From: Dermatobacter hominis
Lineage (GTDB): Bacteria; Actinomycetota; Acidimicrobiia; Acidimicrobiales; Microtrichaceae
Direction: 5' to 3'
NCBI RefSeq assembly: GCF_020715685.1
Contig: NZ_CP085840.1
Span: 3,410,001 to 3,474,000, forward strand
Length of the DNA stretch: 64,000 bases
Shown: positions 1-64,000 of the stretch, piece by piece
Layout: every line of letters begins with the position of its first letter
Numbering within the stretch: position 1 is the first letter of the stretch
Made by a program: the position numbers and the translations under genes
The notes under the pieces: generated by a model
What the model was told of the DNA's origin: nothing
Seen by the model: the letters and a program-made list of their open reading frames with translations, nothing else
The model's database searches: none

Positions 1-408
1 GCGCTCGAGACGTCGCCCACCGACCAGCTGATGCTCGACGGGTTCGCGATCTGCACGCGCGAGGAGGAGGCGCGGGACCGCATCGGCGAGTCCCTCCGCG
101 GCCTCCTCGACCGGCTCGACGAGAGCATCCGCACGATGTCGGTCGTGCCCGGCAGCCCGATGGACGACGACTCCGGCGGCGTGGCCTACCTGATGGTCGC
201 GTTCATGAGCGGCGTGGCCGCGCTCCGCGCCGCGGGGTTGAGCGACCGGGCGCCGAACGACGTGGGCGAGGTCCTCGCCGGCTTCCTCCGCCAGCTCGGC
301 GCACAGGACCAGGGGCTGGTCGAGGGGGCGGGCACCGCCGGCGCGAGGGGTCGTGCAGCCCCCGAGGTGGGTCCCGGGCGCCCCGCGCTGCCCGATGGGC
401 CGGTCTGA
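1..408 (+). CDS. C-terminal part of a TetR-like regulator (partial)
   Basis: The reading frame is open from the first base of the window, so the N-terminus, including any helix-turn-helix, lies outside. What remains is about 135 residues, mostly amphipathic helix. A central stretch (YLMVAFMSGVAALRAAG) looks like the ligand-binding helix near the end of TetR-family proteins, followed by a helix ending in FLRQLGA. The last 30 residues are Gly/Pro/Ala-rich and probably disordered. A ParA-type ATPase gene follows 26 bases downstream with its own -10-like box, so the two need not share a transcript. The TetR assignment rests on helix pattern only and could be wrong, because the DNA-binding half is not visible. 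Confidence 0.5.
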   Translation, partial: ALETSPTDQLMLDGFAICTREEEARDRIGESLRGLLDRLDESIRTMSVVPGSPMDDDSGGVAYLMVAFMSGVAALRAAGLSDRAPNDVGEVLAGFLRQLGAQDQGLVEGAGTAGARGRAAPEVGPGRPALPDGPV

Positions 409-422
409 CCGCGCACCCGGAC

Positions 423-428
423 TACCGT
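423..428 (+). promoter_or_regulatory. -10-like box TACCGT for leaderless ParA-like gene
   Basis: TACCGT lies six bases before ATG 435. Transcription would start at or next to the A of the start codon, and no Shine-Dalgarno sequence is present. Confidence 0.5.
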
Positions 429-434
429 TGGCCC

Positions 435-1298
435 ATGGGGATCCTCGCCGTGGTCAACCAGAAGGGCGGCGTCGGCAAGACGACGGTCGCCCTCGGCCTC
501 GCCTCCGCGTCCATGATCCGTGGCCGACGCTCGCTCGTCGTCGACATGGACCCGCAGGCGAACGCCACCACGGGGTTGGGCGTGTTCGACGCCGCGACCA
601 CGACCGACGAGGTGCTGGCGCACGACGAGCCCGGCGCCGCTGCGGCGGCGGTGCGCCGGTCCGGCTGGGAGCCGCCCGTCGGCCACGCCCCCGATCTCGT
701 GCCCAGCTCGCCGCGGCTCGCGCAGCGCGAGCACCAGCTCGCGACCGACCCGATCGGCGCGCAGGATCGGCTCGAGGTCGCGCTCGCCGGCGTCGCCGAC
801 CGCTACGACGACGTGATCGTCGACTGCCCGCCGTCGCTCGGCCTGCTCACGGTCAACGCGCTGTTCGCCGCGGACCGCGTGCTGATCGTCGCCGAGCCGG
901 CGGCGTGGAGCCTGGACGGGGTCGAGCAGATCCTGCGCAACGTCCGGCGGATCGCGGAGCGCCAGCACGGTCGGCCCGAGGTCGCCGGCATCGTCGTGAA
1001 CCGCCTCGGCCGCACCCGTGACGCCGGGTACTGGTACCAGCAGCTGCAGGAGACCCACGGCGACCTGCTGCTCGACCCGCCGATCACCATGCGCGCCGCG
1101 CTCACCGAGGCGGCCGCGCAGTCCCAGCCGATCCACCTCCTCCGCCGCGACGGCGCCTCGGAGGCCGGCGACCAGTTCGCGGCGCTGTCCCGGGCGCTCG
1201 ACGGCGATCGATCCGCACCGGCGGTGGCGGACCTCCCGCAGCCCCACATCGACCTGTCGGCCGCCGTCGGGACCGCGGCTGCGCCGCTGGAGCACTGA
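435..1298 (+). CDS. ParA/MinD-family ATPase (orphan)
   Basis: This 287-residue protein starts with the deviant Walker A motif of ParA ATPases (VNQKGGVGKTT, residues about 7-17). It has a switch I/Walker A' region (VDMDPQANATT, about 36-46) and a Walker B-like segment (DDVIVDCPPSLGLLT, about 121-135). Family members form ATP-dependent dimers on DNA or membrane and position plasmids, chromosome origins or protein complexes. No parB gene or parS-like site is visible nearby, so this is probably an orphan positioning ATPase and not the chromosomal segregation ParA. Its stop overlaps the start of the next gene (ATGA), a Pro/Glu-rich protein with a C-terminal membrane anchor, which suggests the two are translated together and may be partners. 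Confidence 0.9.
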   Translation: MGILAVVNQKGGVGKTTVALGLASASMIRGRRSLVVDMDPQANATTGLGVFDAATTTDEVLAHDEPGAAAAAVRRSGWEPPVGHAPDLVPSSPRLAQREHQLATDPIGAQDRLEVALAGVADRYDDVIVDCPPSLGLLTVNALFAADRVLIVAEPAAWSLDGVEQILRNVRRIAERQHGRPEVAGIVVNRLGRTRDAGYWYQQLQETHGDLLLDPPITMRAALTEAAAQSQPIHLLRRDGASEAGDQFAALSRALDGDRSAPAVADLPQPHIDLSAAVGTAAAPLEH

Positions 1299-1897
1299 TG
1301 GCCGGTTACGACCCCAAGCGACCGCGCCCCACCGCCGACGGCGACGAGCCCGCGCCGGTCGAGGCCCTGCTCGACCCGGAGCCCGAGGCCCCGGCCGCAC
1401 CCGAGGCCTCGGCCGCACCCGAGACACGGCCCGACGCCGGACCGGCACCGACCGACGCAGCGCCCGCAGAGGGACCCGAGCCCGCCGAGGGACCGGGACC
1501 TGCGCCCGCCGACGAGCCGGAACCCGCGCCGACCGATGTCGTGCCCGTCGACGAGCCCGAGCCCGCCGACGAGCCTGCGCCGACCGACGTCGTCCCGGCC
1601 GACGAGCCCGAGCCCGCCGACGAGCCTGCGCCGACCGACGTCGTCCCGGCCGACGAGCCCGTGCCCGCCGACGAGGCCGAGCCCGCCGAGGCACCGGAGC
1701 CCGCGCGCGCCGCACCCGAGCCGGCCGACGGCGAGCGCCACCTGCGCGCCGTCCCCGCCGCGAGCACCTCCGACGTGCCCGTCGCCGAGCCGCCGGCCGA
1801 ACCGACGGCCAACCGGGCGGTCGCCCTGGTCGGCGCCGGGGTGGCCGCGCTCGTCGTCGTGCTGCTCCTCCTGCTGCTGCGCCGACGCCGTCGCTGA
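1298..1897 (+). CDS. Acidic Pro/Glu/Ala repeat protein with C-terminal membrane anchor
   Basis: I do not recognise a named family. The 199-residue product is low complexity for most of its length: Asp/Glu/Pro/Ala-rich, with a 17-residue unit (DEPEPADEPAPTDVVPA) repeated twice exactly and partially on both sides. Residues about 170-193 form one hydrophobic helix (AVALVGAGVAALVVVLLLLLL), followed by five arginines at the C-terminus. This fits a tail-anchored protein whose long acidic, disordered domain lies in the cytoplasm. The ATG overlaps the stop of the upstream ParA-like ATPase by one base, so it is probably translated with it. A membrane adaptor or recruiter for the ATPase is a reasonable inference, but not shown. 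Confidence 0.8.
   Translation: MAGYDPKRPRPTADGDEPAPVEALLDPEPEAPAAPEASAAPETRPDAGPAPTDAAPAEGPEPAEGPGPAPADEPEPAPTDVVPVDEPEPADEPAPTDVVPADEPEPADEPAPTDVVPADEPVPADEAEPAEAPEPARAAPEPADGERHLRAVPAASTSDVPVAEPPAEPTANRAVALVGAGVAALVVVLLLLLLRRRRR
1550..1651 (+). repeat. Two identical 51-bp tandem repeats inside the acidic protein gene
   Basis: Bases 1550-1600 and 1601-1651 are identical, each encoding the same 17 residues. Shorter diverged copies flank them (about 1511-1549 upstream and from 1652 downstream). The length is a multiple of three, so copy number can change without breaking the frame. Confidence 0.95.
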
Positions 1898-2113
1898 CCG
1901 CCACGCACCGCGGTCCGGCCACGGCGGCCGGCCCGCGCGCACCGACCGACGCGGAGGGTGGCGGTCGACGCTCGTTGCTGCGTCGGTTCAGTATCTCGGC
2001 GCGGGTGCCGATCGGATGACGTACGCCTTTCCGTCGTGACGTGCCGATGACAGACTGCGCGGCGTTCGTCACCGTTCCGACACGGACCGTGGCGTTGCAC
2101 ACCCCCCGATCCC

Positions 2114-3145
2114 ATGACCGACGCCGACCCCACCCCGCGACACGCACGCGCCGCCGCTGACGAGGTCCCCACCTCCGGGGCGCGCGCCGCGCGCAGCCGC
2201 CGGGCCGTCGCCGCCGTCATCGGCGCGATGTCCGTCGGCGCCCTCCTGGTGGGCGGTGCCGTGCCCGCAGGGTCGGTGCCCGGCGCCGATCCGGTGGTCG
2301 AGGCGCAGCGGGCGGTCGCCGCCGCGACCGCCGACCGCGAGCGCGCCGAGGTGCGGTTGGCCGAGGTCAGCGCCCGCCGGGCCCAGCTCGAGCGGCGGAC
2401 CGCCCAGCTCGCAGAGGACGACACGGCGTCCACCGTCCAACTCGCCGACGCCCGTCGTCGGGTGCGGGAGCTCGCCGTCGCGGCGTACATCGACGGCGGC
2501 CGGACCCAGCTCCTGCAGGCGTCGCTCGACCCCGAGGAGGCCGCGGTGGTGGCCTGGCGCGTCGGGATGGTCTCGGGCGGGGCGAGCCAGGTGACCGACG
2601 CCGTCGAGCGGTTCGAGGTCCTGCAGTCGGCGAACGATCCCGAGCAGCAGGCCGTGGCCGCCGAGCTCGACCAGCTCCGCGCCGAGGAGGCCGAGGCCCG
2701 CAGCGACGTCGTGCAGACGTCCGCCCTCGAGCGCGATGCGGGCTCGGCGCTCGACGCCGCCGTCGCCCGCCGCAAGCAGGCCACCGCTGCGGCTCGGGCC
2801 GCGAGCGCGACGGCCGTCGCCAAGACCGCCCCGGCTGCGCGCTCGAAGGCGCCGTCGAGCTCGAGCGCCGCCGGCCTCGGCGTCTCGGTGCCGGGGGGCG
2901 GCCCGACCGCCGAGGAGGCCGCCTTCCTCGCCAAGGTCCGCCAGTGCGAGTCCGGCGGTGACTACACGGCCGTCAGCTCCACCGGCCGCTACCGCGGCGC
3001 GTACCAGTTCAGCGTCGAGACGTGGCGCGGCGTGGGTGGCAGCGGCGACCCGGCCGCCGCCCCGCCCGCCGAGCAGGACGCCCGGGCGCTGGCGTTGCTG
3101 CGGCTCCAGGGCAAGCGGGCGTGGCCCGTCTGCGGCCGTCGCTGA
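2114..3145 (+). CDS. Secreted coiled-coil protein with Rpf-like transglycosylase domain
   Basis: This 343-residue protein has an Arg-rich N-terminus, a hydrophobic segment at about 33-52 (signal peptide or anchor) and a long Ala/Glu/Arg coiled coil from about 60 to 235. A Ser/Ala-rich linker leads to a C-terminal domain of about 75 residues (from FLAKVRQCESGGDY). That domain matches the transglycosylase-like fold of resuscitation-promoting factors: the CESGG motif carries the expected catalytic Glu, YRGAYQFSVETW follows, and a final WPVC can pair its Cys with that of CESGG. It probably cleaves peptidoglycan during growth or separation. The coiled coil resembles the regulatory arms of FtsX-dependent NlpC/P60 hydrolases, so external control of the enzyme is possible. 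Upstream transcription signals are unclear; no c-di-AMP riboswitch is visible. Confidence 0.85.
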   Translation: MTDADPTPRHARAAADEVPTSGARAARSRRAVAAVIGAMSVGALLVGGAVPAGSVPGADPVVEAQRAVAAATADRERAEVRLAEVSARRAQLERRTAQLAEDDTASTVQLADARRRVRELAVAAYIDGGRTQLLQASLDPEEAAVVAWRVGMVSGGASQVTDAVERFEVLQSANDPEQQAVAAELDQLRAEEAEARSDVVQTSALERDAGSALDAAVARRKQATAAARAASATAVAKTAPAARSKAPSSSSAAGLGVSVPGGGPTAEEAAFLAKVRQCESGGDYTAVSSTGRYRGAYQFSVETWRGVGGSGDPAAAPPAEQDARALALLRLQGKRAWPVCGRR

Positions 3146-3218
3146 CGGGGCCGACGGCACCCCGTCCGAGCCGTCCGTCCGGGCGGGCGGCGTTTTCCCG
3201 CCGGGGCCGTCGGTTGGC

Positions 3219-3224
3219 TATGGT
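3219..3224 (+). promoter_or_regulatory. -10-like box TATGGT upstream of lipoprotein gene
   Basis: TATGGT is the closest match to TATAAT in the gap before the lipoprotein gene. It lies 10 bases before ATG 3235, which opens a nine-codon ORF whose stop overlaps the lipoprotein start. Confidence 0.45.
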
Positions 3225-3234
3225 CGCCCGCGGT

Positions 3235-3264
3235 ATGACCGGCCGAGACAGAGGAACGCTGTGA
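3235..3264 (+). CDS. Possible nine-residue leader peptide (MTGRDRGTL)
   Basis: ATG 3235 lies 10 bases after a -10-like box. It opens a nine-codon ORF ending in TGA at 3262-3264, which shares bases with the GTG start of the downstream lipoprotein gene (GTGA). A GAGGAA sequence inside the ORF could serve as the ribosome site for the main gene. The peptide is probably important, if at all, for coupling and not as a product. A chance ORF cannot be excluded. Confidence 0.3.
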   Translation: MTGRDRGTL

Positions 3265-5459
3265 CCGTCCGACTCCGCCTCACCGCCCTGCTGGCCGCCC
3301 TCGCGGTGGTCGCCGTCGGGTGCCAGCACGCCGAGACGCCGAAGCCGGCGTTCAGCGGCGACCTCGACAAGGGCAACCCGACCACGACGGTCCCCGCGGC
3401 CCTGCAGATCTCGACCGACACGCCCACCCCGACGCCGCTGTCGCCCGAGCGCCAGGCACGGCTCGACGCCGCCCTCGCCCAGATCCCGCAGGGCTGCGAG
3501 GTGCTGAGCGACAAGAACTGCCTGCTGCCGTTCCCGAGCGACTTCCACACCCGGACCGACGACGCGACCGGCACCCACAAGCGGATCAACCTGCCCGCCG
3601 GCCAGCTGCCGAACATCCAGGGCGTCACGCTCGACCCGACGGCGTGGAACCAGAACGACGGGTGGAGCCCGTCGACGCCGATCCTCGCCTACGTGCCGGG
3701 CCTCGACCCGTCGAAGACGGCGCTGCCCTCCGAGGGCGACATCGAGTTCTCGACGACGGAGCAGTCGGCGACCTCGATCGTCGACCTCACCACCGGCCAG
3801 CTCGTGCCGCACTGGGCCGAGATGGACTCCCGGGCCACGAGCGACGCCGACCGCCTGCTCATCCTCCGCCCCGCCGCCTCGCTGATCGAGACCCACCAGT
3901 TCGCGGTGGCCTTCCGCAACCTGATCGGAGCCGACGGCGCCCCGATCGCGGCGCCGATCACCTTCCAGGCGATCCGGGACAACAACGCCACCGGCGACCC
4001 CCGCATCGAGGAGCGCCAGCGCGAGTTCAACGTCGCGTTCCCGAAGATGGCCGCCGCCGGCGTCGCCCGCCAGGGCCTGTACCTCGCGTGGACCTTCACC
4101 GTCGCGTCGCCCGAGTCGCTCGCCGGCCGGGTCCTGTCGATGCGCGACGACGCCTTCGGCAAGATCGCCGGCATCGCCCCGACGTACAAGGTCGACGAGG
4201 TGCAGACCTCTGACCTCGACGAGGGCATCGGCAAGGTCGTCCGTGGCACGTTCGAGGTGCCGCTGTACCTCGACGGTGGCGGCGCCCCCGGGTCGCGCAT
4301 GACGTACAGCCCGCTGAACGGCCAGCCGATCTCGAACGGCGTGTACACCGCCAACTTCACGTGCTCGCTGCCCGAGAAGGGGCTCGAGAACGGTGAGGCG
4401 ATCCCGGTCGTCTACGGCCACGGGCTCCTCGGCTCGGCCGACGAGGCCGCGAGCTCGCAGGTCCAGCACACCGCCGCGACCAACAACGCCGTCTACTGCG
4501 CGACCGACACGATCGGCATGGCCGAGGCCGACGTCGCCAACGCCGCCGCAGCCCTGAGCGACATCAACAAGTTCCCGTCCATCCCCGACCGCCTGCAGCA
4601 GGGGATGCTCAACACGATGTTCCTCGCCCGGCTGCTCACCAACCAGGCGGGCCTGGGAGCGGCGCCCGAGTTCCAGACGAGCGCCGGCGCCAACATGCTG
4701 AACAACGCCGAGGCGTACTACGACGGCAACAGCCAGGGTGCGATCGTCGGCGGTGCGGTCACCGCGGTGTCCACCGAGTGGACCAAGGCCGTGCTCGGCG
4801 TCGGCGGCATGAACTACTCGACGCTGCTCAACCGGAGCGTCGACTTCGACGAGTACTTCGCGATCATGCGGGGCGCCTACCCGAACGCCCTCGAGCAGCA
4901 GATCATCTTCGGCGTGCTGCAGATGCTGTGGGACCGGGGCGAGACCTCGGGCTACGTCCAGCACCTGACCGACCGGGCCTACGACCGCACCCCCAAGCAC
5001 GAGGTGCTGATGACGGTGGCGTTCGGCGACCACCAGGTGGCGACGATCACCGCCGACAACATCGCTCGGACGCTGCGCCTGCCGATCTACCAGCCGACGC
5101 TGCCCGACGACGTCGAGCCGATGCTCGGCGTGGCGACGCCGCAGACGGACTTCTTCTACAACCTGGACCCGATCCGGAAGTTCCCGCTCGAGGGCTCGGC
5201 GCTCTACTACTGGTACGACGGCACGCTGGCGCCGCCGCTCGGCAACATCACGCCGATCATGAGCGCCGCCTACCAGGCGCAGTGCCAGGGCGCCGCGGCC
5301 GAGACCGACGTCAAGTGCGAGGACCCGCACGAGATGCCGCGCCGCCAGCCCGAGGTGATCGCCCAGAAGAAGGCGTTCTTCCAGCCCGACGGCACGATCA
5401 CCAACGTCTGCAAGGACGAGCCCTGCGTGGGCAAGCCCCGCAGCGACTTCGACTACTGA
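3261..5459 (+). CDS. Lipoprotein with alpha/beta-hydrolase-like catalytic core
   Basis: I start this 732-residue protein at GTG 3261, because it gives a clean lipoprotein signal: a short basic start, a hydrophobic core (LTALLAALAVVAV) and a lipobox ending in GC, so it should be anchored outside the membrane. The mature part begins with a Thr/Pro-rich linker. Further on are an oxyanion-type YGHGLLG segment, a nucleophile elbow GNSQG with Ser about 491, and GDHQ with His about 591, a plausible catalytic set of an esterase or lipase-like alpha/beta hydrolase. Family and substrate are unknown to me. Several Cys pairs fit an exported, disulfide-bonded protein. The gene may be coupled to a nine-codon leader ORF, and a strong hairpin follows it. 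Confidence 0.75.
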   Translation: MTVRLRLTALLAALAVVAVGCQHAETPKPAFSGDLDKGNPTTTVPAALQISTDTPTPTPLSPERQARLDAALAQIPQGCEVLSDKNCLLPFPSDFHTRTDDATGTHKRINLPAGQLPNIQGVTLDPTAWNQNDGWSPSTPILAYVPGLDPSKTALPSEGDIEFSTTEQSATSIVDLTTGQLVPHWAEMDSRATSDADRLLILRPAASLIETHQFAVAFRNLIGADGAPIAAPITFQAIRDNNATGDPRIEERQREFNVAFPKMAAAGVARQGLYLAWTFTVASPESLAGRVLSMRDDAFGKIAGIAPTYKVDEVQTSDLDEGIGKVVRGTFEVPLYLDGGGAPGSRMTYSPLNGQPISNGVYTANFTCSLPEKGLENGEAIPVVYGHGLLGSADEAASSQVQHTAATNNAVYCATDTIGMAEADVANAAAALSDINKFPSIPDRLQQGMLNTMFLARLLTNQAGLGAAPEFQTSAGANMLNNAEAYYDGNSQGAIVGGAVTAVSTEWTKAVLGVGGMNYSTLLNRSVDFDEYFAIMRGAYPNALEQQIIFGVLQMLWDRGETSGYVQHLTDRAYDRTPKHEVLMTVAFGDHQVATITADNIARTLRLPIYQPTLPDDVEPMLGVATPQTDFFYNLDPIRKFPLEGSALYYWYDGTLAPPLGNITPIMSAAYQAQCQGAAAETDVKCEDPHEMPRRQPEVIAQKKAFFQPDGTITNVCKDEPCVGKPRSDFDY

Positions 5460-5471
5460 CCACCCGACGGC

Positions 5472-5495
5472 GGACCGGGCCGAGCGCCCCGGTCC
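5472..5495. terminator. Hairpin after the lipoprotein gene
   Basis: An 8-bp stem (GGACCGGG at 5472-5479 with CCCGGTCC at 5488-5495) directly follows the lipoprotein gene. It may work together with the larger hairpin at 5507-5538. Confidence 0.45.
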
Positions 5496-5506
5496 ACCCT
5501 CGACGC

Positions 5507-5538
5507 GACGACGCCGGCGGTCACCCGCCGGCGTCGTC
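5507..5538. terminator. Bidirectional terminator hairpin between convergent genes
   Basis: A perfect 14-bp stem (GACGACGCCGGCGG with its complement) closes a TCAC tetraloop between the converging lipoprotein and crotonase genes. There is no T-tract, as is usual in high-GC actinobacteria. Confidence 0.75.
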
Positions 5539-5564
5539 CGCGTCCGGGGCCCGTCGGGCCGTCG

Positions 5565-6290
5565 TCAGGCGCTGACGTCGAAGAGCTTCAGGTCCTCGGC
5601 GAGCTCGGCGGAGAGCCGCTCGGCGACGTGGCCACGCACCGTCCGGCGGGTGGTGCGGAACGGGCCGGCGTGCAGCCGGCTGCCGAGCTCGGCGGCCGTG
5701 GCGATCGCACGGTCTCGAACCTCGTCGGCGGGGACGACCTCGTCGAGGAACCCTGCGGCCCGGGCCTCGTCGGGGCTGTGGACCTTCGCGAGCTGGATGG
5801 CAGCGGTGAAGGCCGGCAGTGCCAGTCGGTCCTGGCAGATGCCGACGGCGAAGCCGGGCACCGGCATGCCGATCGCCACCTCGTTGAGGCCGATCTTGAA
5901 CGGGCCGTCGGCGCCGATGCGCACGTCGGCGCAGCACAGGAGGATGGCGCCCATGGCCAGCGCGTGGCCGGTGGCGGCGAAGACGACCGGCTTGGGGAAC
6001 ATGTAGAAGCGCAGGCCGAGCTCGGCGCCGCGGCCGAGCATGTCCCGTGCGCCCTCGGGGCCCGAGGTCATCACCGACAGGTCGAAGCCCGCCGAGAACC
6101 TGCCCTCGCGGCCCACCAGGACCACGGCGGTGACGTCGTCCTGCTCGGCCCGGTCGAGCGCGGCGTCGAGCCCCGCCAGCACGTCGAAGCCGAGGGCGTT
6201 GGCCTTGCCGTCGTCGAGGTCGATGACGGCGACGCCGTCGGTGACGGTGACCGTCACCGGTCCTGCGTCGGTCGTGTTCGTGTCGTCCAT
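5565..6290 (-). CDS. Enoyl-CoA hydratase/isomerase (crotonase) family protein
   Basis: This 241-residue protein has the crotonase fold. GRFSAGFDLSVM matches the first CoA-binding/oxyanion segment, and AATGHALAMGAILLCCADVRI matches the second oxyanion loop and following helix. The length is near the family norm of about 255. The usual catalytic Glu pair of true hydratases is not obvious: IGLNEVAIGM has the Glu in NEV, typical of members acting on diverse acyl-CoA thioesters. ATG 6290 was chosen because it lies eight bases after a -10-like TAGCGT on the minus strand and longer starts add only low-complexity residues. No acyl-CoA gene is adjacent, so the substrate is open. Confidence 0.85.
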   Translation of the reverse strand: MDDTNTTDAGPVTVTVTDGVAVIDLDDGKANALGFDVLAGLDAALDRAEQDDVTAVVLVGREGRFSAGFDLSVMTSGPEGARDMLGRGAELGLRFYMFPKPVVFAATGHALAMGAILLCCADVRIGADGPFKIGLNEVAIGMPVPGFAVGICQDRLALPAFTAAIQLAKVHSPDEARAAGFLDEVVPADEVRDRAIATAAELGSRLHAGPFRTTRRTVRGHVAERLSAELAEDLKLFDVSA

Positions 6291-6298
6291 GGCGCGGC

Positions 6299-6304
6299 AC
6301 GCTA
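6299..6304 (-). promoter_or_regulatory. -10-like box TAGCGT for leaderless crotonase gene
   Basis: On the minus strand TAGCGT is followed by eight bases and then ATG 6290, with no Shine-Dalgarno sequence. Confidence 0.45.
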
Positions 6305-6460
6305 GTGCCGCCGGGGCGGGCGGCGTCCCAGCTCGGGTGGTCCGACGACGGCTCGGCCGGCGCGCCGGGACGTCGCGAGGCGTCGGTAGGCTGGGCCGGC
6401 ACGACGGCGGGGCGCGACGCGTGCAGCAGTCGTGCCGCCCGCCCCGGAACGGAGGCACCG

Positions 6461-6943
6461 ATGGGATTCCTGGACAAGGCGAAGGGCCTGGCCGACCAGG
6501 CCATGGCGAAGGCCGATCAGGCGATGGCGGGCGGGCCGACGTCCAAGGACGCCGATCCGTACTTCCGCGACCTCGGCGTGCTGGCCTACCTCGAGGCGAC
6601 GGGCCGCCCGCCCGCCGACGCGGACCGCCTCCGCCAGGAGGCCATCACCGCGATCCAGGGCCTCGAGGGCCAGACGGCCCTGAACTTCGCGATGTCCTCG
6701 GCCGCACCGCCGCCCCCGGGCGCCGCGGCGTCGGCACCCCCGCCGCCGGGTGCGACCGCGTCGGCGCCCCCGCCTCCCGGCGCCGCCGCGGCCCCGCCGC
6801 CGCCTCCGGGTGCCGCCGCGGCTCCGCCGCCGCCCGCCGCTCCCGAGGCCCCGGCCGCGGCACCCGAGCAGGAGCCGTCGGCCCCGGCCGCACCGCCGCC
6901 CCCCGGCTCGGTGCCGCCGCCCCCGCCGCCCACCAGCTTCTGA
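6461..6943 (+). CDS. Small protein with conserved N-terminus and polyproline tail
   Basis: ATG 6461 follows a GGAGG ribosome site. The 160-residue product has an amphipathic N-terminal part of about 80 residues (GFLDKAKGLADQAMAKADQAM, then a small helical domain with YFRDLGVLAYLEATGR). The second half is a Pro/Ala tail with several APPPPGAAA-type units and two long proline runs. The helical half resembles short uncharacterised actinobacterial proteins, but I cannot name it. Proline runs this long would make translation depend on elongation factor P. There is no signal peptide or membrane segment, so it is probably cytoplasmic. A -10-like TAGGCT at 6387-6392 could start its transcript. Confidence 0.8.
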   Translation: MGFLDKAKGLADQAMAKADQAMAGGPTSKDADPYFRDLGVLAYLEATGRPPADADRLRQEAITAIQGLEGQTALNFAMSSAAPPPPGAAASAPPPPGATASAPPPPGAAAAPPPPPGAAAAPPPPAAPEAPAAAPEQEPSAPAAPPPPGSVPPPPPPTSF

Positions 6944-7010
6944 GGTCCCGACGGGCCGACCCACTGCTTGGGTCTGGCGCCTCGTCGATCCGCTCCGGTA
7001 GGAACGCCGG

Positions 7011-8840
7011 GTGATCCTGCTCGACGCCGAGGGCGTCGCCGCGAGCCGACCCGGCCGTCCGCTGTTCGCCGACGTGTCGGTGACCCTGTCCACGGGTGAG
7101 CGGATGGGCGTCGTCGGGTTGAACGGGAGCGGCAAGTCGACGCTGCTCGGCATCCTGGCCGGCACCGTCGAGCCCGAGGCCGGCACGGTCCGCCGCGGTC
7201 GCGACGTCCGGACGTCGGTGCTCGGGCAGGACCCGGCCCTCCGGGGCCCGACCGTGCGCGACGACCTGTTCGGGAGCGAGGAAGCCGAGCGGTGGGAGGC
7301 CGCGTCGGTGGCCGACCGGCTCGGCATCGGCGACCTCTTCGACGTCGAGGTGGACTCGCTCTCGGGCGGGCAGGCGAAGCGGGTCGCGCTGGCCCGGGCG
7401 CTGGTCACGCCCGCCGACCTCCTGGTGCTCGACGAGCCGACGAACCACCTGGACATCGACGCGATCGCCTGGCTCGAGGACCGGATCGCGGAGCACACCG
7501 GCGGCCTCCTGCTCGTGACGCACGACCGCCACTTCCTCGACCGCATCACGACCGACGTCCTCGAGCTCGATCGCGGGCGGGGCTTCCTTCACCACGGCGG
7601 CTACGACGCCTACCTCGAGGGCCGGGCCCGGCGGGAGGAGCTCGCGGCTCGCGAGGAGGACAAGCGCCGGAACCTGGCCCGGTCCGAGCTGGCCTGGCTG
7701 CGGCGCGGCGCGCCGGCCCGGACGTCGAAGCCGAAGGCGCGGATCGAGGCGGCCACGCGGATCGTCGAGGGCCGGCCGCAGGCGGCGGCGCGCCCGGGCG
7801 AGCTGCCGCTGCACGCGGGGACGCCCCGGCTGGGCGACCGGGTCGTGGAGCTGCACGACGTCGGCCACCGCTTCGACGACGGCCCTGCGCTGTTCGAGCA
7901 CCTCGACCTCCTGCTGGACCCTCGGGAGCGGCTGGGCATCGTCGGGCCGAACGGGGCCGGCAAGTCGACGTTGCTCGACATCGTCGCCGGCCGCATCGAG
8001 CCCGAGGAGGGCCGGCGCGAGGTCGGCACGACGGCCCGCATCGGCTACTACGACCAGCGAGGCCGCGACCTGGACCCGTCGCTGCGGGTCCGCGACGCCG
8101 TGACCGGCGGGCACCGTGAGGCCGACTGGGCCGACGCCGCGCTGCTCGAGGCGTTCTGGTTCGACGGCGACGCGCAGTGGGCGCCCATCGGCCTGCTGTC
8201 GGGCGGCGAGCGCCGCCGCCTGCAGCTGCTGCTCGTGCTGGCCGAGCGTCCGAACGTGCTGCTGCTCGACGAGCCGACCAACGACCTCGACCTCGACACG
8301 CTGCGCCAGCTCGAGGACTTCTTGGAGGACTGGCCCGGTGCCCTCGTGGTGGTGAGCCACGACCGCGCCTTCCTCGAGCGGACGGTGGCGGACGTGGTCG
8401 TCGTCGACGGCCACGGCTCGGGCACGGTCGGGCGCCGACCCGGTGGCTACGCCGCCTACGAGGAGGAGCGCCGGGCCGTGCGCAGCCGGCGCCGGACCGC
8501 CTCGGTCGGCCGGGCCGCGGCGCGCCCCGCCGACGGCCGGCCGCCGCGCGACGCGGGCGGCGGACCGTCCGAACGCTCGCCGTCGGAGCGCGCCCGCGGC
8601 CGCTCCAGCCCCACCCACCTCCGCAACCGGCTCCGCAGCGCGGAGCGCGAGGTGGCGGACCTGGGCGAGCAGCAGGAGCGCACGGCCGAGGCGCTGCGGG
8701 TGGCGGCCGAGTCCGGTGACCACGTCCGGCTCGTGGAGCTGGGCGACGAGCTCACCCGTCTCGGCGAGCAGCTCGAGGCCGCCGAGGAGCAGTGGCTCGA
8801 GCTGGCGGCCGAGGTCGAGGAGCGCGGCCTCCAGCTCTGA
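7011..8840 (+). CDS. ABC-F family ATPase (Uup/EttA type)
   Basis: This 609-residue protein has two ABC nucleotide-binding domains and no membrane segments. Walker A motifs are GLNGSGKST (about 39-47) and GPNGAGKST; signature motifs are SGGQ and SGGE; Walker B/D-loop motifs are LDEPTNHLD and LDEPTNDLD. A linker of about 90 residues rich in Arg/Lys/Glu separates the domains, and the C-terminal 80 residues form a charged coiled coil, as in Uup. ABC-F proteins act on ribosomes in translation or antibiotic protection, and Uup-type members bind DNA or ribosomes through this tail. The GTG start lies six bases after TAGGAA, so it may be leaderless. No resistance gene is adjacent, so a housekeeping translation role is more likely. 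Confidence 0.92.
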   Translation: MILLDAEGVAASRPGRPLFADVSVTLSTGERMGVVGLNGSGKSTLLGILAGTVEPEAGTVRRGRDVRTSVLGQDPALRGPTVRDDLFGSEEAERWEAASVADRLGIGDLFDVEVDSLSGGQAKRVALARALVTPADLLVLDEPTNHLDIDAIAWLEDRIAEHTGGLLLVTHDRHFLDRITTDVLELDRGRGFLHHGGYDAYLEGRARREELAAREEDKRRNLARSELAWLRRGAPARTSKPKARIEAATRIVEGRPQAAARPGELPLHAGTPRLGDRVVELHDVGHRFDDGPALFEHLDLLLDPRERLGIVGPNGAGKSTLLDIVAGRIEPEEGRREVGTTARIGYYDQRGRDLDPSLRVRDAVTGGHREADWADAALLEAFWFDGDAQWAPIGLLSGGERRRLQLLLVLAERPNVLLLDEPTNDLDLDTLRQLEDFLEDWPGALVVVSHDRAFLERTVADVVVVDGHGSGTVGRRPGGYAAYEEERRAVRSRRRTASVGRAAARPADGRPPRDAGGGPSERSPSERARGRSSPTHLRNRLRSAEREVADLGEQQERTAEALRVAAESGDHVRLVELGDELTRLGEQLEAAEEQWLELAAEVEERGLQL

Positions 8841-8855
8841 TGCGGCGGCCGGGCG

Positions 8856-10049
8856 TCAGCCGGCGATGCGGTCGAGCCAGGCGTCCAGCGCCGGCGCGTT
8901 GGCGCCGCCGCCCGGCGCGTGGTGGCGCAGCCCGGGGTCGATCGGCGAGCCGTCGGCCGCCATGTCGACCAGGTCGAAGTCGACCAGGTGGCCGAACCCG
9001 CCCCGATCGGCGATCGCCTTGAAGTGCTGCGACCCGGTCGACTCGACCACCGGGTCGAGGTCGCCGTGCAGCAGCCATGCCGGCGGGTCCGCGGCGTCGA
9101 GGTACGAGGTCGCCGAGACCACCGGCAGCATCAGCAGGTCGGGGATCCAGAGGCTCGACCAGAAGCGCGAGGTCGCGGTGTCGAGGTCGAGCACCCCGGC
9201 GATGCTGACGTAGCCGTCCACCCGGTCGATGCCCGCGAGCTCCGGGCGACCGGAGTTCCACGCGGTGCCGATGAGCGCGGCCAGCCCGGCGCCGGCGGAC
9301 TCGCCGGCCACCACGACGTGGGAGGTGTCGAGGCCCTGGCCCGGACCCTGGTGGCGCACCCAGTCGAGCGCCCGCTCCACGTCGAGGAGGGGGGTCGGGT
9401 ACATGTCGGTGCCGAGCCAGCGGTTCGACAGCCGGTAGTTCACGACGACGACGTCCCAGCCCCGCTGGGTCTGGCGCAGAATGGGGGCGAAGCTCTCGAG
9501 CCGGGACTTGTCGCCGGCCGAGAAGCCGCCGCCGTGCACGAAGACGATCGTGCCCCGGCGGGGCCCGCCGGGGGCCGGGGTGGTGGTGGTCGAGGCGTCC
9601 GGCCCGCCGGGACCAGCGGTGCCGTCGTGGTCGTCGGCGGGCGAGCCCGCGTCGGGGTCGAGCGGGTCCGTGGGGGTCGTGGTGGACGTCGTCGGGGAGG
9701 GCGCCCGGACGCCGGCCCGGTAGATGTCGAGCGTCTGGGAACCGCCGCACGGCTCGTCGTCGGTGGCGTCGGGGCCGCAGCCCCGGTCGGGGCCGTACGC
9801 GACGTCGGCCCTCGACGCGGGCAGGTCCTCGCCCCAGTCGGGCGACAGCAGGTCGGCGAGGCGGGGGTCGGCGACGTTCGCCATGCCGCAGGCGCTGCTC
9901 AGCACGGCCAGGGCGACGGCCCCCGCGACCAGGGCGACCCGGCCCCTGCGGCGGGCGGCGGCGGGCGGCGCCTGGGTCGGGCGCGGGGCGGTGCCGACGG
10001 GCGCACCGGTGTGGTCGTGGGCGGTGGCTCGGTTCGCGGAGGTCGCCAT
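8856..10049 (-). CDS. Lipoprotein esterase/lipase of the alpha/beta-hydrolase fold
   Basis: This 397-residue protein has an Arg-rich N-terminus, a hydrophobic core (VALVAGAVALAVL) and a lipobox ending SSAC, so it should be an anchored lipoprotein. After a Thr/Asp/Pro-rich linker (about 110-160) comes a hormone-sensitive-lipase-like core: FVHGGGF carries the HGGG oxyanion motif, GESAGAG holds the nucleophile Ser, LHGDLDPVV gives the likely catalytic Asp, and RHHAPGG near the end gives the His. It probably hydrolyses short acyl or aryl esters outside the cell. The ATG has an AAAGGGA ribosome site. It converges with the ABC-F gene with only 15 bases between stops and diverges from the membrane protein gene to the right. 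Confidence 0.88.
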   Translation of the reverse strand: MATSANRATAHDHTGAPVGTAPRPTQAPPAAARRRGRVALVAGAVALAVLSSACGMANVADPRLADLLSPDWGEDLPASRADVAYGPDRGCGPDATDDEPCGGSQTLDIYRAGVRAPSPTTSTTTPTDPLDPDAGSPADDHDGTAGPGGPDASTTTTPAPGGPRRGTIVFVHGGGFSAGDKSRLESFAPILRQTQRGWDVVVVNYRLSNRWLGTDMYPTPLLDVERALDWVRHQGPGQGLDTSHVVVAGESAGAGLAALIGTAWNSGRPELAGIDRVDGYVSIAGVLDLDTATSRFWSSLWIPDLLMLPVVSATSYLDAADPPAWLLHGDLDPVVESTGSQHFKAIADRGGFGHLVDFDLVDMAADGSPIDPGLRHHAPGGGANAPALDAWLDRIAG

Positions 10050-10244
10050 GGTCCCTTTCCTGCGGCGGTGGTGCGGAGGCTGCAGGAGGTGTCGCCCGGC
10101 CGACGGCCGAGCTTGACCTTTGGCGTCACCCTCGGGCCCTCCGGCCCACGCGCCCCGACCTCGGGGTGCGGGAACGGGCACCCGTCGCGACCACTCGGTG
10201 CCCTCCGTGCGCGCGACCCGGGTGGGAAACCGCGCCGGCCCCGG

Positions 10245-10250
10245 CAGACT
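10245..10250 (+). promoter_or_regulatory. -10-like box CAGACT for membrane protein gene
   Basis: CAGACT lies seven bases before ATG 10258. The same CAGNCT variant occurs seven bases before ATG 45338, which supports it as a functional -10 form in this genome. Confidence 0.35.
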
Positions 10251-10257
10251 GGCTGCC

Positions 10258-11139
10258 ATGGGTGTCTTCTCTCGTTCGTGGTCCCTGTTCAAGGCGTCCT
10301 GGGGCGTGCTCCGCCAGGACAAGGAGCTGATCCTCCTGCCCGTGGTGTCCGCCATCGCGTCCCTCGTGTGCGTCGCCCCGTTCTTCGGCCTCGCCTTCCT
10401 CACGTCGAACCCGACCGACACGGTGACGAGCAGCGGCAACAGCTTCACGATGAGCCCGATCGGCTACGTGTTCCTGTTCGTCGCCTACCTGATCGGCGCG
10501 TACGTCACGATCTTCTTCCAGGCCGCCCTGGTCCTCGCGGCCAACGAGCGGCTGAGCGGCGGCAGCCCGACGCTCGGCTGGGCGCTGTCGGCCGCGGCCA
10601 GCAACGCCGGTCGGATCCTTCCGTGGGCGCTGATCAGTGCCACCGTGTCGGTCGTGCTCCAGGCGATCCAGCAGCGGGCGGGCATCGTCGGTCGCATCGT
10701 CGTCGGCCTCGTCGGACTGGCCTGGACGCTCGTCACCTTCCTGGTGCTGCCGATCCTGGTCATCGAGCACGTCGGCGTGAAGGACGCCTTCACCCGCTCG
10801 GCCGGCGCCTTCAAGCGCACCTGGGGCGAGAACGTCGTCGGCAACGGCGGCATCGGGCTCGTCATGATGCTGATCACCCTCGCCGCACTGGCCGTGACCT
10901 CGCCGGTCCTGATCATCGGCATCGCCTCGAACAGCACGCCGGTCATCGTCGCCGGCGTGGCGGTGATGGCGATCGCCGTGATCGCCGTGTCGGTCTTCGG
11001 GGCTGCCCTGAGCGGCGTGTTCCGGACCGCGCTCTACCGGTTCGCGGTGCTCGGCGAGGACCCGCAGGGCTTCACGCACGACCAGATCGCCGGCGCCTTC
11101 CGCCAGAAGCGGGCCCGCCGCGGCGTCGCCGCCGCCTGA
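10258..11139 (+). CDS. DUF6159-like multi-pass membrane protein
   Basis: This 293-residue integral membrane protein has about six hydrophobic segments. The N-terminal motif (FSRSWSLFKASWGVLRQDKEL) and the pattern of paired helices separated by amphipathic loops (AFTRSAGAFKRTWGENVVG) match DUF6159-type membrane proteins, for which no biochemical role is established. The C-terminal tail is basic and cytoplasmic. The gene stands alone between a divergent esterase gene and the nfuA-like gene, and a strong hairpin follows at 11256-11290. The start codon has no Shine-Dalgarno sequence and a -10-like box just upstream. Confidence 0.75.
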   Translation: MGVFSRSWSLFKASWGVLRQDKELILLPVVSAIASLVCVAPFFGLAFLTSNPTDTVTSSGNSFTMSPIGYVFLFVAYLIGAYVTIFFQAALVLAANERLSGGSPTLGWALSAAASNAGRILPWALISATVSVVLQAIQQRAGIVGRIVVGLVGLAWTLVTFLVLPILVIEHVGVKDAFTRSAGAFKRTWGENVVGNGGIGLVMMLITLAALAVTSPVLIIGIASNSTPVIVAGVAVMAIAVIAVSVFGAALSGVFRTALYRFAVLGEDPQGFTHDQIAGAFRQKRARRGVAAA

Positions 11140-11255
11140 GCGGTCCCGCCCTGGTCGCCCGGGCCTGATCGGGCCCGCTGATCGGGCCGAACCGATCGGC
11201 CCCGCACCTCCCGGCCTCGCTCGTCCCGGCGTCCCGGCGCCGGTCCGCTCCTCCG

Positions 11256-11290
11256 GCCGCCCCCGCGCCTCGAATCGAGGCGGGGGCGGC
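11256..11290. terminator. Long GC hairpin after the DUF6159-like gene
   Basis: The arms GCCGCCCCCG...CGCCTCGA and TCGAGGCGGGGGCGGC pair over 16 bp with one two-base bulge and almost no loop. It lies between the membrane protein gene and the nfuA promoter region. Confidence 0.6.
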
Positions 11291-11301
11291 TGCTGAGCCC
11301 G

Positions 11302-11331
11302 GGATTTCTCCTACTACCATGTGAGAAATCC
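11302..11331. promoter_or_regulatory. AT-rich inverted repeat, candidate operator of nfuA
   Basis: GGATTTCTC (11302-11310) and GAGAAATCC (11323-11331) form a perfect 9-bp inverted repeat with a 12-base spacer. The spacer contains TACCAT (11315-11320), a plausible -10 box. The half-sites are far more AT-rich than the surroundings. The placement over a promoter in front of an iron-sulfur carrier gene suggests a repressor or Fe-S-responsive regulator site. Confidence 0.6.
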
Positions 11332-11389
11332 ACGGGACGGCGCCTCCGCCAGGCGGTGCCGCACCGGCCGGGCTGACGGAGACGCGACG

Positions 11390-12067
11390 ATGAGCACCAC
11401 CGACACCACCGACACGACCGCCCCGGCGGGCGACGCCGAACTCGACGGGCCCGCTGCCGACGACGCGGTCGTCATGACCGTGAGCGACGACGCGATGGCG
11501 ACCGTGCTCGGCATCCGCGACCAGGAGGACGACCCCCAGAACCTCGCGCTCCGGGTCGAGATCACGGGGTCCCGCGGCGCCGAGTTCGCCTACGACCTCT
11601 CGTTCGAGGAGCTGACCGCCGCCGCCGACGACGACCTCGTCTACGCGGTGGGCGATCTCAAGGTGATGGTCCCGGCCGCCACCGTCGACCGGCTCCGCGG
11701 CGCCGAGCTGGACCTCCCCCGGGCGAGCGCGCAGGGCGGGCTCGTCATCCGCAACCCGAACCGGCCCGACCCGCTCGCCGGCATCGACGTCGAGCTCACC
11801 GGCGAGCTGCCCGACAAGGTCTCCCAGCTGCTCGAGCAGGCGGTCAACCCGGCGCTCGCCAGCCACGGCGGCTACGCCACGCTGGTCGGCGTCGACGAGG
11901 ACAACAACGTCTACGTGACGATGGGCGGCGGCTGCCAGGGCTGCGCCGCCAGCGCGGCCACGCTGCGCGAGGGCATCCAGCGCTCGATCAAGGACGCCAT
12001 CCCCGAGGTGGCCGAGGTGATCGACGCCACCGACCACGACGCCGGCGAGAACCCCTTCTACACCTGA
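11390..12067 (+). CDS. nfuA: NfuA-type iron-sulfur cluster carrier
   Basis: This 225-residue protein begins with an acidic Thr-rich leader of about 30 residues. An A-type (HesB/IscA-like) domain follows at about 33-130 without the usual Cys triad. The C-terminus is a NifU-like domain (about 140-215) with the cluster-binding CxxC in GGGCQGCAAS. This two-domain order is that of NfuA, which carries 4Fe-4S clusters to apo-enzymes as a homodimer. The ATG has a GGAGA ribosome site. The promoter region contains a striking AT-rich inverted repeat, so regulation by iron, oxygen or cluster status is likely. The dxs gene converges downstream; its pathway contains two Fe-S enzymes (IspG, IspH), but the link here is only positional. 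Confidence 0.88.
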   Translation: MSTTDTTDTTAPAGDAELDGPAADDAVVMTVSDDAMATVLGIRDQEDDPQNLALRVEITGSRGAEFAYDLSFEELTAAADDDLVYAVGDLKVMVPAATVDRLRGAELDLPRASAQGGLVIRNPNRPDPLAGIDVELTGELPDKVSQLLEQAVNPALASHGGYATLVGVDEDNNVYVTMGGGCQGCAASAATLREGIQRSIKDAIPEVAEVIDATDHDAGENPFYT

Positions 12068-12100
12068 CCTCCGCTCGCCCTCGCGAGCGTGCGGCCAGGC

Positions 12101-12165
12101 GGTGCGCTCAGACGGTGCGCTCAGACGGTGCGCTCAGACGGTGCGGTCAGAGGGTGCGGTCGGAG
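12101..12165. repeat. 13-bp tandem repeat (five units) running into the 3' end of dxs
   Basis: Three exact copies of GGTGCGCTCAGAC (12101-12139) are followed by two diverged copies (12140-12165) that contain the dxs stop codon and last codons. On the minus strand each unit carries a TGA or near-TGA. The pattern suggests the end of dxs was duplicated by slippage. Confidence 0.9.
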
Positions 12166-14033
12166 GAGCGGACCCAGGCGGTCGCCTCGTCCACGATGCC
12201 GTCGGCGTCGAGCCCGAGTCGGGCCAGGATCGCGTCGGGCTTGCCCTGCGCCAGGAACACCGACGGCACGCCGAGCACCCGCACCTGCGGGCCGCCGACC
12301 GGCGCCAGCTTGGACAGCGAGTCGGCGATGGCAGCGCCGACGCCCCCGTCGCGCAGCCCGTCCTCGACGGTGATCACCAGCCGGTGCGACGCAGCGTCGG
12401 CGAGCATCTCGGGATCGAGGGGCTTGACGACCCGCGGGTCCCAGACGGTGACCTCGTGGCCGTCGGCCGCGAGCTTGTCGGCGGCGTCGCGGGCGGCGGC
12501 CAGCATCTTGCCGACGCCGATCAGGCAGATCTCGCGGCCGGCCCGCACGCGCCGGGCCCGGAGGCCGCTGCCGGCGACGCCGAGCTCGGGGTCGTCGATG
12601 GGCGGCGGCATCGTCTTCGGGAACCGGATGGCCGCCGGGCCGGTGGTGCAGTGGTCCAGCGCGTCGTGGAGCATCTGCGCGATCTCGGCCTCGCAGGACG
12701 GGGCGAAGATCGTCATGTCGGGCACCTTGGACAGGAGCACCATGTCGAGCACCCCGTGGTGGCTCGGGCCGTCGTCGCCGGTGATGCCGGCGCGGTCGAG
12801 CACGAACACGACCGGCTGGCCGTGCAGGCCGACGTCCAGGTTCACCTGGTCGATCGCCCGGGTCAGGAACGTCGAGTAGACGGCGACGACGGGCCGCAGG
12901 CCGCCCATGGCCATGCCGGCCGCCGCGGTCACCGCGTGCTGCTCGGCGATGCCGACGTCGAACACCCGGTCGGGGAAGCGCGCGGCCACCGGGAGCAGCC
13001 CGGTCGAGTCGGGCATGGCCGCGGTGATGGCGACGAGCTCGGGCCGGGCCTCGGCCTCGGCGAGCAGGGCGTCGGAGAAGGCGGCGGTGTACGACCCGTC
13101 CTTCCGGGCGGGACCGACGTCGTGCATGTGCTTGATCTCGTCCTCCTCGGCGGGGCCGTACCCGAGGCCCTTCTTCGTGAGGACGTGGACGACGACCGGC
13201 TCGTCGAGGTCCTTCGCCGCCCGGAGCGCGGTCTCCACCGCGGCGAGGTCGTGGCCGTCGTACGGGCCGAGGTAGTGGACGCCCAGCTGCTCGAAGAAGG
13301 CGGGCGGCTCGAACATCTCGCGGATGGCCGCCTTGGCGCCGTCGACGCCGCGCTCGAGGTAGCCGCCCACGAGGGGCACCTCCTGGATGAGCTTCTCCAT
13401 CCGGGCGCGGTTGCGGAGGTAGGTCGACGAGGCGCGGAACCGCGACAGGCTCTCGCTGAGCCGCGAGGCGGTCGGGGCGTAGGACCGGCCGTTGTCGTTG
13501 AGGATGATGATCGCCTTGCGACCCGAGTGGCCGAGGTTGTTCAGGCCCTCGTAGGCCATGCCGCCGGTGAGCGCGCCGTCGCCGATGACGGCGACGACCT
13601 CGCGGTCGTCCTCGCCCCGCAGGTGCAGCGCGGTCGACAGCCCGTGGGCGTAGGAGACGGCGGTCGAGGCGTGGCTGTTCTCGACCCAGTCGTGGTCGGA
13701 CTCGAGCCGGCTCGGGTAGCCCGACAGCCCGCCCTCCTCGCGGAGGGTGTCGAAGTCGCGGCGCCGACCGGTGAGCAGCTTGTGCACGTACGCCTGGTGG
13801 CCCGTGTCCCACAGCACGATGTCGTGCGGGCTGCGGAACACGCGGTGGACCGCGAGCGTGATCTCGACGGCGCCGAGGTTCGACCCCAGGTGGCCGCTGC
13901 CCCGTGCGTTCACCGTGTCGACGATGAACTCCCGGATCTCGCCGGCGAGCTGTCGGAGCTGCGACTCGTCGAGCTCCGCGAGGTCCGCCGGCGAGCTGAT
14001 CGTGTCCAGGATGGTCTGGTGGTCGTCGTCCAT
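12147..14033 (-). CDS. dxs: 1-deoxy-D-xylulose-5-phosphate synthase
   Basis: This enzyme condenses pyruvate and glyceraldehyde 3-phosphate to DXP, the first step of the MEP isoprenoid pathway, using thiamine diphosphate and Mg2+. From ATG 14033 it is 628 residues, the normal size. Visible marks include HLGSNLGAVEIT near the N-terminus, the ThDP motif GDGALTGG with downstream EGLNNLG, the pyrimidine-domain DVGIAEQHAVT with the essential Glu, and DGPSHHGVLD. An alternative GTG at 14045 would add four residues; the ATG is favoured because TAGCGT lies ten bases before it. The gene follows the flippase-like gene on the same strand and its -10-like box overlaps that gene's stop. The last codons lie within a 13-bp tandem repeat. 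Confidence 0.96.
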   Translation of the reverse strand: MDDDHQTILDTISSPADLAELDESQLRQLAGEIREFIVDTVNARGSGHLGSNLGAVEITLAVHRVFRSPHDIVLWDTGHQAYVHKLLTGRRRDFDTLREEGGLSGYPSRLESDHDWVENSHASTAVSYAHGLSTALHLRGEDDREVVAVIGDGALTGGMAYEGLNNLGHSGRKAIIILNDNGRSYAPTASRLSESLSRFRASSTYLRNRARMEKLIQEVPLVGGYLERGVDGAKAAIREMFEPPAFFEQLGVHYLGPYDGHDLAAVETALRAAKDLDEPVVVHVLTKKGLGYGPAEEDEIKHMHDVGPARKDGSYTAAFSDALLAEAEARPELVAITAAMPDSTGLLPVAARFPDRVFDVGIAEQHAVTAAAGMAMGGLRPVVAVYSTFLTRAIDQVNLDVGLHGQPVVFVLDRAGITGDDGPSHHGVLDMVLLSKVPDMTIFAPSCEAEIAQMLHDALDHCTTGPAAIRFPKTMPPPIDDPELGVAGSGLRARRVRAGREICLIGVGKMLAAARDAADKLAADGHEVTVWDPRVVKPLDPEMLADAASHRLVITVEDGLRDGGVGAAIADSLSKLAPVGGPQVRVLGVPSVFLAQGKPDAILARLGLDADGIVDEATAWVRSSDRTL

Positions 14034-14043
14034 CGGTGCGCCC

Positions 14044-14049
14044 ACGCTA
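14044..14049 (-). promoter_or_regulatory. -10-like box TAGCGT in front of dxs
   Basis: TAGCGT on the minus strand lies ten bases before ATG 14033 and contains the TAG stop of the upstream gene. Spacing is identical to that of the upstream gene's own TAGCGT box, so dxs may have a private promoter inside the operon. Confidence 0.4.
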
Positions 14050-15180
14050 CCCCGGGTCCCCGGGGGCGTCAGCCTCCACCCGACGGGGGATCCGTGCCCG
14101 CCCCCGTCGCTGGGAGGGACCGCCGAGCCCGCCCCGGGCGAAGCTCGGGGCGCCGGCCAGGCTGGCCGCCACGAAGACCAGGTACACCAGCAGGCCGAGC
14201 CCGATCGCCCGCGAGTCGCTGACGCCGAGGGCGCCGAAGAACAGGACGAACGCGGCCTCTCGCACGCCCAGGCCGCCGAGGGCGAGCGGGAAGTTCTGCA
14301 GCACGGCGGTGGGCGGGAAGAACGCCATGGCGGCGAGCAGGTCGACCTCGTCGATCTTCAGGGCCTTGGCGGCGAACCAGACGCTGACGCACTGCAGGAA
14401 CTGGAACCCGATGCCGGCGACGAGCACCTTGGTCGCCTGCAGGGGGCGGCCCCGGAAGGCGACGATCCCGAGGTGGACCGCGCCGAGGTAGCGGCGCCAC
14501 CCGGCTCGTCCGACGAGCCGCCCGGCGCCCCTGGGGTGGCCTGCCACCCAGAGGATCGCCACGAGCGCCGCGAGGGTGAGCACGTCGGTCAGCACCGCGA
14601 CGGTCGTCGCCGCGCCGAGGGACCGGTAGGCGGGCACCGCGAGGAGCCCGATGGCCGACAGCAGCGGCAGCACCAGCCATCCGGTGAGCCGCTCGAGGCT
14701 CGTCGCCGCGAACGAGTCGGCGTAGTCGCCGACGTCCTTGCCCTGGCGCAGCACCCGGACGACGTCGCCGCCGAACGACGTCGGCAGCGCGTTCGACACG
14801 AACTCGCCGGCGAGGAGGTGGCCGAAGAGGCGCCGGAACGCGAGCGGGATGCCGAGCGTGTCCGACACCGCCGACCACCGGACGTTCTGGAGCACGTACG
14901 CGACCAGGTGCACGCCGACCGCCGCGGCGATCCACCACCACGTCGACGCGGTCGGGCTCGGGAACAGCTCGTCGAGCGAGACCTCGGGCAGCCGCCAGAA
15001 CAGGACGCCGAGGAAGGCGAGGCTGACGCCGATGCGCAGGGCGATGCGCCACCACTCGTTCCGGGGGACGGCGGGCGGGCTGGCCGGGTCGCCGATCTCG
15101 CGTCGCTCGATCTCCCGGAGCGCTGCGGTGCGCTCGTCCGCGGGGAGCCCCTCGCCGGAGGGGTGCGAGCCGGCATCCAT
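14047..15180 (-). CDS. Flippase-like (UPF0104/LPG synthase TM-type) membrane protein
   Basis: From ATG 15180 the product is 377 residues, with a charged N-terminus of about 45 residues followed by about eight membrane helices. Conserved features include NALPTSFGGDVVRVLRQGK and SLERLTGW in the first half and PLALGGLGVREAAFVLFF near the end. These match the UPF0104/AglD-like family, which includes the membrane half of lysylphosphatidylglycerol synthases. The soluble transferase domain of those enzymes is absent. It probably moves or modifies a polyprenyl- or phospholipid-linked substrate. Location just upstream of dxs, with one base between its stop and an alternative dxs start, hints at a polyprenol link. 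The C-terminal tail is Arg-rich. Confidence 0.82.
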   Translation of the reverse strand: MDAGSHPSGEGLPADERTAALREIERREIGDPASPPAVPRNEWWRIALRIGVSLAFLGVLFWRLPEVSLDELFPSPTASTWWWIAAAVGVHLVAYVLQNVRWSAVSDTLGIPLAFRRLFGHLLAGEFVSNALPTSFGGDVVRVLRQGKDVGDYADSFAATSLERLTGWLVLPLLSAIGLLAVPAYRSLGAATTVAVLTDVLTLAALVAILWVAGHPRGAGRLVGRAGWRRYLGAVHLGIVAFRGRPLQATKVLVAGIGFQFLQCVSVWFAAKALKIDEVDLLAAMAFFPPTAVLQNFPLALGGLGVREAAFVLFFGALGVSDSRAIGLGLLVYLVFVAASLAGAPSFARGGLGGPSQRRGRARIPRRVEADAPGDPG

Positions 15181-15190
15181 GACCTCGCCC

Positions 15191-15196
15191 ACGCTA
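15191..15196 (-). promoter_or_regulatory. -10-like box TAGCGT for flippase-like gene
   Basis: TAGCGT lies ten bases before ATG 15180 on the minus strand, predicting a leader of only a few bases. Confidence 0.4.
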
Positions 15197-15291
15197 CCGG
15201 GGGTACCCTCGCCCACATCGGTGTCGCGGAGGCCCGGCGGAGCGCCGGCTCAGGGGCGCCGGCACCGACGCCGGCGCAGGGGGTGTGGAGC

Positions 15292-16272
15292 ATGTCGATC
15301 GACGAGCGGCCCGGTCGGGTCGAGGTGGGCGGCGCCACGCAGCGCACCGCGCCGGAGATCGGCCTGATGACCGACCTGGCCTCGGTCGCGACGATCCGAT
15401 CGATCCGCGTGGCCGGTCCCGACGTCGAGGGCGGCGATCCCGTCGAGCTCTCGGTCGCCGAGGCGGGCGTGGGGGGCCGCCCGCTGCTGCTCGTGCACGG
15501 GTTCACCGGTGCGAAGGAGGACTTCCGCGACGTGGTGGGGCCGCTGGCGGCCGACGGCCACTGGGTGGTCGCGCCCGACCTCCGGGGCCACGGCGCGAGC
15601 TCGCAGCCGCCGGGCGAGGACGCCTACGGGCTCGACCGGTTCGCCGCCGACGTGCTGGCGCTCGTCGACGCGCTGGGCTGGGACCGCTTCGACCTGCTCG
15701 GGCACTCGATGGGCGGCATGGTCGCCCAGAAGGTCGCGATCGAGCGGCCGGCCGCCGTGCAGCGGCTCGTGCTGATGGACACCGCGACCGGCGGGGTGGA
15801 CGGATCGACCGGCGACGGCGACGCCGCCGAGGTCGCGGCCCGCTCCGCCGAGAACGCCGCGCTGATGCGCATCGGGATCGACCTGTGCCGGGCCGAGGGG
15901 ATGGCCGCCGTCGCCGCGGTGCTCGACATGGGCGAGAAGCCGCTCGAGACCCCGGCGCACGCCCGCATGGCCGCCATCCCGGGCTGGCGGGAGTGGGAGG
16001 CCGAGAAGTTCGTGACCTGCTCGCCCGACATGTGGTGCGCGATGGTCGACGAGTTCCTGACCGTCGAGGACCGCATGGACGACCTGCGGAACCTGCCCAT
16101 GCCGGTGCTCGTCCTGGTCGGCGAGCAGGACCGGCCGTTCCGCAAGGTCTCGGCCCGGATGGCCGAGGTCATCGGGGACGCCCGGCTGGTCGTCGTGCCC
16201 GACGCCGGCCACAGCCCGCAGTTCGAGAACCCGTCGGAGTGGTACGCCGCCGTCGCGGGTTTCCTCGCCTGA
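15292..16272 (+). CDS. Alpha/beta-hydrolase fold protein
   Basis: This 326-residue soluble protein has the full hydrolase signature: LLVHGFTG (oxyanion), DLRGHGAS, GHSMGGM with the nucleophile Ser, VGEQDRPF for the acid residue, and AGHSPQFENP with the catalytic His. The order and spacing match small-molecule esterases, C-C bond hydrolases and related enzymes; substrate cannot be read from sequence. I chose ATG 15292; a later ATG at 15367 would remove an unconserved 25-residue leader and remains possible. A GC-rich hairpin (GCGCCGGC/GCCGGCGC, 15256-15277) precedes the start. The gene converges on the hot-dog thioesterase gene with 28 bases between stops. Confidence 0.87.
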   Translation: MSIDERPGRVEVGGATQRTAPEIGLMTDLASVATIRSIRVAGPDVEGGDPVELSVAEAGVGGRPLLLVHGFTGAKEDFRDVVGPLAADGHWVVAPDLRGHGASSQPPGEDAYGLDRFAADVLALVDALGWDRFDLLGHSMGGMVAQKVAIERPAAVQRLVLMDTATGGVDGSTGDGDAAEVAARSAENAALMRIGIDLCRAEGMAAVAAVLDMGEKPLETPAHARMAAIPGWREWEAEKFVTCSPDMWCAMVDEFLTVEDRMDDLRNLPMPVLVLVGEQDRPFRKVSARMAEVIGDARLVVVPDAGHSPQFENPSEWYAAVAGFLA

Positions 16273-16294
16273 CCGACGACGCCGCCGTGGCGGG

Positions 16295-16310
16295 GACGCT
16301 CTAGAGCGTC
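16295..16310. other. Perfect 16-bp palindrome between convergent genes
   Basis: GACGCTCTAGAGCGTC overlaps the stop codon and last codons of the minus-strand thioesterase gene. It can form only a 6-bp stem, so it may be a weak shared terminator or a protein site. Confidence 0.5.
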
Positions 16311-16678
16311 TTCTCCATGAAGCGGTCGACGTCGACGACGACCCTCGTCACCTTGCCGGCCGCCACGAGCCCCCGCTCGTCGCGGGCGGACACGTGGAAC
16401 ACGAGACGCCGGCCCTCGACCTTCTCGAGGTTGGCCTCGGCCCGGACGACCGAACCGATCGGGGTGGGCGAGATGTGCTCGAGCTGCACCCGCATCCCCA
16501 CGGTCGAGGCCCCGACCGCGAGGTGGCCGTCGAGCGCCCGCACCGTGGCCTCCTCGACCAGGGCCAGGATGCGCGGGGTGGCCAGGACGGGCACCTCGCC
16601 CGACCGCATGGCGATGGCGGTGTCGGCCTCGGAGACGGTCAGATCGATGACGGCCGACAGGCCGGTGCGGAGGGACAC
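16301..16678 (-). CDS. FlK-like hot-dog fold acyl-CoA thioesterase
   Basis: This is a 125-residue single hot-dog domain protein. The segment ending in ATPRILALVEEATVRAL followed by VGASTVGMRVQLEHISPTPIG matches the thioesterase family that includes fluoroacetyl-CoA thioesterase FlK, with the Glu of VEEA in the active-site position. It probably hydrolyses a short acyl-CoA. GTG 16678 was chosen because it lies seven bases after TATCGT, the best -10-like box nearby, and predicts a leaderless message. An in-frame GTG at 16696 would put the promoter inside the gene. Its promoter region is part of a duplicated sequence (16679-16764). Confidence 0.8.
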   Translation of the reverse strand: MSLRTGLSAVIDLTVSEADTAIAMRSGEVPVLATPRILALVEEATVRALDGHLAVGASTVGMRVQLEHISPTPIGSVVRAEANLEKVEGRRLVFHVSARDERGLVAAGKVTRVVVDVDRFMEKTL

Positions 16679-16764
16679 GGTCGATACGATAAGCACTCCG
16701 CCGATCCGCCCCCAAAGGCGGGTGTGGCCGACACGATCAGCACTCCGCCGATCCGCCCCCAAAG
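16679..16764. repeat. Direct repeat duplicating a promoter region
   Basis: Bases 16686-16717 and 16733-16764 are identical except for one position. Similarity extends seven bases further left (from 16679 and 16726), with a period of 47. The left copy carries TATCGT, the presumed -10 box of the thioesterase gene; the right copy has GATCGT instead. It lies between divergent thioesterase and tldD genes. Confidence 0.9.
16686..16691 (-). promoter_or_regulatory. -10-like box TATCGT for leaderless thioesterase gene
   Basis: TATCGT on the minus strand is followed by seven bases and GTG 16678. Confidence 0.5.
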
Positions 16765-16882
16765 CTCGGCCCGGTGGACGGGTCGTGGCGCGGCCCCCAG
16801 CTCGACCGGGCGGAGCGCCGGCGAAGGGGCATGCTGGTGGATCCGGCGGCAGGTCCGCCGCCGCCCACGACAGGAGGTCACC

Positions 16883-18292
16883 GTGCCCGGCGACACCGCA
16901 CTGCTCGACGAGTCCACGATCCAGCGGGTCATCGGCGCGGGCCTGGCCCGGGGCGCCGACTTCGCCGAGGTGTTCGTCGAGGACAAGCGCTCGTCGTCGG
17001 CCGTACTCGACGACGGTCGTGTCGAGGAGCTCACCTCCGGCCGTGACCGCGGCGCCGGCATCCGCGTCGTCGTCGGCGACTCCACCGGCTTCGCCCACAC
17101 CTCGGACCTCTCCGAGGCCGGGCTGATCGCCGCCGCCGAGGCCGCCGCCGCAGCGTCGCGCAGCGCCGGCGAGGGCACCCGCGTGGTTGACCTGGACCGC
17201 GTCGAGGCCCCTGCGCCCAACGTCGTGGCGATCATGCCGGGCGACGTCCCCAAGGCCCGCAAGGTCGAGCTGCTCCTCACCGCCGACGAGGCGGCGCGCG
17301 CCGCGGGCGGTGCGATCACCCAGGTGTCGGCCCGCTACGCCGACAGCCGGCGCCGGATCCTCGTCGCCAACAGCGACGGCACGCTGGCCTCCGACGACCA
17401 GGTGAAGTCCCTGTTCTCCGTCAGCTGCGTCGCGAGCGGCGACACCGGCATGCAGACCGGTCGGGAGTCGGTCGGCCACACGGTCGGCTTCGAGCTGTTC
17501 GACCGCTACGACGTCGCCGAGCTGGCCGAGCGCGCCGCCCAGCGCGCCCTGACCAAGCTCGCGGCCCGTCCGGCGCCGTCGGGCGAGATGACCGTCGTGA
17601 TCGGCCCGGGCGGCGGCGGCGTGATGTTCCACGAGGCGTGCGGCCACGGGCTCGAGGCCGACCTCGTCGGCAAGGGCGCCTCGGTGTTCGCCGGGCGGGT
17701 CGGCGAGCAGGTGGCGTCGCCGCTGGTGACGCTGGTCGACGACGGCACGATGGGCGGCGAGTGGGGCTGCTTCGCCATCGACGACGAGGGCCGCCCGGCG
17801 CAGCGCAACGTGCTCATCCAGGACGGCGTCCTCGTCGACTACATGTGGGACGGCCTGCGGGCCCGCAAGGAGGGCCGACCCTCCAGCGGCAACGGCCGGC
17901 GGCAGAGCTACCAGCACCTCCCCATGGTGCGGATGACGAACACCTACCTGCTCGGCGGGACGTCGACGCCCGACGAGATCGTCGCCGACACGCCCTCGGG
18001 CGTGTACGTGGCGCACCTCGGCGGTGGCCAGGTCAACACGGCCACCGGCGACTTCGTCTTCGGCATGACCGAGGCGTACCTCATCGAGGACGGCCGCATC
18101 ACCGAGCCGCTCCGCGAGGGCAACCTCATCGGCAACGGTCCGGCCGTGCTGGCCGCCATCGACGCCGTGGGGAACGACTTCGCCATGGGCGCCCCGGGCA
18201 CGTGCGGCAAGGACGGGCAGGGCGTCCCGGTCGGCGACGGCGTCCCCACGCTGCGGGCGCACGGCCTGACCATCGGCGGCACCGCCGCCTGA
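16883..18292 (+). CDS. tldD: TldD metallopeptidase subunit
   Basis: This 469-residue protein has the TldD zinc motif HEACGH (His about 250 and 255), the region ASVFAGRVGEQVASPLVTLVDD, and a C-terminal MGAPGTCGKDGQ segment containing a Cys conserved in TldD. TldD acts with TldE as a cytoplasmic heterodimeric protease that trims unfolded or modified peptides, for example leader peptides of microcins. The GTG start has a perfect AGGAGG site (16872-16877) five bases upstream. A DUF2461 gene follows after 13 bases, and two TldE-type genes lie 1.7 and 3 kb further on, so all subunits of the protease are clustered but not in a single transcript. No RiPP precursor is visible nearby. Confidence 0.95.
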   Translation: MPGDTALLDESTIQRVIGAGLARGADFAEVFVEDKRSSSAVLDDGRVEELTSGRDRGAGIRVVVGDSTGFAHTSDLSEAGLIAAAEAAAAASRSAGEGTRVVDLDRVEAPAPNVVAIMPGDVPKARKVELLLTADEAARAAGGAITQVSARYADSRRRILVANSDGTLASDDQVKSLFSVSCVASGDTGMQTGRESVGHTVGFELFDRYDVAELAERAAQRALTKLAARPAPSGEMTVVIGPGGGGVMFHEACGHGLEADLVGKGASVFAGRVGEQVASPLVTLVDDGTMGGEWGCFAIDDEGRPAQRNVLIQDGVLVDYMWDGLRARKEGRPSSGNGRRQSYQHLPMVRMTNTYLLGGTSTPDEIVADTPSGVYVAHLGGGQVNTATGDFVFGMTEAYLIEDGRITEPLREGNLIGNGPAVLAAIDAVGNDFAMGAPGTCGKDGQGVPVGDGVPTLRAHGLTIGGTAA

Positions 18293-18305
18293 CCCGGCGC
18301 CCGAC

Positions 18306-18959
18306 GTGGCCGGCCGCTCCGACGACGACGAGGCGTTCCGCGGGTTCCCCGCAGCGGCGCTCGAGTTCTTCGACGACCTCGAGGCCGACAACACGAAGGA
18401 GTGGTTCCACGCGCACCGCGACGTCTACGACCGTGCGGTGAAGGCGCCGATGGCCGCGCTGGTGCAGGAGCTCGAGCCGGAGTTCGGCCCGATGACCCTC
18501 TCGCGACCGAACCGCGACGTGCGCTTCGCCCGCGGCCGGGGCCCGTACAAGCTCGAGGTCTACGCCCGCTCCCGCCGCCACGACGGCGCTGGTTGGTACG
18601 TGCAGCTCATGGCCGACGGGCTCTTCGCCGGCGGCGGCATCTACATGCCGGACCGCGAGCAGCTCGCCCGCCTCCGCGCCGCGATCGCCGACGACCGCAC
18701 CGGAGCCGAGCTCGTCGACGTCGTGGCCGGGCTCGAGGCCGACGGCGTCGAGCTCATGCGTGACGGGGCGCTGCGCACGGCCCCGCGGGGCTGGCCGGCC
18801 GACCACCCGCGGATCGAGCTGCTGCGGCTCGTGCACCTCGCCGGCGGGCGCCGGTTCCCGGTGCGGCGGTGGCTGCACACGGCGGCGGCCCGGGACCGGG
18901 TCGTCGAGACGTGGCGATCGCTCCAGCCGCTCGTGGACTGGATCGGCGCCAACGTCTGA
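18306..18959 (+). CDS. DUF2461 family protein
   Basis: This 217-residue soluble protein shows the DUF2461 pattern: FPAAALEFFDDLEADNTKEWF at the N-terminus, a central RDVRFARGRGPYK segment, GWYVQLMADGLFAGGGIY, and a C-terminal WLHTAAARDRVVETWRSLQPLVDWI helix. The family is widespread in bacteria and has no established function. It starts at GTG 18306, 13 bases after the tldD stop, and is probably co-transcribed with it. It converges on a thioesterase gene with 15 bases between stops. Confidence 0.85.
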   Translation: MAGRSDDDEAFRGFPAAALEFFDDLEADNTKEWFHAHRDVYDRAVKAPMAALVQELEPEFGPMTLSRPNRDVRFARGRGPYKLEVYARSRRHDGAGWYVQLMADGLFAGGGIYMPDREQLARLRAAIADDRTGAELVDVVAGLEADGVELMRDGALRTAPRGWPADHPRIELLRLVHLAGGRRFPVRRWLHTAAARDRVVETWRSLQPLVDWIGANV

Positions 18960-18974
18960 GCGCCCCCGGCCGGG

Positions 18975-19778
18975 TCAGGGCTCGGCGGCGCGGGCGTGGA
19001 CGATGGTCGTGACCCGGCCCACCGACGTGTCGACCATCGTCACCTCGACCGCGGCGCCGACCCCGTCGCCGAGCACCCGGCACGAGGTGCGGATGGGCCC
19101 GACGGGCGCCTGGGCGAGGTAGCGCACGTCGAGCTCGGTCACCACGACGGGCCGGCCGGTCCGGTGCCCGACGAGCTCCTCGGCCGCGGACTCCGCGACC
19201 AGCGCCACCATGGCGCCCTGGAGCGTGCCGGCCGGGTTGCGCACGTGCGGCGCCACGTCGATCTCGACGACACCGGCGACCGCGTCGAGGACCCGGATCC
19301 CCGCGGCCTCGCGCAGCGGCACGGTGATGGTGGGCAGCATGCCGAGCACCCGCGGCGCCGCCTCGGGCGGGAGCGTCGGCTTGGGCGGGTCGTCGGGCCG
19401 GCGCGGCACGCGGGCGAACCCGATCGCGCCGAAGCCGAACAGCTCGCCTCGGTCGTCGACCAGGTCGACGGTGCAGCTCCCGGAGCGCCGGCCGTCGCGC
19501 ACCACGGTCGCGGTGCCGGTCACCCTCGGCGGCGCGGGCCGGGCGAGCGTCCGGACCGTCATGTCGGTGGTCAGCGTCCACATGTCGGGATCGGTGTCGA
19601 GCGTGATCCCGGCGACGGCGTCGACGACGAACGACACGACGCTCGTGCGCACGCACCCGAGGTGGCAGGTCGACGCGGCCGGCTCGAGGTCCATGAGCAA
19701 CCGGCCGTCGGTGAACCGGGCGGTCACGCCGAGCCGCCCGGGCACGTTGTCCTGCGCCTCGACCGGCAGGTCGGTCAC
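18975..19778 (-). CDS. Double hot-dog acyl-CoA thioesterase (PaaI-like)
   Basis: The 267-residue product consists of two hot-dog repeats. The second (from about 150) has the PaaI-type segment RNPAGTLQGAMVALVAESAAEEL, with an Asn and acidic residues in the usual active-site area, then TELDVRYLAQAPVGPI. The first repeat keeps the core fold (GCVRTSVVSFVVDAVAGI) but lacks that motif and may be structural. Such proteins hydrolyse acyl- or aryl-CoA thioesters. The GTG start has no clear ribosome site. Its upstream region holds a complex palindromic repeat (19803-19887), beyond which tldE starts on the other strand. Confidence 0.82.
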   Translation of the reverse strand: MTDLPVEAQDNVPGRLGVTARFTDGRLLMDLEPAASTCHLGCVRTSVVSFVVDAVAGITLDTDPDMWTLTTDMTVRTLARPAPPRVTGTATVVRDGRRSGSCTVDLVDDRGELFGFGAIGFARVPRRPDDPPKPTLPPEAAPRVLGMLPTITVPLREAAGIRVLDAVAGVVEIDVAPHVRNPAGTLQGAMVALVAESAAEELVGHRTGRPVVVTELDVRYLAQAPVGPIRTSCRVLGDGVGAAVEVTMVDTSVGRVTTIVHARAAEP

Positions 19779-19802
19779 GGCCGCACCTCCGTCCGCCTCT
19801 TC

Positions 19803-19887
19803 CTGTCCCGGCTCATCGCTCTGTCACGGCTCACCGCTCTGTCACGGCTCACGGCCCCGAACGGCGCCGCGAGCCGTGACAGAGCGG
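19803..19887. repeat. Palindromic repeat element (copy 1) with extra left-arm copies
   Basis: A perfect 17-bp inverted repeat (CCGCTCTGTCACGGCTC at 19834-19850, complement at 19871-19887) encloses 20 bases. The left arm is preceded by tandem 18-bp copies starting at 19803, 19821 and 19839, so alternative hairpins can form. The 50-bp core matches the reverse complement of the element at 50096-50145 at 44 of 50 positions. It lies between divergent genes, so it is not a simple terminator. Confidence 0.85.
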
Positions 19888-19967
19888 GCGAGGCGGTCAT
19901 GGAGGCCGGAACCTACCGTGCCCCGGGACGAGCGGGCGCCCGACGTCCCACGTGGCAGGCTGGGGCG

Positions 19968-20000
19968 ATGCCCGCCCGTCCCCGCCAACTCGCTGCGTGA
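19968..20000 (+). CDS. Possible ten-residue leader peptide (MPARPRQLAA)
   Basis: ATG 19968 lies six bases after CAGGCT, a weak -10-like box. It opens a ten-codon ORF whose TGA shares bases with the GTG start of tldE (GTGA). The main gene has no Shine-Dalgarno sequence, so termination-reinitiation would explain how it is translated. It may still be a chance ORF. Confidence 0.3.
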   Translation: MPARPRQLAA

Positions 20001-21349
20001 CCCCCGAGGAGCTGCTGTCGGTCGCGGACGGGGTCGTCGGCCGGGCGAAGCCGGGCGAGGAGCTCGAGGCCGTCGTCACGTGGAGCCACGACACCGAGAT
20101 CCGGGCGGCGGACGGCGAGGTCGAGCACTTCGTCGAGTCCGACGCCGCCGGGCTCGGGGTGCGCATCGTGCGCGACGGGCGCACCGGTGTGGCGTGGGTC
20201 GGTTCGCTCGGCGACGAGGCGGCGATCGAGGAGTGCATCGTCGAGGCGCGCGACAACGCCGAGTTCGGCACGCCCGACCCCCACGCCGGGCTCGCGGTGC
20301 CCGACGGTGTCGCGGCCGCCGCCCTCGACCTGTTCGACGACCGGCTCGAGCGCGTCCCCACGGCCGCCAAGATCGAGCTCGCCGTCGACCTCGAACGTCG
20401 CATCCTCGACGCCGATCCGCGCATGGTCGGCCTGGAGGCGTCGGACTACGCGGACGCGGTCTCCGCCGGCGCGATCGCGACGACCACCGGCATCCGCGTC
20501 TGCGGCGCCGACACGTCGGCCTACGTCGGCGCGTGGGCGCTCGCCGAGGACGACTCCGGCACGACGACCGGCTTCGGCTTCTCGGTCGGGCGGACCACCG
20601 AGGACCTGCTGGTCGAGCCGGCTGCGGCCGATGCGGTGCGCCGGTGCCTCACGATGCTCGGCGCGTCCAAGGCGCCCAGCGAGCGGCTCACGGTCGTCCT
20701 CGACCCGTACGTCACGTCGCAGTTCCTCGGCCTCGTCGCCGAGCTGCTCTCGGGCGAGGCCGTGCTCCGCGGTCGGTCCGCGTTCGCCGGCCGGGTCGGC
20801 GAGCAGGTGGCGTCGCCGCTCGTCACGCTGGTCGACGACCCGACCGACGCGCTGGCGCCCTCGGCCGATGACACCGACGGCGAGGGCCTCGCCTGCCGGC
20901 CGGTGGACCTGCTGTCGGGGGGCGTCCTGCAGGGCTACCTGCACAACGCGTACACGGCCCGGGCGACGGGCACGACGTCGACGGGCTCCGCCCAGCGCGG
21001 CAGCCACCGCTCGGTCCCCGGCGTCGGTCCGAGGGTCGCCAAGCTGCTGGGCGGCTCGGGCACGTCGGAGCAGGTGATCGCCGCGGTCGGCGACGGGCTG
21101 CTGGTCCAGGAGGTCGCCGGGCTGCACTCGGGCGTGAACCCGGTCTCGGGCGACCTGTCGGTCGGCGTCGAGGGCGTGCGGATCCGTGGCGGCGAGCTCG
21201 CCGAGTCCATCCGCGAGGTGACGATCGGTTCGACGCTGCAGCGGATGCTGCTCGACGTGCAGGCGGTCGGTGCGGACCTGACGTACTTCCCGTGGGACGC
21301 CGCCGGGGTCACCCTGGCGATCGCCGACGTCACGATGTCGGGGACCTGA
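19997..21349 (+). CDS. tldE: TldE/PmbA family protein, first paralogue
   Basis: This 450-residue protein has the TldD/PmbA fold: an N-terminal domain with EHFVESDAAGLGVRIVRDGRTG and a C-terminal domain with SAFAGRVGEQVASPLVTLVDDP and GLHSGVNPVSGDLSVG. The HExxxH zinc motif is missing, as expected for the non-catalytic TldE/PmbA partner of TldD. GTG 19997 is chosen because conservation begins at TPEELL; it has no ribosome site and overlaps the stop of a ten-codon ORF. A second TldE paralogue follows after 15 bases with a strong AGGAGG-type site. The upstream region carries a palindromic repeat. Confidence 0.9.
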   Translation: MTPEELLSVADGVVGRAKPGEELEAVVTWSHDTEIRAADGEVEHFVESDAAGLGVRIVRDGRTGVAWVGSLGDEAAIEECIVEARDNAEFGTPDPHAGLAVPDGVAAAALDLFDDRLERVPTAAKIELAVDLERRILDADPRMVGLEASDYADAVSAGAIATTTGIRVCGADTSAYVGAWALAEDDSGTTTGFGFSVGRTTEDLLVEPAAADAVRRCLTMLGASKAPSERLTVVLDPYVTSQFLGLVAELLSGEAVLRGRSAFAGRVGEQVASPLVTLVDDPTDALAPSADDTDGEGLACRPVDLLSGGVLQGYLHNAYTARATGTTSTGSAQRGSHRSVPGVGPRVAKLLGGSGTSEQVIAAVGDGLLVQEVAGLHSGVNPVSGDLSVGVEGVRIRGGELAESIREVTIGSTLQRMLLDVQAVGADLTYFPWDAAGVTLAIADVTMSGT

Positions 21350-21364
21350 CGTGAGGAGGAGCGG

Positions 21365-22720
21365 GTGACGGTCGACGGGCAGGCGGAGCTACTGGAGCTG
21401 GGCCGGAAGGTCCTGGCCGATGCGGGCGCGGGGGAGCAGGTCGAGATCGTCCTCGGCCGGTCGACGAGCACCTCGGTGAAGGTGTTCGGCGGCGAGGTCG
21501 AGTCGCTGACCTCGGCGTCGTCGGACGGCGCGGGCATCCGGGTGCTGCGCGACGGCCGGCAGGGGTTCGCCCACTGCGGGTCGCTCGAGCCCGACGTGCT
21601 CGCCGAGACGCTGGCCGAGGCGCGCGACAACTGCGCCTTCGGCGAGCCCGACGAGTTCAACGGCCTCGCCGAGGACGACGGCGTCCCGGTCGTTCCGCAG
21701 GAGTCGTGGTCCGACGCGGTCGTCGGCCTCCCGAACGTCGACAAGGTGGAGCTGGCGCTCGAGCTCGAGCGGCGCACGCTCGCCATCGACCCGCGCGTGA
21801 CGACCGCCCGCACCACCTCGTACGGCGACGGGTGGGGCGAGTCGGCGGTGCTGTCGACCAACGGCATCGAGGTCGTCCAGCGCGGCGCGTCGTGCTCGAT
21901 CTCCACGTCGCCGATGGCCCGCCACGACGGCGAGACGCAGATCGGTTGGGCCGTCGACGCGTCCCGCGACCCGGCGGTGCTCGACCTCGACCAGGTCGCC
22001 GCCGACGCCGTCGAGCGTGCGGTCCGGCTGCTCGGCGCCACGAAGCCGGCGTCGTCGCGGATGACGATCCTGCTCGAGCCGCGGCTCGCGCTGACGCTGG
22101 TGTCCCTCGTCGCCGGGATGCTCGGCGGCGACGCGGTGCTGAAGGGTCGCTCGCCCTTCGCCGACCGCGTGGGCGAGGAGATCGCCTCGCCGCTGTTGAC
22201 CTTCGTCGACGACCCGACCCGCGCCGAGTCGATCGCGGCCGAGGAGCACGACGGCGAGGGGCTGGCGTGCCGTCGCAACGACCTCGTCGTCGACGGGGTG
22301 CTGCACGGGTTCCTCCACGACAGCTACACCGGCCGGCGCTCCGGGGTCGGTTCGACGGCCTCCGCGGTGCGCGGCGTGCGGTCGCTGCCGGGGGTCGGTG
22401 CCCAGCTGCTCGTCATGTCGCCCGGCACCCGCAGCTTCGACGAGCTGGTGGCGTCGATCGACCACGGCCTCTACGTCACGTCGTTCGCCGGGCTGCACTC
22501 CGGCGTGAACCCCGTGTCGGGCGACTTCTCGGTCGGCGCCGACGGCCTGCTCATCGAGGGCGGTGCGCTGGGCGCACCGGTCCGCGAGATGACGATCGCG
22601 TCGACCCTCCAGCGCCTCCTGCTCGACATCCGCGAGGTGGGCGGCGACTTCGAGTGGACGCCCGGCGGCAGCGGCGCCTGCTCGCTCGTGATCGACGACG
22701 TGTCGGTCTCGGGCAGCTGA
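21365..22720 (+). CDS. TldE/PmbA family protein, second paralogue
   Basis: This 451-residue protein is colinear with the preceding TldE and shares signature segments such as FADRVGEEIASPLLTFVDDP and GLHSGVNPVSGDFSVG, but differs throughout. It also lacks the HExxxH zinc motif. GTG 21365 has an AGGAGGAG site, giving stronger expected initiation than the first paralogue. Having two TldE-type subunits beside one TldD suggests that TldD can form two kinds of heterodimer, or that the two TldE proteins pair with each other. A hairpin element (22744-22797) follows and separates it from the convergent zincin gene. Confidence 0.9.
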   Translation: MTVDGQAELLELGRKVLADAGAGEQVEIVLGRSTSTSVKVFGGEVESLTSASSDGAGIRVLRDGRQGFAHCGSLEPDVLAETLAEARDNCAFGEPDEFNGLAEDDGVPVVPQESWSDAVVGLPNVDKVELALELERRTLAIDPRVTTARTTSYGDGWGESAVLSTNGIEVVQRGASCSISTSPMARHDGETQIGWAVDASRDPAVLDLDQVAADAVERAVRLLGATKPASSRMTILLEPRLALTLVSLVAGMLGGDAVLKGRSPFADRVGEEIASPLLTFVDDPTRAESIAAEEHDGEGLACRRNDLVVDGVLHGFLHDSYTGRRSGVGSTASAVRGVRSLPGVGAQLLVMSPGTRSFDELVASIDHGLYVTSFAGLHSGVNPVSGDFSVGADGLLIEGGALGAPVREMTIASTLQRLLLDIREVGGDFEWTPGGSGACSLVIDDVSVSGS

Positions 22721-22743
22721 CCGGGGACCCCGACCGCCGTCAC

Positions 22744-22797
22744 CCGTTCTGTGATGCTCGATGCGTCTACTTCGACGTATCCAGCATCACAGAACGG
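22744..22797. repeat. Palindromic element (copy 2) between convergent genes
   Basis: CCGTTCTGTGATGCT (22744-22758) pairs perfectly with AGCATCACAGAACGG (22783-22797). A further seven pairs, one wobble, lie inside after one mismatch. It sits between the stops of the tldE paralogue and the zincin gene, so it can act as a bidirectional terminator. The ends share the CCGYTYTGT/ACARARCGG pattern with three other elements in the window. Confidence 0.75.
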
Positions 22798-22805
22798 CGA
22801 GGGGG

Positions 22806-24215
22806 TCAGCCCTGGGGGCCGTCCTCGTCGCCGAGGTCGAGGAAGTCGGGGATCTCGAACGGCTCGTCGAGCTCGGGCAGGTCGTCCACGCCGTCGCCGA
22901 CGTCGACGCCGACCCGGGCCAGCCACAGGCCCGGGGCATCGAGCTCGGCGGGCGTCGGCAGGTGCTCGGCGTCGGCCCAGAGCTCGTCGAGGACCTCGAC
23001 GCCGGCTCGGTCGACCAGCCCGTCGACGAACGACGCGCCCCGGTCGAAGGTGGCCTGGCGGAGCTCCAGCCCGAAGAGCCGCTCGACGAAGCGCCGCTCG
23101 GGACCGAACTCGACGCGCCGCCGGCGCATGGCCTCGGTGACGCGGTCGTAGTCGGGGAGCAGGCGGTGGCCGAGGCGGTCGAGCACGTGGTCGACGAAGC
23201 CCTCGATGGTCGCCACCAGCGTCTCGATGCGGGGCATCAGCTCGCGCTGGGTCTCGGACTGCATCGCGCCGAGCAGGATGTCGGGGTCGGCGGCCAACCG
23301 CTGCAGCGCCGCCATGTCGGGCTCGCCGGAACCGAGCAGGTCGGGGATGCCGAGCTCGACCATCCGGCGCTCCATGTCGCCCACGTCGTCGTTGAAGTTC
23401 GACGCGTAGTCCTCGAGCAGTCGCTCGAGCTGCGCCCGGACGTGCGGGATGCCGAGCACCCGGTGGTGGGCCACGTCGGACAGCACGACCCAGAGCCGCA
23501 CCGACTCGCGCGGCAGGCTCCACTCGTCGGCGAACTCGTCGACGTTGCTCAGCACCATCGTGAGCGGACCGCTGGCGGGCCGCGGGAGCGGCAGCTCGTA
23601 GTGCCCGAAGGCCCGCGCCGCGAGGTGGCCGGCGGTGCTGCCCGCCATCATCCCGAGCAGCATCGGGCCCATCATCGCCATCACCTGGCGGATCAGCGCG
23701 TCGGGGGAGCCCATGCCGGCCAGGCCGGGCACCTCGCCGAACGGGTCCTCCTCGGCCTCGCGCTCGAGCTCGCCGAGCTGCGCCTGGAGGGCCTTGCCGA
23801 GCGAACCCGACAGCCGCTCGAGCAGTGGCCGCTCGTCGTCGAGGAAGCGGCGGGCCCACTGCGTGCGGTTGAGCGCCTCGAGCCGGATCGGGTCGTCGCC
23901 GCCGACCTCGACCACGCCCCGGACCTGCAGCTCGGCCACCCGGGCCAGCTGCTCGACGGCCATCCGGTCGGTCGGGTCGATGTTGGGCTCGGACCGGCCC
24001 TGCGTGGCGATCGAGCCGGCGAGCTGCGCCGCGGTGTCCCAGCTGCCCCCGCCCCCGCCGGCGAGCATGCGTGACAGGTCCTGGAGGAAGGAGCCCATGT
24101 CCTGGAACGGCATGCCCGCACCGCCCGGCCCGCCGGGGCCGAAGCCGCCGGCGCGGTCCTGGTCGTCGTCCCCGAACGGATCGTCGTCCGGACCGTTGGG
24201 ATCGGAAGCGCTCAC
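22806..24215 (-). CDS. DUF2342-type zincin-like metallopeptidase
   Basis: This 469-residue protein has a Gly/Asp-rich N-terminus, then a largely helical domain typical of the actinobacterial DUF2342/zincin-like family (Rv3195 relatives). Visible family features are MMAGSTAGHLAARAFGHYELPLPR, VVLSDVAHHRVLGIPHVR with clustered His residues, and WSLPRESVRLWVVL. No classical HExxH is present and catalytic activity has not been established for the family as far as I know. GTG 24215 lies six bases after TACGAT on the minus strand, so the message is probably leaderless. In mycobacteria this family sits beside YlbL-like and UPF0182 genes; here those lie 10 kb away. Confidence 0.85.
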   Translation of the reverse strand: MSASDPNGPDDDPFGDDDQDRAGGFGPGGPGGAGMPFQDMGSFLQDLSRMLAGGGGGSWDTAAQLAGSIATQGRSEPNIDPTDRMAVEQLARVAELQVRGVVEVGGDDPIRLEALNRTQWARRFLDDERPLLERLSGSLGKALQAQLGELEREAEEDPFGEVPGLAGMGSPDALIRQVMAMMGPMLLGMMAGSTAGHLAARAFGHYELPLPRPASGPLTMVLSNVDEFADEWSLPRESVRLWVVLSDVAHHRVLGIPHVRAQLERLLEDYASNFNDDVGDMERRMVELGIPDLLGSGEPDMAALQRLAADPDILLGAMQSETQRELMPRIETLVATIEGFVDHVLDRLGHRLLPDYDRVTEAMRRRRVEFGPERRFVERLFGLELRQATFDRGASFVDGLVDRAGVEVLDELWADAEHLPTPAELDAPGLWLARVGVDVGDGVDDLPELDEPFEIPDFLDLGDEDGPQG

Positions 24216-24221
24216 CCCTGC

Positions 24222-24227
24222 ATCGTA
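24222..24227 (-). promoter_or_regulatory. -10-like box TACGAT for leaderless zincin gene
   Basis: TACGAT on the minus strand is followed by six bases and GTG 24215. Confidence 0.5.
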
Positions 24228-24280
24228 GGTTCAGGGGGACGGGCCTGACCCGGCGCCCCGCGGGCCGCCGCGGCATCCGC

Positions 24281-25123
24281 TCAGCGCTTGAGCGCGAGCG
24301 CCACCTCGATGACCTCGCCCGCCGGCAGCACGACCGCCTCGTGGCCGTCGCCGCGGACCACCAGGCCGACGAACCGGCCGCGCCCGTCGAACGCGGCGCC
24401 GTCGGCGTCGGGCTCGGGGCGACCGGAGGTGGTCGTGATCATCGACGCGCTGGTTGACGTGACCATCGACGTGGTCGTCGCCCGGCCGGTCGTCTCGACC
24501 CGCAGCAGGCGGGCGGAGGAGGCGGTGCCCGACCGGACCTCGTCGTCGGTGATGCGGGCGTCACGCATGGTCGGCGCCCCTTCGCCGAGGCCGGCCCGGG
24601 CCAGCAGGACGTCGTCGCCGACCTCGACCGAGCGATCCTCGACCACGGGCCGGCCGCTGCCGACGTCGGCCTTCACGACCGCCACGTCGACCTCGTCGTC
24701 CCGGTCGATGACGGTGGCCTGGTGGGGCTCGCGGCCGCCACAGCTCACGTAGACGTGCTGGACGTCGCCCAGGGCGCTGGCCCGCACGGCGACGAGGCCG
24801 TCGTCGTCGATGACCACGCCGGTGATCGGTGGCTGCCCGCCGGCGACGGTCAGCGTCGCGAGGGTCGCCGCCACGGCGTCCCGGGGGTCGGAGTCGGCGA
24901 TCACGGGGTCGGAGCCGGACCCGAGGCCCATGGCCACGCCGAACACCAGGAGGCCGACGCCGCCCAGCACGAGACCGGCGGTCAGCCAGGCCGCCCGCCG
25001 GCGGTCGGAGCGGTTGCGGTGCTCGAGGCCCACCTCGCTCGGGTGGACCCAGGTCCGCCCCGAGGCCGGTCCGGGCGACGCGCCCGGCTCGTCCTCGGCC
25101 CCGTGTCCGGCCGCTTCCTGCAT
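24281..25123 (-). CDS. Membrane-anchored degenerate trypsin-like (DegP-type) protein
   Basis: The 280-residue product has a cytoplasmic N-terminus containing TWVHPSEVGLEHRNRSDRR, one membrane helix at about 50-72 (LTAGLVLGGVGLLVFGVAMGL) and an extracytoplasmic domain. That domain follows the order of DegP/HtrA proteases: ITGVVIDDDGLVAV, then VDVAVVKADVG in place of the catalytic-Asp strand (DLAVLKV), then GAAFDGRGRFVGLVV where active enzymes have GNSGGP. The positions for the catalytic His and Ser hold other residues, so I read it as an inactive relative used for binding or sensing. A Thr/Ser-rich insertion (about 210-235) interrupts the domain. ATG 25123 lies eight bases after TATCGT. It diverges from moaE. 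Confidence 0.65.
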   Translation of the reverse strand: MQEAAGHGAEDEPGASPGPASGRTWVHPSEVGLEHRNRSDRRRAAWLTAGLVLGGVGLLVFGVAMGLGSGSDPVIADSDPRDAVAATLATLTVAGGQPPITGVVIDDDGLVAVRASALGDVQHVYVSCGGREPHQATVIDRDDEVDVAVVKADVGSGRPVVEDRSVEVGDDVLLARAGLGEGAPTMRDARITDDEVRSGTASSARLLRVETTGRATTTSMVTSTSASMITTTSGRPEPDADGAAFDGRGRFVGLVVRGDGHEAVVLPAGEVIEVALALKR

Positions 25124-25131
25124 GGCTTCCG

Positions 25132-25137
25132 ACGATA
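25132..25137 (-). promoter_or_regulatory. -10-like box TATCGT for degenerate protease gene
   Basis: TATCGT on the minus strand is followed by eight bases and ATG 25123. Confidence 0.5.
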
Positions 25138-25201
25138 CCGAGGAGATCGGCGTCGATGGCCGCGGCCCGGGGCGCCTGATGTGCCCTGCCGGGATCTTCC
25201 C

Positions 25202-25207
25202 TACGAT
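25202..25207 (+). promoter_or_regulatory. -10-like box TACGAT for leaderless moaE
   Basis: TACGAT is followed by six bases and GTG 25214. The moaE-membrane protein-mreB group probably starts here. Confidence 0.5.
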
Positions 25208-25213
25208 GACGCC

Positions 25214-25744
25214 GTGCCAGCCCCTGGAACCCTGCCTCCGCCGAACGGCGACGACTGGACGGCGATCAGCGACGCCGCCCTGCCCGTCGGCGACGCCTAC
25301 GCCTGGGCGATCCGACCCGACTGCGGGGCGGTCGTGGTGTTCACCGGCACCGCTCGCGACCACTCCGACGGCCGTCCCGACGTGAGCGAGCTGGCGTACG
25401 AGGCGTACGAGGAGCAGGCCGTGCCCCGCATGCAGCAGGTCGTCCGCGAGCTGCGCGACCGGTGGCCCGAGGTCGGCCGCGTGGCGATCGTGCACCGCGT
25501 CGGCGACGTGCCGATCGGCCAGGAGGCGGTGCTCGTCGTCGTGTCCGCCCCGCACCGCCAGGAGGCGTTCGCCGCGGCCCGGTTCGGCATCGACGCCGTG
25601 AAGGCGGCCGTGCCGGTGTGGAAGCGCGAGCGCTGGGACGGCGGCGAGGGCTGGGGCCTCGAGGCGCAGCACCTGGTCGATCCCTCGGCCGTGCCCGCCG
25701 TCGCGGCCCCCGAGGCGGTCCTGGACGCGGGAGCCCGGCGGTGA
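25214..25744 (+). CDS. moaE: Molybdopterin synthase catalytic subunit
   Basis: MoaE transfers sulfur from the MoaD thiocarboxylate to precursor Z, forming molybdopterin. The 176-residue protein carries the family marks VVFTGTARDHSDGR, LAYEAYEEQA, VAIVHRVGDVPIGQ and AVPVWKRE; Lys about 130 and 137 fit the two catalytic lysines. The length is a little above the usual 150 because of N- and C-terminal extensions. The start is GTG 25214, apparently leaderless. No other molybdenum cofactor genes are in the window, so moaD and the rest must be elsewhere. It overlaps the next gene by GTGA. Confidence 0.95.
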   Translation: MPAPGTLPPPNGDDWTAISDAALPVGDAYAWAIRPDCGAVVVFTGTARDHSDGRPDVSELAYEAYEEQAVPRMQQVVRELRDRWPEVGRVAIVHRVGDVPIGQEAVLVVVSAPHRQEAFAAARFGIDAVKAAVPVWKRERWDGGEGWGLEAQHLVDPSAVPAVAAPEAVLDAGARR

Positions 25745-25944
25745 GCAACCTCGCCTTCCTCCTCGTCGCGGTCGTGATCAGCGTGGTCGGCGTGACCGTG
25801 CTCGTCCTCCGCAGCCGGCCGCCGTCGTCGCCGCACTCGAGCATCGACCAGTTCCACGAGAAGATGCGGGCCCTCGCGCCCGACCAGGAGGACGAGGAGC
25901 TCGAGGGTCAGGTGGTGCGACGCCGCCGGAGCCGGAGGTCGTAG
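25741..25944 (+). CDS. Small single-pass membrane protein
   Basis: This 67-residue protein starts at GTG 25741, overlapping the moaE stop (GTGA). It has one N-terminal membrane helix (LAFLLVAVVISVVGVTVLVL), then a cytoplasmic tail with a possible short helix (SSIDQFHEKMRALA), an acidic patch and a very basic C-terminus (RRRRSRR). No family is recognised. Its stop lies two bases before the apparent CTG start of mreB, and its final codons contain that gene's ribosome site. The layout suggests it is co-translated with MreB and could be a membrane-bound partner. Confidence 0.8.
   Translation: MSNLAFLLVAVVISVVGVTVLVLRSRPPSSPHSSIDQFHEKMRALAPDQEDEELEGQVVRRRRSRRS
25934..25939 (+). promoter_or_regulatory. 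Ribosome binding site GGAGGT that decides the mreB start
   Basis: GGAGGT lies seven bases before CTG 25947. There is no in-frame ATG, GTG or TTG between this site and GTG 26016, which would remove the conserved first nucleotide-binding loop. Confidence 0.75.
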
Positions 25945-25946
25945 CC

Positions 25947-26951
25947 CTGGCACGCGACCTGGCCATCGACCTGGGGACCGCCAACACGCTCGTCTACGCG
26001 CGTGGCGAGGGCATCGTGCTCAACGAGCCCTCCGTGATCGCGCTCAACAGCCGGACCAACGAGGTCCTGGCGATGGGGCGCGACGCCTGGAAGATGATCG
26101 GGCGCACGCCCAGCTACATCGTCGCCGTGCGCCCGCTGCGCCAGGGCGCGATCACCGACTTCGAGGTCACGCAGGAGATGATCCGCCTGCTCCTCAAGCG
26201 GGTGGGCGTCAACCGGTTCAACCGTCCACGCGTGGTCATCTGCGTGCCGTCGGCGATCACCGCGGTGGAGAAGCGCGCCGTGACCGAGGCCGCTCGCAAG
26301 GCGGGTGCGACCGAGGCCCAGCTCATCGAGCAGCCGATGGCCGCCGCCATCGGCGCCGGGCTCCGCATCAACGAGCCGATGGCCAACATGGTGATCGACA
26401 TCGGCGGCGGCACGTCCGAGACCGCGCTGATCTCGCTCGGCGGGATCGTCGCGCTGCAGGCCGTCCGGGTCGGCTCGTTCGACATCGACGCCGCGATCAT
26501 CACGCACATCCGGCGCGAGTACGGGATCGCCATCGGCGAGCAGACCGCCGAGGAGATCAAGATCCTGATCGGCTCCGCCTACCCGACCCCCGACGAGGTG
26601 CGGGCCGAGGTGCGCGGGCGCGAGCTCATGTCCGGCCTGCCCAAGACGGTGATCCTGTCGGCGGCCGAGGTGCGCAACGCGATCGCGGAGCCGGTCAACA
26701 CGATGGTCGACTCGGTGCTGAGCTGCGTGGCCGAGGCGCCGCCCGAGCTGGCGCAGGACCTCATCGAGCGCGGCATCTTCCTCGTCGGCGGCGGGTCGCT
26801 GCTCAAGGGCCTCGACCTGCGGCTCACCGAGGAGACCGAGGTCCCCGTGCGGCTCGTCCGCCAGCCCCTCGAGTCGGTCGTGCTCGGCGCCGGTCGCGTG
26901 ATCGAGTCGTACGAGGAGCTCCGCGACATGTTCATGGAGGCGCGTCGCTGA
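25947..26951 (+). CDS. mreB: MreB actin-like cell shape protein with CTG start
   Basis: MreB polymerises at the membrane and guides wall synthesis. The frame encodes ARDLAIDLGTANTLVYARG immediately after CTG 25947, matching the usual N-terminus of MreB including the phosphate-1 loop. Later come VVICVPSAITAVEKRAV, VIDIGGGTSETALISLGG (phosphate-2) and GIFLVGGGSLLKGLD (adenosine motif). From CTG the protein is 334 residues, the normal family length, whereas the first standard start (GTG 26016) would delete 23 residues including the ATP-binding loop. A perfect GGAGGT site supports the CTG. No mreC or mreD follows; the upstream neighbour is a small membrane protein and the downstream gene is livG. 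Confidence 0.93.
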   Translation: MARDLAIDLGTANTLVYARGEGIVLNEPSVIALNSRTNEVLAMGRDAWKMIGRTPSYIVAVRPLRQGAITDFEVTQEMIRLLLKRVGVNRFNRPRVVICVPSAITAVEKRAVTEAARKAGATEAQLIEQPMAAAIGAGLRINEPMANMVIDIGGGTSETALISLGGIVALQAVRVGSFDIDAAIITHIRREYGIAIGEQTAEEIKILIGSAYPTPDEVRAEVRGRELMSGLPKTVILSAAEVRNAIAEPVNTMVDSVLSCVAEAPPELAQDLIERGIFLVGGGSLLKGLDLRLTEETEVPVRLVRQPLESVVLGAGRVIESYEELRDMFMEARR

Positions 26952-27060
26952 CCGCCCTCGGCGGCCGGCACCCGCCGATCCCGGCGCTCACCGCGCCGCG
27001 CCGATCTTCACACCGCCTTCACGCTCCGCGTTGATCGAGCCGCGGGGAGCGGACGGGGGC

Positions 27061-27125
27061 TAGTGTCACTCGCCACTCGCCCCGGAAGAAACGGTCGGGG
27101 GGCCCATCCCGGAGCACGCTCCGGG
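27061..27125 (+). promoter_or_regulatory. Probable promoter and leader hairpin of the liv operon
   Basis: TAGTGT (27061-27066) is a possible -10 box about 83 bases before the TTG start of livG. The predicted leader contains a perfect 7-bp hairpin (CCCGGAG at 27108-27114, CTCCGGG at 27119-27125) with a CACG loop. No known riboswitch is recognised. Confidence 0.35.
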
Positions 27126-27148
27126 TTCCGGACAGGACGGGGGAACCG

Positions 27149-27913
27149 TTGGCAGTGCTCGAGGTGGTCGACGTCGGGGTGCGCTTCGGCGGCGTCGTCG
27201 CGCTCGATTCGCTGTCGTTCACGATCGACGAGGGCCAGATCTGCGCCCTGATCGGCCCGAACGGCGCCGGCAAGACCACGTTGTTCAACGTCGTCAGCCG
27301 CATCTACGAGCCGTCGTCGGGCTCGGTCCGCTTCGACGGCGTCGACCTCCTCGGGCTGCCGGCGCACCGCATCGCCGACCTCGGCGTCGGTCGCACGTTC
27401 CAGAACCTGGCGCTCGTGCCCGGCCTCTCGGTGCTCGACAACGTGATGGTCGGCGGCCACGCCCGCAGCCGTGGGGGCTTCTGGGCCTCGGCGCTGCGCC
27501 TGCCGCCGGTGCCGGCGCAGGAGCGGGAGCTGAAGGACCGGTCGATGGACGTGCTCGATCGGCTGTCGCTCTCGTCGCTCGCCCAGCGCCCGTGCGCCGG
27601 GCTGCCCTACGGCACGCTCAAGCGGATCGAGTTCGCCCGGGCGCTCGTCGGCCAGCCGAAGCTGCTCATGCTCGACGAGCCCGCCAGCGGCCTGACGCAC
27701 GGCGAGGTCGAGGAGCTCGGCACGGTGATCCGCCAGATCCGCGACGAGTTCGACCTCACCGTGCTGCTCGTCGAGCACCACATGGCGATGGTGATGTCGA
27801 TCTCCGACAAGGTCGTCGTCATGGACCTCGGCCAGAAGATCGCCGAGGGCGTGCCCGCCCAGGTGCGCGAGGACCCTCGCGTGATCGCGGCCTACCTGGG
27901 AGCGCCGGCGTGA
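27149..27913 (+). CDS. livG: Branched-chain amino-acid type ABC transporter ATPase LivG
   Basis: This 254-residue ATPase has Walker A GPNGAGKTT, Q-loop area RTFQNLALVPGLSVLDNVMVG (typical of LivG), Walker B LLMLDEPASGL and the H-loop in LLVEHHMAMV. The expected signature is altered: the usual SGGQ-like stretch reads GLPYGTLKRIEFARAL, as in many LivG proteins. It energises uptake through LivH and LivM. TTG 27149 follows GACGGGGGAA, a weak ribosome site. It is the first gene of a five-gene operon whose members overlap or abut, ending with the binding protein. The transported compound may be a branched-chain amino acid, amide or urea-like solute. Confidence 0.92.
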   Translation: MAVLEVVDVGVRFGGVVALDSLSFTIDEGQICALIGPNGAGKTTLFNVVSRIYEPSSGSVRFDGVDLLGLPAHRIADLGVGRTFQNLALVPGLSVLDNVMVGGHARSRGGFWASALRLPPVPAQERELKDRSMDVLDRLSLSSLAQRPCAGLPYGTLKRIEFARALVGQPKLLMLDEPASGLTHGEVEELGTVIRQIRDEFDLTVLLVEHHMAMVMSISDKVVVMDLGQKIAEGVPAQVREDPRVIAAYLGAPA

Positions 27914-28617
27914 GCCTCCTCGAGGTCCGCGGCCTGCGGGCCGGCTACGGCATCGTCGAGGTGCTGTTCGGACTCGACTTCGAGGTCGACGCGGGCGAGC
28001 TCGTGGTGGTGCTCGGTGCGAACGGCTCGGGCAAGACGACGACCCTGCGGGCGATCTCGGGGATGCTCGACCATCGCGGCGAGGTGATCTTCGACGGCAC
28101 CTCGCTCGCCGGCATGCGGCCCGACCAGATCGTCCAGGCCGGCATCGCCCACGTGCCCCAGGGCCGCGGCACGATCAACGACCTCACGGTCGTCGAGAAC
28201 CTCCGCATCGGGGCGTGGACCCGGAAGGACAAGGAGGTGGACGCCGACATCGACCGGTGGTGCGCGGCGTTCCCGCGGCTCGGCGAGCGGCGCGACCAGG
28301 CCGCCGGGTCCATGTCGGGCGGTGAGCAGCAGATGCTCGCCATCGCCCGGGCCTTCATGTCGCGGCCGCGCCTGCTGCTGCTCGACGAGCCGTCGCTCGG
28401 CCTGGCGCCGCTGGTCACCGGCGAGGTCTTCGACCGCCTCCGCGACATCACCGAGTCGACCGGCACCGCCGTGCTGCTGGTCGAGCAGAACGCCAACCTC
28501 GCGCTCGACTTCGCCGGCCGCGCCTACGTGCTCGAGGCGGGCGAGATCGTCGCCAGCGGCCCGGCCGCGCAGCTGCTGCACGACGAAGCCGTCCAGAAGG
28601 CGTACCTGGGGCTCTGA
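27910..28617 (+). CDS. livF: Branched-chain amino-acid type ABC transporter ATPase LivF
   Basis: This second ATPase of 235 residues begins at GTG 27910, overlapping the livG stop (GTGA). It has Walker A GANGSGKTT, a LivF-type GIAHVPQGRGTINDLTVVENL Q-loop region, signature SGGEQQMLAIARAF, Walker B LLLLDEPSLGLAP and an H-loop replaced by the usual LivF form LLVEQNANLAL. It pairs with LivG under the LivH/LivM permease. Overlap-based coupling implies matched synthesis of both ATPases. Confidence 0.94.
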   Translation: MSLLEVRGLRAGYGIVEVLFGLDFEVDAGELVVVLGANGSGKTTTLRAISGMLDHRGEVIFDGTSLAGMRPDQIVQAGIAHVPQGRGTINDLTVVENLRIGAWTRKDKEVDADIDRWCAAFPRLGERRDQAAGSMSGGEQQMLAIARAFMSRPRLLLLDEPSLGLAPLVTGEVFDRLRDITESTGTAVLLVEQNANLALDFAGRAYVLEAGEIVASGPAAQLLHDEAVQKAYLGL

Positions 28618-28618
28618 G

Positions 28619-29503
28619 ATGACGAACTTCCTCCAGGTCCTCTTCGTGGGCATCGGCGACGGTGCGATCTACGCCATGCTCGGCCTCGGGCTCGTCGTCA
28701 TCTACCGGTCGACCGGGCTGCTCAACTTCGCCCAGGGCGAGATGGCGATGTTCTCCACGTTCCTCGTGTGGACGGTGTGGGACCTCGGCGTCCCGCTGCC
28801 GCTCGCCGTCCTGGCCGGCATGGTCGGCGGCTTCGGCATCGGCGCGCTGACCCACCAGGTGGCGGTGTCGCCCGTCGGCGACCCGCACGAGCGGCCGCTC
28901 GCCGTCGTGATCGTCACGATCGGCCTCTTCGTCGGCCTGAACGGTGCCGCGCAGCTGATCTGGGGGACGCTCGACCGGGAGCTGCCGCCGCTGTTCGGGA
29001 CGGGCCAGGTCGAGATCGGCGGCGTGTCCATCGCGTGGCAGAAGATCGGTGCGGTCATCGTGCTGGCGATCCTCGCCCTCGCGTTCTGGCTGCTGTTCCA
29101 GCGGACCCGCCTCGGCCTCGCCATGCGGGCCGTCGCCTCGAACTCCGAGTCGGCCTCGCTCGTCGGCGTGCCCGTGCCGCGGCTGCTGATGCTCGGGTGG
29201 GGCCTCGCCGCCGCGGTGGGCACGGTGGCCGGCGTGTTCACGGCGCCCGGCCGGGGCCTCGGCTCCAACCTCATGCAGCTCACCCTGATCTTCGGCTTCG
29301 CAGCCATCACGCTGGGCGGGTTCGACAGCCTGCTCGGCGCCGTCGTCGGCGGGTTCATCGTCGGCATCGCCTCGTCGGTGGTGCCGCAGTACGTGCCGGG
29401 CTTCGAGAAGATGCCCCTTGCGCCGGCGTTCATCCTGATCCTGGCCATCCTGCTGTTCCGGCCCGAGGGCCTGTTCGGCCGCAAGCAGGTGCGACGCGTG
29501 TGA
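28619..29503 (+). CDS. livH: Branched-chain amino-acid type ABC permease LivH
   Basis: This 294-residue permease has about eight membrane helices and typical LivH features: GAIYAMLGLGLVVIYRSTGLLNFAQGE at the N-terminus, the cytoplasmic EAA-like loop FQRTRLGLAMRAVASNSESASLVGV that contacts the ATPases, and ILAILLFRPEGLFGRK at the C-terminus. The ATG lies one base after the livF stop. Its stop overlaps the livM start, so it is co-translated with its partner subunit. Confidence 0.94.
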   Translation: MTNFLQVLFVGIGDGAIYAMLGLGLVVIYRSTGLLNFAQGEMAMFSTFLVWTVWDLGVPLPLAVLAGMVGGFGIGALTHQVAVSPVGDPHERPLAVVIVTIGLFVGLNGAAQLIWGTLDRELPPLFGTGQVEIGGVSIAWQKIGAVIVLAILALAFWLLFQRTRLGLAMRAVASNSESASLVGVPVPRLLMLGWGLAAAVGTVAGVFTAPGRGLGSNLMQLTLIFGFAAITLGGFDSLLGAVVGGFIVGIASSVVPQYVPGFEKMPLAPAFILILAILLFRPEGLFGRKQVRRV

Positions 29504-30693
29504 GCGAGCTGATCGCGCCCGGAGGGGGCGCTCCCGGGGCCGCAGCGCCCGTCCCGTCGACCACCTCGCGGCGGCTGCCGGTCAGCCGCATCGTCGCCGG
29601 GCTGGTCGTGGCCGTGGTGCTCGTGGTCCTCCCGTTCGTCTCGCCCCCGTTCCGCGTGGAGCAGTTCGTCGGTTGGATGGCGCTGGCCATCGCGGCCTGC
29701 GGCCTGAACCTGCTCACCGGCTACAACGGCCAGATCTCGGTCGGCCACGGCGCCCTCTACGGCACCGGGGCCTACGCGACGGCGCTGCTCATCACCGACG
29801 GCGGCTGGCCGGTCTGGCCGTCGGTCGCGGCGGCGGGCGTCATCTGCTTCGTCGTCGGCGTCGTCATCGGCCTGCCCGCGCTGCGGATCAAGGGCCTGTA
29901 CCTCGCCCTCGTCACGCTGGCCGTGGCGACGCTGTTCCCGCTGCTCATCGAGCAGTTCTCCTCGTTCACCGGCGGCGGCTCCGGCCTGTCGATCACGACG
30001 CCGACCGAGTCGCCCCGCGGCGTCATCGACCGACCGATCCGCCTCGAGTCGCCGGGCGGGTCGCTCGAACCCGACCAGTGGAAGTACTTCGTCTTCCTCG
30101 TCATCACGGTCGTGGTGTACGTGCTGACCCGCAACATCGTCCGGTCCCGCACCGGTCGCTCGCTGGTCGCCGTCCGCGACAACGAGACGGCTGCCGAGGT
30201 CTCGGGCGTCCACGTCGCCCGGGTCAAGATCCTGACCTTCGGCGTCAGCGCCGCCATGGCCGGCATCGGCGGCGCGGTGTTCGCCCTCAACAACGCCCGC
30301 GTGAACCCGTCGAGCTTCACGATCGTCGTGTCGATCTACTTCCTGATCGCAGTGGTGGTCGGCGGTGCGGCGAGCGTCATCGGCCCCGCGATCGGTGCCG
30401 TCGCGTACGGCCTCTTCATCGACGTGCTCTCGCCCGAGCTGCCCGAGCGCTTCAAGCCTGCGACGCCGGTCATCCTCGGGGTCCTGCTCATCGTGCTCAT
30501 GCTCGTGGCGCCCGGCGGCATCGTCGGACTGTGGCGCACCCTCACGGCCAAGCGGGCGGCCAAGCGGGCGCACGCCGCCGCATCGGCGGGATCGACCGGT
30601 ACTGTGACCGGTGACACATCCACGGGGGCGGTCGACGCCACGACGGTCCAGGCAACGACGCCTGGCCAGACCACCAACCAGGAGGACACATGA
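29500..30693 (+). CDS. livM: Branched-chain amino-acid type ABC permease LivM
   Basis: This 397-residue permease has about ten membrane helices. LivM marks include LNLLTGYNGQISVGHGALYGTGAYA, LPALRIKGLYLALVTLA and the ATPase-contact loop RTGRSLVAVRDNETAAEVSGV. Its N-terminal 35 and C-terminal 50 residues are unusually long and low complexity (Gly/Pro/Ala before the first helix; Thr/Ala-rich after Lys/Arg at the end). The start is GTG 29500, overlapping the livH stop (GTGTGA). The stop overlaps the ATG of the binding protein gene (ATGA). Confidence 0.94.
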   Translation: MSELIAPGGGAPGAAAPVPSTTSRRLPVSRIVAGLVVAVVLVVLPFVSPPFRVEQFVGWMALAIAACGLNLLTGYNGQISVGHGALYGTGAYATALLITDGGWPVWPSVAAAGVICFVVGVVIGLPALRIKGLYLALVTLAVATLFPLLIEQFSSFTGGGSGLSITTPTESPRGVIDRPIRLESPGGSLEPDQWKYFVFLVITVVVYVLTRNIVRSRTGRSLVAVRDNETAAEVSGVHVARVKILTFGVSAAMAGIGGAVFALNNARVNPSSFTIVVSIYFLIAVVVGGAASVIGPAIGAVAYGLFIDVLSPELPERFKPATPVILGVLLIVLMLVAPGGIVGLWRTLTAKRAAKRAHAAASAGSTGTVTGDTSTGAVDATTVQATTPGQTTNQEDT

Positions 30694-32045
30694 AGACGAA
30701 CGGATCACGACGAGCCGGGTGGGCCCTCGGGGCCGCGCTGCTCGCCGTCGTGATGCTCGCCGCCGCGTGCGGCGGGCGCGACGACGACTCGGGCTCCGAC
30801 ACGACCACGACGGCGGGCGACGGCGGCAGCGGAGAGGCTGCGGCGTTCATCGACCCGTCCGTCGACTGCACCGACTACCAGGGCACGCAGGGCGTGAGCG
30901 GCGACACGATCAAGATCGGCACCGTCCGACCTGCCACGGGCAACTTCGCGATCTACGACCAGGTGACCACCGGTCTCGACGCGTACGTCACGTCGGTCAA
31001 CGCCTCGGGCGGCATCAAGGCCGGCGACGGCAAGACCTACAAGCTCGAGCTGGTCAAGGAGGACGACGCCTACGACCCGGCTCGGACCCCGCAGCTCGTC
31101 AAGAAGCTGGTCGAGCAGGACGGCGTGTTCGCGCTGGTCGGCGACATCGGCACCGAGACCAACCTGGCCGTCCGGGACTACCTCAACGAGAAGTGCGTCC
31201 CGAACATCGCGCTGGCCACCGGCTCCACGCAGTGGGGCAACAACAAGCAGTACCCCTGGTACATCTCGGGCCTGCCCTCCTACGCCGCCGAGGCCAACGC
31301 CTGGGTGGAGTACCTGAAGGAGAACAACCCCCAGGCCAAGATCGCCCTGCTCTACCAGGACGACGACTTCGGCCAGGCGTACGAGAAGGCCATCAAGAAG
31401 GCCATCGAGGGCACCGACATCACGGTCGTCGACGAGGCGAGCTTCAACCCGCTCTCCGGCACGACGACCGAGGCCGCGGTGACCAAGCTGTCCCAGTCGG
31501 GGGCTGACACCTTCATCGTCGGCATCGGCGGCACGCCGTGCCCGAAGACGCTGTCGCTGATCCCCGACTCGTGGAACCCGACCACGATCATCTCCATCAC
31601 CTGTGCCGGCAAGACGGCCCTGTCGCTCGCGGGCGGCAAGGACCAGGGTGTCATCGCCGCCCAGGCCACGTACGACCCGTCCGATCCGGCCGACCAGTCG
31701 AACGCGAAGGTCCAGGACTTCATGACCAAGGGCGCGGCGGCCGGCCTCGACCAGGCGAAGATGGAGGGCGGCATCACCAGCGTGGGCTGGGGCTTCGGCG
31801 CCCTCTTCGCCAAGGCGGTCGAGGAGTCGAAGGCGGTCGACCGGGCCGACGTCATGAACACCCTGTGGTCGCTGGAGGACTCGAGCTTCGGACTCCTCCG
31901 GGACGAGGTCACGGTGAACACCGACGGCACCGAGGACCCGTGGCTCATCGAGGGCTTCCGCATGGTCCAGCGTGAGGGCGGCGGCTGGAAGGAGCTGGCG
32001 CCGGTCACCAACTTCGAGGGCAAGTCGAACGGCTACGCCGGCTGA
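30690..32045 (+). CDS. livK: ABC transporter substrate-binding lipoprotein (LivK type)
   Basis: This 451-residue binding protein has a lipoprotein signal (hydrophobic ALLAVVMLAAAC with Cys about 29), a Thr/Ser/Gly linker and a two-lobed Leu/Ile/Val-binding-protein fold: IKIGTVRPATGNFA, then LVGDIGTETNLAVRDYLNE and IALLYQDDDFGQAYE. It captures solute outside the membrane and feeds the LivHM permease. The ATG overlaps the livM stop. Placing the binding protein last is unusual, since livK is often first or separate; a hairpin at 32067-32096 ends the operon. Two extra Cys residues in the C-lobe could form a disulfide. Ligand unknown. Confidence 0.92.
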   Translation: MKTNGSRRAGWALGAALLAVVMLAAACGGRDDDSGSDTTTTAGDGGSGEAAAFIDPSVDCTDYQGTQGVSGDTIKIGTVRPATGNFAIYDQVTTGLDAYVTSVNASGGIKAGDGKTYKLELVKEDDAYDPARTPQLVKKLVEQDGVFALVGDIGTETNLAVRDYLNEKCVPNIALATGSTQWGNNKQYPWYISGLPSYAAEANAWVEYLKENNPQAKIALLYQDDDFGQAYEKAIKKAIEGTDITVVDEASFNPLSGTTTEAAVTKLSQSGADTFIVGIGGTPCPKTLSLIPDSWNPTTIISITCAGKTALSLAGGKDQGVIAAQATYDPSDPADQSNAKVQDFMTKGAAAGLDQAKMEGGITSVGWGFGALFAKAVEESKAVDRADVMNTLWSLEDSSFGLLRDEVTVNTDGTEDPWLIEGFRMVQREGGGWKELAPVTNFEGKSNGYAG

Positions 32046-32066
32046 CCCACCTCGTCCCGATCCGGT

Positions 32067-32096
32067 GCACGGCCGTCCCTGCGGGGGCGGCCGTGC
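32067..32096 (+). terminator. Terminator hairpin of the liv operon
   Basis: GCACGGCCG (32067-32075) pairs perfectly with CGGCCGTGC (32088-32096) across a 12-base loop, directly after the binding protein gene and before a convergent gene. Confidence 0.65.
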
Positions 32097-32123
32097 CGCG
32101 TCCGGAGCCCCGCCGGTCGAGCG

Positions 32124-32888
32124 TCAGGTCGCCTCGCCGGCCTCGATGGCGAGCAGCTCCTCGGCGGCCTGGCGCACCTGCAGGTCCCGGTCCGCGGTGA
32201 GGCGCCGCAGCTCGTCGGTCGCCGCCGGGTCGTCGAAGGCGGCGAGGGCGAGCACCGCCCGCCGGCGCACGGTGGCGCGGTCGCGGCAGCCGGCGAGCAC
32301 GGCGGGGAGGCCGCCCGGGTCGCCGATGCTGCCGAGCGCGGCGACCGCCGCCTCCCGGCACAGGTGCTCGGCGTGGCCGGTGGCCACCTCGGCGAGCGAG
32401 GCGACGGCGAGGTCCAGCGCGGACGGTGCGTCCGCCAACGGCAGCTCGCCGACCGCGAAGGCCACCACCTCCGCCACGCGATCGTCCTCGTCGCCCAGCC
32501 GCTCGACCAGCGGGGCCGTGGCGATCGCGACGAGGTCGGCGTCGAGGTCGACCGCGCCCGCCAGCCGGCCGGCCTCCGCCGCGGCGCGGCGGCGCACCGC
32601 GGCGTCGCCGTCGGACAGCGCGGCCAGCACGGCGTCGAGCGCGGCGCTCGGTCCGATCACGCCCGATCGCGCGAGGCGGACCGACGCGCCGACCGCGGCG
32701 GCCCGGACGGCGGGGTCGGGGTCGACGTGCGCGGCCGCCACGAGGTCGGCATCGCCGTCGTGACCGGCGCGCACGACGCGGACGGTCCGATCGGACCCGG
32801 CGCCCGTGACCCGAGGCGCGTCGGCGTCCGACGCGGTCGGGCGATCGGCGTCGTCGGGTCCGTCGGTGGGGGCTGCTGCTGGGTCCAT
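32124..32888 (-). CDS. HEAT-repeat protein
   Basis: The 254-residue product has an acidic disordered N-terminus of about 40 residues, then repeated helical pairs typical of HEAT/PBS-lyase repeats: DPDPAVRAAAVGASVRLA, LSDGDAAVRRRAAAEAGRLA, REAAVAALGSIGDPGGLPAVLA and DRDLQVRQAAEELLAI. Such solenoids are usually protein-interaction scaffolds, or phycobilin lyases in other phyla; nothing suggests a lyase here. It starts at ATG 32888 without a clear ribosome site or -10 box. It diverges from the short Pro/Ala-tailed protein gene. Confidence 0.78.
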   Translation of the reverse strand: MDPAAAPTDGPDDADRPTASDADAPRVTGAGSDRTVRVVRAGHDGDADLVAAAHVDPDPAVRAAAVGASVRLARSGVIGPSAALDAVLAALSDGDAAVRRRAAAEAGRLAGAVDLDADLVAIATAPLVERLGDEDDRVAEVVAFAVGELPLADAPSALDLAVASLAEVATGHAEHLCREAAVAALGSIGDPGGLPAVLAGCRDRATVRRRAVLALAAFDDPAATDELRRLTADRDLQVRQAAEELLAIEAGEAT

Positions 32889-33048
32889 GTCGTCGGTCCG
32901 TGTCGTTCGGGCGGGTGGGGCGGTCGTCGCGGTGGGGGCGCAGGTCCCTGATCGGAACGCGTCCGATCCGGCGGACCGGCGGCTACCGTGCTCCTCGGTG
33001 TCGGTCGTCGTTCGTGTTCGGCCCTGCCGCGATCGGTTCAGCTCCCCA

Positions 33049-33054
33049 TAGACT
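33049..33054 (+). promoter_or_regulatory. -10-like box TAGACT
   Basis: TAGACT predicts a transcript starting about 35 bases before ATG 33096. That leader includes a GAGAGG ribosome-site-like sequence. Confidence 0.35.
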
Positions 33055-33095
33055 TCCGGCTCAGGACGAGCGAGGGACGAGAGAGGTACAGCACG

Positions 33096-33578
33096 ATGTC
33101 GCAACACATGGTGATCTTCCAGACCGCCGACGGAAGCCCCGCGTACAGCCAGTTCGAGTCGATCAGCGAGGCCGTGGGCTTCGTCGAGTCGCTGCGCAAC
33201 GACCAGGGCATCGAGAACGCCCGGATGTTCGAGCTCAAGGAGATCAAGTTCGAGCTCAAGCCGGTGTTCAAGGTGGAGCTGAAGGAGCTGAACGCCGGGC
33301 CCGCGTCGGCCCCGTCCGCCGCCCCCGCGCCGTCCGCTCCCTCGCCGAGCACGCCGTCACCGGCGCCGTCGCGCCCCGATCCCGCACCGGCGCCCGCCGC
33401 CCCGGCCGCGGCGCCCGGCTCCGGCGAGACCACGTCCTTCGGGGGCTCGTTCGCCCCGCCCGCCGGCGGCTCGCCGTCGTCCGAGCCGGCCGCTCCCGCC
33501 GCCCCGGCTCCCACGCCCCCCGCCGACCAGCCGTCGTCCGACTCGCAGCCGGCGCGACGGGGCCTCTTCGGCCGCTGA
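33096..33578 (+). CDS. Small protein with compact N-terminal domain and Pro/Ala/Ser tail
   Basis: I do not recognise a family. Residues 1-66 form a compact alpha/beta-like domain (HMVIFQTADGSPAYSQF, then SISEAVGFVESLRNDQGI and MFELKEIKFELKPVFKVEL) that reads like a small conserved actinobacterial domain. The remaining 94 residues are Pro/Ala/Ser-rich and disordered, ending in RRGLFGR. There is no signal peptide or membrane helix. A GAGAGG sequence lies nine bases before ATG 33096. The design (small domain plus polyproline-like tail) parallels the product of the gene at 6461-6943. Confidence 0.75.
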   Translation: MSQHMVIFQTADGSPAYSQFESISEAVGFVESLRNDQGIENARMFELKEIKFELKPVFKVELKELNAGPASAPSAAPAPSAPSPSTPSPAPSRPDPAPAPAAPAAAPGSGETTSFGGSFAPPAGGSPSSEPAAPAAPAPTPPADQPSSDSQPARRGLFGR

Positions 33579-33594
33579 TCCTCCGTCCTGGCGC

Positions 33595-33634
33595 ACGCAC
33601 GCCGGACCGCTCGACCGGGCGGGACGGCGTGCGT
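33595..33634. terminator. Hairpin between convergent genes
   Basis: ACGCACGCCG (33595-33604) pairs with CGGCGTGCGT (33625-33634) over a 20-base loop that can fold further. It lies between the small Pro/Ala protein gene and the convergent small membrane protein gene. Confidence 0.5.
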
Positions 33635-33714
33635 CGTCGCGTCCGGGGGAGGTCGTCGGGGGACCGTGGTCCGGACCGGCCCGCCCGACCTGATCGGCAC
33701 CGCGGACCGACCCG

Positions 33715-34065
33715 TCAGCCGATCAGCGTGAAGAACCCGACCACGACGATGCTGAGCACGACCCCGACGGCGGCCGCCGCGGCGATCACGCCGAGCGCCA
33801 GCAGGAACGCCGAGCGGATCCGCACCGAGGCCGGCACGTCGACCTGCAGTCGCGGCACCTCCCGGTCGCCGACGCCGGCCGCGGTCGTGGCCGCGGCGCG
33901 ACGACGGCGTGGCGCGGCGCCGTCCCTGGCGGGCGTCACAGGCACCGGGGCCGCCGTCGCGACCGTCGTGGCAGGCTGGGGGAGTGGTCGCCGCCCGAAC
34001 ATGCTGAGCGCGAAGCCGGCGGTCGACACGGCCACCACGAGCACCCCGACGATCAGCGTCGGCAC
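33715..34065 (-). CDS. Small two-helix membrane protein
   Basis: This 116-residue protein has one membrane helix at each end: LIVGVLVVAVSTAGFAL (about 4-20) and AFLLALGVIAAAAAVGVVLSI (about 86-110). The loop between them is rich in Arg, Ala and Pro and includes RRRRAAATTAAG. No family is recognised. The start is GTG 34065, and 81 bases separate it from the divergent PDZ-Lon gene. Codon use and composition match the neighbours, so I regard it as real. Confidence 0.65.
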   Translation of the reverse strand: MPTLIVGVLVVAVSTAGFALSMFGRRPLPQPATTVATAAPVPVTPARDGAAPRRRRAAATTAAGVGDREVPRLQVDVPASVRIRSAFLLALGVIAAAAAVGVVLSIVVVGFFTLIG

Positions 34066-34146
34066 GACGGGCCTCGCCGGATCGCCGGTGCCGACCGGGC
34101 CGCGCCGGGCCGATCAGCACCTGCATGAGATGACGGTGACCCCCAC

Positions 34147-35370
34147 ATGACCTCGCCCAGCGTATCGACTGCGGAACCGCCGTCCGAGCCCGACGTCGAC
34201 GCCGTGGAGCTCGAGGCCCGGCGCCGTCGGCGGCGTCGCCGCTGGGTCTGGGGCGGGGTCGGGCTCGTCGTCCTGGCGGTCATCGCCGGCGTCCTCTTCA
34301 TCCCGACGCCCTACTACCTGTTCCAGCCTGGCTCGGTCCGACCCGCCGAGACGCGCATCGACGTGACCGGAGCCGAGTCGTACGAGACCGACGGCGACGT
34401 GCTGTTCACGACCGTCTACGTCGACCAGGCGACGCTGGCCACGCTCCTGCGCGGCGTGCTCGACGACGCGGTCGAGGTCAAGACCGAGGAGGAGGTCTAC
34501 GGGCCCGACGGTCGCGACGCCTCCCGCCAGGTGAACCAGCAGCGGATGGACCTCTCGAAGCTGATCGCCACCAAGGTCGGGCTCGAGTACCTGGGGTACC
34601 CGGCGGAGTTCACGGCGCGCGGGGCGAGGGTCCTCGGCGTGAACGAGGAGGGCGGGTCGGTCGGCAAGCTCCGCGTCGGCGACGTGATCACCTCGATCGA
34701 CGGCCACGAGGTCCAGCTCCCCGGCGACATCCAGGTCGGGCTGCAGGGGAAGGCCCCGGGCGACGTGGTGACGGTCACCGCCCGCCGCGGCGACGGCGAC
34801 GACGCCGCCACGGTCGAGGAGCAGATCACGCTCGGCGCCGCGCCCACCGAGGACGACGCCGGCACGAGCACGACGCAGTCGACGACGACCACGACGGCGC
34901 CGGCGACCGGCGCCCCCGCCGACGCCGCGGCCCCGACCACCACGATGGCGCCACGGGCCGAACGGCCGGTGCTGGGCGTGTCGGTCGAACCCGCCGACCC
35001 GTCGGTCGAGTCGCCCGTGCACGTGGCGATCGACTCGGGCGACGTCACCGGCCCGTCGGCCGGCCTGGCGTGGGCGCTCGCGGTCGTCGACCGCCTCACC
35101 CCCGAGTCGCTGACCGACGGCACGGACGTCGCGGTCACCGGCGAGATCCTCTCCGACGGCACGGTCGGGCCGATCGGCGGGATCGTGCAGAAGGTGGCGG
35201 CCGTCAAGCGGGCCGGCGTGTCGACCTTCCTGTACCCGGCGTCGACGGACGAGGCAGAGCAGCGCGCCATGCGCGAGGTGGCCGGCGACGACGTGCGCCT
35301 CGTCCCCGTGGGCACGCTGAAGGAGGCCGTCGAGGCACTCCACCCCGGCGGCGTGCAGAAGCCCGGCTGA
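34147..35370 (+). CDS. YlbL-type PDZ and Lon-protease (S16) domain membrane protein
   Basis: This 407-residue protein has an Arg-rich cytoplasmic start and one membrane helix (about 34-54, VWGGVGLVVLAVIAGVLFI). A PDZ domain follows (about 155-235, ending GKLRVGDVITSIDGHEVQ and later sequence), then a C-terminal Lon-type peptidase domain (about 275-400) with the Ser motif GPSAGLAWAL and the Lys in QKVAAVKRAG, forming the Ser-Lys dyad. Such proteins (Bacillus YlbL, mycobacterial Rv3194c) face outward and process membrane or secreted proteins. A Thr/Ala-rich stretch of about 35 residues lies between the PDZ and peptidase domains. Two genes downstream is the UPF0182 gene, its usual mycobacterial neighbour. 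Confidence 0.92.
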   Translation: MTSPSVSTAEPPSEPDVDAVELEARRRRRRRRWVWGGVGLVVLAVIAGVLFIPTPYYLFQPGSVRPAETRIDVTGAESYETDGDVLFTTVYVDQATLATLLRGVLDDAVEVKTEEEVYGPDGRDASRQVNQQRMDLSKLIATKVGLEYLGYPAEFTARGARVLGVNEEGGSVGKLRVGDVITSIDGHEVQLPGDIQVGLQGKAPGDVVTVTARRGDGDDAATVEEQITLGAAPTEDDAGTSTTQSTTTTTAPATGAPADAAAPTTTMAPRAERPVLGVSVEPADPSVESPVHVAIDSGDVTGPSAGLAWALAVVDRLTPESLTDGTDVAVTGEILSDGTVGPIGGIVQKVAAVKRAGVSTFLYPASTDEAEQRAMREVAGDDVRLVPVGTLKEAVEALHPGGVQKPG

Positions 35371-35475
35371 TCGCGGCGGGCCACCTGGTCCTCGATCGCG
35401 CGGGCACCCCGGCCCCCGGTGACGGGGCGGGCACCGCGACCTCGACCCGTCCGCCATCGCCGCGCGTGGCCCCCG

Positions 35476-35481
35476 TAGCAT
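35476..35481 (+). promoter_or_regulatory. -10-like box TAGCAT for leaderless DivIVA-like gene
   Basis: TAGCAT is followed by six bases and ATG 35488, with no Shine-Dalgarno sequence. Confidence 0.5.
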
Positions 35482-35487
35482 TCGGCC

Positions 35488-37785
35488 ATGGCCGACCTCG
35501 TGTCCGATCCCGTGCCCGATCCGCCTGATCTGGATGCCGGCACGCTCGCCTCGGCGGGGTTCACCCGGGCGCGCAAGGGGTTCGAGCCGGCCGAGGTCCG
35601 GGCGATGCTCGGCCGGGCCTCCGATGCGCTGCGGGCCTGGAAGGAGCGCGACGACCGCCTCGTCGCCCGCCTCGACGAGCTCGAGCGTCGCCTGGAGCAG
35701 TCGCAGGAGCTGGACGAGCAGCGGATCACCGCCGTGCTGGGCGAGGAGACGGCCCGCATCGTCGCCGCAGCCCGGGAGGCCGCCAGCGAGATCCGCGCCA
35801 AGGCCGAGGAGCAGGCCGCTCGCCTGGTGGCCGAGACCGAGGAGGCGGCCACCGCCAGCGCCGCCGCCCTGACCGACGAGGCGACGGCGCTCCGCGACGA
35901 CGCCGCCCGCCTGCACGAGGAGGCGACCGCCGCCGCCGAGGCGACCAGGGCGGAGGCGCAGGACCACGCCGACCGGCTGCGCGCCGAGGCATCCGCGGAG
36001 CACGACTCGCTCCTCGCCGCGGCCAAGACCGTGCTCGACGAGCGCACCGCCGAGGCGGAGGCCGTCGCGAGCGGCATCCGCGAGGCTGCGCAGATCGAGC
36101 TCGACGGCGCCCACGCCGAGGGCGACCGCCTGCGCGAGGAGTCGCGCGAGGCTGCGGCGGCCGAGGTCGAGCGCGCTCGCGCCGAGGGTCGGGCGATGGT
36201 CGAGGAGGCGCGCCAGCTCCGGCGGCAGATGCTGCAGGACCTGGCCGAGCGGCGGCGCACCGCCCGCCGCCAGATCGAGGCCGCCCGCGCCGGCCGGGAC
36301 CGCATCGTCGAGGCGCTCGGGACCGCGGGCGATCGGGTCACGCAGGTCATCGCCGAGCTCTCCGGCGCCGACGACCAGGCCCAGCGGGCCGCCGACGCCG
36401 CGGCCGCGGCGGTCGACGACGACATCGACGAGGTCGTGGCCGAGCTCGAGACCGGCCTCACCCTGGGCGGGCTGCCGCTGCTCGAGGACCCCGATGATGA
36501 CCTGCTGGCCGAGGAGGCGCTGTCCCCGGGCGACATCGACCTGTCGGAGGCGGGCACGATCCCGCCCGACGACGCGATCGGCACCGTCGCGGTCGACGAG
36601 GTCACGGTCGGAGAGGTCGTGATCGACGTCGCCGACGAGCCCGACCCACCGGCCGAGGGCGGTCCAGGAGCCGACGAGCCGGGCGGTGGCGCCCCGGCCG
36701 ACGAGGGCATCGCGACCGAGCGGGTCACGACGATCGTCGACACCGACGAGGAGCCCAGCCCCGGTGCGACGGTGCACGACCTGTTCGAGCGCATCCGGGC
36801 CGAGCGCCGACGCGACGACGACCTCGGGCCGTCGGTCGACGCCGGCGGTGCGGCCGCGGTCCTCGACGACGCCTTCGCCGACGACGAGGACGACCTCGAC
36901 GAGGCGGACGACACCGACGACGGCGACGCCGCCGGGCTGGCGTCGGTCGTCGTGCTGGAGCAACCGGCCGACGACGTCACCGAGCCCGACGGGCCCGACG
37001 ACGGCGACCAGGTGGCTGCGGTGATCGAGTCCACTGCGGTCGAGGTCGTGGTGCCGGGCGCCGGCGACGACACAGTCGCCGAGGCCGTCGCGGCCACGTC
37101 CGCGCTGGACCGGCGGGACGCCCTCCTGGCGCCGACCGAGAAGTCGCTCGCCCGGTCGCTCAAGCGCCTGGTGTCCGACGAGCAGAACGAGGTCCTCGAC
37201 CGCCTGCGCCGCATCCGGCGCGGCATGCCCGAGCTCGATGCCCTGCTCCCCGAGGGCGAGGACGTCGCCACGTTCATCGACGCCCTCCGGGCCGACTACG
37301 CAGCGGCGGCGGCTGCCGGCGCGGCGTTCTGGGACGCCGAGTCCGGCGCCGAGCACCCGGGCCCGGTCGGCGACCGGCTCGACGACGAGGTCGTCGAGGG
37401 CGGGCTCGAGATCCGTGTCGCCGAGCTCCTCGGTCTGCGCCGGGCGCACATCCAGCGGGCGCTCGAGCACGCCGCCGACGAGGGCGTCGAACTGGCCGAG
37501 CTCGGCGACCACGTGCGCGCCGCGTACCGCGAGTGGCGCACGCGGTCGGTCCCCGAGCTGGCCGGCGACCTGGCGGCGTCGGGCTTCGCGCTGGGCGAGC
37601 AGGCCGCGGCAGGGCAGGGGACCGCCTGGTGCTGGATGGTCGACAACGGCGGGCTGCCGTGCAGCGACGCCGAGGACAACGCGCTGGCCGGCTCGGTGAG
37701 CTGCGGCGCGACCTTTCCGACCGGGGACGTGATCCCCCCGGCGCACTCAGGATGCCGATGCATCCTGGTCCCACCCCCTCGGTAA
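35488..37785 (+). CDS. DivIVA-like coiled-coil protein with phage Mu gpF-like C-terminus
   Basis: This 765-residue protein has four parts. Residues about 20-55 (AGFTRARKGFEPAEVRAMLGRA) match the DivIVA N-terminal motif that binds curved membrane. From about 50 to 325 is a long Ala/Glu/Arg coiled coil. About 330-545 is acidic and disordered. The last 215 residues form a helical region followed by a Cys/His-rich end: C715, C725, C739 and IPPAHSGCRC with H753, C756 and C758. That end resembles the closing motif of phage Mu gpF-type head morphogenesis domains, but no other phage genes are nearby. It lies between PDZ-Lon and UPF0182 genes, suggesting a cell envelope or polar role. The chimera is unusual; the C-terminal function is open. 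Confidence 0.75.
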   Translation: MADLVSDPVPDPPDLDAGTLASAGFTRARKGFEPAEVRAMLGRASDALRAWKERDDRLVARLDELERRLEQSQELDEQRITAVLGEETARIVAAAREAASEIRAKAEEQAARLVAETEEAATASAAALTDEATALRDDAARLHEEATAAAEATRAEAQDHADRLRAEASAEHDSLLAAAKTVLDERTAEAEAVASGIREAAQIELDGAHAEGDRLREESREAAAAEVERARAEGRAMVEEARQLRRQMLQDLAERRRTARRQIEAARAGRDRIVEALGTAGDRVTQVIAELSGADDQAQRAADAAAAAVDDDIDEVVAELETGLTLGGLPLLEDPDDDLLAEEALSPGDIDLSEAGTIPPDDAIGTVAVDEVTVGEVVIDVADEPDPPAEGGPGADEPGGGAPADEGIATERVTTIVDTDEEPSPGATVHDLFERIRAERRRDDDLGPSVDAGGAAAVLDDAFADDEDDLDEADDTDDGDAAGLASVVVLEQPADDVTEPDGPDDGDQVAAVIESTAVEVVVPGAGDDTVAEAVAATSALDRRDALLAPTEKSLARSLKRLVSDEQNEVLDRLRRIRRGMPELDALLPEGEDVATFIDALRADYAAAAAAGAAFWDAESGAEHPGPVGDRLDDEVVEGGLEIRVAELLGLRRAHIQRALEHAADEGVELAELGDHVRAAYREWRTRSVPELAGDLAASGFALGEQAAAGQGTAWCWMVDNGGLPCSDAEDNALAGSVSCGATFPTGDVIPPAHSGCRCILVPPPR

Positions 37786-37788
37786 CCT
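37783..37788 (+). promoter_or_regulatory. -10-like box TAACCT for UPF0182 gene
   Basis: TAACCT includes the TAA stop of the upstream gene and lies eight bases before GTG 37797. Confidence 0.45.
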
Positions 37789-37796
37789 CCTCCGCC

Positions 37797-40700
37797 GTGC
37801 GGATGCCCGACGACATGCCCCGCCCCTCGCGGCGCGAGCGGCGCAAGGAACGGGGTCCGCGGCCGAACCGGGTGCGCTGGATCGTCGGCATCCTCATCGG
37901 CGTGCTCGTGGTGCTGGCGCTGTCGCTGCGGGCCATCGCCACCTTCTGGACCGACTACCTGTGGTTCGACTCGCTCGACCTGACCGCCGTCTGGCGACGG
38001 CTGCTGTCGGCCCGGCTCACGCTCGGCATCGGCGCCACGCTCGTCTTCTTCCTGATCCTCTGGATCAACCTGCTGGTCGCCGACCGCCTGGCGCCCAAGT
38101 TCCGGCCGGTCACCGGCCCCGAGGACGACGTCGTGGTCCGCTACCGGCAGCTGGTCGCCGGTCGCCAGCGGGTCCTGAGCTTCGGCCTCGCGCTCCTCGT
38201 CGCCGTCGTCCCCGGGCTGGGCGCCGCGAGCCAGTGGCGGTCCTGGCTCCTGTTCCGCTACGGCGGCTCGTTCGACAAGGCCGACGCGCAGTTCGGCACC
38301 GACATCGGCTTCTACGTCTTCAAGCTGCCGTTCCTGTCGCAGGTGGTGGACTGGCTGTTCGCGTTCCTGCTCGTCACGGTCGTGATCGTGGCGATCGTCC
38401 ACTACCTGAACGGCGCGATCCGGCTGCAGCCGATGGGCGAGCGGATCACCCAGAACGCCAAGGCGCAGATCTCCGTGCTGCTGGCCGCCACGGCGCTGGT
38501 GAAGGCCGCCGACTACGTGCTGCAGCGCTACGAGCTCACGTTCACCGCCGGCAAGTCGTTCGACGGCGCGGGCTACACGGCCGTGAACTCCCGCATCCCC
38601 GCGATCGAGTTCCTCATCCTGATCTCGGTCTTCGTCGCGGTGCTGTTCATCATCAACATCTGGCGCCGCGGCTGGATCATGCCGGGCATCGTGGTGTCCC
38701 TGTGGGTGCTGGTCGCCCTGGTGGTCGGCTCGGTGTACCCGGCGTTCGTCCAGCGCTTCCAGGTCTCGCCCGCCGAGCTCTCGAAGGAGCGGCCGTACAT
38801 CGAGCGCAACATCGAGGCCACGCGGGACGCACTCGGCCTGGCATCGGTGGAGCAGGTCAACTTCGACTACCAGAAGACCGTCACGCAGGAGGCCATCGAC
38901 GGCCAGCGGGTCAACCTCACCGACGCCCGCCTGCTCGACCCCGACGTCATCAAGCCGACGATCCAGGAGCTCGAGTTCGAGCGCGAGTTCTACCAGTTCG
39001 ACGACGTCGACGTGGACCGGTACACGGTCGAGGACCCCGAGAGCGCGGGGGCGACGAGCCGGGTCCCGGCCATCGTGTCGGCCCGGGAGCTGAACGCCAG
39101 CGGGATCCAGAACCCGACGTGGGAAAAGCTCCACCTCGTCTTCACCCACGGCTACGGCCTGGCGCTGGCGCCGGCCAACACCACCAACGCCCGCGGCGAG
39201 CCCGACTTCCTGGTCCAGGGCATCCCCGCCCGCACGACCGGGCTCCCCGAGCTGGAGCGGCCCGAGATCTACCACGGCGAGGACATGGCGGGGTACGCCA
39301 TCGTCGGCACGGACCAGAAGGAGCTGTCGACCGACCAGGTGTCGACGAAGTACACCGGCAAGTCGGGCGTGGCGCTCGACTCGGTCTTCCGCCGGGCCGC
39401 CTTCGCCCTGCGCTTCGGCGAGATCGAACCGCTGATCTCGAGCAACCTCACCGACAAGTCGAAGGTCATCTACCAGCGCGACGTCAAGGAGCGGGTCCGG
39501 ACCATCGCCCCGTACCTGACGCTCGACACCGATCCGTACCCCGTGATGGTCGACGGCCGGATCAAGTACATCGTCGACGCCTACACGACCGCCGACACCT
39601 ACCCGTACGGCGAGGAGATCGACGCCCGCACCATCGACGCGTCGGTGAACGGCTCGTTCAACTACATCCGCAACAGCGTCAAGGCCGTGGTCGACGCCTA
39701 CGACGGCACGGTGACGATGTACCTCACCGACACCCTGTACGGCGGCGAGAAGGACCCGATCATCCGGGCGTACGCCAAGGCCTTCCCCGACCTGTACGAG
39801 ACCGACATCCCCGACTCGCTCAGCCGCCACTTCCGGTACCCCGAGCTGCTGTTCGAGGTCCAGACCACGCTCTGGGGCCGCTACCACCAGTCGGACCCGT
39901 CGGCGTTCTTCAACAACAGCGACCGCTGGAGCGTCGCCCAGCAGCCGCCGAACTCGGCGTCGACCCCGATCACGACGGACCCGACGACCGGGCAGGCCAC
40001 GTCGAACCTCGACCGGATCCAGCCCTACTACCAGATGATCCAGCTCACGCCCGACTCCCAGCCGGAGTTCGTCCTGACGCGGCCGTTCGTGCTCGCGTCC
40101 GGCGACGAGAGCGGACGCAACCTGACCGCGCTGATGGTCGCGTCGAACGACCCGGGCAGCTACGGCAAGCTCAGACAGATCGTCATGGCGTCCGACGGCG
40201 AGACGTCCGGCGGGTCCGCACCCAAGGTCGACGGGCCGCTGCAGGCCAACCAGACGATCGTGACCGACGCCCGCGTGTCGGAGTACCAGACGATCGTGGG
40301 CCGGAACGGGTCGAGCGTCCGCTACGGCAACATGCTGATCCTGCCCTTCCGGGACTCGCTGCTGTACGTGCGGCCCGTGTACGCGAAGGCCGAGCAGAGC
40401 GGGCGGTTCGCGCTGACCCGGGTCGCGGTGACCAACGGCGACGTCGTCGGCTTCGGCGACACGATCGACGTGGCCGTGGCGGACCTGCTCGACGGCGACG
40501 CCGACGGGGCGGTGGAGCAGCCGGCCGAGCCCGTCCCGCCCCCCGACGGCGGGACCACGACCACCACGACGACGCCGCAGGAGGGCGGCCGGACGGCGAC
40601 GCAGCTGCTGGCCGACGCCGACGCGAAGTTCGCCGAGGCGGACGACAGGCTGAAGGCCGGCGACCTCGGCGGCTACCAGACCGCGGTCGCCCAGGCCCGC

Positions 40701-40832
40701 GACCTGGTGCGCCAGGCCGACGCCGCGCTCGAGAAGGCGACGTCCACGACCGCGCCCGGCTCGACCGCGTCGAGCACCACGACGACGACCGCACCCCCCG
40801 CCGCGACGGGCACCGCCGCCGGCGGCGGCTGA
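37797..40832 (+). CDS. UPF0182 family membrane protein
   Basis: From GTG 37797 the protein has 1011 residues, near the usual size of UPF0182 members such as mycobacterial Rv3193c. The N-terminal third holds about seven membrane helices (first at about 24-45). Family features include WTDYLWFDSLDL just after the first helix and PYIERNIEATRDALGL. The large extracytoplasmic domain contains YVDAY-like and FRYPELLFEVQTTLWGRYH segments. The final 110 residues are a Thr/Ala-rich, partly coiled tail with AQARDLVRQADAALEKA. Its function is unknown; an ATG at 37803 is an alternative start. Position near the YlbL-type gene is conserved in actinobacteria, with a DivIVA-like gene between them here. Confidence 0.93.
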   Translation: MRMPDDMPRPSRRERRKERGPRPNRVRWIVGILIGVLVVLALSLRAIATFWTDYLWFDSLDLTAVWRRLLSARLTLGIGATLVFFLILWINLLVADRLAPKFRPVTGPEDDVVVRYRQLVAGRQRVLSFGLALLVAVVPGLGAASQWRSWLLFRYGGSFDKADAQFGTDIGFYVFKLPFLSQVVDWLFAFLLVTVVIVAIVHYLNGAIRLQPMGERITQNAKAQISVLLAATALVKAADYVLQRYELTFTAGKSFDGAGYTAVNSRIPAIEFLILISVFVAVLFIINIWRRGWIMPGIVVSLWVLVALVVGSVYPAFVQRFQVSPAELSKERPYIERNIEATRDALGLASVEQVNFDYQKTVTQEAIDGQRVNLTDARLLDPDVIKPTIQELEFEREFYQFDDVDVDRYTVEDPESAGATSRVPAIVSARELNASGIQNPTWEKLHLVFTHGYGLALAPANTTNARGEPDFLVQGIPARTTGLPELERPEIYHGEDMAGYAIVGTDQKELSTDQVSTKYTGKSGVALDSVFRRAAFALRFGEIEPLISSNLTDKSKVIYQRDVKERVRTIAPYLTLDTDPYPVMVDGRIKYIVDAYTTADTYPYGEEIDARTIDASVNGSFNYIRNSVKAVVDAYDGTVTMYLTDTLYGGEKDPIIRAYAKAFPDLYETDIPDSLSRHFRYPELLFEVQTTLWGRYHQSDPSAFFNNSDRWSVAQQPPNSASTPITTDPTTGQATSNLDRIQPYYQMIQLTPDSQPEFVLTRPFVLASGDESGRNLTALMVASNDPGSYGKLRQIVMASDGETSGGSAPKVDGPLQANQTIVTDARVSEYQTIVGRNGSSVRYGNMLILPFRDSLLYVRPVYAKAEQSGRFALTRVAVTNGDVVGFGDTIDVAVADLLDGDADGAVEQPAEPVPPPDGGTTTTTTTPQEGGRTATQLLADADAKFAEADDRLKAGDLGGYQTAVAQARDLVRQADAALEKATSTTAPGSTASSTTTTTAPPAATGTAAGGG

Positions 40833-40864
40833 GCCGGGGCTGGGTCGTTCCGGTGATCGACCGC

Positions 40865-40870
40865 TACCCT
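40865..40870 (+). promoter_or_regulatory. -10-like box TACCCT for DedA gene
   Basis: TACCCT lies eight bases before GTG 40879. Confidence 0.45.
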
Positions 40871-40878
40871 GATCGCCC

Positions 40879-41553
40879 GTGCTGACCCTGGCGACCGTGT
40901 TCGCGCTGCTGCCGGACTGGCTGGATCCCGAGAAGCTGATCCGCAGCGGGGGCTACATCCTCCTCTTCGCCATCGTCTTCGCCGAGTCCGGCCTGCTGAT
41001 CGGGTTCTTCCTGCCGGGCGACTCGCTGCTCTTCATCGCCGGGATGGCGTCGGCCGGGGCCTTCCGGACCGGGACCGACTCGATCCACTTCAACATCTGG
41101 GTGGTGCTGATCGGCGTGTTCGTCGCCGCCGTGGCGGGCGACCAGGTCGGGTACCTCTTCGGGCGCAAGGCCGGTCCGGCCCTGTTCCGGCGCCCGGACT
41201 CCCGGTTCTTCAAGCAGGAGCACCTCGAGAAGGCGCAGGAGTTCTTCGAGAGCCACGGCCCGCGCGCCATCGTCCTCGCCCGCTTCGTGCCGATCGTCCG
41301 GACCTTCTGCCCGATCGTGGCCGGGGCCGGTCAGATGGAGTACAAGACGTTCGTCCGGTTCAACGTGATCGGCGGGTTCCTGTGGGGAATCGGCGTCACC
41401 ACGCTGGGCTACTTCCTCGGCAACGTCGCGATCATCCGGGACAACATCGAGATCGCCCTGCTCCTCGTGGTCGCCGTGTCGCTGATCCCGATCGCGATCG
41501 AGGTCATCAGGTCCCGGCGCGAGAAGAAGCGCGCCGAGGACCACGCCGCCTGA
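40879..41553 (+). CDS. DedA/VTT-domain membrane protein
   Basis: This 224-residue protein has about five hydrophobic segments and the DedA signature: FAESGLLIGFFLPGDSLLFIAG near the N-terminus, then GDQVGYLFGRKAGPALF and the conserved FVPIVRTFCPIVAGAGQM, with Arg and Pro residues in the re-entrant region. DedA proteins move phospholipids or polyprenyl phosphate across the membrane and support proton gradient homeostasis. The GTG start appears leaderless. The next gene encodes a proton-pumping pyrophosphatase, so both concern membrane energetics, but the 213-base gap argues for separate promoters. Confidence 0.9.
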   Translation: MLTLATVFALLPDWLDPEKLIRSGGYILLFAIVFAESGLLIGFFLPGDSLLFIAGMASAGAFRTGTDSIHFNIWVVLIGVFVAAVAGDQVGYLFGRKAGPALFRRPDSRFFKQEHLEKAQEFFESHGPRAIVLARFVPIVRTFCPIVAGAGQMEYKTFVRFNVIGGFLWGIGVTTLGYFLGNVAIIRDNIEIALLLVVAVSLIPIAIEVIRSRREKKRAEDHAA

Positions 41554-41624
41554 GGCGGCCGCCGGCCTGACGGCGCCGATCCCGATCCGGCCCGACCGGT
41601 GGTCGGGACGGCACCCGGGCGGTT

Positions 41625-41690
41625 TTGACGGCGGCTCCGGCGTCCACTGAACTGCCCCGGTACCGCTGGGACCGGGATCTCTCCCGGTCC
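41625..41690 (+). promoter_or_regulatory. hppA promoter (TTGACG-17-TGAACT) and leader hairpin
   Basis: TTGACG (41625-41630) and TGAACT (41648-41653) are separated by 17 bases, a conventional vegetative promoter arrangement. The predicted leader of about 105 bases carries a 9-bp hairpin with a TCTC tetraloop (41669-41690). Confidence 0.45.
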
Positions 41691-41766
41691 GCGCCCGCGT
41701 CGCCCCAGGGGGTGGGCTCCACGGGTGAGCCGGTGCGGGCCTGACACGACCATCGCGAGGGATTCA

Positions 41767-44118
41767 ATGTTGCAGACGTTCGCCGCCGAGGGCGGCTACC
41801 AGATCTTCACGCTCGGGGGAGCGGAGTGGTTCTGGCTGATCTTCGCCGTGGCGGTCGCCCTGATCGCCCTGGTGGCCGGCTGGATCATGATGCAGGGCGT
41901 CCTGCGCAACGACACCGGCACCGCCGAGATGGGCGAGATCGCCTCTGCGGTGCAGGAGGGCGCGATGGCCTACATCAAGCGCCAGTTCCGCACGATCCTG
42001 ATCATCGTCGTGCCGCTCGCCGTCGTCGTGTTCATCACCTCGACAGAGGTGCTGAACGTGTCGGGCACCGAGGGCCTCGACCGGGTCCAGTCGGGCATCT
42101 TCCGCACCCTCGCGTTCCTCGCCGGCGCCCTGTTCTCCGGCTTCATCGGCTTCGTCGGCATGTGGCTCGCCACGCGGGCCAACGTGCGCACCGCCGCCGC
42201 AGCCAAGACCGGCTCGATGGACGCCGCCCTCCAGGTGGCGTTCCGCGCCGGCGGCACGATCGGCCTCTTCACCGCCGGCCTGGGTCTGCTCGGCGCCACG
42301 CTCATCGTGATGATCTTCCAGAACACGGCCTCCGCGATCCTCGTCGGGTTCGGGTTCGGCGGCTCGCTGCTCGCCCTGTTCCTCCGCGTCGGCGGCGGCA
42401 TCTTCACCAAGGCGGCCGACGTCGGCGCCGACCTCGTCGGCAAGGTGGAGGCCGGCATCCCCGAGGACGACAAGCGGAACCCGGCGACGATCGCCGACAA
42501 CGTCGGGGACAACGTCGGCGACTGCGCCGGCATGGCCTCGGACCTCTTCGAGTCCTTCGGCGTCGTCCTCGTCGCCAACATCATCCTCGGCGTGACCGCC
42601 TTCCGGGCGATCGGCATCGGCGGCGCCAACGCCGCCAAGGGCCTGATCTTCCCGCTGGCGATGATGGCCGTCGGCCTGCTCGCCTCGCTCGTGTCGATCT
42701 ACCTGGTCAAGGCCCGGGCCGGCGAGACCGACGCCCTGAAGCCGATCAACCGCGGCCTCAACATCGCCTCGGTCATCGCGCTGGTGGGCGCGGCGGTCAT
42801 CGCCTTCGCCTACGTCGGCGACCCCCGCGGCGCCGAGGTCAGCAACGTCGGCCTCCGCATGTTCCTGGCCATCGTGGCCGGCGTCGTGCTCGGCCAGGCC
42901 GCCAGCCGCATCACGCAGTACTACACGTCGAGCCAGTTCCAGCCCGTGAAGGACATCGCCGAGTCGGGCCGCACCGGTCCCGCCACCGTGGTGCTGTCGG
43001 GCATCTCGTCCGGCATGGAGTCCGCGGTGTGGGCGGTCGTCGCCATCGCCGTCGCCATCCTCGTCGGCCTCGGCCTCGGCGGGGGCAGCTCGCTGTTCGC
43101 CTTCTACATGGTCGCCCTGACCGGCATCGGCATGCTGTCGACCACCGGCATCGTCGTCGCCGAGGACACCTTCGGTCCGATCGCCGACAACGCCCAGGGC
43201 ATCGCCGAGATGTCGGGCGAGCTCGAGGGCGAGACCGAGCGGATCCTCGACGGCCTCGACACGGTGGGCAACACCACCAAGGCCGTCACCAAGGGCTTCG
43301 CGATCGGCTCGGCGGTCATCGCGGCGGTGGCGCTGTTCGCCTCGTTCCGCGAGACGATCGCCTCGACCGCGCAGACAGGCGTCGGCAACGCCGTCCGGGA
43401 GCTCGACGTGGCCGCGGCGTTCGACGCGATCTCGATCAACATCGCGGATCCGAAGACGTTCGCCGGCGCCCTCGTCGGCGGCACGGTCGTGTTCCTCTTC
43501 TCGTCGCTCGCCATCCTCGCCGTGGGCCGCACCGCCGGCACCGTGGTCCAGGAGGTGCGCCGCCAGTTCCGGGAGAAGCCCGGGATCATGGACTACTCCG
43601 AGAAGCCCGACTACGGCCCGGTCATCGACATCTGCACCGGTGCCGCCCTGCGCGAGCTGACCACCCCGGCCCTGCTGGCGGTGCTCATGCCGGTGGTCGT
43701 CGGCTTCGGCCTCGGCGCCTACGCCCTCGGCGGCTACCTGGCCGCGACGATCGTGGTCGGCGCCCTGATGGCCAACTTCCTGTCGAACTCGGGCGGTGCC
43801 TGGGACAACGGCAAGAAGTACATCGAGGAGGGCAACCTCGGCGGCAAGGGCTCCGACGTCCACAAGGCCGTGGTGATCGGCGACACCGTCGGCGACCCGT
43901 TCAAGGACACCGCCGGCCCGGCGATCAACCCGCTCATCAAGGTGATGAACCTGGTGTCGCTGCTGGTCCTGCCCGCGATCCTGACCCTCGACGACAACGA
44001 CGTCGCCCGCTACCTGATCGCCGGCGCGGCGCTGGTCGTGGTCATCGGGTCGGTCATCTACTCGAAGTCGCAGACGACCTCGTTCGGCGACGACGAGGCG
44101 GCTGCGGCGTCGTCCTGA
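41767..44118 (+). CDS. hppA: Membrane-bound proton-pumping pyrophosphatase
   Basis: The enzyme couples pyrophosphate hydrolysis to proton export. The 783-residue protein has about sixteen membrane helices. The pyrophosphate site is visible as DVGADLVGKVEAGIPEDD followed by NPATIADNVGDNVGD, and a second acidic set lies near the end (DTVGDPFKDTAGPA). The segment GNTTKAVTKG has Lys about 505 and Thr about 508, the residues that mark the K+-independent proton-pumping class. ATG 41767 has a GAGGGA ribosome site. A conventional promoter and hairpin precede it. The CHAD protein gene follows, a family linked to polyphosphate, which hints at a shared phosphate theme. Confidence 0.97.
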   Translation: MLQTFAAEGGYQIFTLGGAEWFWLIFAVAVALIALVAGWIMMQGVLRNDTGTAEMGEIASAVQEGAMAYIKRQFRTILIIVVPLAVVVFITSTEVLNVSGTEGLDRVQSGIFRTLAFLAGALFSGFIGFVGMWLATRANVRTAAAAKTGSMDAALQVAFRAGGTIGLFTAGLGLLGATLIVMIFQNTASAILVGFGFGGSLLALFLRVGGGIFTKAADVGADLVGKVEAGIPEDDKRNPATIADNVGDNVGDCAGMASDLFESFGVVLVANIILGVTAFRAIGIGGANAAKGLIFPLAMMAVGLLASLVSIYLVKARAGETDALKPINRGLNIASVIALVGAAVIAFAYVGDPRGAEVSNVGLRMFLAIVAGVVLGQAASRITQYYTSSQFQPVKDIAESGRTGPATVVLSGISSGMESAVWAVVAIAVAILVGLGLGGGSSLFAFYMVALTGIGMLSTTGIVVAEDTFGPIADNAQGIAEMSGELEGETERILDGLDTVGNTTKAVTKGFAIGSAVIAAVALFASFRETIASTAQTGVGNAVRELDVAAAFDAISINIADPKTFAGALVGGTVVFLFSSLAILAVGRTAGTVVQEVRRQFREKPGIMDYSEKPDYGPVIDICTGAALRELTTPALLAVLMPVVVGFGLGAYALGGYLAATIVVGALMANFLSNSGGAWDNGKKYIEEGNLGGKGSDVHKAVVIGDTVGDPFKDTAGPAINPLIKVMNLVSLLVLPAILTLDDNDVARYLIAGAALVVVIGSVIYSKSQTTSFGDDEAAAASS

Positions 44119-44206
44119 CGCCGCAGCCCTGAACGACGCCGTCACCGCGACGGCGGGGTGGCCGAGTTGGCGTTGGATCGCCGAGAACTGCTGCGAGACT
44201 GGTCCG

Positions 44207-45172
44207 ATGGCGTCAGGAGCACAGGCGGGGGGAGGGTCGGACCCGTGGCGACTCGGTCCGGCCGACCGTGACCAGCCGGCGGGCCGGGTCCTGCCGCTGG
44301 TGCTCGGCGGCTACCTGGAGGCGTTCCGGGACCGCGAACCCGGCGTGCGCGTCGACACCGACGCCGAGGAGCTGCACCAGTTCCGGGTGAACCTGCGGCG
44401 GGCCCGGTCGCTCATGGCGGCCGGCCGGCACGTGTTCCCCGAGGAGGAGCTCGTCCTGTTGATGGCGCTGGCCTCCTGGATGGCCAACGTCACGTCGCCG
44501 GTCCGGGACCTCGACGTGCTGCTCGAGGACCTGCCGACGCTGGGCCGCCGTGTGGTGCCCGAGCTGGGCGACGGGGTGGACGACGTGGTCGCGGCGTTCG
44601 AGCGCCGGCGCGACGCCGCGTTCGACGAGCTCGTCGCCGCGCTGGACGGCGAGCGCTACCCGGTGCTGCTCCGGCGGTGGCAGGCGATGTCGACGGTGTT
44701 CCGGGTCGGCGGCGGCGAGCCCGGGCCCGACGCGCGCCGACCCACCGGCGCGGTGGCGGACGCGCTCGTGCTGCGGGCGTTCAAGCGGCTGCGCAAGCGG
44801 GGCAAGCTGGCGATGAAGACCGACGACCTCGAGGCGTGGCACGACCTGCGCAAGGCGATCAAGCGGTTCCGCTACCTGATCGCGTCGTTCGCGCCGCTCT
44901 ACGAGAAGGGCAGCTTCGACAAGGTCCTCCGGGACCTGTCGGACCTCCAGGACACGCTCGGGCGGCTGCAGGACCACCACGTCCAGGCGGCGCTCATCGA
45001 GCAGACCGGTGTGGAGGAGGGCGGCCGGGCCGCGCTGGCGGCGGGCGTGCTGGCCGACTCGCTGCACCGGGACGCCGAGCAGGCCCACGCCCACTGCCGT
45101 GACGCGTGGGCCGAGTTCGACCGGCCCAAGCTGCGCCGGCGCCTCCACGCCCTCCTCGACCCCGACGACTGA
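44207..45172 (+). CDS. CHAD domain protein
   Basis: This 321-residue soluble protein is a CHAD domain: two four-helix bundles lined with conserved basic residues. ELHQFRVNLRRARSLM (about 55-70) and EAWHDLRKAIKRFRYLIASF carry the typical His-x-x-Arg repeats; DLSDLQDTLGRLQDHHV follows. CHAD proteins bind polyphosphate and often associate with polyP granules. There is no CYTH triphosphatase partner in the window, but the upstream gene encodes a proton-pumping pyrophosphatase. ATG 44207 lies six bases after GAGACT, a weak -10-like box. Confidence 0.9.
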   Translation: MASGAQAGGGSDPWRLGPADRDQPAGRVLPLVLGGYLEAFRDREPGVRVDTDAEELHQFRVNLRRARSLMAAGRHVFPEEELVLLMALASWMANVTSPVRDLDVLLEDLPTLGRRVVPELGDGVDDVVAAFERRRDAAFDELVAALDGERYPVLLRRWQAMSTVFRVGGGEPGPDARRPTGAVADALVLRAFKRLRKRGKLAMKTDDLEAWHDLRKAIKRFRYLIASFAPLYEKGSFDKVLRDLSDLQDTLGRLQDHHVQAALIEQTGVEEGGRAALAAGVLADSLHRDAEQAHAHCRDAWAEFDRPKLRRRLHALLDPDD

Positions 45173-45180
45173 CGCCCAAC

Positions 45181-45243
45181 CCGTCTTTGACCCCCACCCC
45201 GTCTCTGACCCCACCCCGCTCTGACCCCCGGTTTCTGACGCCA
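45181..45243. repeat. Degenerate tandem repeat of about 16 bp
   Basis: Four diverged units with a shared CYCTGACSCC-like core start at 45181, 45197, 45214 and 45229. They lie between the CHAD and DUF2786 genes. The units share the TCTNTGAC pattern with the ends of the palindromic elements but form no long hairpin. Confidence 0.6.
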
Positions 45244-45324
45244 CCAAGTGGGCTCTGTGACGCACGGATGACATGAGAACCCGCTGGGGCGCGGTCCCCG
45301 GTGACGGTCGTCAGGGGGCCGTGC

Positions 45325-45330
45325 CAGTCT
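45325..45330 (+). promoter_or_regulatory. -10-like box CAGTCT for DUF2786 gene
   Basis: CAGTCT lies seven bases before ATG 45338. Confidence 0.35.
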
Positions 45331-45337
45331 GGCCGCC

Positions 45338-46135
45338 ATGCCTGATGCGCACCGCCCCCGGCCCGACGGCACCGACGAGGTCGACGACCGCCGGCTGGCC
45401 ACGATCCGCAGCCTGCTCGCCAAGGCCGAGGCCACCGAGTTCCCCGAAGAGGCCGAGGCGTTCTTCAACAAGGCGTCCGAGCTCATCGCCCGCTTCGCCA
45501 TCGACGAGGCCGTGCTCTGGGCGGCCCGGTCCACCGCCAGGGAGCAGCCGACGGAGATGCGCCTGGTCGTCCACGCGCCGTACGTCGGTCAGAAGGCGGT
45601 CCTCGTCGGCGGGGTGGCCCGTGCCCACGGGTGCCGGGCGATCCGCTTCGGCGCCGGGTCGGCCCGCGAAGGAGAGGTGATCGCGATCGTCGGGTTCCCC
45701 ACGGACCTGCGCTGGGTGGAGACGCTGGTGACCAGCCTGATGGTCCAGCTCACGTCGGCCATGCTCGCCCGATACCCGAAGGGCCTGAGCTCGTCGCAGT
45801 CGGCGGGGTGGCGGCGCAGCTTCATCATCGGCTTCGCCGAGGAGGTGGGCACCCGCCTCCAGGCCGACCGCGAGGTCGCCGCCCGGGACGCCGACGCCGC
45901 CCACGCCGACGCCCGTCGGGGCAACCAGGGCGAGCACTCCGTGTCGCTGGTCCTCGTCGAGCGGTCCGAGGAGGTGCGCGACGAGTTCCGCAAGCGCTTC
46001 CCGTACACCCAGACCACCCGGGCCTCGACCGGCGGCTCCCGGGCCGGGCACCACGCCGGTCGGGCGGCGGGCCGGGACGCCGCCCTCACGCGGGACGCGG
46101 TGGGCGGGCGGCGGACCTTGCCCCGTGGCCGCTGA
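45338..46135 (+). CDS. DUF2786 domain protein (Rv0184-like)
   Basis: The 265-residue product begins with an acidic leader, then the DUF2786 segment RRLATIRSLLAKAEATEFPEEAEAFFNKASELIARFAIDE, which is the family hallmark. A middle alpha/beta region and a basic Gly/Arg-rich C-terminus (GHHAGRAAGRDAAL) follow. No catalytic motif is visible. The next gene, which overlaps by 11 bases, encodes an HExxH protein. The same pair occurs in mycobacteria as Rv0184-Rv0185, so the two products probably work together; the biochemical role is unknown. Confidence 0.88.
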   Translation: MPDAHRPRPDGTDEVDDRRLATIRSLLAKAEATEFPEEAEAFFNKASELIARFAIDEAVLWAARSTAREQPTEMRLVVHAPYVGQKAVLVGGVARAHGCRAIRFGAGSAREGEVIAIVGFPTDLRWVETLVTSLMVQLTSAMLARYPKGLSSSQSAGWRRSFIIGFAEEVGTRLQADREVAARDADAAHADARRGNQGEHSVSLVLVERSEEVRDEFRKRFPYTQTTRASTGGSRAGHHAGRAAGRDAALTRDAVGGRRTLPRGR

Positions 46136-46655
46136 GCCCACCAGGGCCCAGGTCCGATCGGCCGCCGCGGCGTCGGACCCGGCCCGCTCGGCCGTCTACG
46201 CCGCCGAGGACGAGGCGCTGCCCGACGGTGGGCGCCGCTTCCGCCGCTTCGCCGATCTCGAGGCCTTCGTGCAACTCGCCATGGCCGAGCCGTGGTGGGA
46301 GGAGCAGTTCCCCGAGGCGCCGGTCTCGGCCGCGCTCCACCGCCGGTCGCGCGGCGCGACCTACTCGGCGGCGCACGTCACCGACGACGGGTGGGACGCC
46401 GTCATCTGGATCCGGGACGGCTCGTGGGACGCGGTGACCGTCGTGCACGAGCTCGCGCACGTCGCCGCCGGCTCGTACCGCAGCCCGCAGCGCTGGGCGG
46501 TCGAGCCCGGCCACGGACCCCGGTTCGTCGACGCGCTGTGCCGCCTGTGGCGGCGGCACCTCGGGGTGCACGCCTACGGCGCGCTGCGGCTCGCCCTCGC
46601 GGATCGCGGCGTGATCCTCGCCCACCAGGGGCCCGGCTCCGGCGCCAGCGAGTAG
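46125..46655 (+). CDS. HExxH putative metallohydrolase (Rv0185-like)
   Basis: This 176-residue protein has a zinc-binding HELAHV motif (about 108-113) followed by PGHGPRF, whose His can be the third ligand, as in the actinobacterial family named for Rv0185. It is fused in layout to the preceding DUF2786 gene: its GTG lies 11 bases before that gene's stop. There is no signal peptide, so a cytoplasmic metallopeptidase is likely. Its last 82 bases overlap the 3' end of the convergent cyclase gene, so both strands are coding there. The C-terminus (HQGPGSGASE) is not conserved in appearance, so a small part may be read-through extension. Confidence 0.85.
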   Translation: MAAEPTRAQVRSAAAASDPARSAVYAAEDEALPDGGRRFRRFADLEAFVQLAMAEPWWEEQFPEAPVSAALHRRSRGATYSAAHVTDDGWDAVIWIRDGSWDAVTVVHELAHVAAGSYRSPQRWAVEPGHGPRFVDALCRLWRRHLGVHAYGALRLALADRGVILAHQGPGSGASE

Positions 46656-48109
46656 ACCTCTGCCTTCTCCCGTCGCCCGCGCACGGCGATGCGCCCGGCG
46701 GGCTGCCACTCCTCGGGCCGGCCCGCGGCGTCGACGGTGGCCCGGGTCGCCAGCACGCCGGTGCCGTCGTCCTTGGCCAGGTCGCACAGCCGGGAGGCCA
46801 CGTTCACGACGTCGCCGATCACGGTGTACTCGAACCGCTCGGGTGTCCCGACGAACCCGGCGATCACCTCGCCGGTGGCGACGCCGATGCCGGCCCGCAG
46901 CAGGCCGTCGGAGCGTTCGAGCTCGCGGGGGATCGCCGCTGCGGCCCGCAGCGCTCGCGCCGCGTGGTCCGGCTCGTCCTGCGGTGCGCCGAAGAGGCAG
47001 AGGGCGGCGTCGCCCTCGAACTTGTTGATCCAGCCGCCCTCCCGGTCGACGACGGCGACAACGATCGAGAAGAAGCGGTTGAGCATGCCGACGACGTCCT
47101 CGGGGCTGTGGCGCTCCGAGAACCGGGTGTAGCCGCGGAGGTCGACGAACAGCACCGTGACCTCGCGGCGGTCCCCGGTCCGGGTGGGCTCGTCGTGGGA
47201 CAGCGCCAGGTCCGCGAGGTCGGCCTGCCCGACCTGGCGACCGAAGAGGTCGCGCAGCGCTTCGCGCTCGCGGATGCCGGCGACGAGGTCGTTGACGCCC
47301 TCGGCCAGCCGGCCGAGCTCGCCGAGGTCGTCGACCGGCACGTGCACGTCGAGGTCGCCCTGCTCGATCCGGCGCAGCGCGTCGCGCACGCGGTTCAGCG
47401 GGCGCGACACCGAGATGGACGCGATCGCCATCACGAGGCCGCCCGCGAGCGCACCGACGACTGCGATCCAGGCGAGGCGATCGCCGTCGAGCGGCACCGG
47501 CGCGATCAGCGGGTTGAGCCCGATGGCCAGCAGCGGGACGGCGCTGCCCAGCAGCCACGCCAGCATCAGCCGGGGCAGCACGTCCCGGCGGTCCTCGGGC
47601 AGCTCGGCGTCGACGAGCGCCAGCGCGTAGAGCGGTCGGAAGTACCCCTCGAGCAGCAGGTAGAGCAGCGTGCAGGTGATCACGCCGGCCAGGGCGAGGC
47701 CGAACGAGATGCGCTGCACGTCCTGGTTGATCGCGCCGAACAGGATCGCGGCGCCGAACCACGACACGAGCGCGGACAGCGTCTCGAAGGCGGGGAGGCT
47801 GAACAGGAACCGGCGCTGGCGCTCCGACGGCGGGTTGCCGAGCCGGACCCAGCTCACCGCCCGGCGGAGGAGCAGCGCATTGATCGGGAACGCCACGAGG
47901 ACCATCACGCCCACGTAGATGCCGAACGCGATCAGGTTGATCGTGCGGGACTCGAGCTCGCCCTCGGCGGAGCCGGGGAACAGGAACTGGAAGTAGGCGA
48001 CGACCGCGGCCAGGCCGAGGCCGTTGGCGAGCAGCTGGAGCAGCACGACGCCCCGGACGGTGGCGCGGGCCCGCGCCGGTCCCGGGACGTCCAGCGCGGC
48101 CTGCTCCAC
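46574..48109 (-). CDS. Membrane class III adenylate/guanylate cyclase with HAMP domain
   Basis: The 511-residue protein has about six membrane helices in the first 250 residues and a HAMP domain (about 250-305, SRPLNRVRDALRRIEQGDLDVHV). A class III cyclase catalytic domain follows (about 325-490): VTVLFVDLRGYTRFSE carries the first metal Asp, then INKFEGDAALCLFGAP the second, with Lys in the purine-selecting position, and GDVVNVASRLCDLA. This is the layout of actinobacterial membrane cyclases that make cAMP in response to envelope signals. GTG 48109 lies eight bases after TACACT. The 3' end overlaps the convergent HExxH gene by 82 bases. Confidence 0.93.
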   Translation of the reverse strand: MEQAALDVPGPARARATVRGVVLLQLLANGLGLAAVVAYFQFLFPGSAEGELESRTINLIAFGIYVGVMVLVAFPINALLLRRAVSWVRLGNPPSERQRRFLFSLPAFETLSALVSWFGAAILFGAINQDVQRISFGLALAGVITCTLLYLLLEGYFRPLYALALVDAELPEDRRDVLPRLMLAWLLGSAVPLLAIGLNPLIAPVPLDGDRLAWIAVVGALAGGLVMAIASISVSRPLNRVRDALRRIEQGDLDVHVPVDDLGELGRLAEGVNDLVAGIREREALRDLFGRQVGQADLADLALSHDEPTRTGDRREVTVLFVDLRGYTRFSERHSPEDVVGMLNRFFSIVVAVVDREGGWINKFEGDAALCLFGAPQDEPDHAARALRAAAAIPRELERSDGLLRAGIGVATGEVIAGFVGTPERFEYTVIGDVVNVASRLCDLAKDDGTGVLATRATVDAAGRPEEWQPAGRIAVRGRREKAEVYSLAPEPGPWWARITPRSARASRSAP

Positions 48110-48117
48110 GCCGCGGC

Positions 48118-48123
48118 AGTGTA
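48118..48123 (-). promoter_or_regulatory. -10-like box TACACT for cyclase gene
   Basis: TACACT on the minus strand is followed by eight bases and GTG 48109. Confidence 0.45.
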
Positions 48124-48307
48124 CGGGTCCGACCCCCGCTCGACCCGATGCCGCCTCCGGATCCGTCGCACCGCAGGGTGCTCGGGGACGGGTCCGGCCG
48201 CTGGGTGATTCCCCCAGTCGCTCGACCTCGGACCGTCGGCGATGGTTCCATCCGGGTCGGTGATTCGGCCGGTCGACGAGGACCGGCGGGGGGCGATGGA
48301 GGCGGGG

Positions 48308-50086
48308 ATGGCTGAGGGACAGGTCCGGACCGGGCGCGCCCGATGGGTCCAGCTGCTCGTTGTCGTGGTCGTGGCGCTGGGGTGGGCGGCGGCGCCGTTG
48401 GCCTCGGCCGGTGCCGCCGACGCACCCGGGACGATCAGCGGTCGGGTCACCGGCCCGAACGGCGACCCGGTGGGTCCGTCGTCCGGGATCTGCGCCCTGC
48501 TCGGCAACTCCTCGAGCGGCTGGTCGAACCTCGCCGCCGACGGCACCTACACGTTGACGAACGTCGAGCCGGGCGTGTGGTCGGTGAAGTTCGAGTACTG
48601 CTCGTCCAGCGCCGTCCGGACGTACGCACCCGAGTACTACCCGGACATCCACGTGCGAACCGGCGCCGCGCTCCCCAACATCTCCGTCGCCGCCGGGCAG
48701 ACCGTGACGGGCATCGACGCCCAGCTGGAGGTGGGGGGCACGATCAAGGTCAAGGCGGTCGATCCCGCCAACGCACCGCTCGCCGATCTGTGCGTCTCTG
48801 CGGAGGACCCGCCCGACGCAGTGGGGATCCCGAGCGTCGGGAACCTGCCGACCGTCGGTTCCGGCATGACCGCTGCCGACGGCACGGCGACGCTGTCCGG
48901 CCTGCCGACCGGCGACTACTTCGTGCTCGTCCGGGAGTGCGACTTCGCCCACCCGGTGCACATCGGCCTCGCCCGGTACCAGTACCTCGGGGGCGGGTTC
49001 GACCAGGGGACCGCCGCCCGGGTCCTCGTCGCCCCGGGGGTGACCGTGACGCCGACGGTCACGGTGAGCGCCGGCGCGACCGTGACGGGCCGCGTCACGC
49101 GGGCCGGCCAGCCGGTCGGCGGGACCTGCGTCTACTGGGACGGCCGGGACAAGGCCGAGGAGATCTCCACGACCACCGACGCCGACGGCAACTACACGTT
49201 GCGCGGCATCACGCCGACGGTCCCCGGCAAGGTCTACGCCTGCGGCACCGCCACCACGACCACGACCTGGTACCCGCAGGCGTCGTCGCGCTGGACGGCG
49301 GATCCGACCCCGTTCGCGCCCGGCTCGACCCAGGTCCGCGACATCCAGCTGCAGTCGATCAACACCGTGGGCGTGATCATCCGCGGCCTCCCGAACCCCA
49401 CCGGGTGCGAGGTCGTGGTCACCGACAACCTGGGCAACGTCCAGCGGGTCGGGCTCCGACCGACCGCGCTGGCCCAGGCCTACGTGGCCGACGCCTTCGG
49501 GCTCCCGTCCGCGGCCCGGAGTGCGAACCTCGAGTGCGGCGGCAAGCGGGTCGGAGTCGGCCAGGTGCCCGACTCGTCGACCCCGTTCTGGCAGAACTGG
49601 TTCCCGCAGCCGGCGGTCATCTCGATCGCCTACGACGTCGCCGGTCCGGCCATCAACGCGACCCCGTCGGTCGTCGGCCGGTGGTCCCGCACCCCGGTGA
49701 CGGTCAGCTTCTCCTGCACCGACGCCGGCTCCGGCGTGGCCTCGTGCCCGGCTCCCGTGGTGCTCGGCGAGGGCCAGGCCGTGTGGGTGAGCGCGACCGA
49801 CAAGGGCGGGAACGTGTCGTGGATCCCGGTCGGACCGGCGCTCGTCGACGCCACGCCGCCACGGCCGGCGATCACCGGCGACGGTCGGACGTTCAAGAAG
49901 GGCCAGCCGCTCGCGCTCGGGTGCGACATGGTCGACGACCGCTCGGGGCTCGCGTGGGTGCGCTCGGACTGCCCGGCGTGGGGTTCGACGTCGCTGCCCG
50001 TGGGCACCCACCGGTTCACGGTGACGGCGTCGGACTGGGCCGGCAACGTCACGACGACCACCGCCACGATCACCATCGTGAAGTGA
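48308..50086 (+). CDS. Secreted beta-rich protein with carboxypeptidase-regulatory-like repeats
   Basis: I chose ATG 48308, which has GGAGG five bases upstream (ATG 48296 is an alternative). The 592-residue product has a signal peptide (basic start, VQLLVVVVVALGWAAAPLASAGA). Several Ig-like or carboxypeptidase-regulatory-like units follow: GTISGRVTGPNGDPVG, then DGTYTLTNVEPG, VTGRVTRAGQPVGGTCVYWDG and DADGNYTLRGI. Near the end a second type appears (VTVSFSCTDAGSGVASC and HRFTVTASDWAGNV), as in bacterial Ig-like surface proteins. Multiple paired Cys suggest disulfides. There is no C-terminal anchor, so it is probably released or wall-associated. A binding or structural role is likely; no enzyme motif is visible. 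Confidence 0.8.
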   Translation: MAEGQVRTGRARWVQLLVVVVVALGWAAAPLASAGAADAPGTISGRVTGPNGDPVGPSSGICALLGNSSSGWSNLAADGTYTLTNVEPGVWSVKFEYCSSSAVRTYAPEYYPDIHVRTGAALPNISVAAGQTVTGIDAQLEVGGTIKVKAVDPANAPLADLCVSAEDPPDAVGIPSVGNLPTVGSGMTAADGTATLSGLPTGDYFVLVRECDFAHPVHIGLARYQYLGGGFDQGTAARVLVAPGVTVTPTVTVSAGATVTGRVTRAGQPVGGTCVYWDGRDKAEEISTTTDADGNYTLRGITPTVPGKVYACGTATTTTTWYPQASSRWTADPTPFAPGSTQVRDIQLQSINTVGVIIRGLPNPTGCEVVVTDNLGNVQRVGLRPTALAQAYVADAFGLPSAARSANLECGGKRVGVGQVPDSSTPFWQNWFPQPAVISIAYDVAGPAINATPSVVGRWSRTPVTVSFSCTDAGSGVASCPAPVVLGEGQAVWVSATDKGGNVSWIPVGPALVDATPPRPAITGDGRTFKKGQPLALGCDMVDDRSGLAWVRSDCPAWGSTSLPVGTHRFTVTASDWAGNVTTTTATITIVK

Positions 50087-50095
50087 CCCCTGACC

Positions 50096-50145
50096 GCTTT
50101 GTCACGCCTGGCGGTGCCGTTCGGGGCCGCCAGCCGTGACAGAGC
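50096..50145. repeat. Palindromic repeat element (copy 3), homologous to copy 1
   Basis: Arms 50096-50114 and 50127-50145 pair at 17 of 19 positions. The whole 50 bp matches the reverse complement of the element at 19836-19885 at 44 of 50 positions, including the shared loop CGGCCCCGAACGGC. It follows the secreted protein gene by nine bases. Confidence 0.85.
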
Positions 50146-50254
50146 TCGCAGGGCGACCCACCGAGGTGCGGTCGGGAAGGTCTGCCCAGGGGGACCAGGT
50201 CTCTGGGTAACCCTGCGGATTGCCGGTGCCCGGGCCGTCGGTCACCCTTGGGCC

Positions 50255-51571
50255 ATGGCGTCGGAACCAGGCGGGGCTCCGAACCTGACCGCTCCGGAGA
50301 TCGAGGAAGCCCGTGCGCTGCTGCGCCGGTCCGACGAGGAGTCCCGGCGGTCGGGTCTGATGATGGTGGACCGGTGGGGCGACCGGCCGCCCGATCCCGC
50401 AGCGGCCAGCGCCCTGCTCAGGGCGGCGACCCTGGCGTACCCCTGGGTCCGCAGCCAGCGCGTCGACCCCGCCCTCCGACTCATCCGGTTGCTGTGCCGG
50501 TCACCGCGTTCGGTCGAGGTCCGGGAGGTCGAAGCGGCCTACCTCGTCTCGGCCGAGCGGGTGCGCCGGGTGCTGCTCCACCTGCTGGCCCTGCGGCGCG
50601 ACGCCGAGGGCGTGGTGTCGCTGTCGTTCCTGATCGGTCCCGACGGCCCCGCCGACCTGCTGCCGCTGCCCACGGGCGGGCTGCTCACCCCGGCCCTCTC
50701 GGTCCCCGGATCGGCGGACATGGTGCCGTCGCTCGTCCACGTCGCGTCCCGGCCCGGCTGGGCGTGGCACGCGGCCGAGCTGCTCCAGCAGCTGGTCGAG
50801 GAGGGGCGCCTGGACGAGGGCCAGCACCGCGCGGTCGCCCGGGGCCTCGCCCCGGTGGTGGCGTCGCTGGTCGAGGCGTGCGACCGGGCCACGCTCGGCA
50901 CGGCCACGTCCGCGGGCGCGCCGTCCGACGGCGAGCGGCCCGGCCGTGACGTCACCCGCGCCGACCGGTTCCGCCTGCGGTCGCTGGTCTCGCTGTTCCG
51001 GGCCCTGCCCGGCGACGTGTCGGCGCCGGTGCTGCGCCGGGTCCTCGCCTCGGCCGACGCCCGGGTCAGCGCGCTGGGGGCGACCGCCCTGCTGTCGGCG
51101 GGCCAGCCCATCGCACCCGAGCGGCTGGACCTCGTCGCGCGCGACCCCGAGGCGCGGGCCGAGCTGCTCGACGGCCTCGACGAGATCGACCGCCTCGCCG
51201 ACCTCGCGCCGCGGTGGCGCTCCGGCCGGTCGAGGGCCGAGGCCGAGCTGGTCCGGTGGCTCGCCGCCGACACCGAGCTGGGTGCCCGGCCCGACGAGCT
51301 CGAGCACGTGGTGACGATGGCCGCCGGCGAGCACCCCGACGACGGGGCGGTCCACATGTTCCGCTTCCGACTGCGGGCCCCGCACTGGTCGTCGGCCCGG
51401 GGGTGGATGATCGGCGCGGCCGGGCCGTACCGGGAGGACGGTTCCGTCGCCGAGGGCTTCGACGCCTTCGCCTCGTCGGTGTACTCCGCCGAGGACGAGG
51501 ACGAGCTGGACGGCCACCTCGACACGATCCTCGACTCGCTCGGGGTCTGGCCCGACGCCGACGAGCTCTGA
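50255..51571 (+). CDS. Helical repeat-like protein of unknown function
   Basis: I do not recognise this 438-residue protein. It is soluble and largely helical, with HEAT-like stretches such as LVSLFRALPGDVSAPVLRRVLASADARVSALGATALLSAGQ. A C-terminal region (MFRFRLRAPHWSSARGWMIGAAGPY) reads like a compact alpha/beta end domain, followed by an acidic tail. No Cys/His metal motif or catalytic signature is obvious. ATG 50255 lies six bases after CACCCT, a weak -10-like box shared with the gene at 62865. It stands between a palindromic element and an MBL-fold gene, with no overlap to either. Confidence 0.7.
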   Translation: MASEPGGAPNLTAPEIEEARALLRRSDEESRRSGLMMVDRWGDRPPDPAAASALLRAATLAYPWVRSQRVDPALRLIRLLCRSPRSVEVREVEAAYLVSAERVRRVLLHLLALRRDAEGVVSLSFLIGPDGPADLLPLPTGGLLTPALSVPGSADMVPSLVHVASRPGWAWHAAELLQQLVEEGRLDEGQHRAVARGLAPVVASLVEACDRATLGTATSAGAPSDGERPGRDVTRADRFRLRSLVSLFRALPGDVSAPVLRRVLASADARVSALGATALLSAGQPIAPERLDLVARDPEARAELLDGLDEIDRLADLAPRWRSGRSRAEAELVRWLAADTELGARPDELEHVVTMAAGEHPDDGAVHMFRFRLRAPHWSSARGWMIGAAGPYREDGSVAEGFDAFASSVYSAEDEDELDGHLDTILDSLGVWPDADEL

Positions 51572-51598
51572 CCGCTGCCCCGCCGGGGTCCGGGGAAC

Positions 51599-51604
51599 TA
51601 GCCT
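51599..51604 (+). promoter_or_regulatory. -10-like box TAGCCT for MBL-fold gene
   Basis: TAGCCT lies seven bases before ATG 51612. Confidence 0.5.
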
Positions 51605-51611
51605 CGGCGCC

Positions 51612-52613
51612 ATGGGGACGGGGCCGACGCCCGGGCCGGACCACGTGCGTCCCGGCTACGTCCGGGGGCTGCACGAGGTCGCCGACGGCGTCCACGCGTA
51701 CCTGCAGCCCGACGGCGGCTGGGGGTGGTCGAACGCCGGGCTGATCACGGGCGACGGCGGCTCGCTGCTCGTCGACACGTTGTTCGACTCGAACCTCACC
51801 CGCGAGATGCTCGACTCGATGCGGCCGATCACCGGCACCCGGCCGATCGGCACGCTCGTCAACACCCATGCCAACGGCGACCACTGCTACGGCAACGGGC
51901 TGGTTGGCGATCCCGCCGCCAGCGGGTCGGCGGGATCGGTCGAGATCATCGCCTCACGGGCGACGGCCGAGGAGATGGACGACGTCCCTCCCGAGCTGCT
52001 CGGCGCCATGGTCGACAACGACCTCGGCGACGAGGACCTCAACCGCTACGTCGACGCGGCGTTCGGCCGGTTCGACTTCGCCGGTGCCACGCCCGCCCCG
52101 CCGACGCGCACCTTCGACGGGTCGCTGGGCCTCGACGTCGCCGGCACCGCCGTCGAGCTGATCGAGGCCGGGCCGGCCCACACCGCGGGCGACGTGATCG
52201 TCCACGTGCCGGACGCGGGCGTCGTCTTCGTCGGCGACCTCGGCTTCATCGGCGGCACGCCGATCGTGTGGGCCGGACCGCTCGGCAACTGGTGCGACGC
52301 GATCGACCTGGTCGCCGGGCTCGGCGTCCACACCGTGGTCCCCGGCCACGGTCCGGTGTGCGGGGTGGCCGAGCTGCTCGAGGTCCGCGACTACCTCTGC
52401 CACGTGGAGCGCGAGGCGACCGAGCGGTTCGAGGGCGGCATGTCGGCCGAGGAAGCGATCGCCGACATCGACCTCGACCGGTGGGCGGACCTCGGCGAGC
52501 GCGAGCGCATCGTCGTCAACGTCCACACCGTCTACCGGCACCTGGACCCCGACGCCCCCCGGCCCGACGTGCTCGAGCTGTTCCGCCAGATGGCGGTCTA
52601 CGGCCGCTCGTGA
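51612..52613 (+). CDS. Metallo-beta-lactamase fold hydrolase with HANGDH motif
   Basis: This 333-residue enzyme shows the MBL order: SNAGLITGDGGSLLVDTLFD, then NTHANGDHCYGN as the metal motif, AGPAHTAGDVIVHVPDAGVVFVGDL with further His and Asp ligands, and VPGHGPV with the last His. The canonical HxHxDH reads HANGDH, so the second His is replaced by Asn, a change seen in some hydrolases of this superfamily. The substrate is unknown; position before a crotonase and an alkylsulfatase-type gene suggests catabolism. It seems leaderless. It converges on the zinc-ribbon gene with nine bases between stops. Confidence 0.85.
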   Translation: MGTGPTPGPDHVRPGYVRGLHEVADGVHAYLQPDGGWGWSNAGLITGDGGSLLVDTLFDSNLTREMLDSMRPITGTRPIGTLVNTHANGDHCYGNGLVGDPAASGSAGSVEIIASRATAEEMDDVPPELLGAMVDNDLGDEDLNRYVDAAFGRFDFAGATPAPPTRTFDGSLGLDVAGTAVELIEAGPAHTAGDVIVHVPDAGVVFVGDLGFIGGTPIVWAGPLGNWCDAIDLVAGLGVHTVVPGHGPVCGVAELLEVRDYLCHVEREATERFEGGMSAEEAIADIDLDRWADLGERERIVVNVHTVYRHLDPDAPRPDVLELFRQMAVYGRS

Positions 52614-52622
52614 GGGCGCCGG

Positions 52623-53243
52623 TCAGTATGCGGTGATGCCCCGGCCGATCGAGTCGAGCGCCTTCAGCGCGCCCGGGTGGCGGGCCACGCGGCGGTAGAG
52701 CTTCTCGGTCAGCTCCTTGCCCTCGCGGTCCTCGACGGCCTCCTCGTACGAGGCGCCGAAGCGGTCGACGATGGCCTGCTCGGTCGCGAGCTCCTCGGCG
52801 GAGGGCTGGGCGTCGGGCAGGTCGACCGGGAACTCCTCGAGCTCCCCGGCGTCGAGCCAGATGAACTGGTTCTCCACGTCGACGTCCACGACGACGGTGG
52901 CCGTGGTCGGGCCATCGCCGGCCTGGCCCTCGGGGACCTCGTCCTCGTCGACCTCGACGGTGACGCGGGCCATCGGCGCGCCGTGGAACGGACTCGGGAG
53001 CGGCCCGGGCGCCGCGGTGCGGGCCTGCTGCCAGATCTGCGCGATCTCGTCCTCCTGGAGCCGCTCGTAGCTCTCGGAGAGGGTCATGGCGAGGCCGTGG
53101 CCGTTCGGGCACGTCCAGCAGTGGAAGGTGTCGGTGCCGTCGGCGCTGGGCGTGCCGCCCAGGTGCAGGTCCGCCGAGCAGACCGGGCAGCTCGGCACGG
53201 ACACGCCGGTGGGCGGGTGGCTCAGATCTGCGTCAAGGGTCAC
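52623..53243 (-). CDS. Zinc-ribbon protein of unknown function
   Basis: The 206-residue product begins with a zinc-ribbon-like module: SCPVC (about 18-22), then CWTCPNGHG (about 41-49), giving four Cys and a His. The rest is acidic and helical (VDVDVENQFIWLDAGELEEFPVDLP, then a helix-rich C-terminus). It resembles TFIIB-type zinc-finger proteins of bacteria, whose roles are mostly unknown; binding of nucleic acid or protein is possible. GTG 53243 was chosen because it lies seven bases after TACCGT and just before conserved-looking sequence; the longer frame adds 12 residues that overlap the promoter. Confidence 0.75.
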   Translation of the reverse strand: MTLDADLSHPPTGVSVPSCPVCSADLHLGGTPSADGTDTFHCWTCPNGHGLAMTLSESYERLQEDEIAQIWQQARTAAPGPLPSPFHGAPMARVTVEVDEDEVPEGQAGDGPTTATVVVDVDVENQFIWLDAGELEEFPVDLPDAQPSAEELATEQAIVDRFGASYEEAVEDREGKELTEKLYRRVARHPGALKALDSIGRGITAY

Positions 53244-53250
53244 CCCGTCA

Positions 53251-53256
53251 ACGGTA
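53251..53256 (-). promoter_or_regulatory. -10-like box TACCGT for leaderless zinc-ribbon gene
   Basis: TACCGT on the minus strand is followed by seven bases and GTG 53243. Confidence 0.5.
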
Positions 53257-53367
53257 ACGACCGACCTCCCGGATTCCACCCGCTCCTCCCGTCGGCATCC
53301 TCGGACCGGGGGTCGTGCGGCTCCGGCCCAGGACCAGAACGGCGGGTGACGGGGCGAGGTGGAGGGC

Positions 53368-53373
53368 TAGCGT
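53368..53373 (+). promoter_or_regulatory. -10-like box TAGCGT for leaderless crotonase gene
   Basis: TAGCGT is followed by seven bases and GTG 53381. Confidence 0.5.
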
Positions 53374-53380
53374 CGACCGG

Positions 53381-54175
53381 GTGAGCGAGGGAGCCTCCAG
53401 CACGGCCGCCGTGACGGTGGACCGGGACGGCCCGGTCACGATCGTGACCATCGACCGTCCCGAGGTGCGCAACGCCGTCGACGGGCCCACCGCCCAGCTC
53501 CTCGCCGACGCGTTCCGGGCCTTCGACGCCGACGACGACGCGTCGGTCGCGGTGCTCGCCGGGTCCGGCGGCACGTTCTGCTCGGGCGCCGACCTCATCG
53601 GCTTCAGCGACGGCCGGGGCAACCGGGTCTCCGAGGACGTGGCCGACGACGGCCCGATGGGCCCCACCCGCATGCAGCTGTCCAAGCCGGTGATCGCCGC
53701 CGTCGAGGGCTACGCGGTGGCCGGCGGGCTCGAGCTCGCGCTGTGGTGCGACCTCCGCGTCGCCGCGGAGGACGCCACGTTCGGCGTGTACTGCCGGCGC
53801 TGGGGCGTGCCGCTGATCGACGGCGGGACCGTCCGGCTGCCCCGCCTGATCGGTCACAGCCACGCGCTCGACCTCATCCTCACCGGCCGGGGCGTGTCGG
53901 GCGACGAGGCCCAGACGATGGGTCTCGCCAACCGGCTGTGCCCCCCGGGCCAGGCCCTCGAGGCGGCCGTGGCGCTCGCCCACCAGGTCGCCGGCTTCCC
54001 GCAGGTGTGCATGCGATCGGACCGGCGATCCAGCTACGACCAGTGGGACCTCCCGTTCGTCGAGGCGATGGCCCGGGAGACCGAGCTCGGCCTCGAACCG
54101 ATCCGCTCGGGCGAGACGTTCGCCGGGGCCGAGCGCTTCGCCGGCGGCGAGGGCCGCGGCGGCGCCGGCGTCTGA
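53381..54175 (+). CDS. Enoyl-CoA hydratase (crotonase) family protein
   Basis: This 264-residue crotonase has IVTIDRPEVRNAVDG at the N-terminus, the first oxyanion segment GGTFCSGADLIGF and the second AAVEGYAVAGGLELALWCDLRV. The second catalytic Glu position reads GVYCRRWGVPLIDGG, without an evident Glu, so it is probably not a classical hydratase. Similar proteins are annotated as crotonase/enoyl-CoA hydratase in Mycobacterium. The GTG start appears leaderless. It precedes the alkylsulfatase-type gene by 89 bases on the same strand and may supply acyl-CoA processing in the same route. Confidence 0.88.
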   Translation: MSEGASSTAAVTVDRDGPVTIVTIDRPEVRNAVDGPTAQLLADAFRAFDADDDASVAVLAGSGGTFCSGADLIGFSDGRGNRVSEDVADDGPMGPTRMQLSKPVIAAVEGYAVAGGLELALWCDLRVAAEDATFGVYCRRWGVPLIDGGTVRLPRLIGHSHALDLILTGRGVSGDEAQTMGLANRLCPPGQALEAAVALAHQVAGFPQVCMRSDRRSSYDQWDLPFVEAMARETELGLEPIRSGETFAGAERFAGGEGRGGAGV

Positions 54176-54264
54176 CCGCAGGCCCGGCCCGTCGTGCGCC
54201 GGTCGGATCCCGCACAGCCCGAGCCGCACCCCGCTCGCACCGACACCCAGACGAGGAGCCTCCG

Positions 54265-56196
54265 TTGACCGGTCCCGACCTGTCGCCCAAGCCCGCCACG
54301 CCGAGCACCGCCGCGGCGAACGACCGCGTGGCCGGGTCGCTGCCGTTCGCCGACCGGACGGACTTCGACCTTGCGGAGCGGGGTCGCGTGACGTCGTCAC
54401 CGCAGCGCCAGATCACCGGCGAGGGCGGAGGGGTCACCTGGGACCTGGACTCGTGGTCGTTCCTCGAGGGCCCTGCGCCCGACACCGTGAACCCGAGCCT
54501 CTGGCGGCAGTCGCAGCTCTGCTCGATCGAGGGCCTGTTCGAGGTCGTCGACGGCATCCACCAGGTGCGGGGCTTCGACCTGTCCAACATCACGTTCGTC
54601 CGCGGGGAGACGGGCTGGATCGTGATCGACCCGCTGACGTCGGCCGAGACCGCCCGGGCCGCGCTCGACCTGGCGAACCAGGAGCTCGGCGAGCGTCCGG
54701 TCAGGGCGGTGATCTACACCCACAGCCACGTCGACCACTTCGCCGGCGTGCGGGGCATCACGACCGACGAGGACGTCGCCGCGGGGCGCGTCCGCATCAT
54801 CGCCCCGTCCGGTTTCCTCGAGGCCGCGATCTCCGAGAACGTCATCGCCGGCAACGTGATGACCCGCCGCGCCACCTACATGTACGGCACGCTCCTGCCC
54901 CGGGGGCCGCAGGGCCTCGTGGGGAGCGGGCTGGGCCAGACCGCCCCGCTCGGCACGTTCGGGCTGATCGCGCCGACCGAGCTCATCTCGGCGACGGGGA
55001 CCGAGCTCGTCGTCGACGGCGTGCGGATCGAGTTCCAGCTCACGCCGGGGACCGAGGCGCCGGCCGAGATGAACTTCCTGTTCCCCGACCACCGGGCGCT
55101 GTGCATGGCCGAGAACTGCACGGCGGTGTTCCACAACGTCTACACGCCCCGCGGTGCCCAGATCCGCGACGCGCTCGGCTGGTCGACCTACCTGCACGAG
55201 TCGCTGGAGCTCTACGCCGACCGAGCGGATGTCAGCTTCGCCAGCCACCACTGGCCGAGGTGGGGCGCCGAGGCGATGCGCCACCACCTCGCCTCGCAGC
55301 GCGACCTCTACCGGTACCTCCACGACCAGACGATGCGCCTGGCCAACCACGGCCTGACGATGCTGGAGATCGCCGAGGAGCTGGCGCTGCCGCCCTCGCT
55401 TGGCGACGAGTTCTTCAACCGCGACTACTACGGCACGCTGAACCACAACGTGAAGGCCGTGTACCAGCGGTACCTCGGCTTCTTCGACGGCAACCCGGCG
55501 CACCTGCACCCGCTGCCGCCCGTGGAGTCCGGACGGCGGTACGTCGAGTTCATGGGCGGTGCCGACGAGCTGCTGCGGCGGGCGCAGGAGAGCTTCGACG
55601 CCGGCGACTACCGGTGGGTCGCGCAGGTGGTCGACCACCTCGTGTTCGCGGACCCCGAGAACATGGCGGCTCGGGCGCTGCAGGCCGACGCGCTCGAGCA
55701 GCTCGGCTACCAGTCCGAGTCGGGTCCGTGGCGGTCTTTCTACCTGACGGGTGCGCAGGAGCTCCGCACCGGCCCGCCGCCGGTCGTCGTGAAGAGCGCC
55801 GAGAAGCCCGACGTGATGGCGGCGATGACCGTCGACATGCTGCTGCAGTTCGTCGGCGTCCGGCTGAACGGGCCCCGGGCCGCGGGCCTCGACCTGTCGT
55901 TCACGCTCGAGGTGCGCGACGCATCCGCCGAGGGCGGCGGTGCCGGCGCGGGCGAGGTCCACGCCGTCGGCCTGGCCAACGGCGCGCTGCACCACCGTGC
56001 CGGCGGCCCGCACCCCGACGCGGGGGCGACGGTCAGCACGACCCACGCCGCGCTGGTCGCGGCCATCACCGCCGGTCGTCTGGATCAGCTCGCGGACGAC
56101 GGGGACAGCACGGTCGACGGCGACGTCGGCGTGCTCTCGCAGCTGTCGGACCTGCTCGACGACTTCGAGCTGTTCTTCCCGATCGTCACGCCCTGA
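54265..56196 (+). CDS. SdsA1-type linear alkylsulfatase (MBL fold, SCP2-like C-terminus)
   Basis: This 643-residue enzyme resembles SdsA1/YjcS alkylsulfatases, which cleave primary alkyl sulfates to alcohol and sulfate. The catalytic MBL domain has FVRGETGWIVIDPLTS, THSHVDHFAGV (canonical HxHxDH), and MAENCTAVFHNVYTPRG with ASHHWPRWG later, giving further metal ligands. A helical dimerisation region follows (about 370-510, LHDQTMRLANHGLTMLEIAEEL onward), then an SCP2-like domain (from about 525). No export signal is visible, so cytoplasmic use is likely, unlike secreted SdsA1. TTG 54265 has a GAGGAG site six bases upstream. It lies next to a crotonase and dehydrogenase genes. Confidence 0.9.
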   Translation: MTGPDLSPKPATPSTAAANDRVAGSLPFADRTDFDLAERGRVTSSPQRQITGEGGGVTWDLDSWSFLEGPAPDTVNPSLWRQSQLCSIEGLFEVVDGIHQVRGFDLSNITFVRGETGWIVIDPLTSAETARAALDLANQELGERPVRAVIYTHSHVDHFAGVRGITTDEDVAAGRVRIIAPSGFLEAAISENVIAGNVMTRRATYMYGTLLPRGPQGLVGSGLGQTAPLGTFGLIAPTELISATGTELVVDGVRIEFQLTPGTEAPAEMNFLFPDHRALCMAENCTAVFHNVYTPRGAQIRDALGWSTYLHESLELYADRADVSFASHHWPRWGAEAMRHHLASQRDLYRYLHDQTMRLANHGLTMLEIAEELALPPSLGDEFFNRDYYGTLNHNVKAVYQRYLGFFDGNPAHLHPLPPVESGRRYVEFMGGADELLRRAQESFDAGDYRWVAQVVDHLVFADPENMAARALQADALEQLGYQSESGPWRSFYLTGAQELRTGPPPVVVKSAEKPDVMAAMTVDMLLQFVGVRLNGPRAAGLDLSFTLEVRDASAEGGGAGAGEVHAVGLANGALHHRAGGPHPDAGATVSTTHAALVAAITAGRLDQLADDGDSTVDGDVGVLSQLSDLLDDFELFFPIVTP

Positions 56197-56227
56197 CCGG
56201 ACTCCCCGAGGCCGGCGCCGGGTCCGC

Positions 56228-57289
56228 TCAGCGCATCAGGCCCGTGCCGGTGATCAGCGGCAGGTCGAGCACCGACAGCAGCCCCGGCCGGGCCTCGCAG
56301 ACGGCGGGGATCGCGTTGACGATCCGACCGGCGGTGCCGGCGAGCCCGGCGGTGTTCGGGTCGCCGTCGTCGCCCATCATCTGCAGGTCGAGCGTGTAGC
56401 TCGGGTTCCCGGTGATCTCGACGCGGTAGCCGTCGTGGCCGCGGGCCCTGGGCCACTCCGGGGCGAGCTCGTCGTCGAGCCGGGTGACGTGCTCGACCAC
56501 GATCCTGGGCTCGCCGTCGACGATCCCCTGGATCTCGAACCGCAGGGCTCCCGTCGTGCCGGCCTCGACCACGCCGAAGCCGAGGTCGATGTCGACCGGC
56601 GTCGGGACCCGCTCGCTGACCTCGCGCAGCTCGGTCACCTCGACGCCCAGGCCGCCGGCGATGGCCTTGACCACGCCGCCCCAGGCGAAGCCGAGCACGC
56701 CGGGGATGAGGATCAGGGGCGTGGCGTCGAGCGGCTGACCGAAGCCCATCGTCTCGAACAGCACCTGGGGCTGGGCGTACGTGGCGTAGTTGACGATCTC
56801 CATCATCCGAACCGAGTCGACGTACTCGGCGGTGCCGGTCAGCACCAGCGGCAGGAGGTCGTTGGCGAAGCCTGGGTCGATGCCCGAGGTGAAGCACGAC
56901 GTGCCGCCGGTCGTGCAGGCGTCCTCGAGCGGCGCCCGCATCATCGGGTCGACGTGGTCGGGGAACAGCAGCGGCACGACCGACGACGACACGACGTTGG
57001 CACCGGAGGCGAGGATGCGGGCCATGTCGTCGATCGCCTCGGTGGGGCGGAGGTCGGCGGTGGCGGTGTAGCAGACGCAGTCGGCGCCGAGCGCGAGCAG
57101 CTCGTCGACGTCGCTCGTCGCCGTGACCCCGAGCGGGTCGATCCCGACGATCTCGCCGGCGTCGCGGCCCGCCTTGTCGGGGCTGCTGACCCACAGGCCG
57201 ACGAGCTCGAGGTCGGGGTGGCGGGCGATGAGGCGGGTCGCGTGGCGCCCCACGTTGCCCGTGCTCCACTGGATCACCCGGTACGTCAT
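56228..57289 (-). CDS. NAD(P)-binding dehydrogenase, dihydrodipicolinate-reductase-like
   Basis: This 353-residue protein has an N-terminal Rossmann fold (MTYRVIQWSTGNVGRHATR) with the general sequence pattern of the DapB-like/2,4-diaminopentanoate dehydrogenase family. LELVGLWVSSPDKAGRDAGE and NVVSSSVVPLLFPDH follow, and FTSGIDPGFANDLLPLVL marks the catalytic half. Members reduce or oxidise small amino or keto acids; the substrate here is unknown. ATG 57289 has an AGGGGG ribosome site. It converges on the alkylsulfatase-type gene and diverges from the hydroxyacid dehydrogenase gene. Confidence 0.82.
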   Translation of the reverse strand: MTYRVIQWSTGNVGRHATRLIARHPDLELVGLWVSSPDKAGRDAGEIVGIDPLGVTATSDVDELLALGADCVCYTATADLRPTEAIDDMARILASGANVVSSSVVPLLFPDHVDPMMRAPLEDACTTGGTSCFTSGIDPGFANDLLPLVLTGTAEYVDSVRMMEIVNYATYAQPQVLFETMGFGQPLDATPLILIPGVLGFAWGGVVKAIAGGLGVEVTELREVSERVPTPVDIDLGFGVVEAGTTGALRFEIQGIVDGEPRIVVEHVTRLDDELAPEWPRARGHDGYRVEITGNPSYTLDLQMMGDDGDPNTAGLAGTAGRIVNAIPAVCEARPGLLSVLDLPLITGTGLMR

Positions 57290-57379
57290 CAGATCCCCCT
57301 GTCGTCGGTGCGGTCGCCGGCCGCTCACTTCGTCGGCGATCGTCGCGGCCGCAACCTACCGGGCTGCCATCATGCGGTG

Positions 57380-58396
57380 ATGGGCGACGCCGCTGACCGA
57401 CCGACGATCCTCCTGGCGATGATGCCGGGGCTCCTCGACTACGCCTTCACCCCGGAGCAGCGGGCCCGGCTCGACGCGGTCGGCGAGGTCCTCAACGGGG
57501 GCGAGCCGCTGGACGACCTGTCATCGCCCGAGTCGCTCGACCTGCTCGCCCGCGCCGACGTGCTGGTCGGCCACTGGGGCTGCCCGACGTTGACCGAGGA
57601 GGTCATGGCCGCCGCGCCCCGGCTGCAGCTGTTCGCGTACGCCGCCGGGACGGTGAAGTGGCAGGTGACCGACGCGGTGTGGGAGCGCGACGTCCGGGTG
57701 ACCTCGGCGGCGGCCGCCAACGCCGTGCCCGTGGCCGAGTACACGGTGGCGGCGATCCTGTTCGCCAACAAGGGCGTCTTCTCGTTCGCGGCGCGGGAGC
57801 GCGACCCCGAGGCGTTGGTGCCGATCGACCCGACCCGCATCGGCAACGTCGGCCGGCGCGTCGGCCTGGTCGGCGCGTCGCACGTCGGTCGCATCGTCAT
57901 CGAGCTGCTGCAGCCCTACGACCTCGAGCTCGCCGTGGCCGACCCGTACCTGTCCGACGAGGACGCCCGCTCGCTCGGCGTCGCCCGCATGGAGCTCGAC
58001 GAGCTGTGCGCGTGGGCGGAGCTGCTCAGCCTCCATGCCCCGGAGGTCGAGGCCACCAAGGGGATGATCGGCGCGGCGCAGCTGACGGCCATGCCCGACG
58101 GCGCCACGTTGGTGAACACGGCCCGCGGCGGTCTGATCGACGAGGACGCGCTGGTCGCCGAGCTGTCGACCGGACGGATCGCGGCCGTGCTCGACGTGAC
58201 CGCGGTGGAGCCGACCCCGGCCGACTCGCCCCTGCGGACGCTGCCCAACGTGTTCCTCACCCCGCACGTCGCCGGCGCCGCCGGCACCGAGATGGTGCGA
58301 CTGGCCGAGCTGGCCGTCGAGGAGGTCGAGCGGTGGTCGCGGGGCGAGCCGGCGCGCTACCCGGTCGTCGCGGCCGACCTGGACCGCATCGCCTGA
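57380..58396 (+). CDS. D-2-hydroxyacid dehydrogenase family protein
   Basis: This 338-residue NAD-dependent dehydrogenase has a flexible N-terminal catalytic half (LVGHWGCPTLTEEVMAAAPRLQLFAYAAGTVKWQV) and a Rossmann domain with GLVGASHVGRIVIELL. Active-site features are visible: LLSLHAPEVEATKGMIG, then NTARGGLIDEDAL with the Arg, VTAVEPTPADSPL with the Glu, and LTPHVAGAAGTEM with the His. It probably oxidises or reduces a 2-hydroxy/2-oxo acid. The ATG lies in GTGATG; a two-codon ATG-CGG-TGA precedes it and overlaps it. A 26-bp hairpin element follows. Confidence 0.9.
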   Translation: MGDAADRPTILLAMMPGLLDYAFTPEQRARLDAVGEVLNGGEPLDDLSSPESLDLLARADVLVGHWGCPTLTEEVMAAAPRLQLFAYAAGTVKWQVTDAVWERDVRVTSAAAANAVPVAEYTVAAILFANKGVFSFAARERDPEALVPIDPTRIGNVGRRVGLVGASHVGRIVIELLQPYDLELAVADPYLSDEDARSLGVARMELDELCAWAELLSLHAPEVEATKGMIGAAQLTAMPDGATLVNTARGGLIDEDALVAELSTGRIAAVLDVTAVEPTPADSPLRTLPNVFLTPHVAGAAGTEMVRLAELAVEEVERWSRGEPARYPVVAADLDRIA

Positions 58397-58421
58397 CCCG
58401 CCCGGGTCGCGCCACCCGCCC

Positions 58422-58479
58422 GCCCGCTCTGTTCCACCTTTTCGACGCGGCAACGTCGAAAAGGTGGAACAAAGCGGGC
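58422..58479. repeat. Palindromic element (copy 4): 26-bp stem between convergent genes
   Basis: Arms 58422-58447 and 58454-58479 pair at 25 of 26 positions around a six-base loop (CGGCAA). The ends (CCGCTCTGT and ACAAAGCGG) match the pattern of the other elements, while the inside differs. Between two convergent stops it can terminate transcription both ways. Confidence 0.85.
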
Positions 58480-58499
58480 CGGGGAGCAGTGCGGGTGGG

Positions 58500-61193
58500 T
58501 CAGCGGCCGGCGAGGACGTCCTCGAAGAGGGCGAGGGTCCGGGCCGAGATGAGGTCCCACGCCAGCTCGTCGCGGCGGACGACCGCCGCCCGCCGGGCGG
58601 AGCGCACCGCCTCGGGGTCGAGCGCGTCGAGCGCGGCGGCGACCGAGTCCGCGGTGTGGCCGACGTCGATGCCGGCGTCGCCGAGCACCTCGACGAGGAA
58701 GCTCCAGTCCGAGCGCAGCACCGGCATGCCGAGCCCGACGGCGTCGAAGACCGTGCCGGTGGCGAGCATCTCGCCCTCGGGGTCGAACGGCATCGCCAGC
58801 AGGTCGCACACGGCGAGCCGCTGCGCGTAAGCGGCGCTGTCGGTCATCTCGTACGGCTCGGCCACCACGATGCGGGGGTCGTGGGGCACCTCGTCGGTGT
58901 CGGCGAGCGACCAGCACGCCACCTGGATGTCGTCGCGGGAGCTGGCGGCGACGCCGCGGAGGAACTCGACGACGAGCTTCTCCCGGCGGGGGGCCCCGAC
59001 GATGCCGATGCGGAGGTCACACGGCGTCAGGCCGAGCGCGCGCTCGGCGTCGTCGCGGTCGGTGCCGGGGTGGTCGGCCCAGAGGTCGCCGAAGTGGCCA
59101 TGGGGGATGACGGCGTGGAGGGCCCCGTCGGCCGACGGGTAGCGGCTGCGGAACCGCTCCATCCCGCCGTGGCTGTGGTGGATGATCGCATCGGAGCTGG
59201 TGGCCCACAGCTCGTAGATCGGGTCGAAGGCGTCGGGCCGCTTCTCGTGCGGGGTCAGGTTGTGCGCCGTCCACACGACGGGGATGCGGCGGCCCTTGAC
59301 CTCCTCGACGATCGAGAGGTGGGTGGGGAGGTCGTCGAACGCCAACCACTCCGGCCAGTGGAGGTGGAGGAGGTCGACGGCGCCGGCGTCGACGGTGGCG
59401 TCGCCGAGCGGACCCCAGGGGCAGGCGACCTCGCGCACCAGCCCGGTGAGCGGCCCGTAGAGGCTGCGGTCGTAGTGGTGGCCGAAGGCGGTCGACGCGA
59501 CCCGCAGCTGCGGCGTGACGGTCAGCGACACCTCGGCGCGGATCGAGCCGTCGCCGACCGGCTCGGGTTCGACCTCGACCTCGTGCACGGTCGAGAACGA
59601 CGACCAGTGGCTGCGCCACTCGGCGATGCCGCTCACGTCGACCTCGTCGACGTGGACGTGCGTGCCCGCCTCGCCGTGCACGGTGACGCGCAGCGGTTGG
59701 TCGGGTCGCTCCGGGACGACGAGCGAGACGGCATCGGGTGCCCGCTCGGCCGTGACCGTCCAGCGGGCGTTCACCGTCCGCCCGCTGACCGAGTAGTCGA
59801 CGGTGGCGGACCCGGGCGAGGTGTACGGCTCGGCCGGCGGGTCCATCTCGGCGCCGAAGGTGAAGGTCCCCCACGTGGCCCGCACGCCGCCGGGCCGGTG
59901 CTCGACCGAGGCCGGCACCCCTGACGGCACCGCCCGGCGGTCGCCGTGCCACAGCACCGGCAACCAGGCGGCGAGGTCCGAGTCGACCGGGACCTCGAAC
60001 CGGCCCGGCGCCCTCGGGGCGGCCAGGTAGTCGCTCCGGCTGGCGCCGACGAACGGGACGACGAGGCCGCCGGTCGGACCACGGTGGGTCCACACCGATG
60101 CTGGACGGTCGCTGTCGAAGGGGATCAGCTCGTCCCGCGGGGCGAGCACCTCGCCATCGACGGCGGCCGTGAGCGCGGGGTCGGCGCGGTCGAGCTCGTT
60201 GGCGGCCCACGCCAGCTTGCCGAGGAGGTCGAGCGTCAGCTGCAGCCGGCGGAACGGGCCCCGGTACCCGTCGGCGTCCCGGTGCTGGTGCGCGTTGACC
60301 ACGCCGCCGTCGAACCAGCCGGGCATCCCCGACGAGGCGAGCGCGGCCCGCCCCAGCCAGGTCGAGGCGTCGTCGCCGAGGCGCCGGGCCACGGCCAGCG
60401 CGCCGAGCTCGATCGTCAGGGCCCCCGCGAGCGGGCCGGTCGACCGACCCCACGTGACGGCGCTCCCGTCGTCGGCCATGACCCGCTCGACGAGCGCGAG
60501 CGCGGTGGCCATGCCCTCGTCCCACAGCTCGCCGAGCCGGTCGGCGAACGGCTGGGTGAACAGCCACACGTCGGCCGAGTAGATGTCGAACCGGCCGACG
60601 TGGTGGTTCGAGTCGTCGAGGTAGTGCCCGGGGTTGGACGACAGCACCGTCCGCGCCCGTTCGACGAGGTCGTCCACCACCGCTTCGTCCACCGGGAGCC
60701 CGAGGCGCAGCCGCGCCGACTCGCACCGGGCCAGGACGCCGGCGTAGTTGAGCGGCAGGATCGACTCGTCGAGGAGCGGCAGCCACTCCGACGAGTCGCA
60801 GGCGATGCGGACCTGCTCGACCTCGGCGTCGGTCAGGCCGTCGAGGAGGGGGTTGCCGTCGAAGGTCGGCCCCCATCGCAGCAGCGTCTCGGCGACCCGG
60901 TAGGAGAAGAACGTGTGGGTGCGGGTGCCGTCGATCCTCGACAGCACCGTGCGCACGGCATCGGTGAGCGGCGTCCCGGCGATCGCCTCGACGCCGCCGG
61001 CGTGGAGGTGGCCGAGGGTGTAGGCGAGGTCGGCGGCGACGTCGGGCTCGACCCGGTGGCCGCCGAACGTCGCCGGCAGCCGCCAGCCGGGGGCGTGGTC
61101 CGCGACGAGGTCCTCGACCCGCTCGACGGCGAAGCCGCGCAGCCAGCTCGCCAGGCCCGCGGCGGTGACTGGTCCCTCGGTCCCGTGCAGCAT
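58500..61193 (-). CDS. Glycosidase-like (DUF2264-like) and glycosyltransferase fusion protein
   Basis: This 897-residue protein has no signal peptide. The N-terminal third is helical and resembles alpha-barrel glycosidases of the DUF2264 type: IYSADVWLFTQPFADRL followed by DDGSAVTWGRSTGPLAGAL. A beta-rich middle follows (about 370-560). From about 590 on is a GT-B glycosyltransferase: DLLHLHWPEWLAFDD, VVWTAHNLTPHEK, VIPHGHFGDLW, GAPRREK and the donor-site segment FDPEGEMLATGTVFDAVGLGMPVL. A fusion of sugar-cleaving and sugar-adding domains suggests remodelling of a surface glycan. The N-terminal assignment is tentative. ATG 61193 lies seven bases after TACGGT. Confidence 0.72.
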   Translation of the reverse strand: MLHGTEGPVTAAGLASWLRGFAVERVEDLVADHAPGWRLPATFGGHRVEPDVAADLAYTLGHLHAGGVEAIAGTPLTDAVRTVLSRIDGTRTHTFFSYRVAETLLRWGPTFDGNPLLDGLTDAEVEQVRIACDSSEWLPLLDESILPLNYAGVLARCESARLRLGLPVDEAVVDDLVERARTVLSSNPGHYLDDSNHHVGRFDIYSADVWLFTQPFADRLGELWDEGMATALALVERVMADDGSAVTWGRSTGPLAGALTIELGALAVARRLGDDASTWLGRAALASSGMPGWFDGGVVNAHQHRDADGYRGPFRRLQLTLDLLGKLAWAANELDRADPALTAAVDGEVLAPRDELIPFDSDRPASVWTHRGPTGGLVVPFVGASRSDYLAAPRAPGRFEVPVDSDLAAWLPVLWHGDRRAVPSGVPASVEHRPGGVRATWGTFTFGAEMDPPAEPYTSPGSATVDYSVSGRTVNARWTVTAERAPDAVSLVVPERPDQPLRVTVHGEAGTHVHVDEVDVSGIAEWRSHWSSFSTVHEVEVEPEPVGDGSIRAEVSLTVTPQLRVASTAFGHHYDRSLYGPLTGLVREVACPWGPLGDATVDAGAVDLLHLHWPEWLAFDDLPTHLSIVEEVKGRRIPVVWTAHNLTPHEKRPDAFDPIYELWATSSDAIIHHSHGGMERFRSRYPSADGALHAVIPHGHFGDLWADHPGTDRDDAERALGLTPCDLRIGIVGAPRREKLVVEFLRGVAASSRDDIQVACWSLADTDEVPHDPRIVVAEPYEMTDSAAYAQRLAVCDLLAMPFDPEGEMLATGTVFDAVGLGMPVLRSDWSFLVEVLGDAGIDVGHTADSVAAALDALDPEAVRSARRAAVVRRDELAWDLISARTLALFEDVLAGR

Positions 61194-61200
61194 CGCGCCG

Positions 61201-61206
61201 ACCGTA
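61201..61206 (-). promoter_or_regulatory. -10-like box TACGGT for glycosyltransferase fusion gene
   Basis: TACGGT on the minus strand is followed by seven bases and ATG 61193. Confidence 0.5.
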
Positions 61207-61310
61207 CCCCGTCCCCCCACTCGCGTTCCGACGCCGGTGGGACGACCGTGGCGGTGCTCGGATGTCGCGCGAACTCGGCCGCGCGGGGCGCGGAGATCCG
61301 GCCCCGGACG

Positions 61311-61348
61311 CGACGGAGGGGCCGACCCGCAGGCCGGCCCCTCCGTCG
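61311..61348 (-). terminator. Terminator hairpin after SHOCT membrane protein gene
   Basis: CGACGGAGGGGCCG (61311-61324) pairs perfectly with CGGCCCCTCCGTCG (61335-61348) around a 10-base loop, directly after the minus-strand SHOCT gene. Confidence 0.7.
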
Positions 61349-61370
61349 ACGAGATGTCAGCGACGACGCG

Positions 61371-61766
61371 TCAGCCGAGCGCCTTCGCCTTGAGCGCGTC
61401 GTACTCGGCCTGGTCGATCGCGCCCGAGTCGAGCAGCTGCTTGGCCTGCGCGATCTGGTCCGCTGGTGACCCGCCGCTGCCGGCGACCTGCTGGACGTAG
61501 TCGTTGAACTGCTGCTGGGCGTCGGCCTGCGCCTTGAGGTTGCGCTTGGCCATGCCGTTGCCCCGCACGATCAGGTAGATCAGCGCGGTGAGGAACGGGA
61601 AGATGATCAGGAAGATCACCCACACCGCCTTGGCCCAGCCGCTCTCCTCGTGATCCCGGAACAGATCCCCCAGGATGCTGAAGAGGATCATGAAGTACAT
61701 GATCATGAAGAAGATGACCAGGGTGGTCCACAGGATCTCGCCCAGGTTCACGTCGGCCAGGATCAT
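61371..61766 (-). CDS. PLDc_N/SHOCT-domain membrane protein
   Basis: This 131-residue protein has two membrane helices (LGEILWTTLVIFFMIMYFMI and AKAVWVIFLIIFPFLTALIYL) with the short motif LIYLIVRGNGMAKR that is common in PLDc_N-type actinobacterial membrane proteins. A C-terminal SHOCT helix follows (ADQIAQAKQLLDSGAIDQAEYDALKAKAL). Such proteins are often oligomerisation modules at the membrane; function unknown. The ATG has an AAGGAG site. It is divergent from the Lys-rich protein gene, with a 249-base gap that shows no RNA or repeat, and ends with a strong hairpin. Confidence 0.82.
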   Translation of the reverse strand: MILADVNLGEILWTTLVIFFMIMYFMILFSILGDLFRDHEESGWAKAVWVIFLIIFPFLTALIYLIVRGNGMAKRNLKAQADAQQQFNDYVQQVAGSGGSPADQIAQAKQLLDSGAIDQAEYDALKAKALG

Positions 61767-62015
61767 CGTTCGCTCCTTCGATGGGTGCCACGAACGTCGC
61801 GGACCCGCTCACACTGCCTGGGTCACCGTAGCGTGACCGACGAGCGCGACCCTGGATGATCGGGACCCGCGGGCCGTCCGGTCGTCGAGCGCCACGGCAC
61901 CGCGTCCGGTGCGTGCGACACACCTCGGGTCGGTCCTTTCGCAGGCGGGTGCGCGCGGGGGAGAATCGAGGCTCGCCGCCCTGAGAGTCCGGGGCTCGAC
62001 CCACGAGGTGCCCAG

Positions 62016-62777
62016 ATGCCGGAACTGCAGCCGAACCAGTTCGTCGACCGGGCGACCGCCGAGCTCGAGCGGCTGGTGTCCGAGGCCCGCGACGGCGCCC
62101 GCAGCGCCGAGGACCTCGTGGCCGGATCGATCGAGAACCTGCAACAGCTCGTCGAGGACCTGGTGTCCTGGGTGACCGAGCAGATCGATGACGTGCGCAC
62201 GCAGGCCGACGAGCAGCGCAGCCGGTTCGAGTCGCAGGTGAGCGATCTGCTCGGGACGGTCACCAAGCCCGCCAAGCGCGCCGCGGGTCAGGGCCGCAAG
62301 GCGGCGGGGCAGGGCCGCAAGGCGGCGAGTCGCGCCGCGGACCGCGCCGGCGATGCTGCCAACCGGGCGGCGTCGACCGCCTCGGGTGCGGCGGCCAGCG
62401 CGGCCTCGACGGCGAGGGATGCGGCGAGCTCGGCGGTCGACGTGGCGTCGTCCGCCGTCGGCGCGGTGCGCGAGGCATCACCGCTGCCGACGGGTCGCAC
62501 CTCCACGGCGAGGACGGCACCCGCCACCCCGCAGGCCCCGACGCCGTCGACGGGCGGCTCGCCCGCCTCCCCGAAGAAGGCGGCGGCGAAGCAGCCCGCC
62601 AAGAAGCGGGCGACGAAGAAGGCCGCGGCCAAGAAGGCGCCGGCGAAGAAGGCGCCGGCCAAGAAGCGGGCAGCGAAGAAGGCGTCGGCCACGAAGCGCG
62701 CCACCAAGAAGGCGCCGGCCAAGAAGCGCGCCACCAAGAAGGCGTCGCCCCGGACCTCCTCGTCCTCCGGGTCGTAG
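62016..62777 (+). CDS. Phasin/HBHA-like coiled-coil protein with Lys/Ala histone-H1-like tail
   Basis: The 253-residue product has an amphipathic helical N-terminal part (about 1-85, with [20 protein letters not shown] and [16 protein letters not shown]), an Ala-rich helical middle (85-160), a short Pro/Ser/Thr linker, and about 70 residues of Lys/Ala/Pro repeats of the [13 protein letters not shown] type. Such tails occur in bacterial histone-H1-like proteins and in mycobacterial HBHA, where they bind DNA or sulfated glycans. There is no signal peptide or membrane helix. GAGGTG lies five bases before ATG 62016. A nucleoid or granule-surface role is most likely. The repeats arise from tandem DNA units of about 15-21 bp. 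Confidence 0.8.
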
Positions 62778-62864
62778 ACCGGCGTCCGCCGGGACGGCGG
62801 CGTCGCACGCCGTTCTCAACCGGCTCTCACCCTCCTCTCACCCTTCCCCTCCACCCTCTGGGGC

Positions 62865-63278
62865 ATGGATGAAGCGGGTCGGAAGGCCGCACGGCGACGG
62901 GCGATCATCTCGTTCGTCGCCGCCGGCGTGCTGGTGGTCGTGAGCATCGTGGGGCTGATCGCGGTCGATCGTCGCCACCACCGGTGGGACCGGCCAGGTC
63001 TCGAGCGCATCGAGGAGCGCCTCGACGACGGGGCCCGGCGGTTCCCCGGCGCCCCGGGCCGCCAGGACGGCGATGACGACGGTCCTCGGGGTGGCGACCG
63101 CGAGTCCCGGCCGGCCGTGCCCGACAAACCGGGACGCGGGCCCCGCCAGCAGGACGGCGGCGCGCAGTCCCGACCCGACGGGTCGGACCGCGGCGGCTCG
63201 GACGGCGGCGACTCGACGTCGAGCACGACGACGTCCACGAGCACGACGACCACGGCGCCCGGCGCCGGCGGGATCTGA
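62865..63278 (+). CDS. Single-pass membrane protein with Asp/Gly/Thr-rich exterior
   Basis: This 137-residue protein has a short basic N-terminus and one membrane helix (IISFVAAGVLVVVSIVGLIAV, about 14-35). Low-complexity sequence rich in Arg, Asp, Gly, then Ser/Thr (STTTSTSTTTTAP) follows, so it probably faces outward as a disordered domain. No family is recognised. ATG 62865 has no ribosome site; CACCCT lies seven bases upstream as a weak -10-like box. The next gene follows after nine bases with a strong ribosome site, suggesting a two-gene operon of membrane proteins. Confidence 0.7.
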   Translation: MDEAGRKAARRRAIISFVAAGVLVVVSIVGLIAVDRRHHRWDRPGLERIEERLDDGARRFPGAPGRQDGDDDGPRGGDRESRPAVPDKPGRGPRQQDGGAQSRPDGSDRGGSDGGDSTSSTTTSTSTTTTAPGAGGI

Positions 63279-63287
63279 GGAGGAGCG

Positions 63288-63731
63288 ATGTTCGCACCAG
63301 GCGTGTTCATCTTCGGCGTGTTGATCCCTCTCGCGGTGGTGGCGTTGATCGCCTACGGCGTGTGGGAGCTGGCCCGGTCCCGGCAGGAGCCCGCGGTGGT
63401 CGGCGGCGTGGCGAGCGGCCCGGTCGCCTCGGCCAGCGCTCGGACGATCCTCGACGAGCGCTTCGCCCGCGGCGAGGTCGACGCGGACGAGTACGTGCGG
63501 CGCCGGGCGCTGCTCGACGGCACCGTGCCCTCGCCGCCGGTCGACGGCACCCTCTCGACGCCGCCCGCCGGAGCGACGGTCGTCGACGCGACCGAGACCG
63601 GTCCGATCGAGGCGCCCGCCGCCCCGGTCGCGACCGCCGCTCCGATCGCGCCGGGCGAGGCGCCGACGGCCGAGGTGCGCGCCGGCGACGTGCCGTCCGA
63701 CGAGGTGCCGCCGCGGGCCGACCCGGCCTGA
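63288..63731 (+). CDS. SHOCT-domain membrane protein
   Basis: The 147-residue product has an N-terminal membrane helix (VFIFGVLIPLAVVALIAYGVW), a SHOCT helix (ASARTILDERFARGEVDADEYVRRRALL) and a Pro/Ala/Thr-rich C-terminal tail of about 70 residues. ATG 63288 has a GGAGGAG ribosome site. It is the second gene of a pair with a single-pass membrane protein and echoes the SHOCT protein at 61371-61766. Function unknown; SHOCT modules usually promote oligomerisation. Confidence 0.8.
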   Translation: MFAPGVFIFGVLIPLAVVALIAYGVWELARSRQEPAVVGGVASGPVASASARTILDERFARGEVDADEYVRRRALLDGTVPSPPVDGTLSTPPAGATVVDATETGPIEAPAAPVATAAPIAPGEAPTAEVRAGDVPSDEVPPRADPA

Positions 63732-63840
63732 CCGGCCTGGCCTGACCGGCGGCGCCGGCCGTGCCGGCTTCACCCGACGCCCAGCGGTCGATCCCCGAGT
63801 TCGCCGTGGACCGTCGGCGTGGTCCCATCGGGTCCGGCGG

Positions 63841-63846
63841 TAGGTT
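63841..63846 (+). promoter_or_regulatory. -10-like box TAGGTT for leaderless hydrolase gene
   Basis: TAGGTT is followed by six bases and ATG 63853. Confidence 0.5.
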
Positions 63847-63852
63847 GCGGGC

Positions 63853-64000
63853 ATGGCTGACCTCGGCGAGCCCCCGGACTGGCTCCGTCGCTCGCTCGGC
63901 ATCGAGCCCGAGCAGCGGACCGTCCAGGTCGACGGCTGCGAGATCAACCTGCTGGTGTGGGGCGAACCCGGCAAGCCGGGGATCGTGTTGGTCCACGGCG
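63853..64000 (+). CDS. Alpha/beta-hydrolase, N-terminal part (cut by window end)
   Basis: The first 49 codons are present. They read as an N-terminal helix (PPDWLRRSLGIEPEQR), then a beta strand pair (VQVDGCEINLLVWGEPGKPG) and IVLVHG, the start of the oxyanion motif of alpha/beta hydrolases. This fits a small soluble hydrolase of the type found at 15292-16272. The rest of the gene, including the nucleophile, lies beyond the window. The start appears leaderless. Confidence 0.75.
   Translation, partial: MADLGEPPDWLRRSLGIEPEQRTVQVDGCEINLLVWGEPGKPGIVLVHG

Follow-up and report, generated by a model that had tools for sequence, protein, structure and literature searches.

A phage MuF-type domain fused to a DivIVA-like protein and co-inherited with UPF0182 in Acidimicrobiia and related actinobacteria

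Why should a gene that begins like DivIVA and ends like a minor head protein of phage Mu lie among envelope genes? The question is raised by one long frame in a 64,000-nucleotide stretch of the Dermatobacter hominis genome (contig NZ_CP085840.1; hereafter the window). A first-pass annotation, made from the letters alone, had proposed for it a DivIVA-type motif, a coiled coil, an acidic disordered region, and a Cys/His-rich end resembling that of Mu gpF.

The gene and its neighbors

The features of the locus, all on the forward strand, are as follows.

34147..35370, +, PDZ-Lon membrane protease, upstream (PF05362 and PF13180, above the Pfam cut-offs)
35488..37785, +, DivIVA-MuF chimera (open frame of 765 codons plus stop)
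35524..35880, +, DivIVA-like N-terminal domain and first coiled coil, residues 13-131 (Pfam, profile, AF2 model)
35881..36387, +, long predicted helical or coiled-coil stretch, about residues 132-300, boundary approximate (sequence)
36388..37104, +, acidic low-complexity linker, about residues 301-539 (charge counts)
36778..36804, +, conserved short motif DLFERIRAE inside the linker, residues 431-439 (homologous frames)
37105..37782, +, domesticated MuF domain, residues 540-765, a helical bundle plus a C-terminal Cys/His cap (profiles, hhalign, fold)
37633..37761, +, Cys/His cap with W716, D719, C725, D730, P744-T745, P751, H753, and C756-R757-C758 (counts in 53 homologs)
37803..40832, +, UPF0182 polytopic membrane protein, downstream (PF03699, 796 bits, above cut-off)

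The continuous frame is exactly as first described (35488-37785, + strand, 765 aa); the coiled coil, the acidic disordered region, and the closing IPPAHSGCRC are all present, and C715, C725, C739, H753, C756, and C758 stand at the positions given for them. A homolog search recovered one chimera copy each in 51 of 61 related genomes (E ≤ 0.001), mostly in frames of 550 to 950 aa, and the frame is genuine and conserved, not a chance ORF. An antisense ORF of 1,210 codons (34114-37746, − strand) overlies the chimera gene; large antisense ORFs in this region are typical artefacts of GC-rich DNA.

The neighbors likewise agree with the annotation: Pfam places PDZ and Lon_C domains upstream and UPF0182 downstream, with no phage genes adjacent. 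The UPF0182 ATG at 37803 lies 17 nt past the chimera stop, and the two genes are likely cotranscribed. When the full-length protein was scanned with Pfam, DivIVA reached 27.8 bits, just below the cut-off of 28, and the C-terminus had no match; proteins of this type are therefore likely annotated as hypothetical or DivIVA-like.

DivIVA-like domain and linker

The DivIVA-type motif, placed at first at about residues 20-55, was located at residues 25-38 (FTRARKGFEPAEV), and the 119-residue subdomain scanned alone scored 36 bits with Pfam DivIVA (cut-off, 28) on residues 13-131. The same family matched 35 of 35 aligned homologs (best, 9e-18). Searched against solved structures, the N-terminal profile found DivIVA (2wuj, E = 2.4e-10), Wag31 (6lfa, 5.9e-7), and GpsB (6gqa, 8.1e-6). 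The loop reads KGFEPAEV in the window protein, with the G and the EV invariant in the N-terminal alignment of homologs, and the AlphaFold (AF2) model (pLDDT, 94) has the short helix, loop, and long helix expected of DivIVA. Nearly all Foldseek matches of this model in the PDB were GpsB, Wag31, or DivIVA, all at E > 0.5, perhaps owing to a query that is mostly one long helix. By its sequence profile, then, the N-terminus is a true DivIVA-like domain. Phe17 of Bacillus subtilis DivIVA, changed in the F17A mutant structure 2wuk, inserts into the membrane; at the equivalent position the window protein and most homologs have a basic residue, and some homologs have Phe.

A first search, with a single match, had made the chimera appear to be the only DivIVA of its genome. 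This was rejected, as a canonical DivIVA of this genome adjoins sepF, and the window protein is therefore a second paralog.

Beyond the coiled coil, the linker has no Lys or Arg at all in residues 301-400 and 451-500 by charge counts. Within it a peptide with the consensus v-x-x-LFARlRA stands out, present in 69 of 90 long frames of homologs, the rest of the linker being variable. This peptide, which persists even where a DivIVA beside UPF0182 lacks MuF (L201), may be the true client-binding site. An LFARlRA-type peptide was also seen at the equivalent place in loci L079-L158.

Phage homology of the C-terminal domain

The resemblance to Mu gpF-type head proteins, first noticed from the closing motif, is borne out by profiles, alignments, and predicted fold. 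A profile search with the C-terminus matched phrog_2662 (portal protein with a MuF end) in PHROG for 26 of 26 members (best, 3.2e-15), several other PHROG head families likewise matched members of the domain, and Pfam Phage_Mu_F (PF04233) did so weakly (7 of 26 members; best, 0.0019). Searching the Dermatobacter genome itself with PF04233 gave zero matches, the window copy included, so Pfam alone would miss the phage link; a tblastn search of phage records with the last 73 residues also gave nothing significant, and profiles were required.

A scan of IMG/VR yielded 18 phage loci, of which three were examined: two encode a terminase, a portal, and a separate MuF protein (L031 and L033) and one a terminase and a portal-MuF fusion (L043), with a major capsid gene also present in L033 and L043. 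Against the Phage_Mu_F cut-off of 29.6, the MuF protein of L033 scores 24.2 and falls short, and those of L031 and L043 lie above it. Aligned by hhalign, 53 cellular and 11 phage sequences gave a probability of 99.3 and an E value of 7e-21 over 119 columns spanning helix and cap; the phage sequences were selected for resembling the query, so the independent evidence comes from PHROG and Pfam.

The AlphaFold model of the C-terminal part (pLDDT, 94.6; pTM, 0.91) gave 58 viral Foldseek matches at E ≤ 0.001, with TM scores up to 0.77, and the named ones were nearly all portal, minor capsid, head morphogenesis, or MuF-fusion-type phage proteins; the similarity to phage head proteins thus extends to the predicted fold. 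Profile and fold searches of the PDB with the same part found no homolog, no significant match, and no solved MuF structure. The identification of the C-terminal ~220 residues as a diverged phage MuF domain (Mu gpF/SPP1 gp7) is supported by these comparisons. Neither of the two outcomes named beforehand as refuting the phage link, a missing fold similarity or unconserved Cys/His residues, was observed.

In an approximate tree from a short alignment, a branch with support of 0.964 parts all 41 cellular copies from the 11 of phages, a split that would fit one domestication. Portal families are absent from the Dermatobacter genome and present in only 5 of 41 genomes searched, and no terminase, portal, or capsid genes were found among the neighbors of the chimera. 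The MuF domain is homologous, but the chimera gene is no phage head gene. Genome G060 has a frame of 686 aa whose end is MuF-like (L213); with no UPF0182 on its 12-kb stretch, it is probably an ordinary prophage protein and a useful control.

The Cys/His cap and variant architectures

Not all six Cys/His residues of the original motif are conserved. Among 53 aligned homologs, C725 and H753 occur in 52 each and C756, R757, and C758 in all 53, and these stand as motif members; C715 (16/53) and C739 (7/53) were rejected. In the C-terminal alignment, W716, C725, D730, PT, PPAH, G755, and CRC are invariant or nearly so, and D719 is found in 45 of 53. The commonest ending is CxxC...H..CRC, that is, CPDC-DN-L-G...FPTG...PPAHPGCRC, and phage MuF proteins have the same Cys/His set as the cellular cap. 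The second Cys of the CxxC is present in 30 of 53, with Ala or Gly in the others; the window copy has A728, and its lineage lacks this Cys. C715 and C728 are nearly exclusive (15 versus 29 sequences, with one having both and eight neither; n = 53, a count inflated by related sequences), which could reflect a metal-ligand swap.

Several genomes depart from the full architecture. In G048 (twice), G058, G036, and G235 (twice), DivIVA and the MuF helices are kept and the frame ends before the cap, one of the G048 copies sitting at a contig end; these capless chimeras (L203 to L207 and L212) are apparently secondary losses of the cap in several lineages. The MuF-less DivIVA at L201 (genome G043) is 333 aa long and carries its peptide as LFARIRAD. 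From such variants, some capless, some without MuF, and some without the loop, the MuF helical part and the peptide seem to be the more constant parts, and the cap seems usual but dispensable. At L160 and L166, MuF-UPF0182 pairs were observed in which the MuF protein has no N-terminal DivIVA loop.

Distribution and linkage to UPF0182

At least 210 bacterial stretches in a scan of GTDB contigs encode relatives of the domain, mostly in Acidimicrobiia and also in other actinobacterial classes. The best 80 of the 210 are labeled, with few exceptions, as Acidimicrobiia or actinobacterial bins, strains of Aquihabitans, Aciditerrimonas, and Acidiferrimicrobium among them. Three loci (L085, L087, and L100) carry MAG titles of Bifidobacterium breve or Acidobacteria, yet have an Acidimicrobiia-type locus and look mislabeled. 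Of 396 genomes sampled from the phylum, 49 carry the chimera: all sampled members of the order to which Dermatobacter belongs, part of its class, and genomes of other classes; a wider profile added six class members overlooked by the first. The fusion is kept as a core gene throughout one actinobacterial class and several related classes.

When the chimera and its neighbors are surveyed in related genomes, the arrangement of the window recurs. In 96 of 98 loci the next gene downstream of the chimera is UPF0182, the remaining two loci stopping at a contig edge, and the two genes overlap or are separated by a few tens of nucleotides; PDZ-Lon is upstream in 65 of 80 loci. All 49 carriers have UPF0182, versus 252 of the 396 genomes overall (hypergeometric P = 3.6e-11, not corrected for phylogeny). 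Two genomes, G235 (L206 and L207) and G048 (L204 and L205), have two UPF0182 genes each, every one with its own chimera, so that the whole pair is duplicated. Three members of the order (G041, G052, and G060) have neither gene, the weak match in G060 being the probable prophage-type frame at L213. UPF0182 is the partner that travels with the chimera. Most actinobacteria have UPF0182 without the chimera, which is therefore an add-on; typical Actinomycetes have PDZ-Lon and then UPF0182, with nothing detected between them.

Proposed function and alternatives

The architecture, homology, conservation, operon, and co-inheritance described above are established by computation, and on them we base a proposal of about even odds (probability roughly 0.5): the chimera would serve specifically its own operon as a second DivIVA-type scaffold and, through its domesticated MuF head, dock a client in the envelope, most likely UPF0182. 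The DivIVA part, to judge from its relatives, would dimerize and sit on curved membrane at the pole or septum; the Cys/His cap, given its pattern, would hold zinc as a structural site; and the MuF helical bundle, part of a structural head component in phages, would have been put to new use as a docking head, collecting an envelope client there. Genetic linkage makes the co-inherited membrane protein UPF0182 the most likely client. Several observations weigh against this reading: most actinobacteria have UPF0182 alone, the linkage may reflect shared regulation, the cap is missing from some lineages and so is not always needed, and a basic residue replaces the membrane-inserting Phe in most copies. 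We also suggest, tentatively, that an ancient actinobacterial lineage domesticated a phage portal-associated MuF and made it the part that binds cargo in a dedicated DivIVA-type scaffold, which would position the UPF0182 membrane machine.

The MuF domain might instead be an inert cap for oligomerization or stability with no client of its own, the scaffold acting through the linker peptide and the coiled coil in general cell-pole organization. Such a role would suit the several lineages that shed the cap and keep the helical part, and also G043, which retains DivIVA and peptide beside UPF0182 without MuF; we nevertheless regard it as unlikely, as the residues of the cap hardly vary within a class and are found again in others, beyond what a filler would need. 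The same residues could be read as a redox or metal sensor, in which metal or disulfide stress at the cap would alter scaffold assembly and tie envelope growth to stress. The conserved CRC pair and the near-exclusive alternation of the variable fourth Cys between C715 and C728 (15 and 29 of 53) are in keeping with sensing, but phage MuF proteins share the Cys/His set, a structural role is simpler there, and no sensor partner is known, which makes a sensor improbable.

The phage origin of the domain invites two further explanations. Defense genes are usually patchy and island-borne. The chimera, in contrast, is a core gene of long standing, present once per genome within a fixed housekeeping operon, and we think it very improbable that the captured minor-head domain is an anti-phage decoy poisoning virion assembly of MuF-type phages, a role that would also leave the fusion to a DivIVA scaffold unexplained; in its favor are the phage derivation of the domain and the existence of defenses that block virion assembly (PMC10884400). 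Least credible is a prophage or gene-transfer-agent component still building particles: although the closest noncellular relatives are portal-MuF proteins, the absence of packaging genes (terminase, portal, and capsid) from the neighborhood and of the portal family from the genome, together with the N-terminal DivIVA fusion, largely refutes it. The docking scaffold is our preferred reading.

If it is true, envelope organization in these bacteria uses a part borrowed from capsid assembly, and the chimera offers a first way into the role of UPF0182, a family that is widespread, has no assigned function, and is tied to the scaffold. It also illustrates how DivIVA proteins might become specific for a client. 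A literature search on UPF0182 function found no mechanism. Rv3193c of Mycobacterium tuberculosis is a member of this family. The only outside hint to UPF0182 function that we found comes from a transposon screen of a cell-division mutant, in which this 7-TM protein was underrepresented (PMC8093794).

Comparison with known systems

The viral head parts that cells are known to have domesticated are mainly those of shells and nanocompartments. In the chimera, a domain of minor head proteins has been built into a cytoskeleton-like scaffold and is retained throughout a bacterial class. Open-licence papers searched for a DivIVA-MuF fusion, for DivIVA with head morphogenesis, or for domesticated phage Mu F contained no report of one. 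With the phage MuF proteins (PF04233; Mu gpF/gp30, SPP1 gp7; phrog_2662) the chimera shares the C-terminal helical bundle and the CxxC...H..CRC end. It differs in being a cellular core gene without a portal or capsid partner and in placing the domain behind a DivIVA coiled coil; moreover, the phage TE motif ahead of the cap is replaced, and the window lineage lacks the second CxxC Cys.

MuF-based polymorphic toxins and polyvalent proteins also join MuF to nonstructural modules, but there MuF is combined with effectors in phages and prophages (PMC5512222), whereas in the chimera it is C-terminal, has no effector, and belongs to a housekeeping operon. No toxin family was found behind MuF in Pfam or NCBIfam, MuF being the last domain.

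The short N-terminal helix, the (R/K)G(Y/F)xxxEV loop, and the long dimer-type coiled coil are shared with DivIVA/Wag31 (PF05103), from which the chimera differs by lying outside the sepF cluster and by adding a long acidic linker and a folded C-terminal domain. DivIVA-like proteins have a conserved [R]GYDxxEV-type loop ahead of a heptad coiled coil, and in the survey of Martinez-Goikoetxea and Lupas (2023) the only additional folded domain, called unique, was a Ser/Thr kinase in one PolyDIV cluster (PMC9858780). The pattern used in that survey (PMC9858780), GY[DN]xx[QE]V[DN], would miss the GFEPAEVR of the window protein. PolyDIV-kinase proteins and the chimera are thus both DivIVA-like with an extra folded domain, the former combining two to eight DivIVA-like domains with a Ser/Thr kinase (PMC9858780) and the latter one DivIVA-like domain with MuF.
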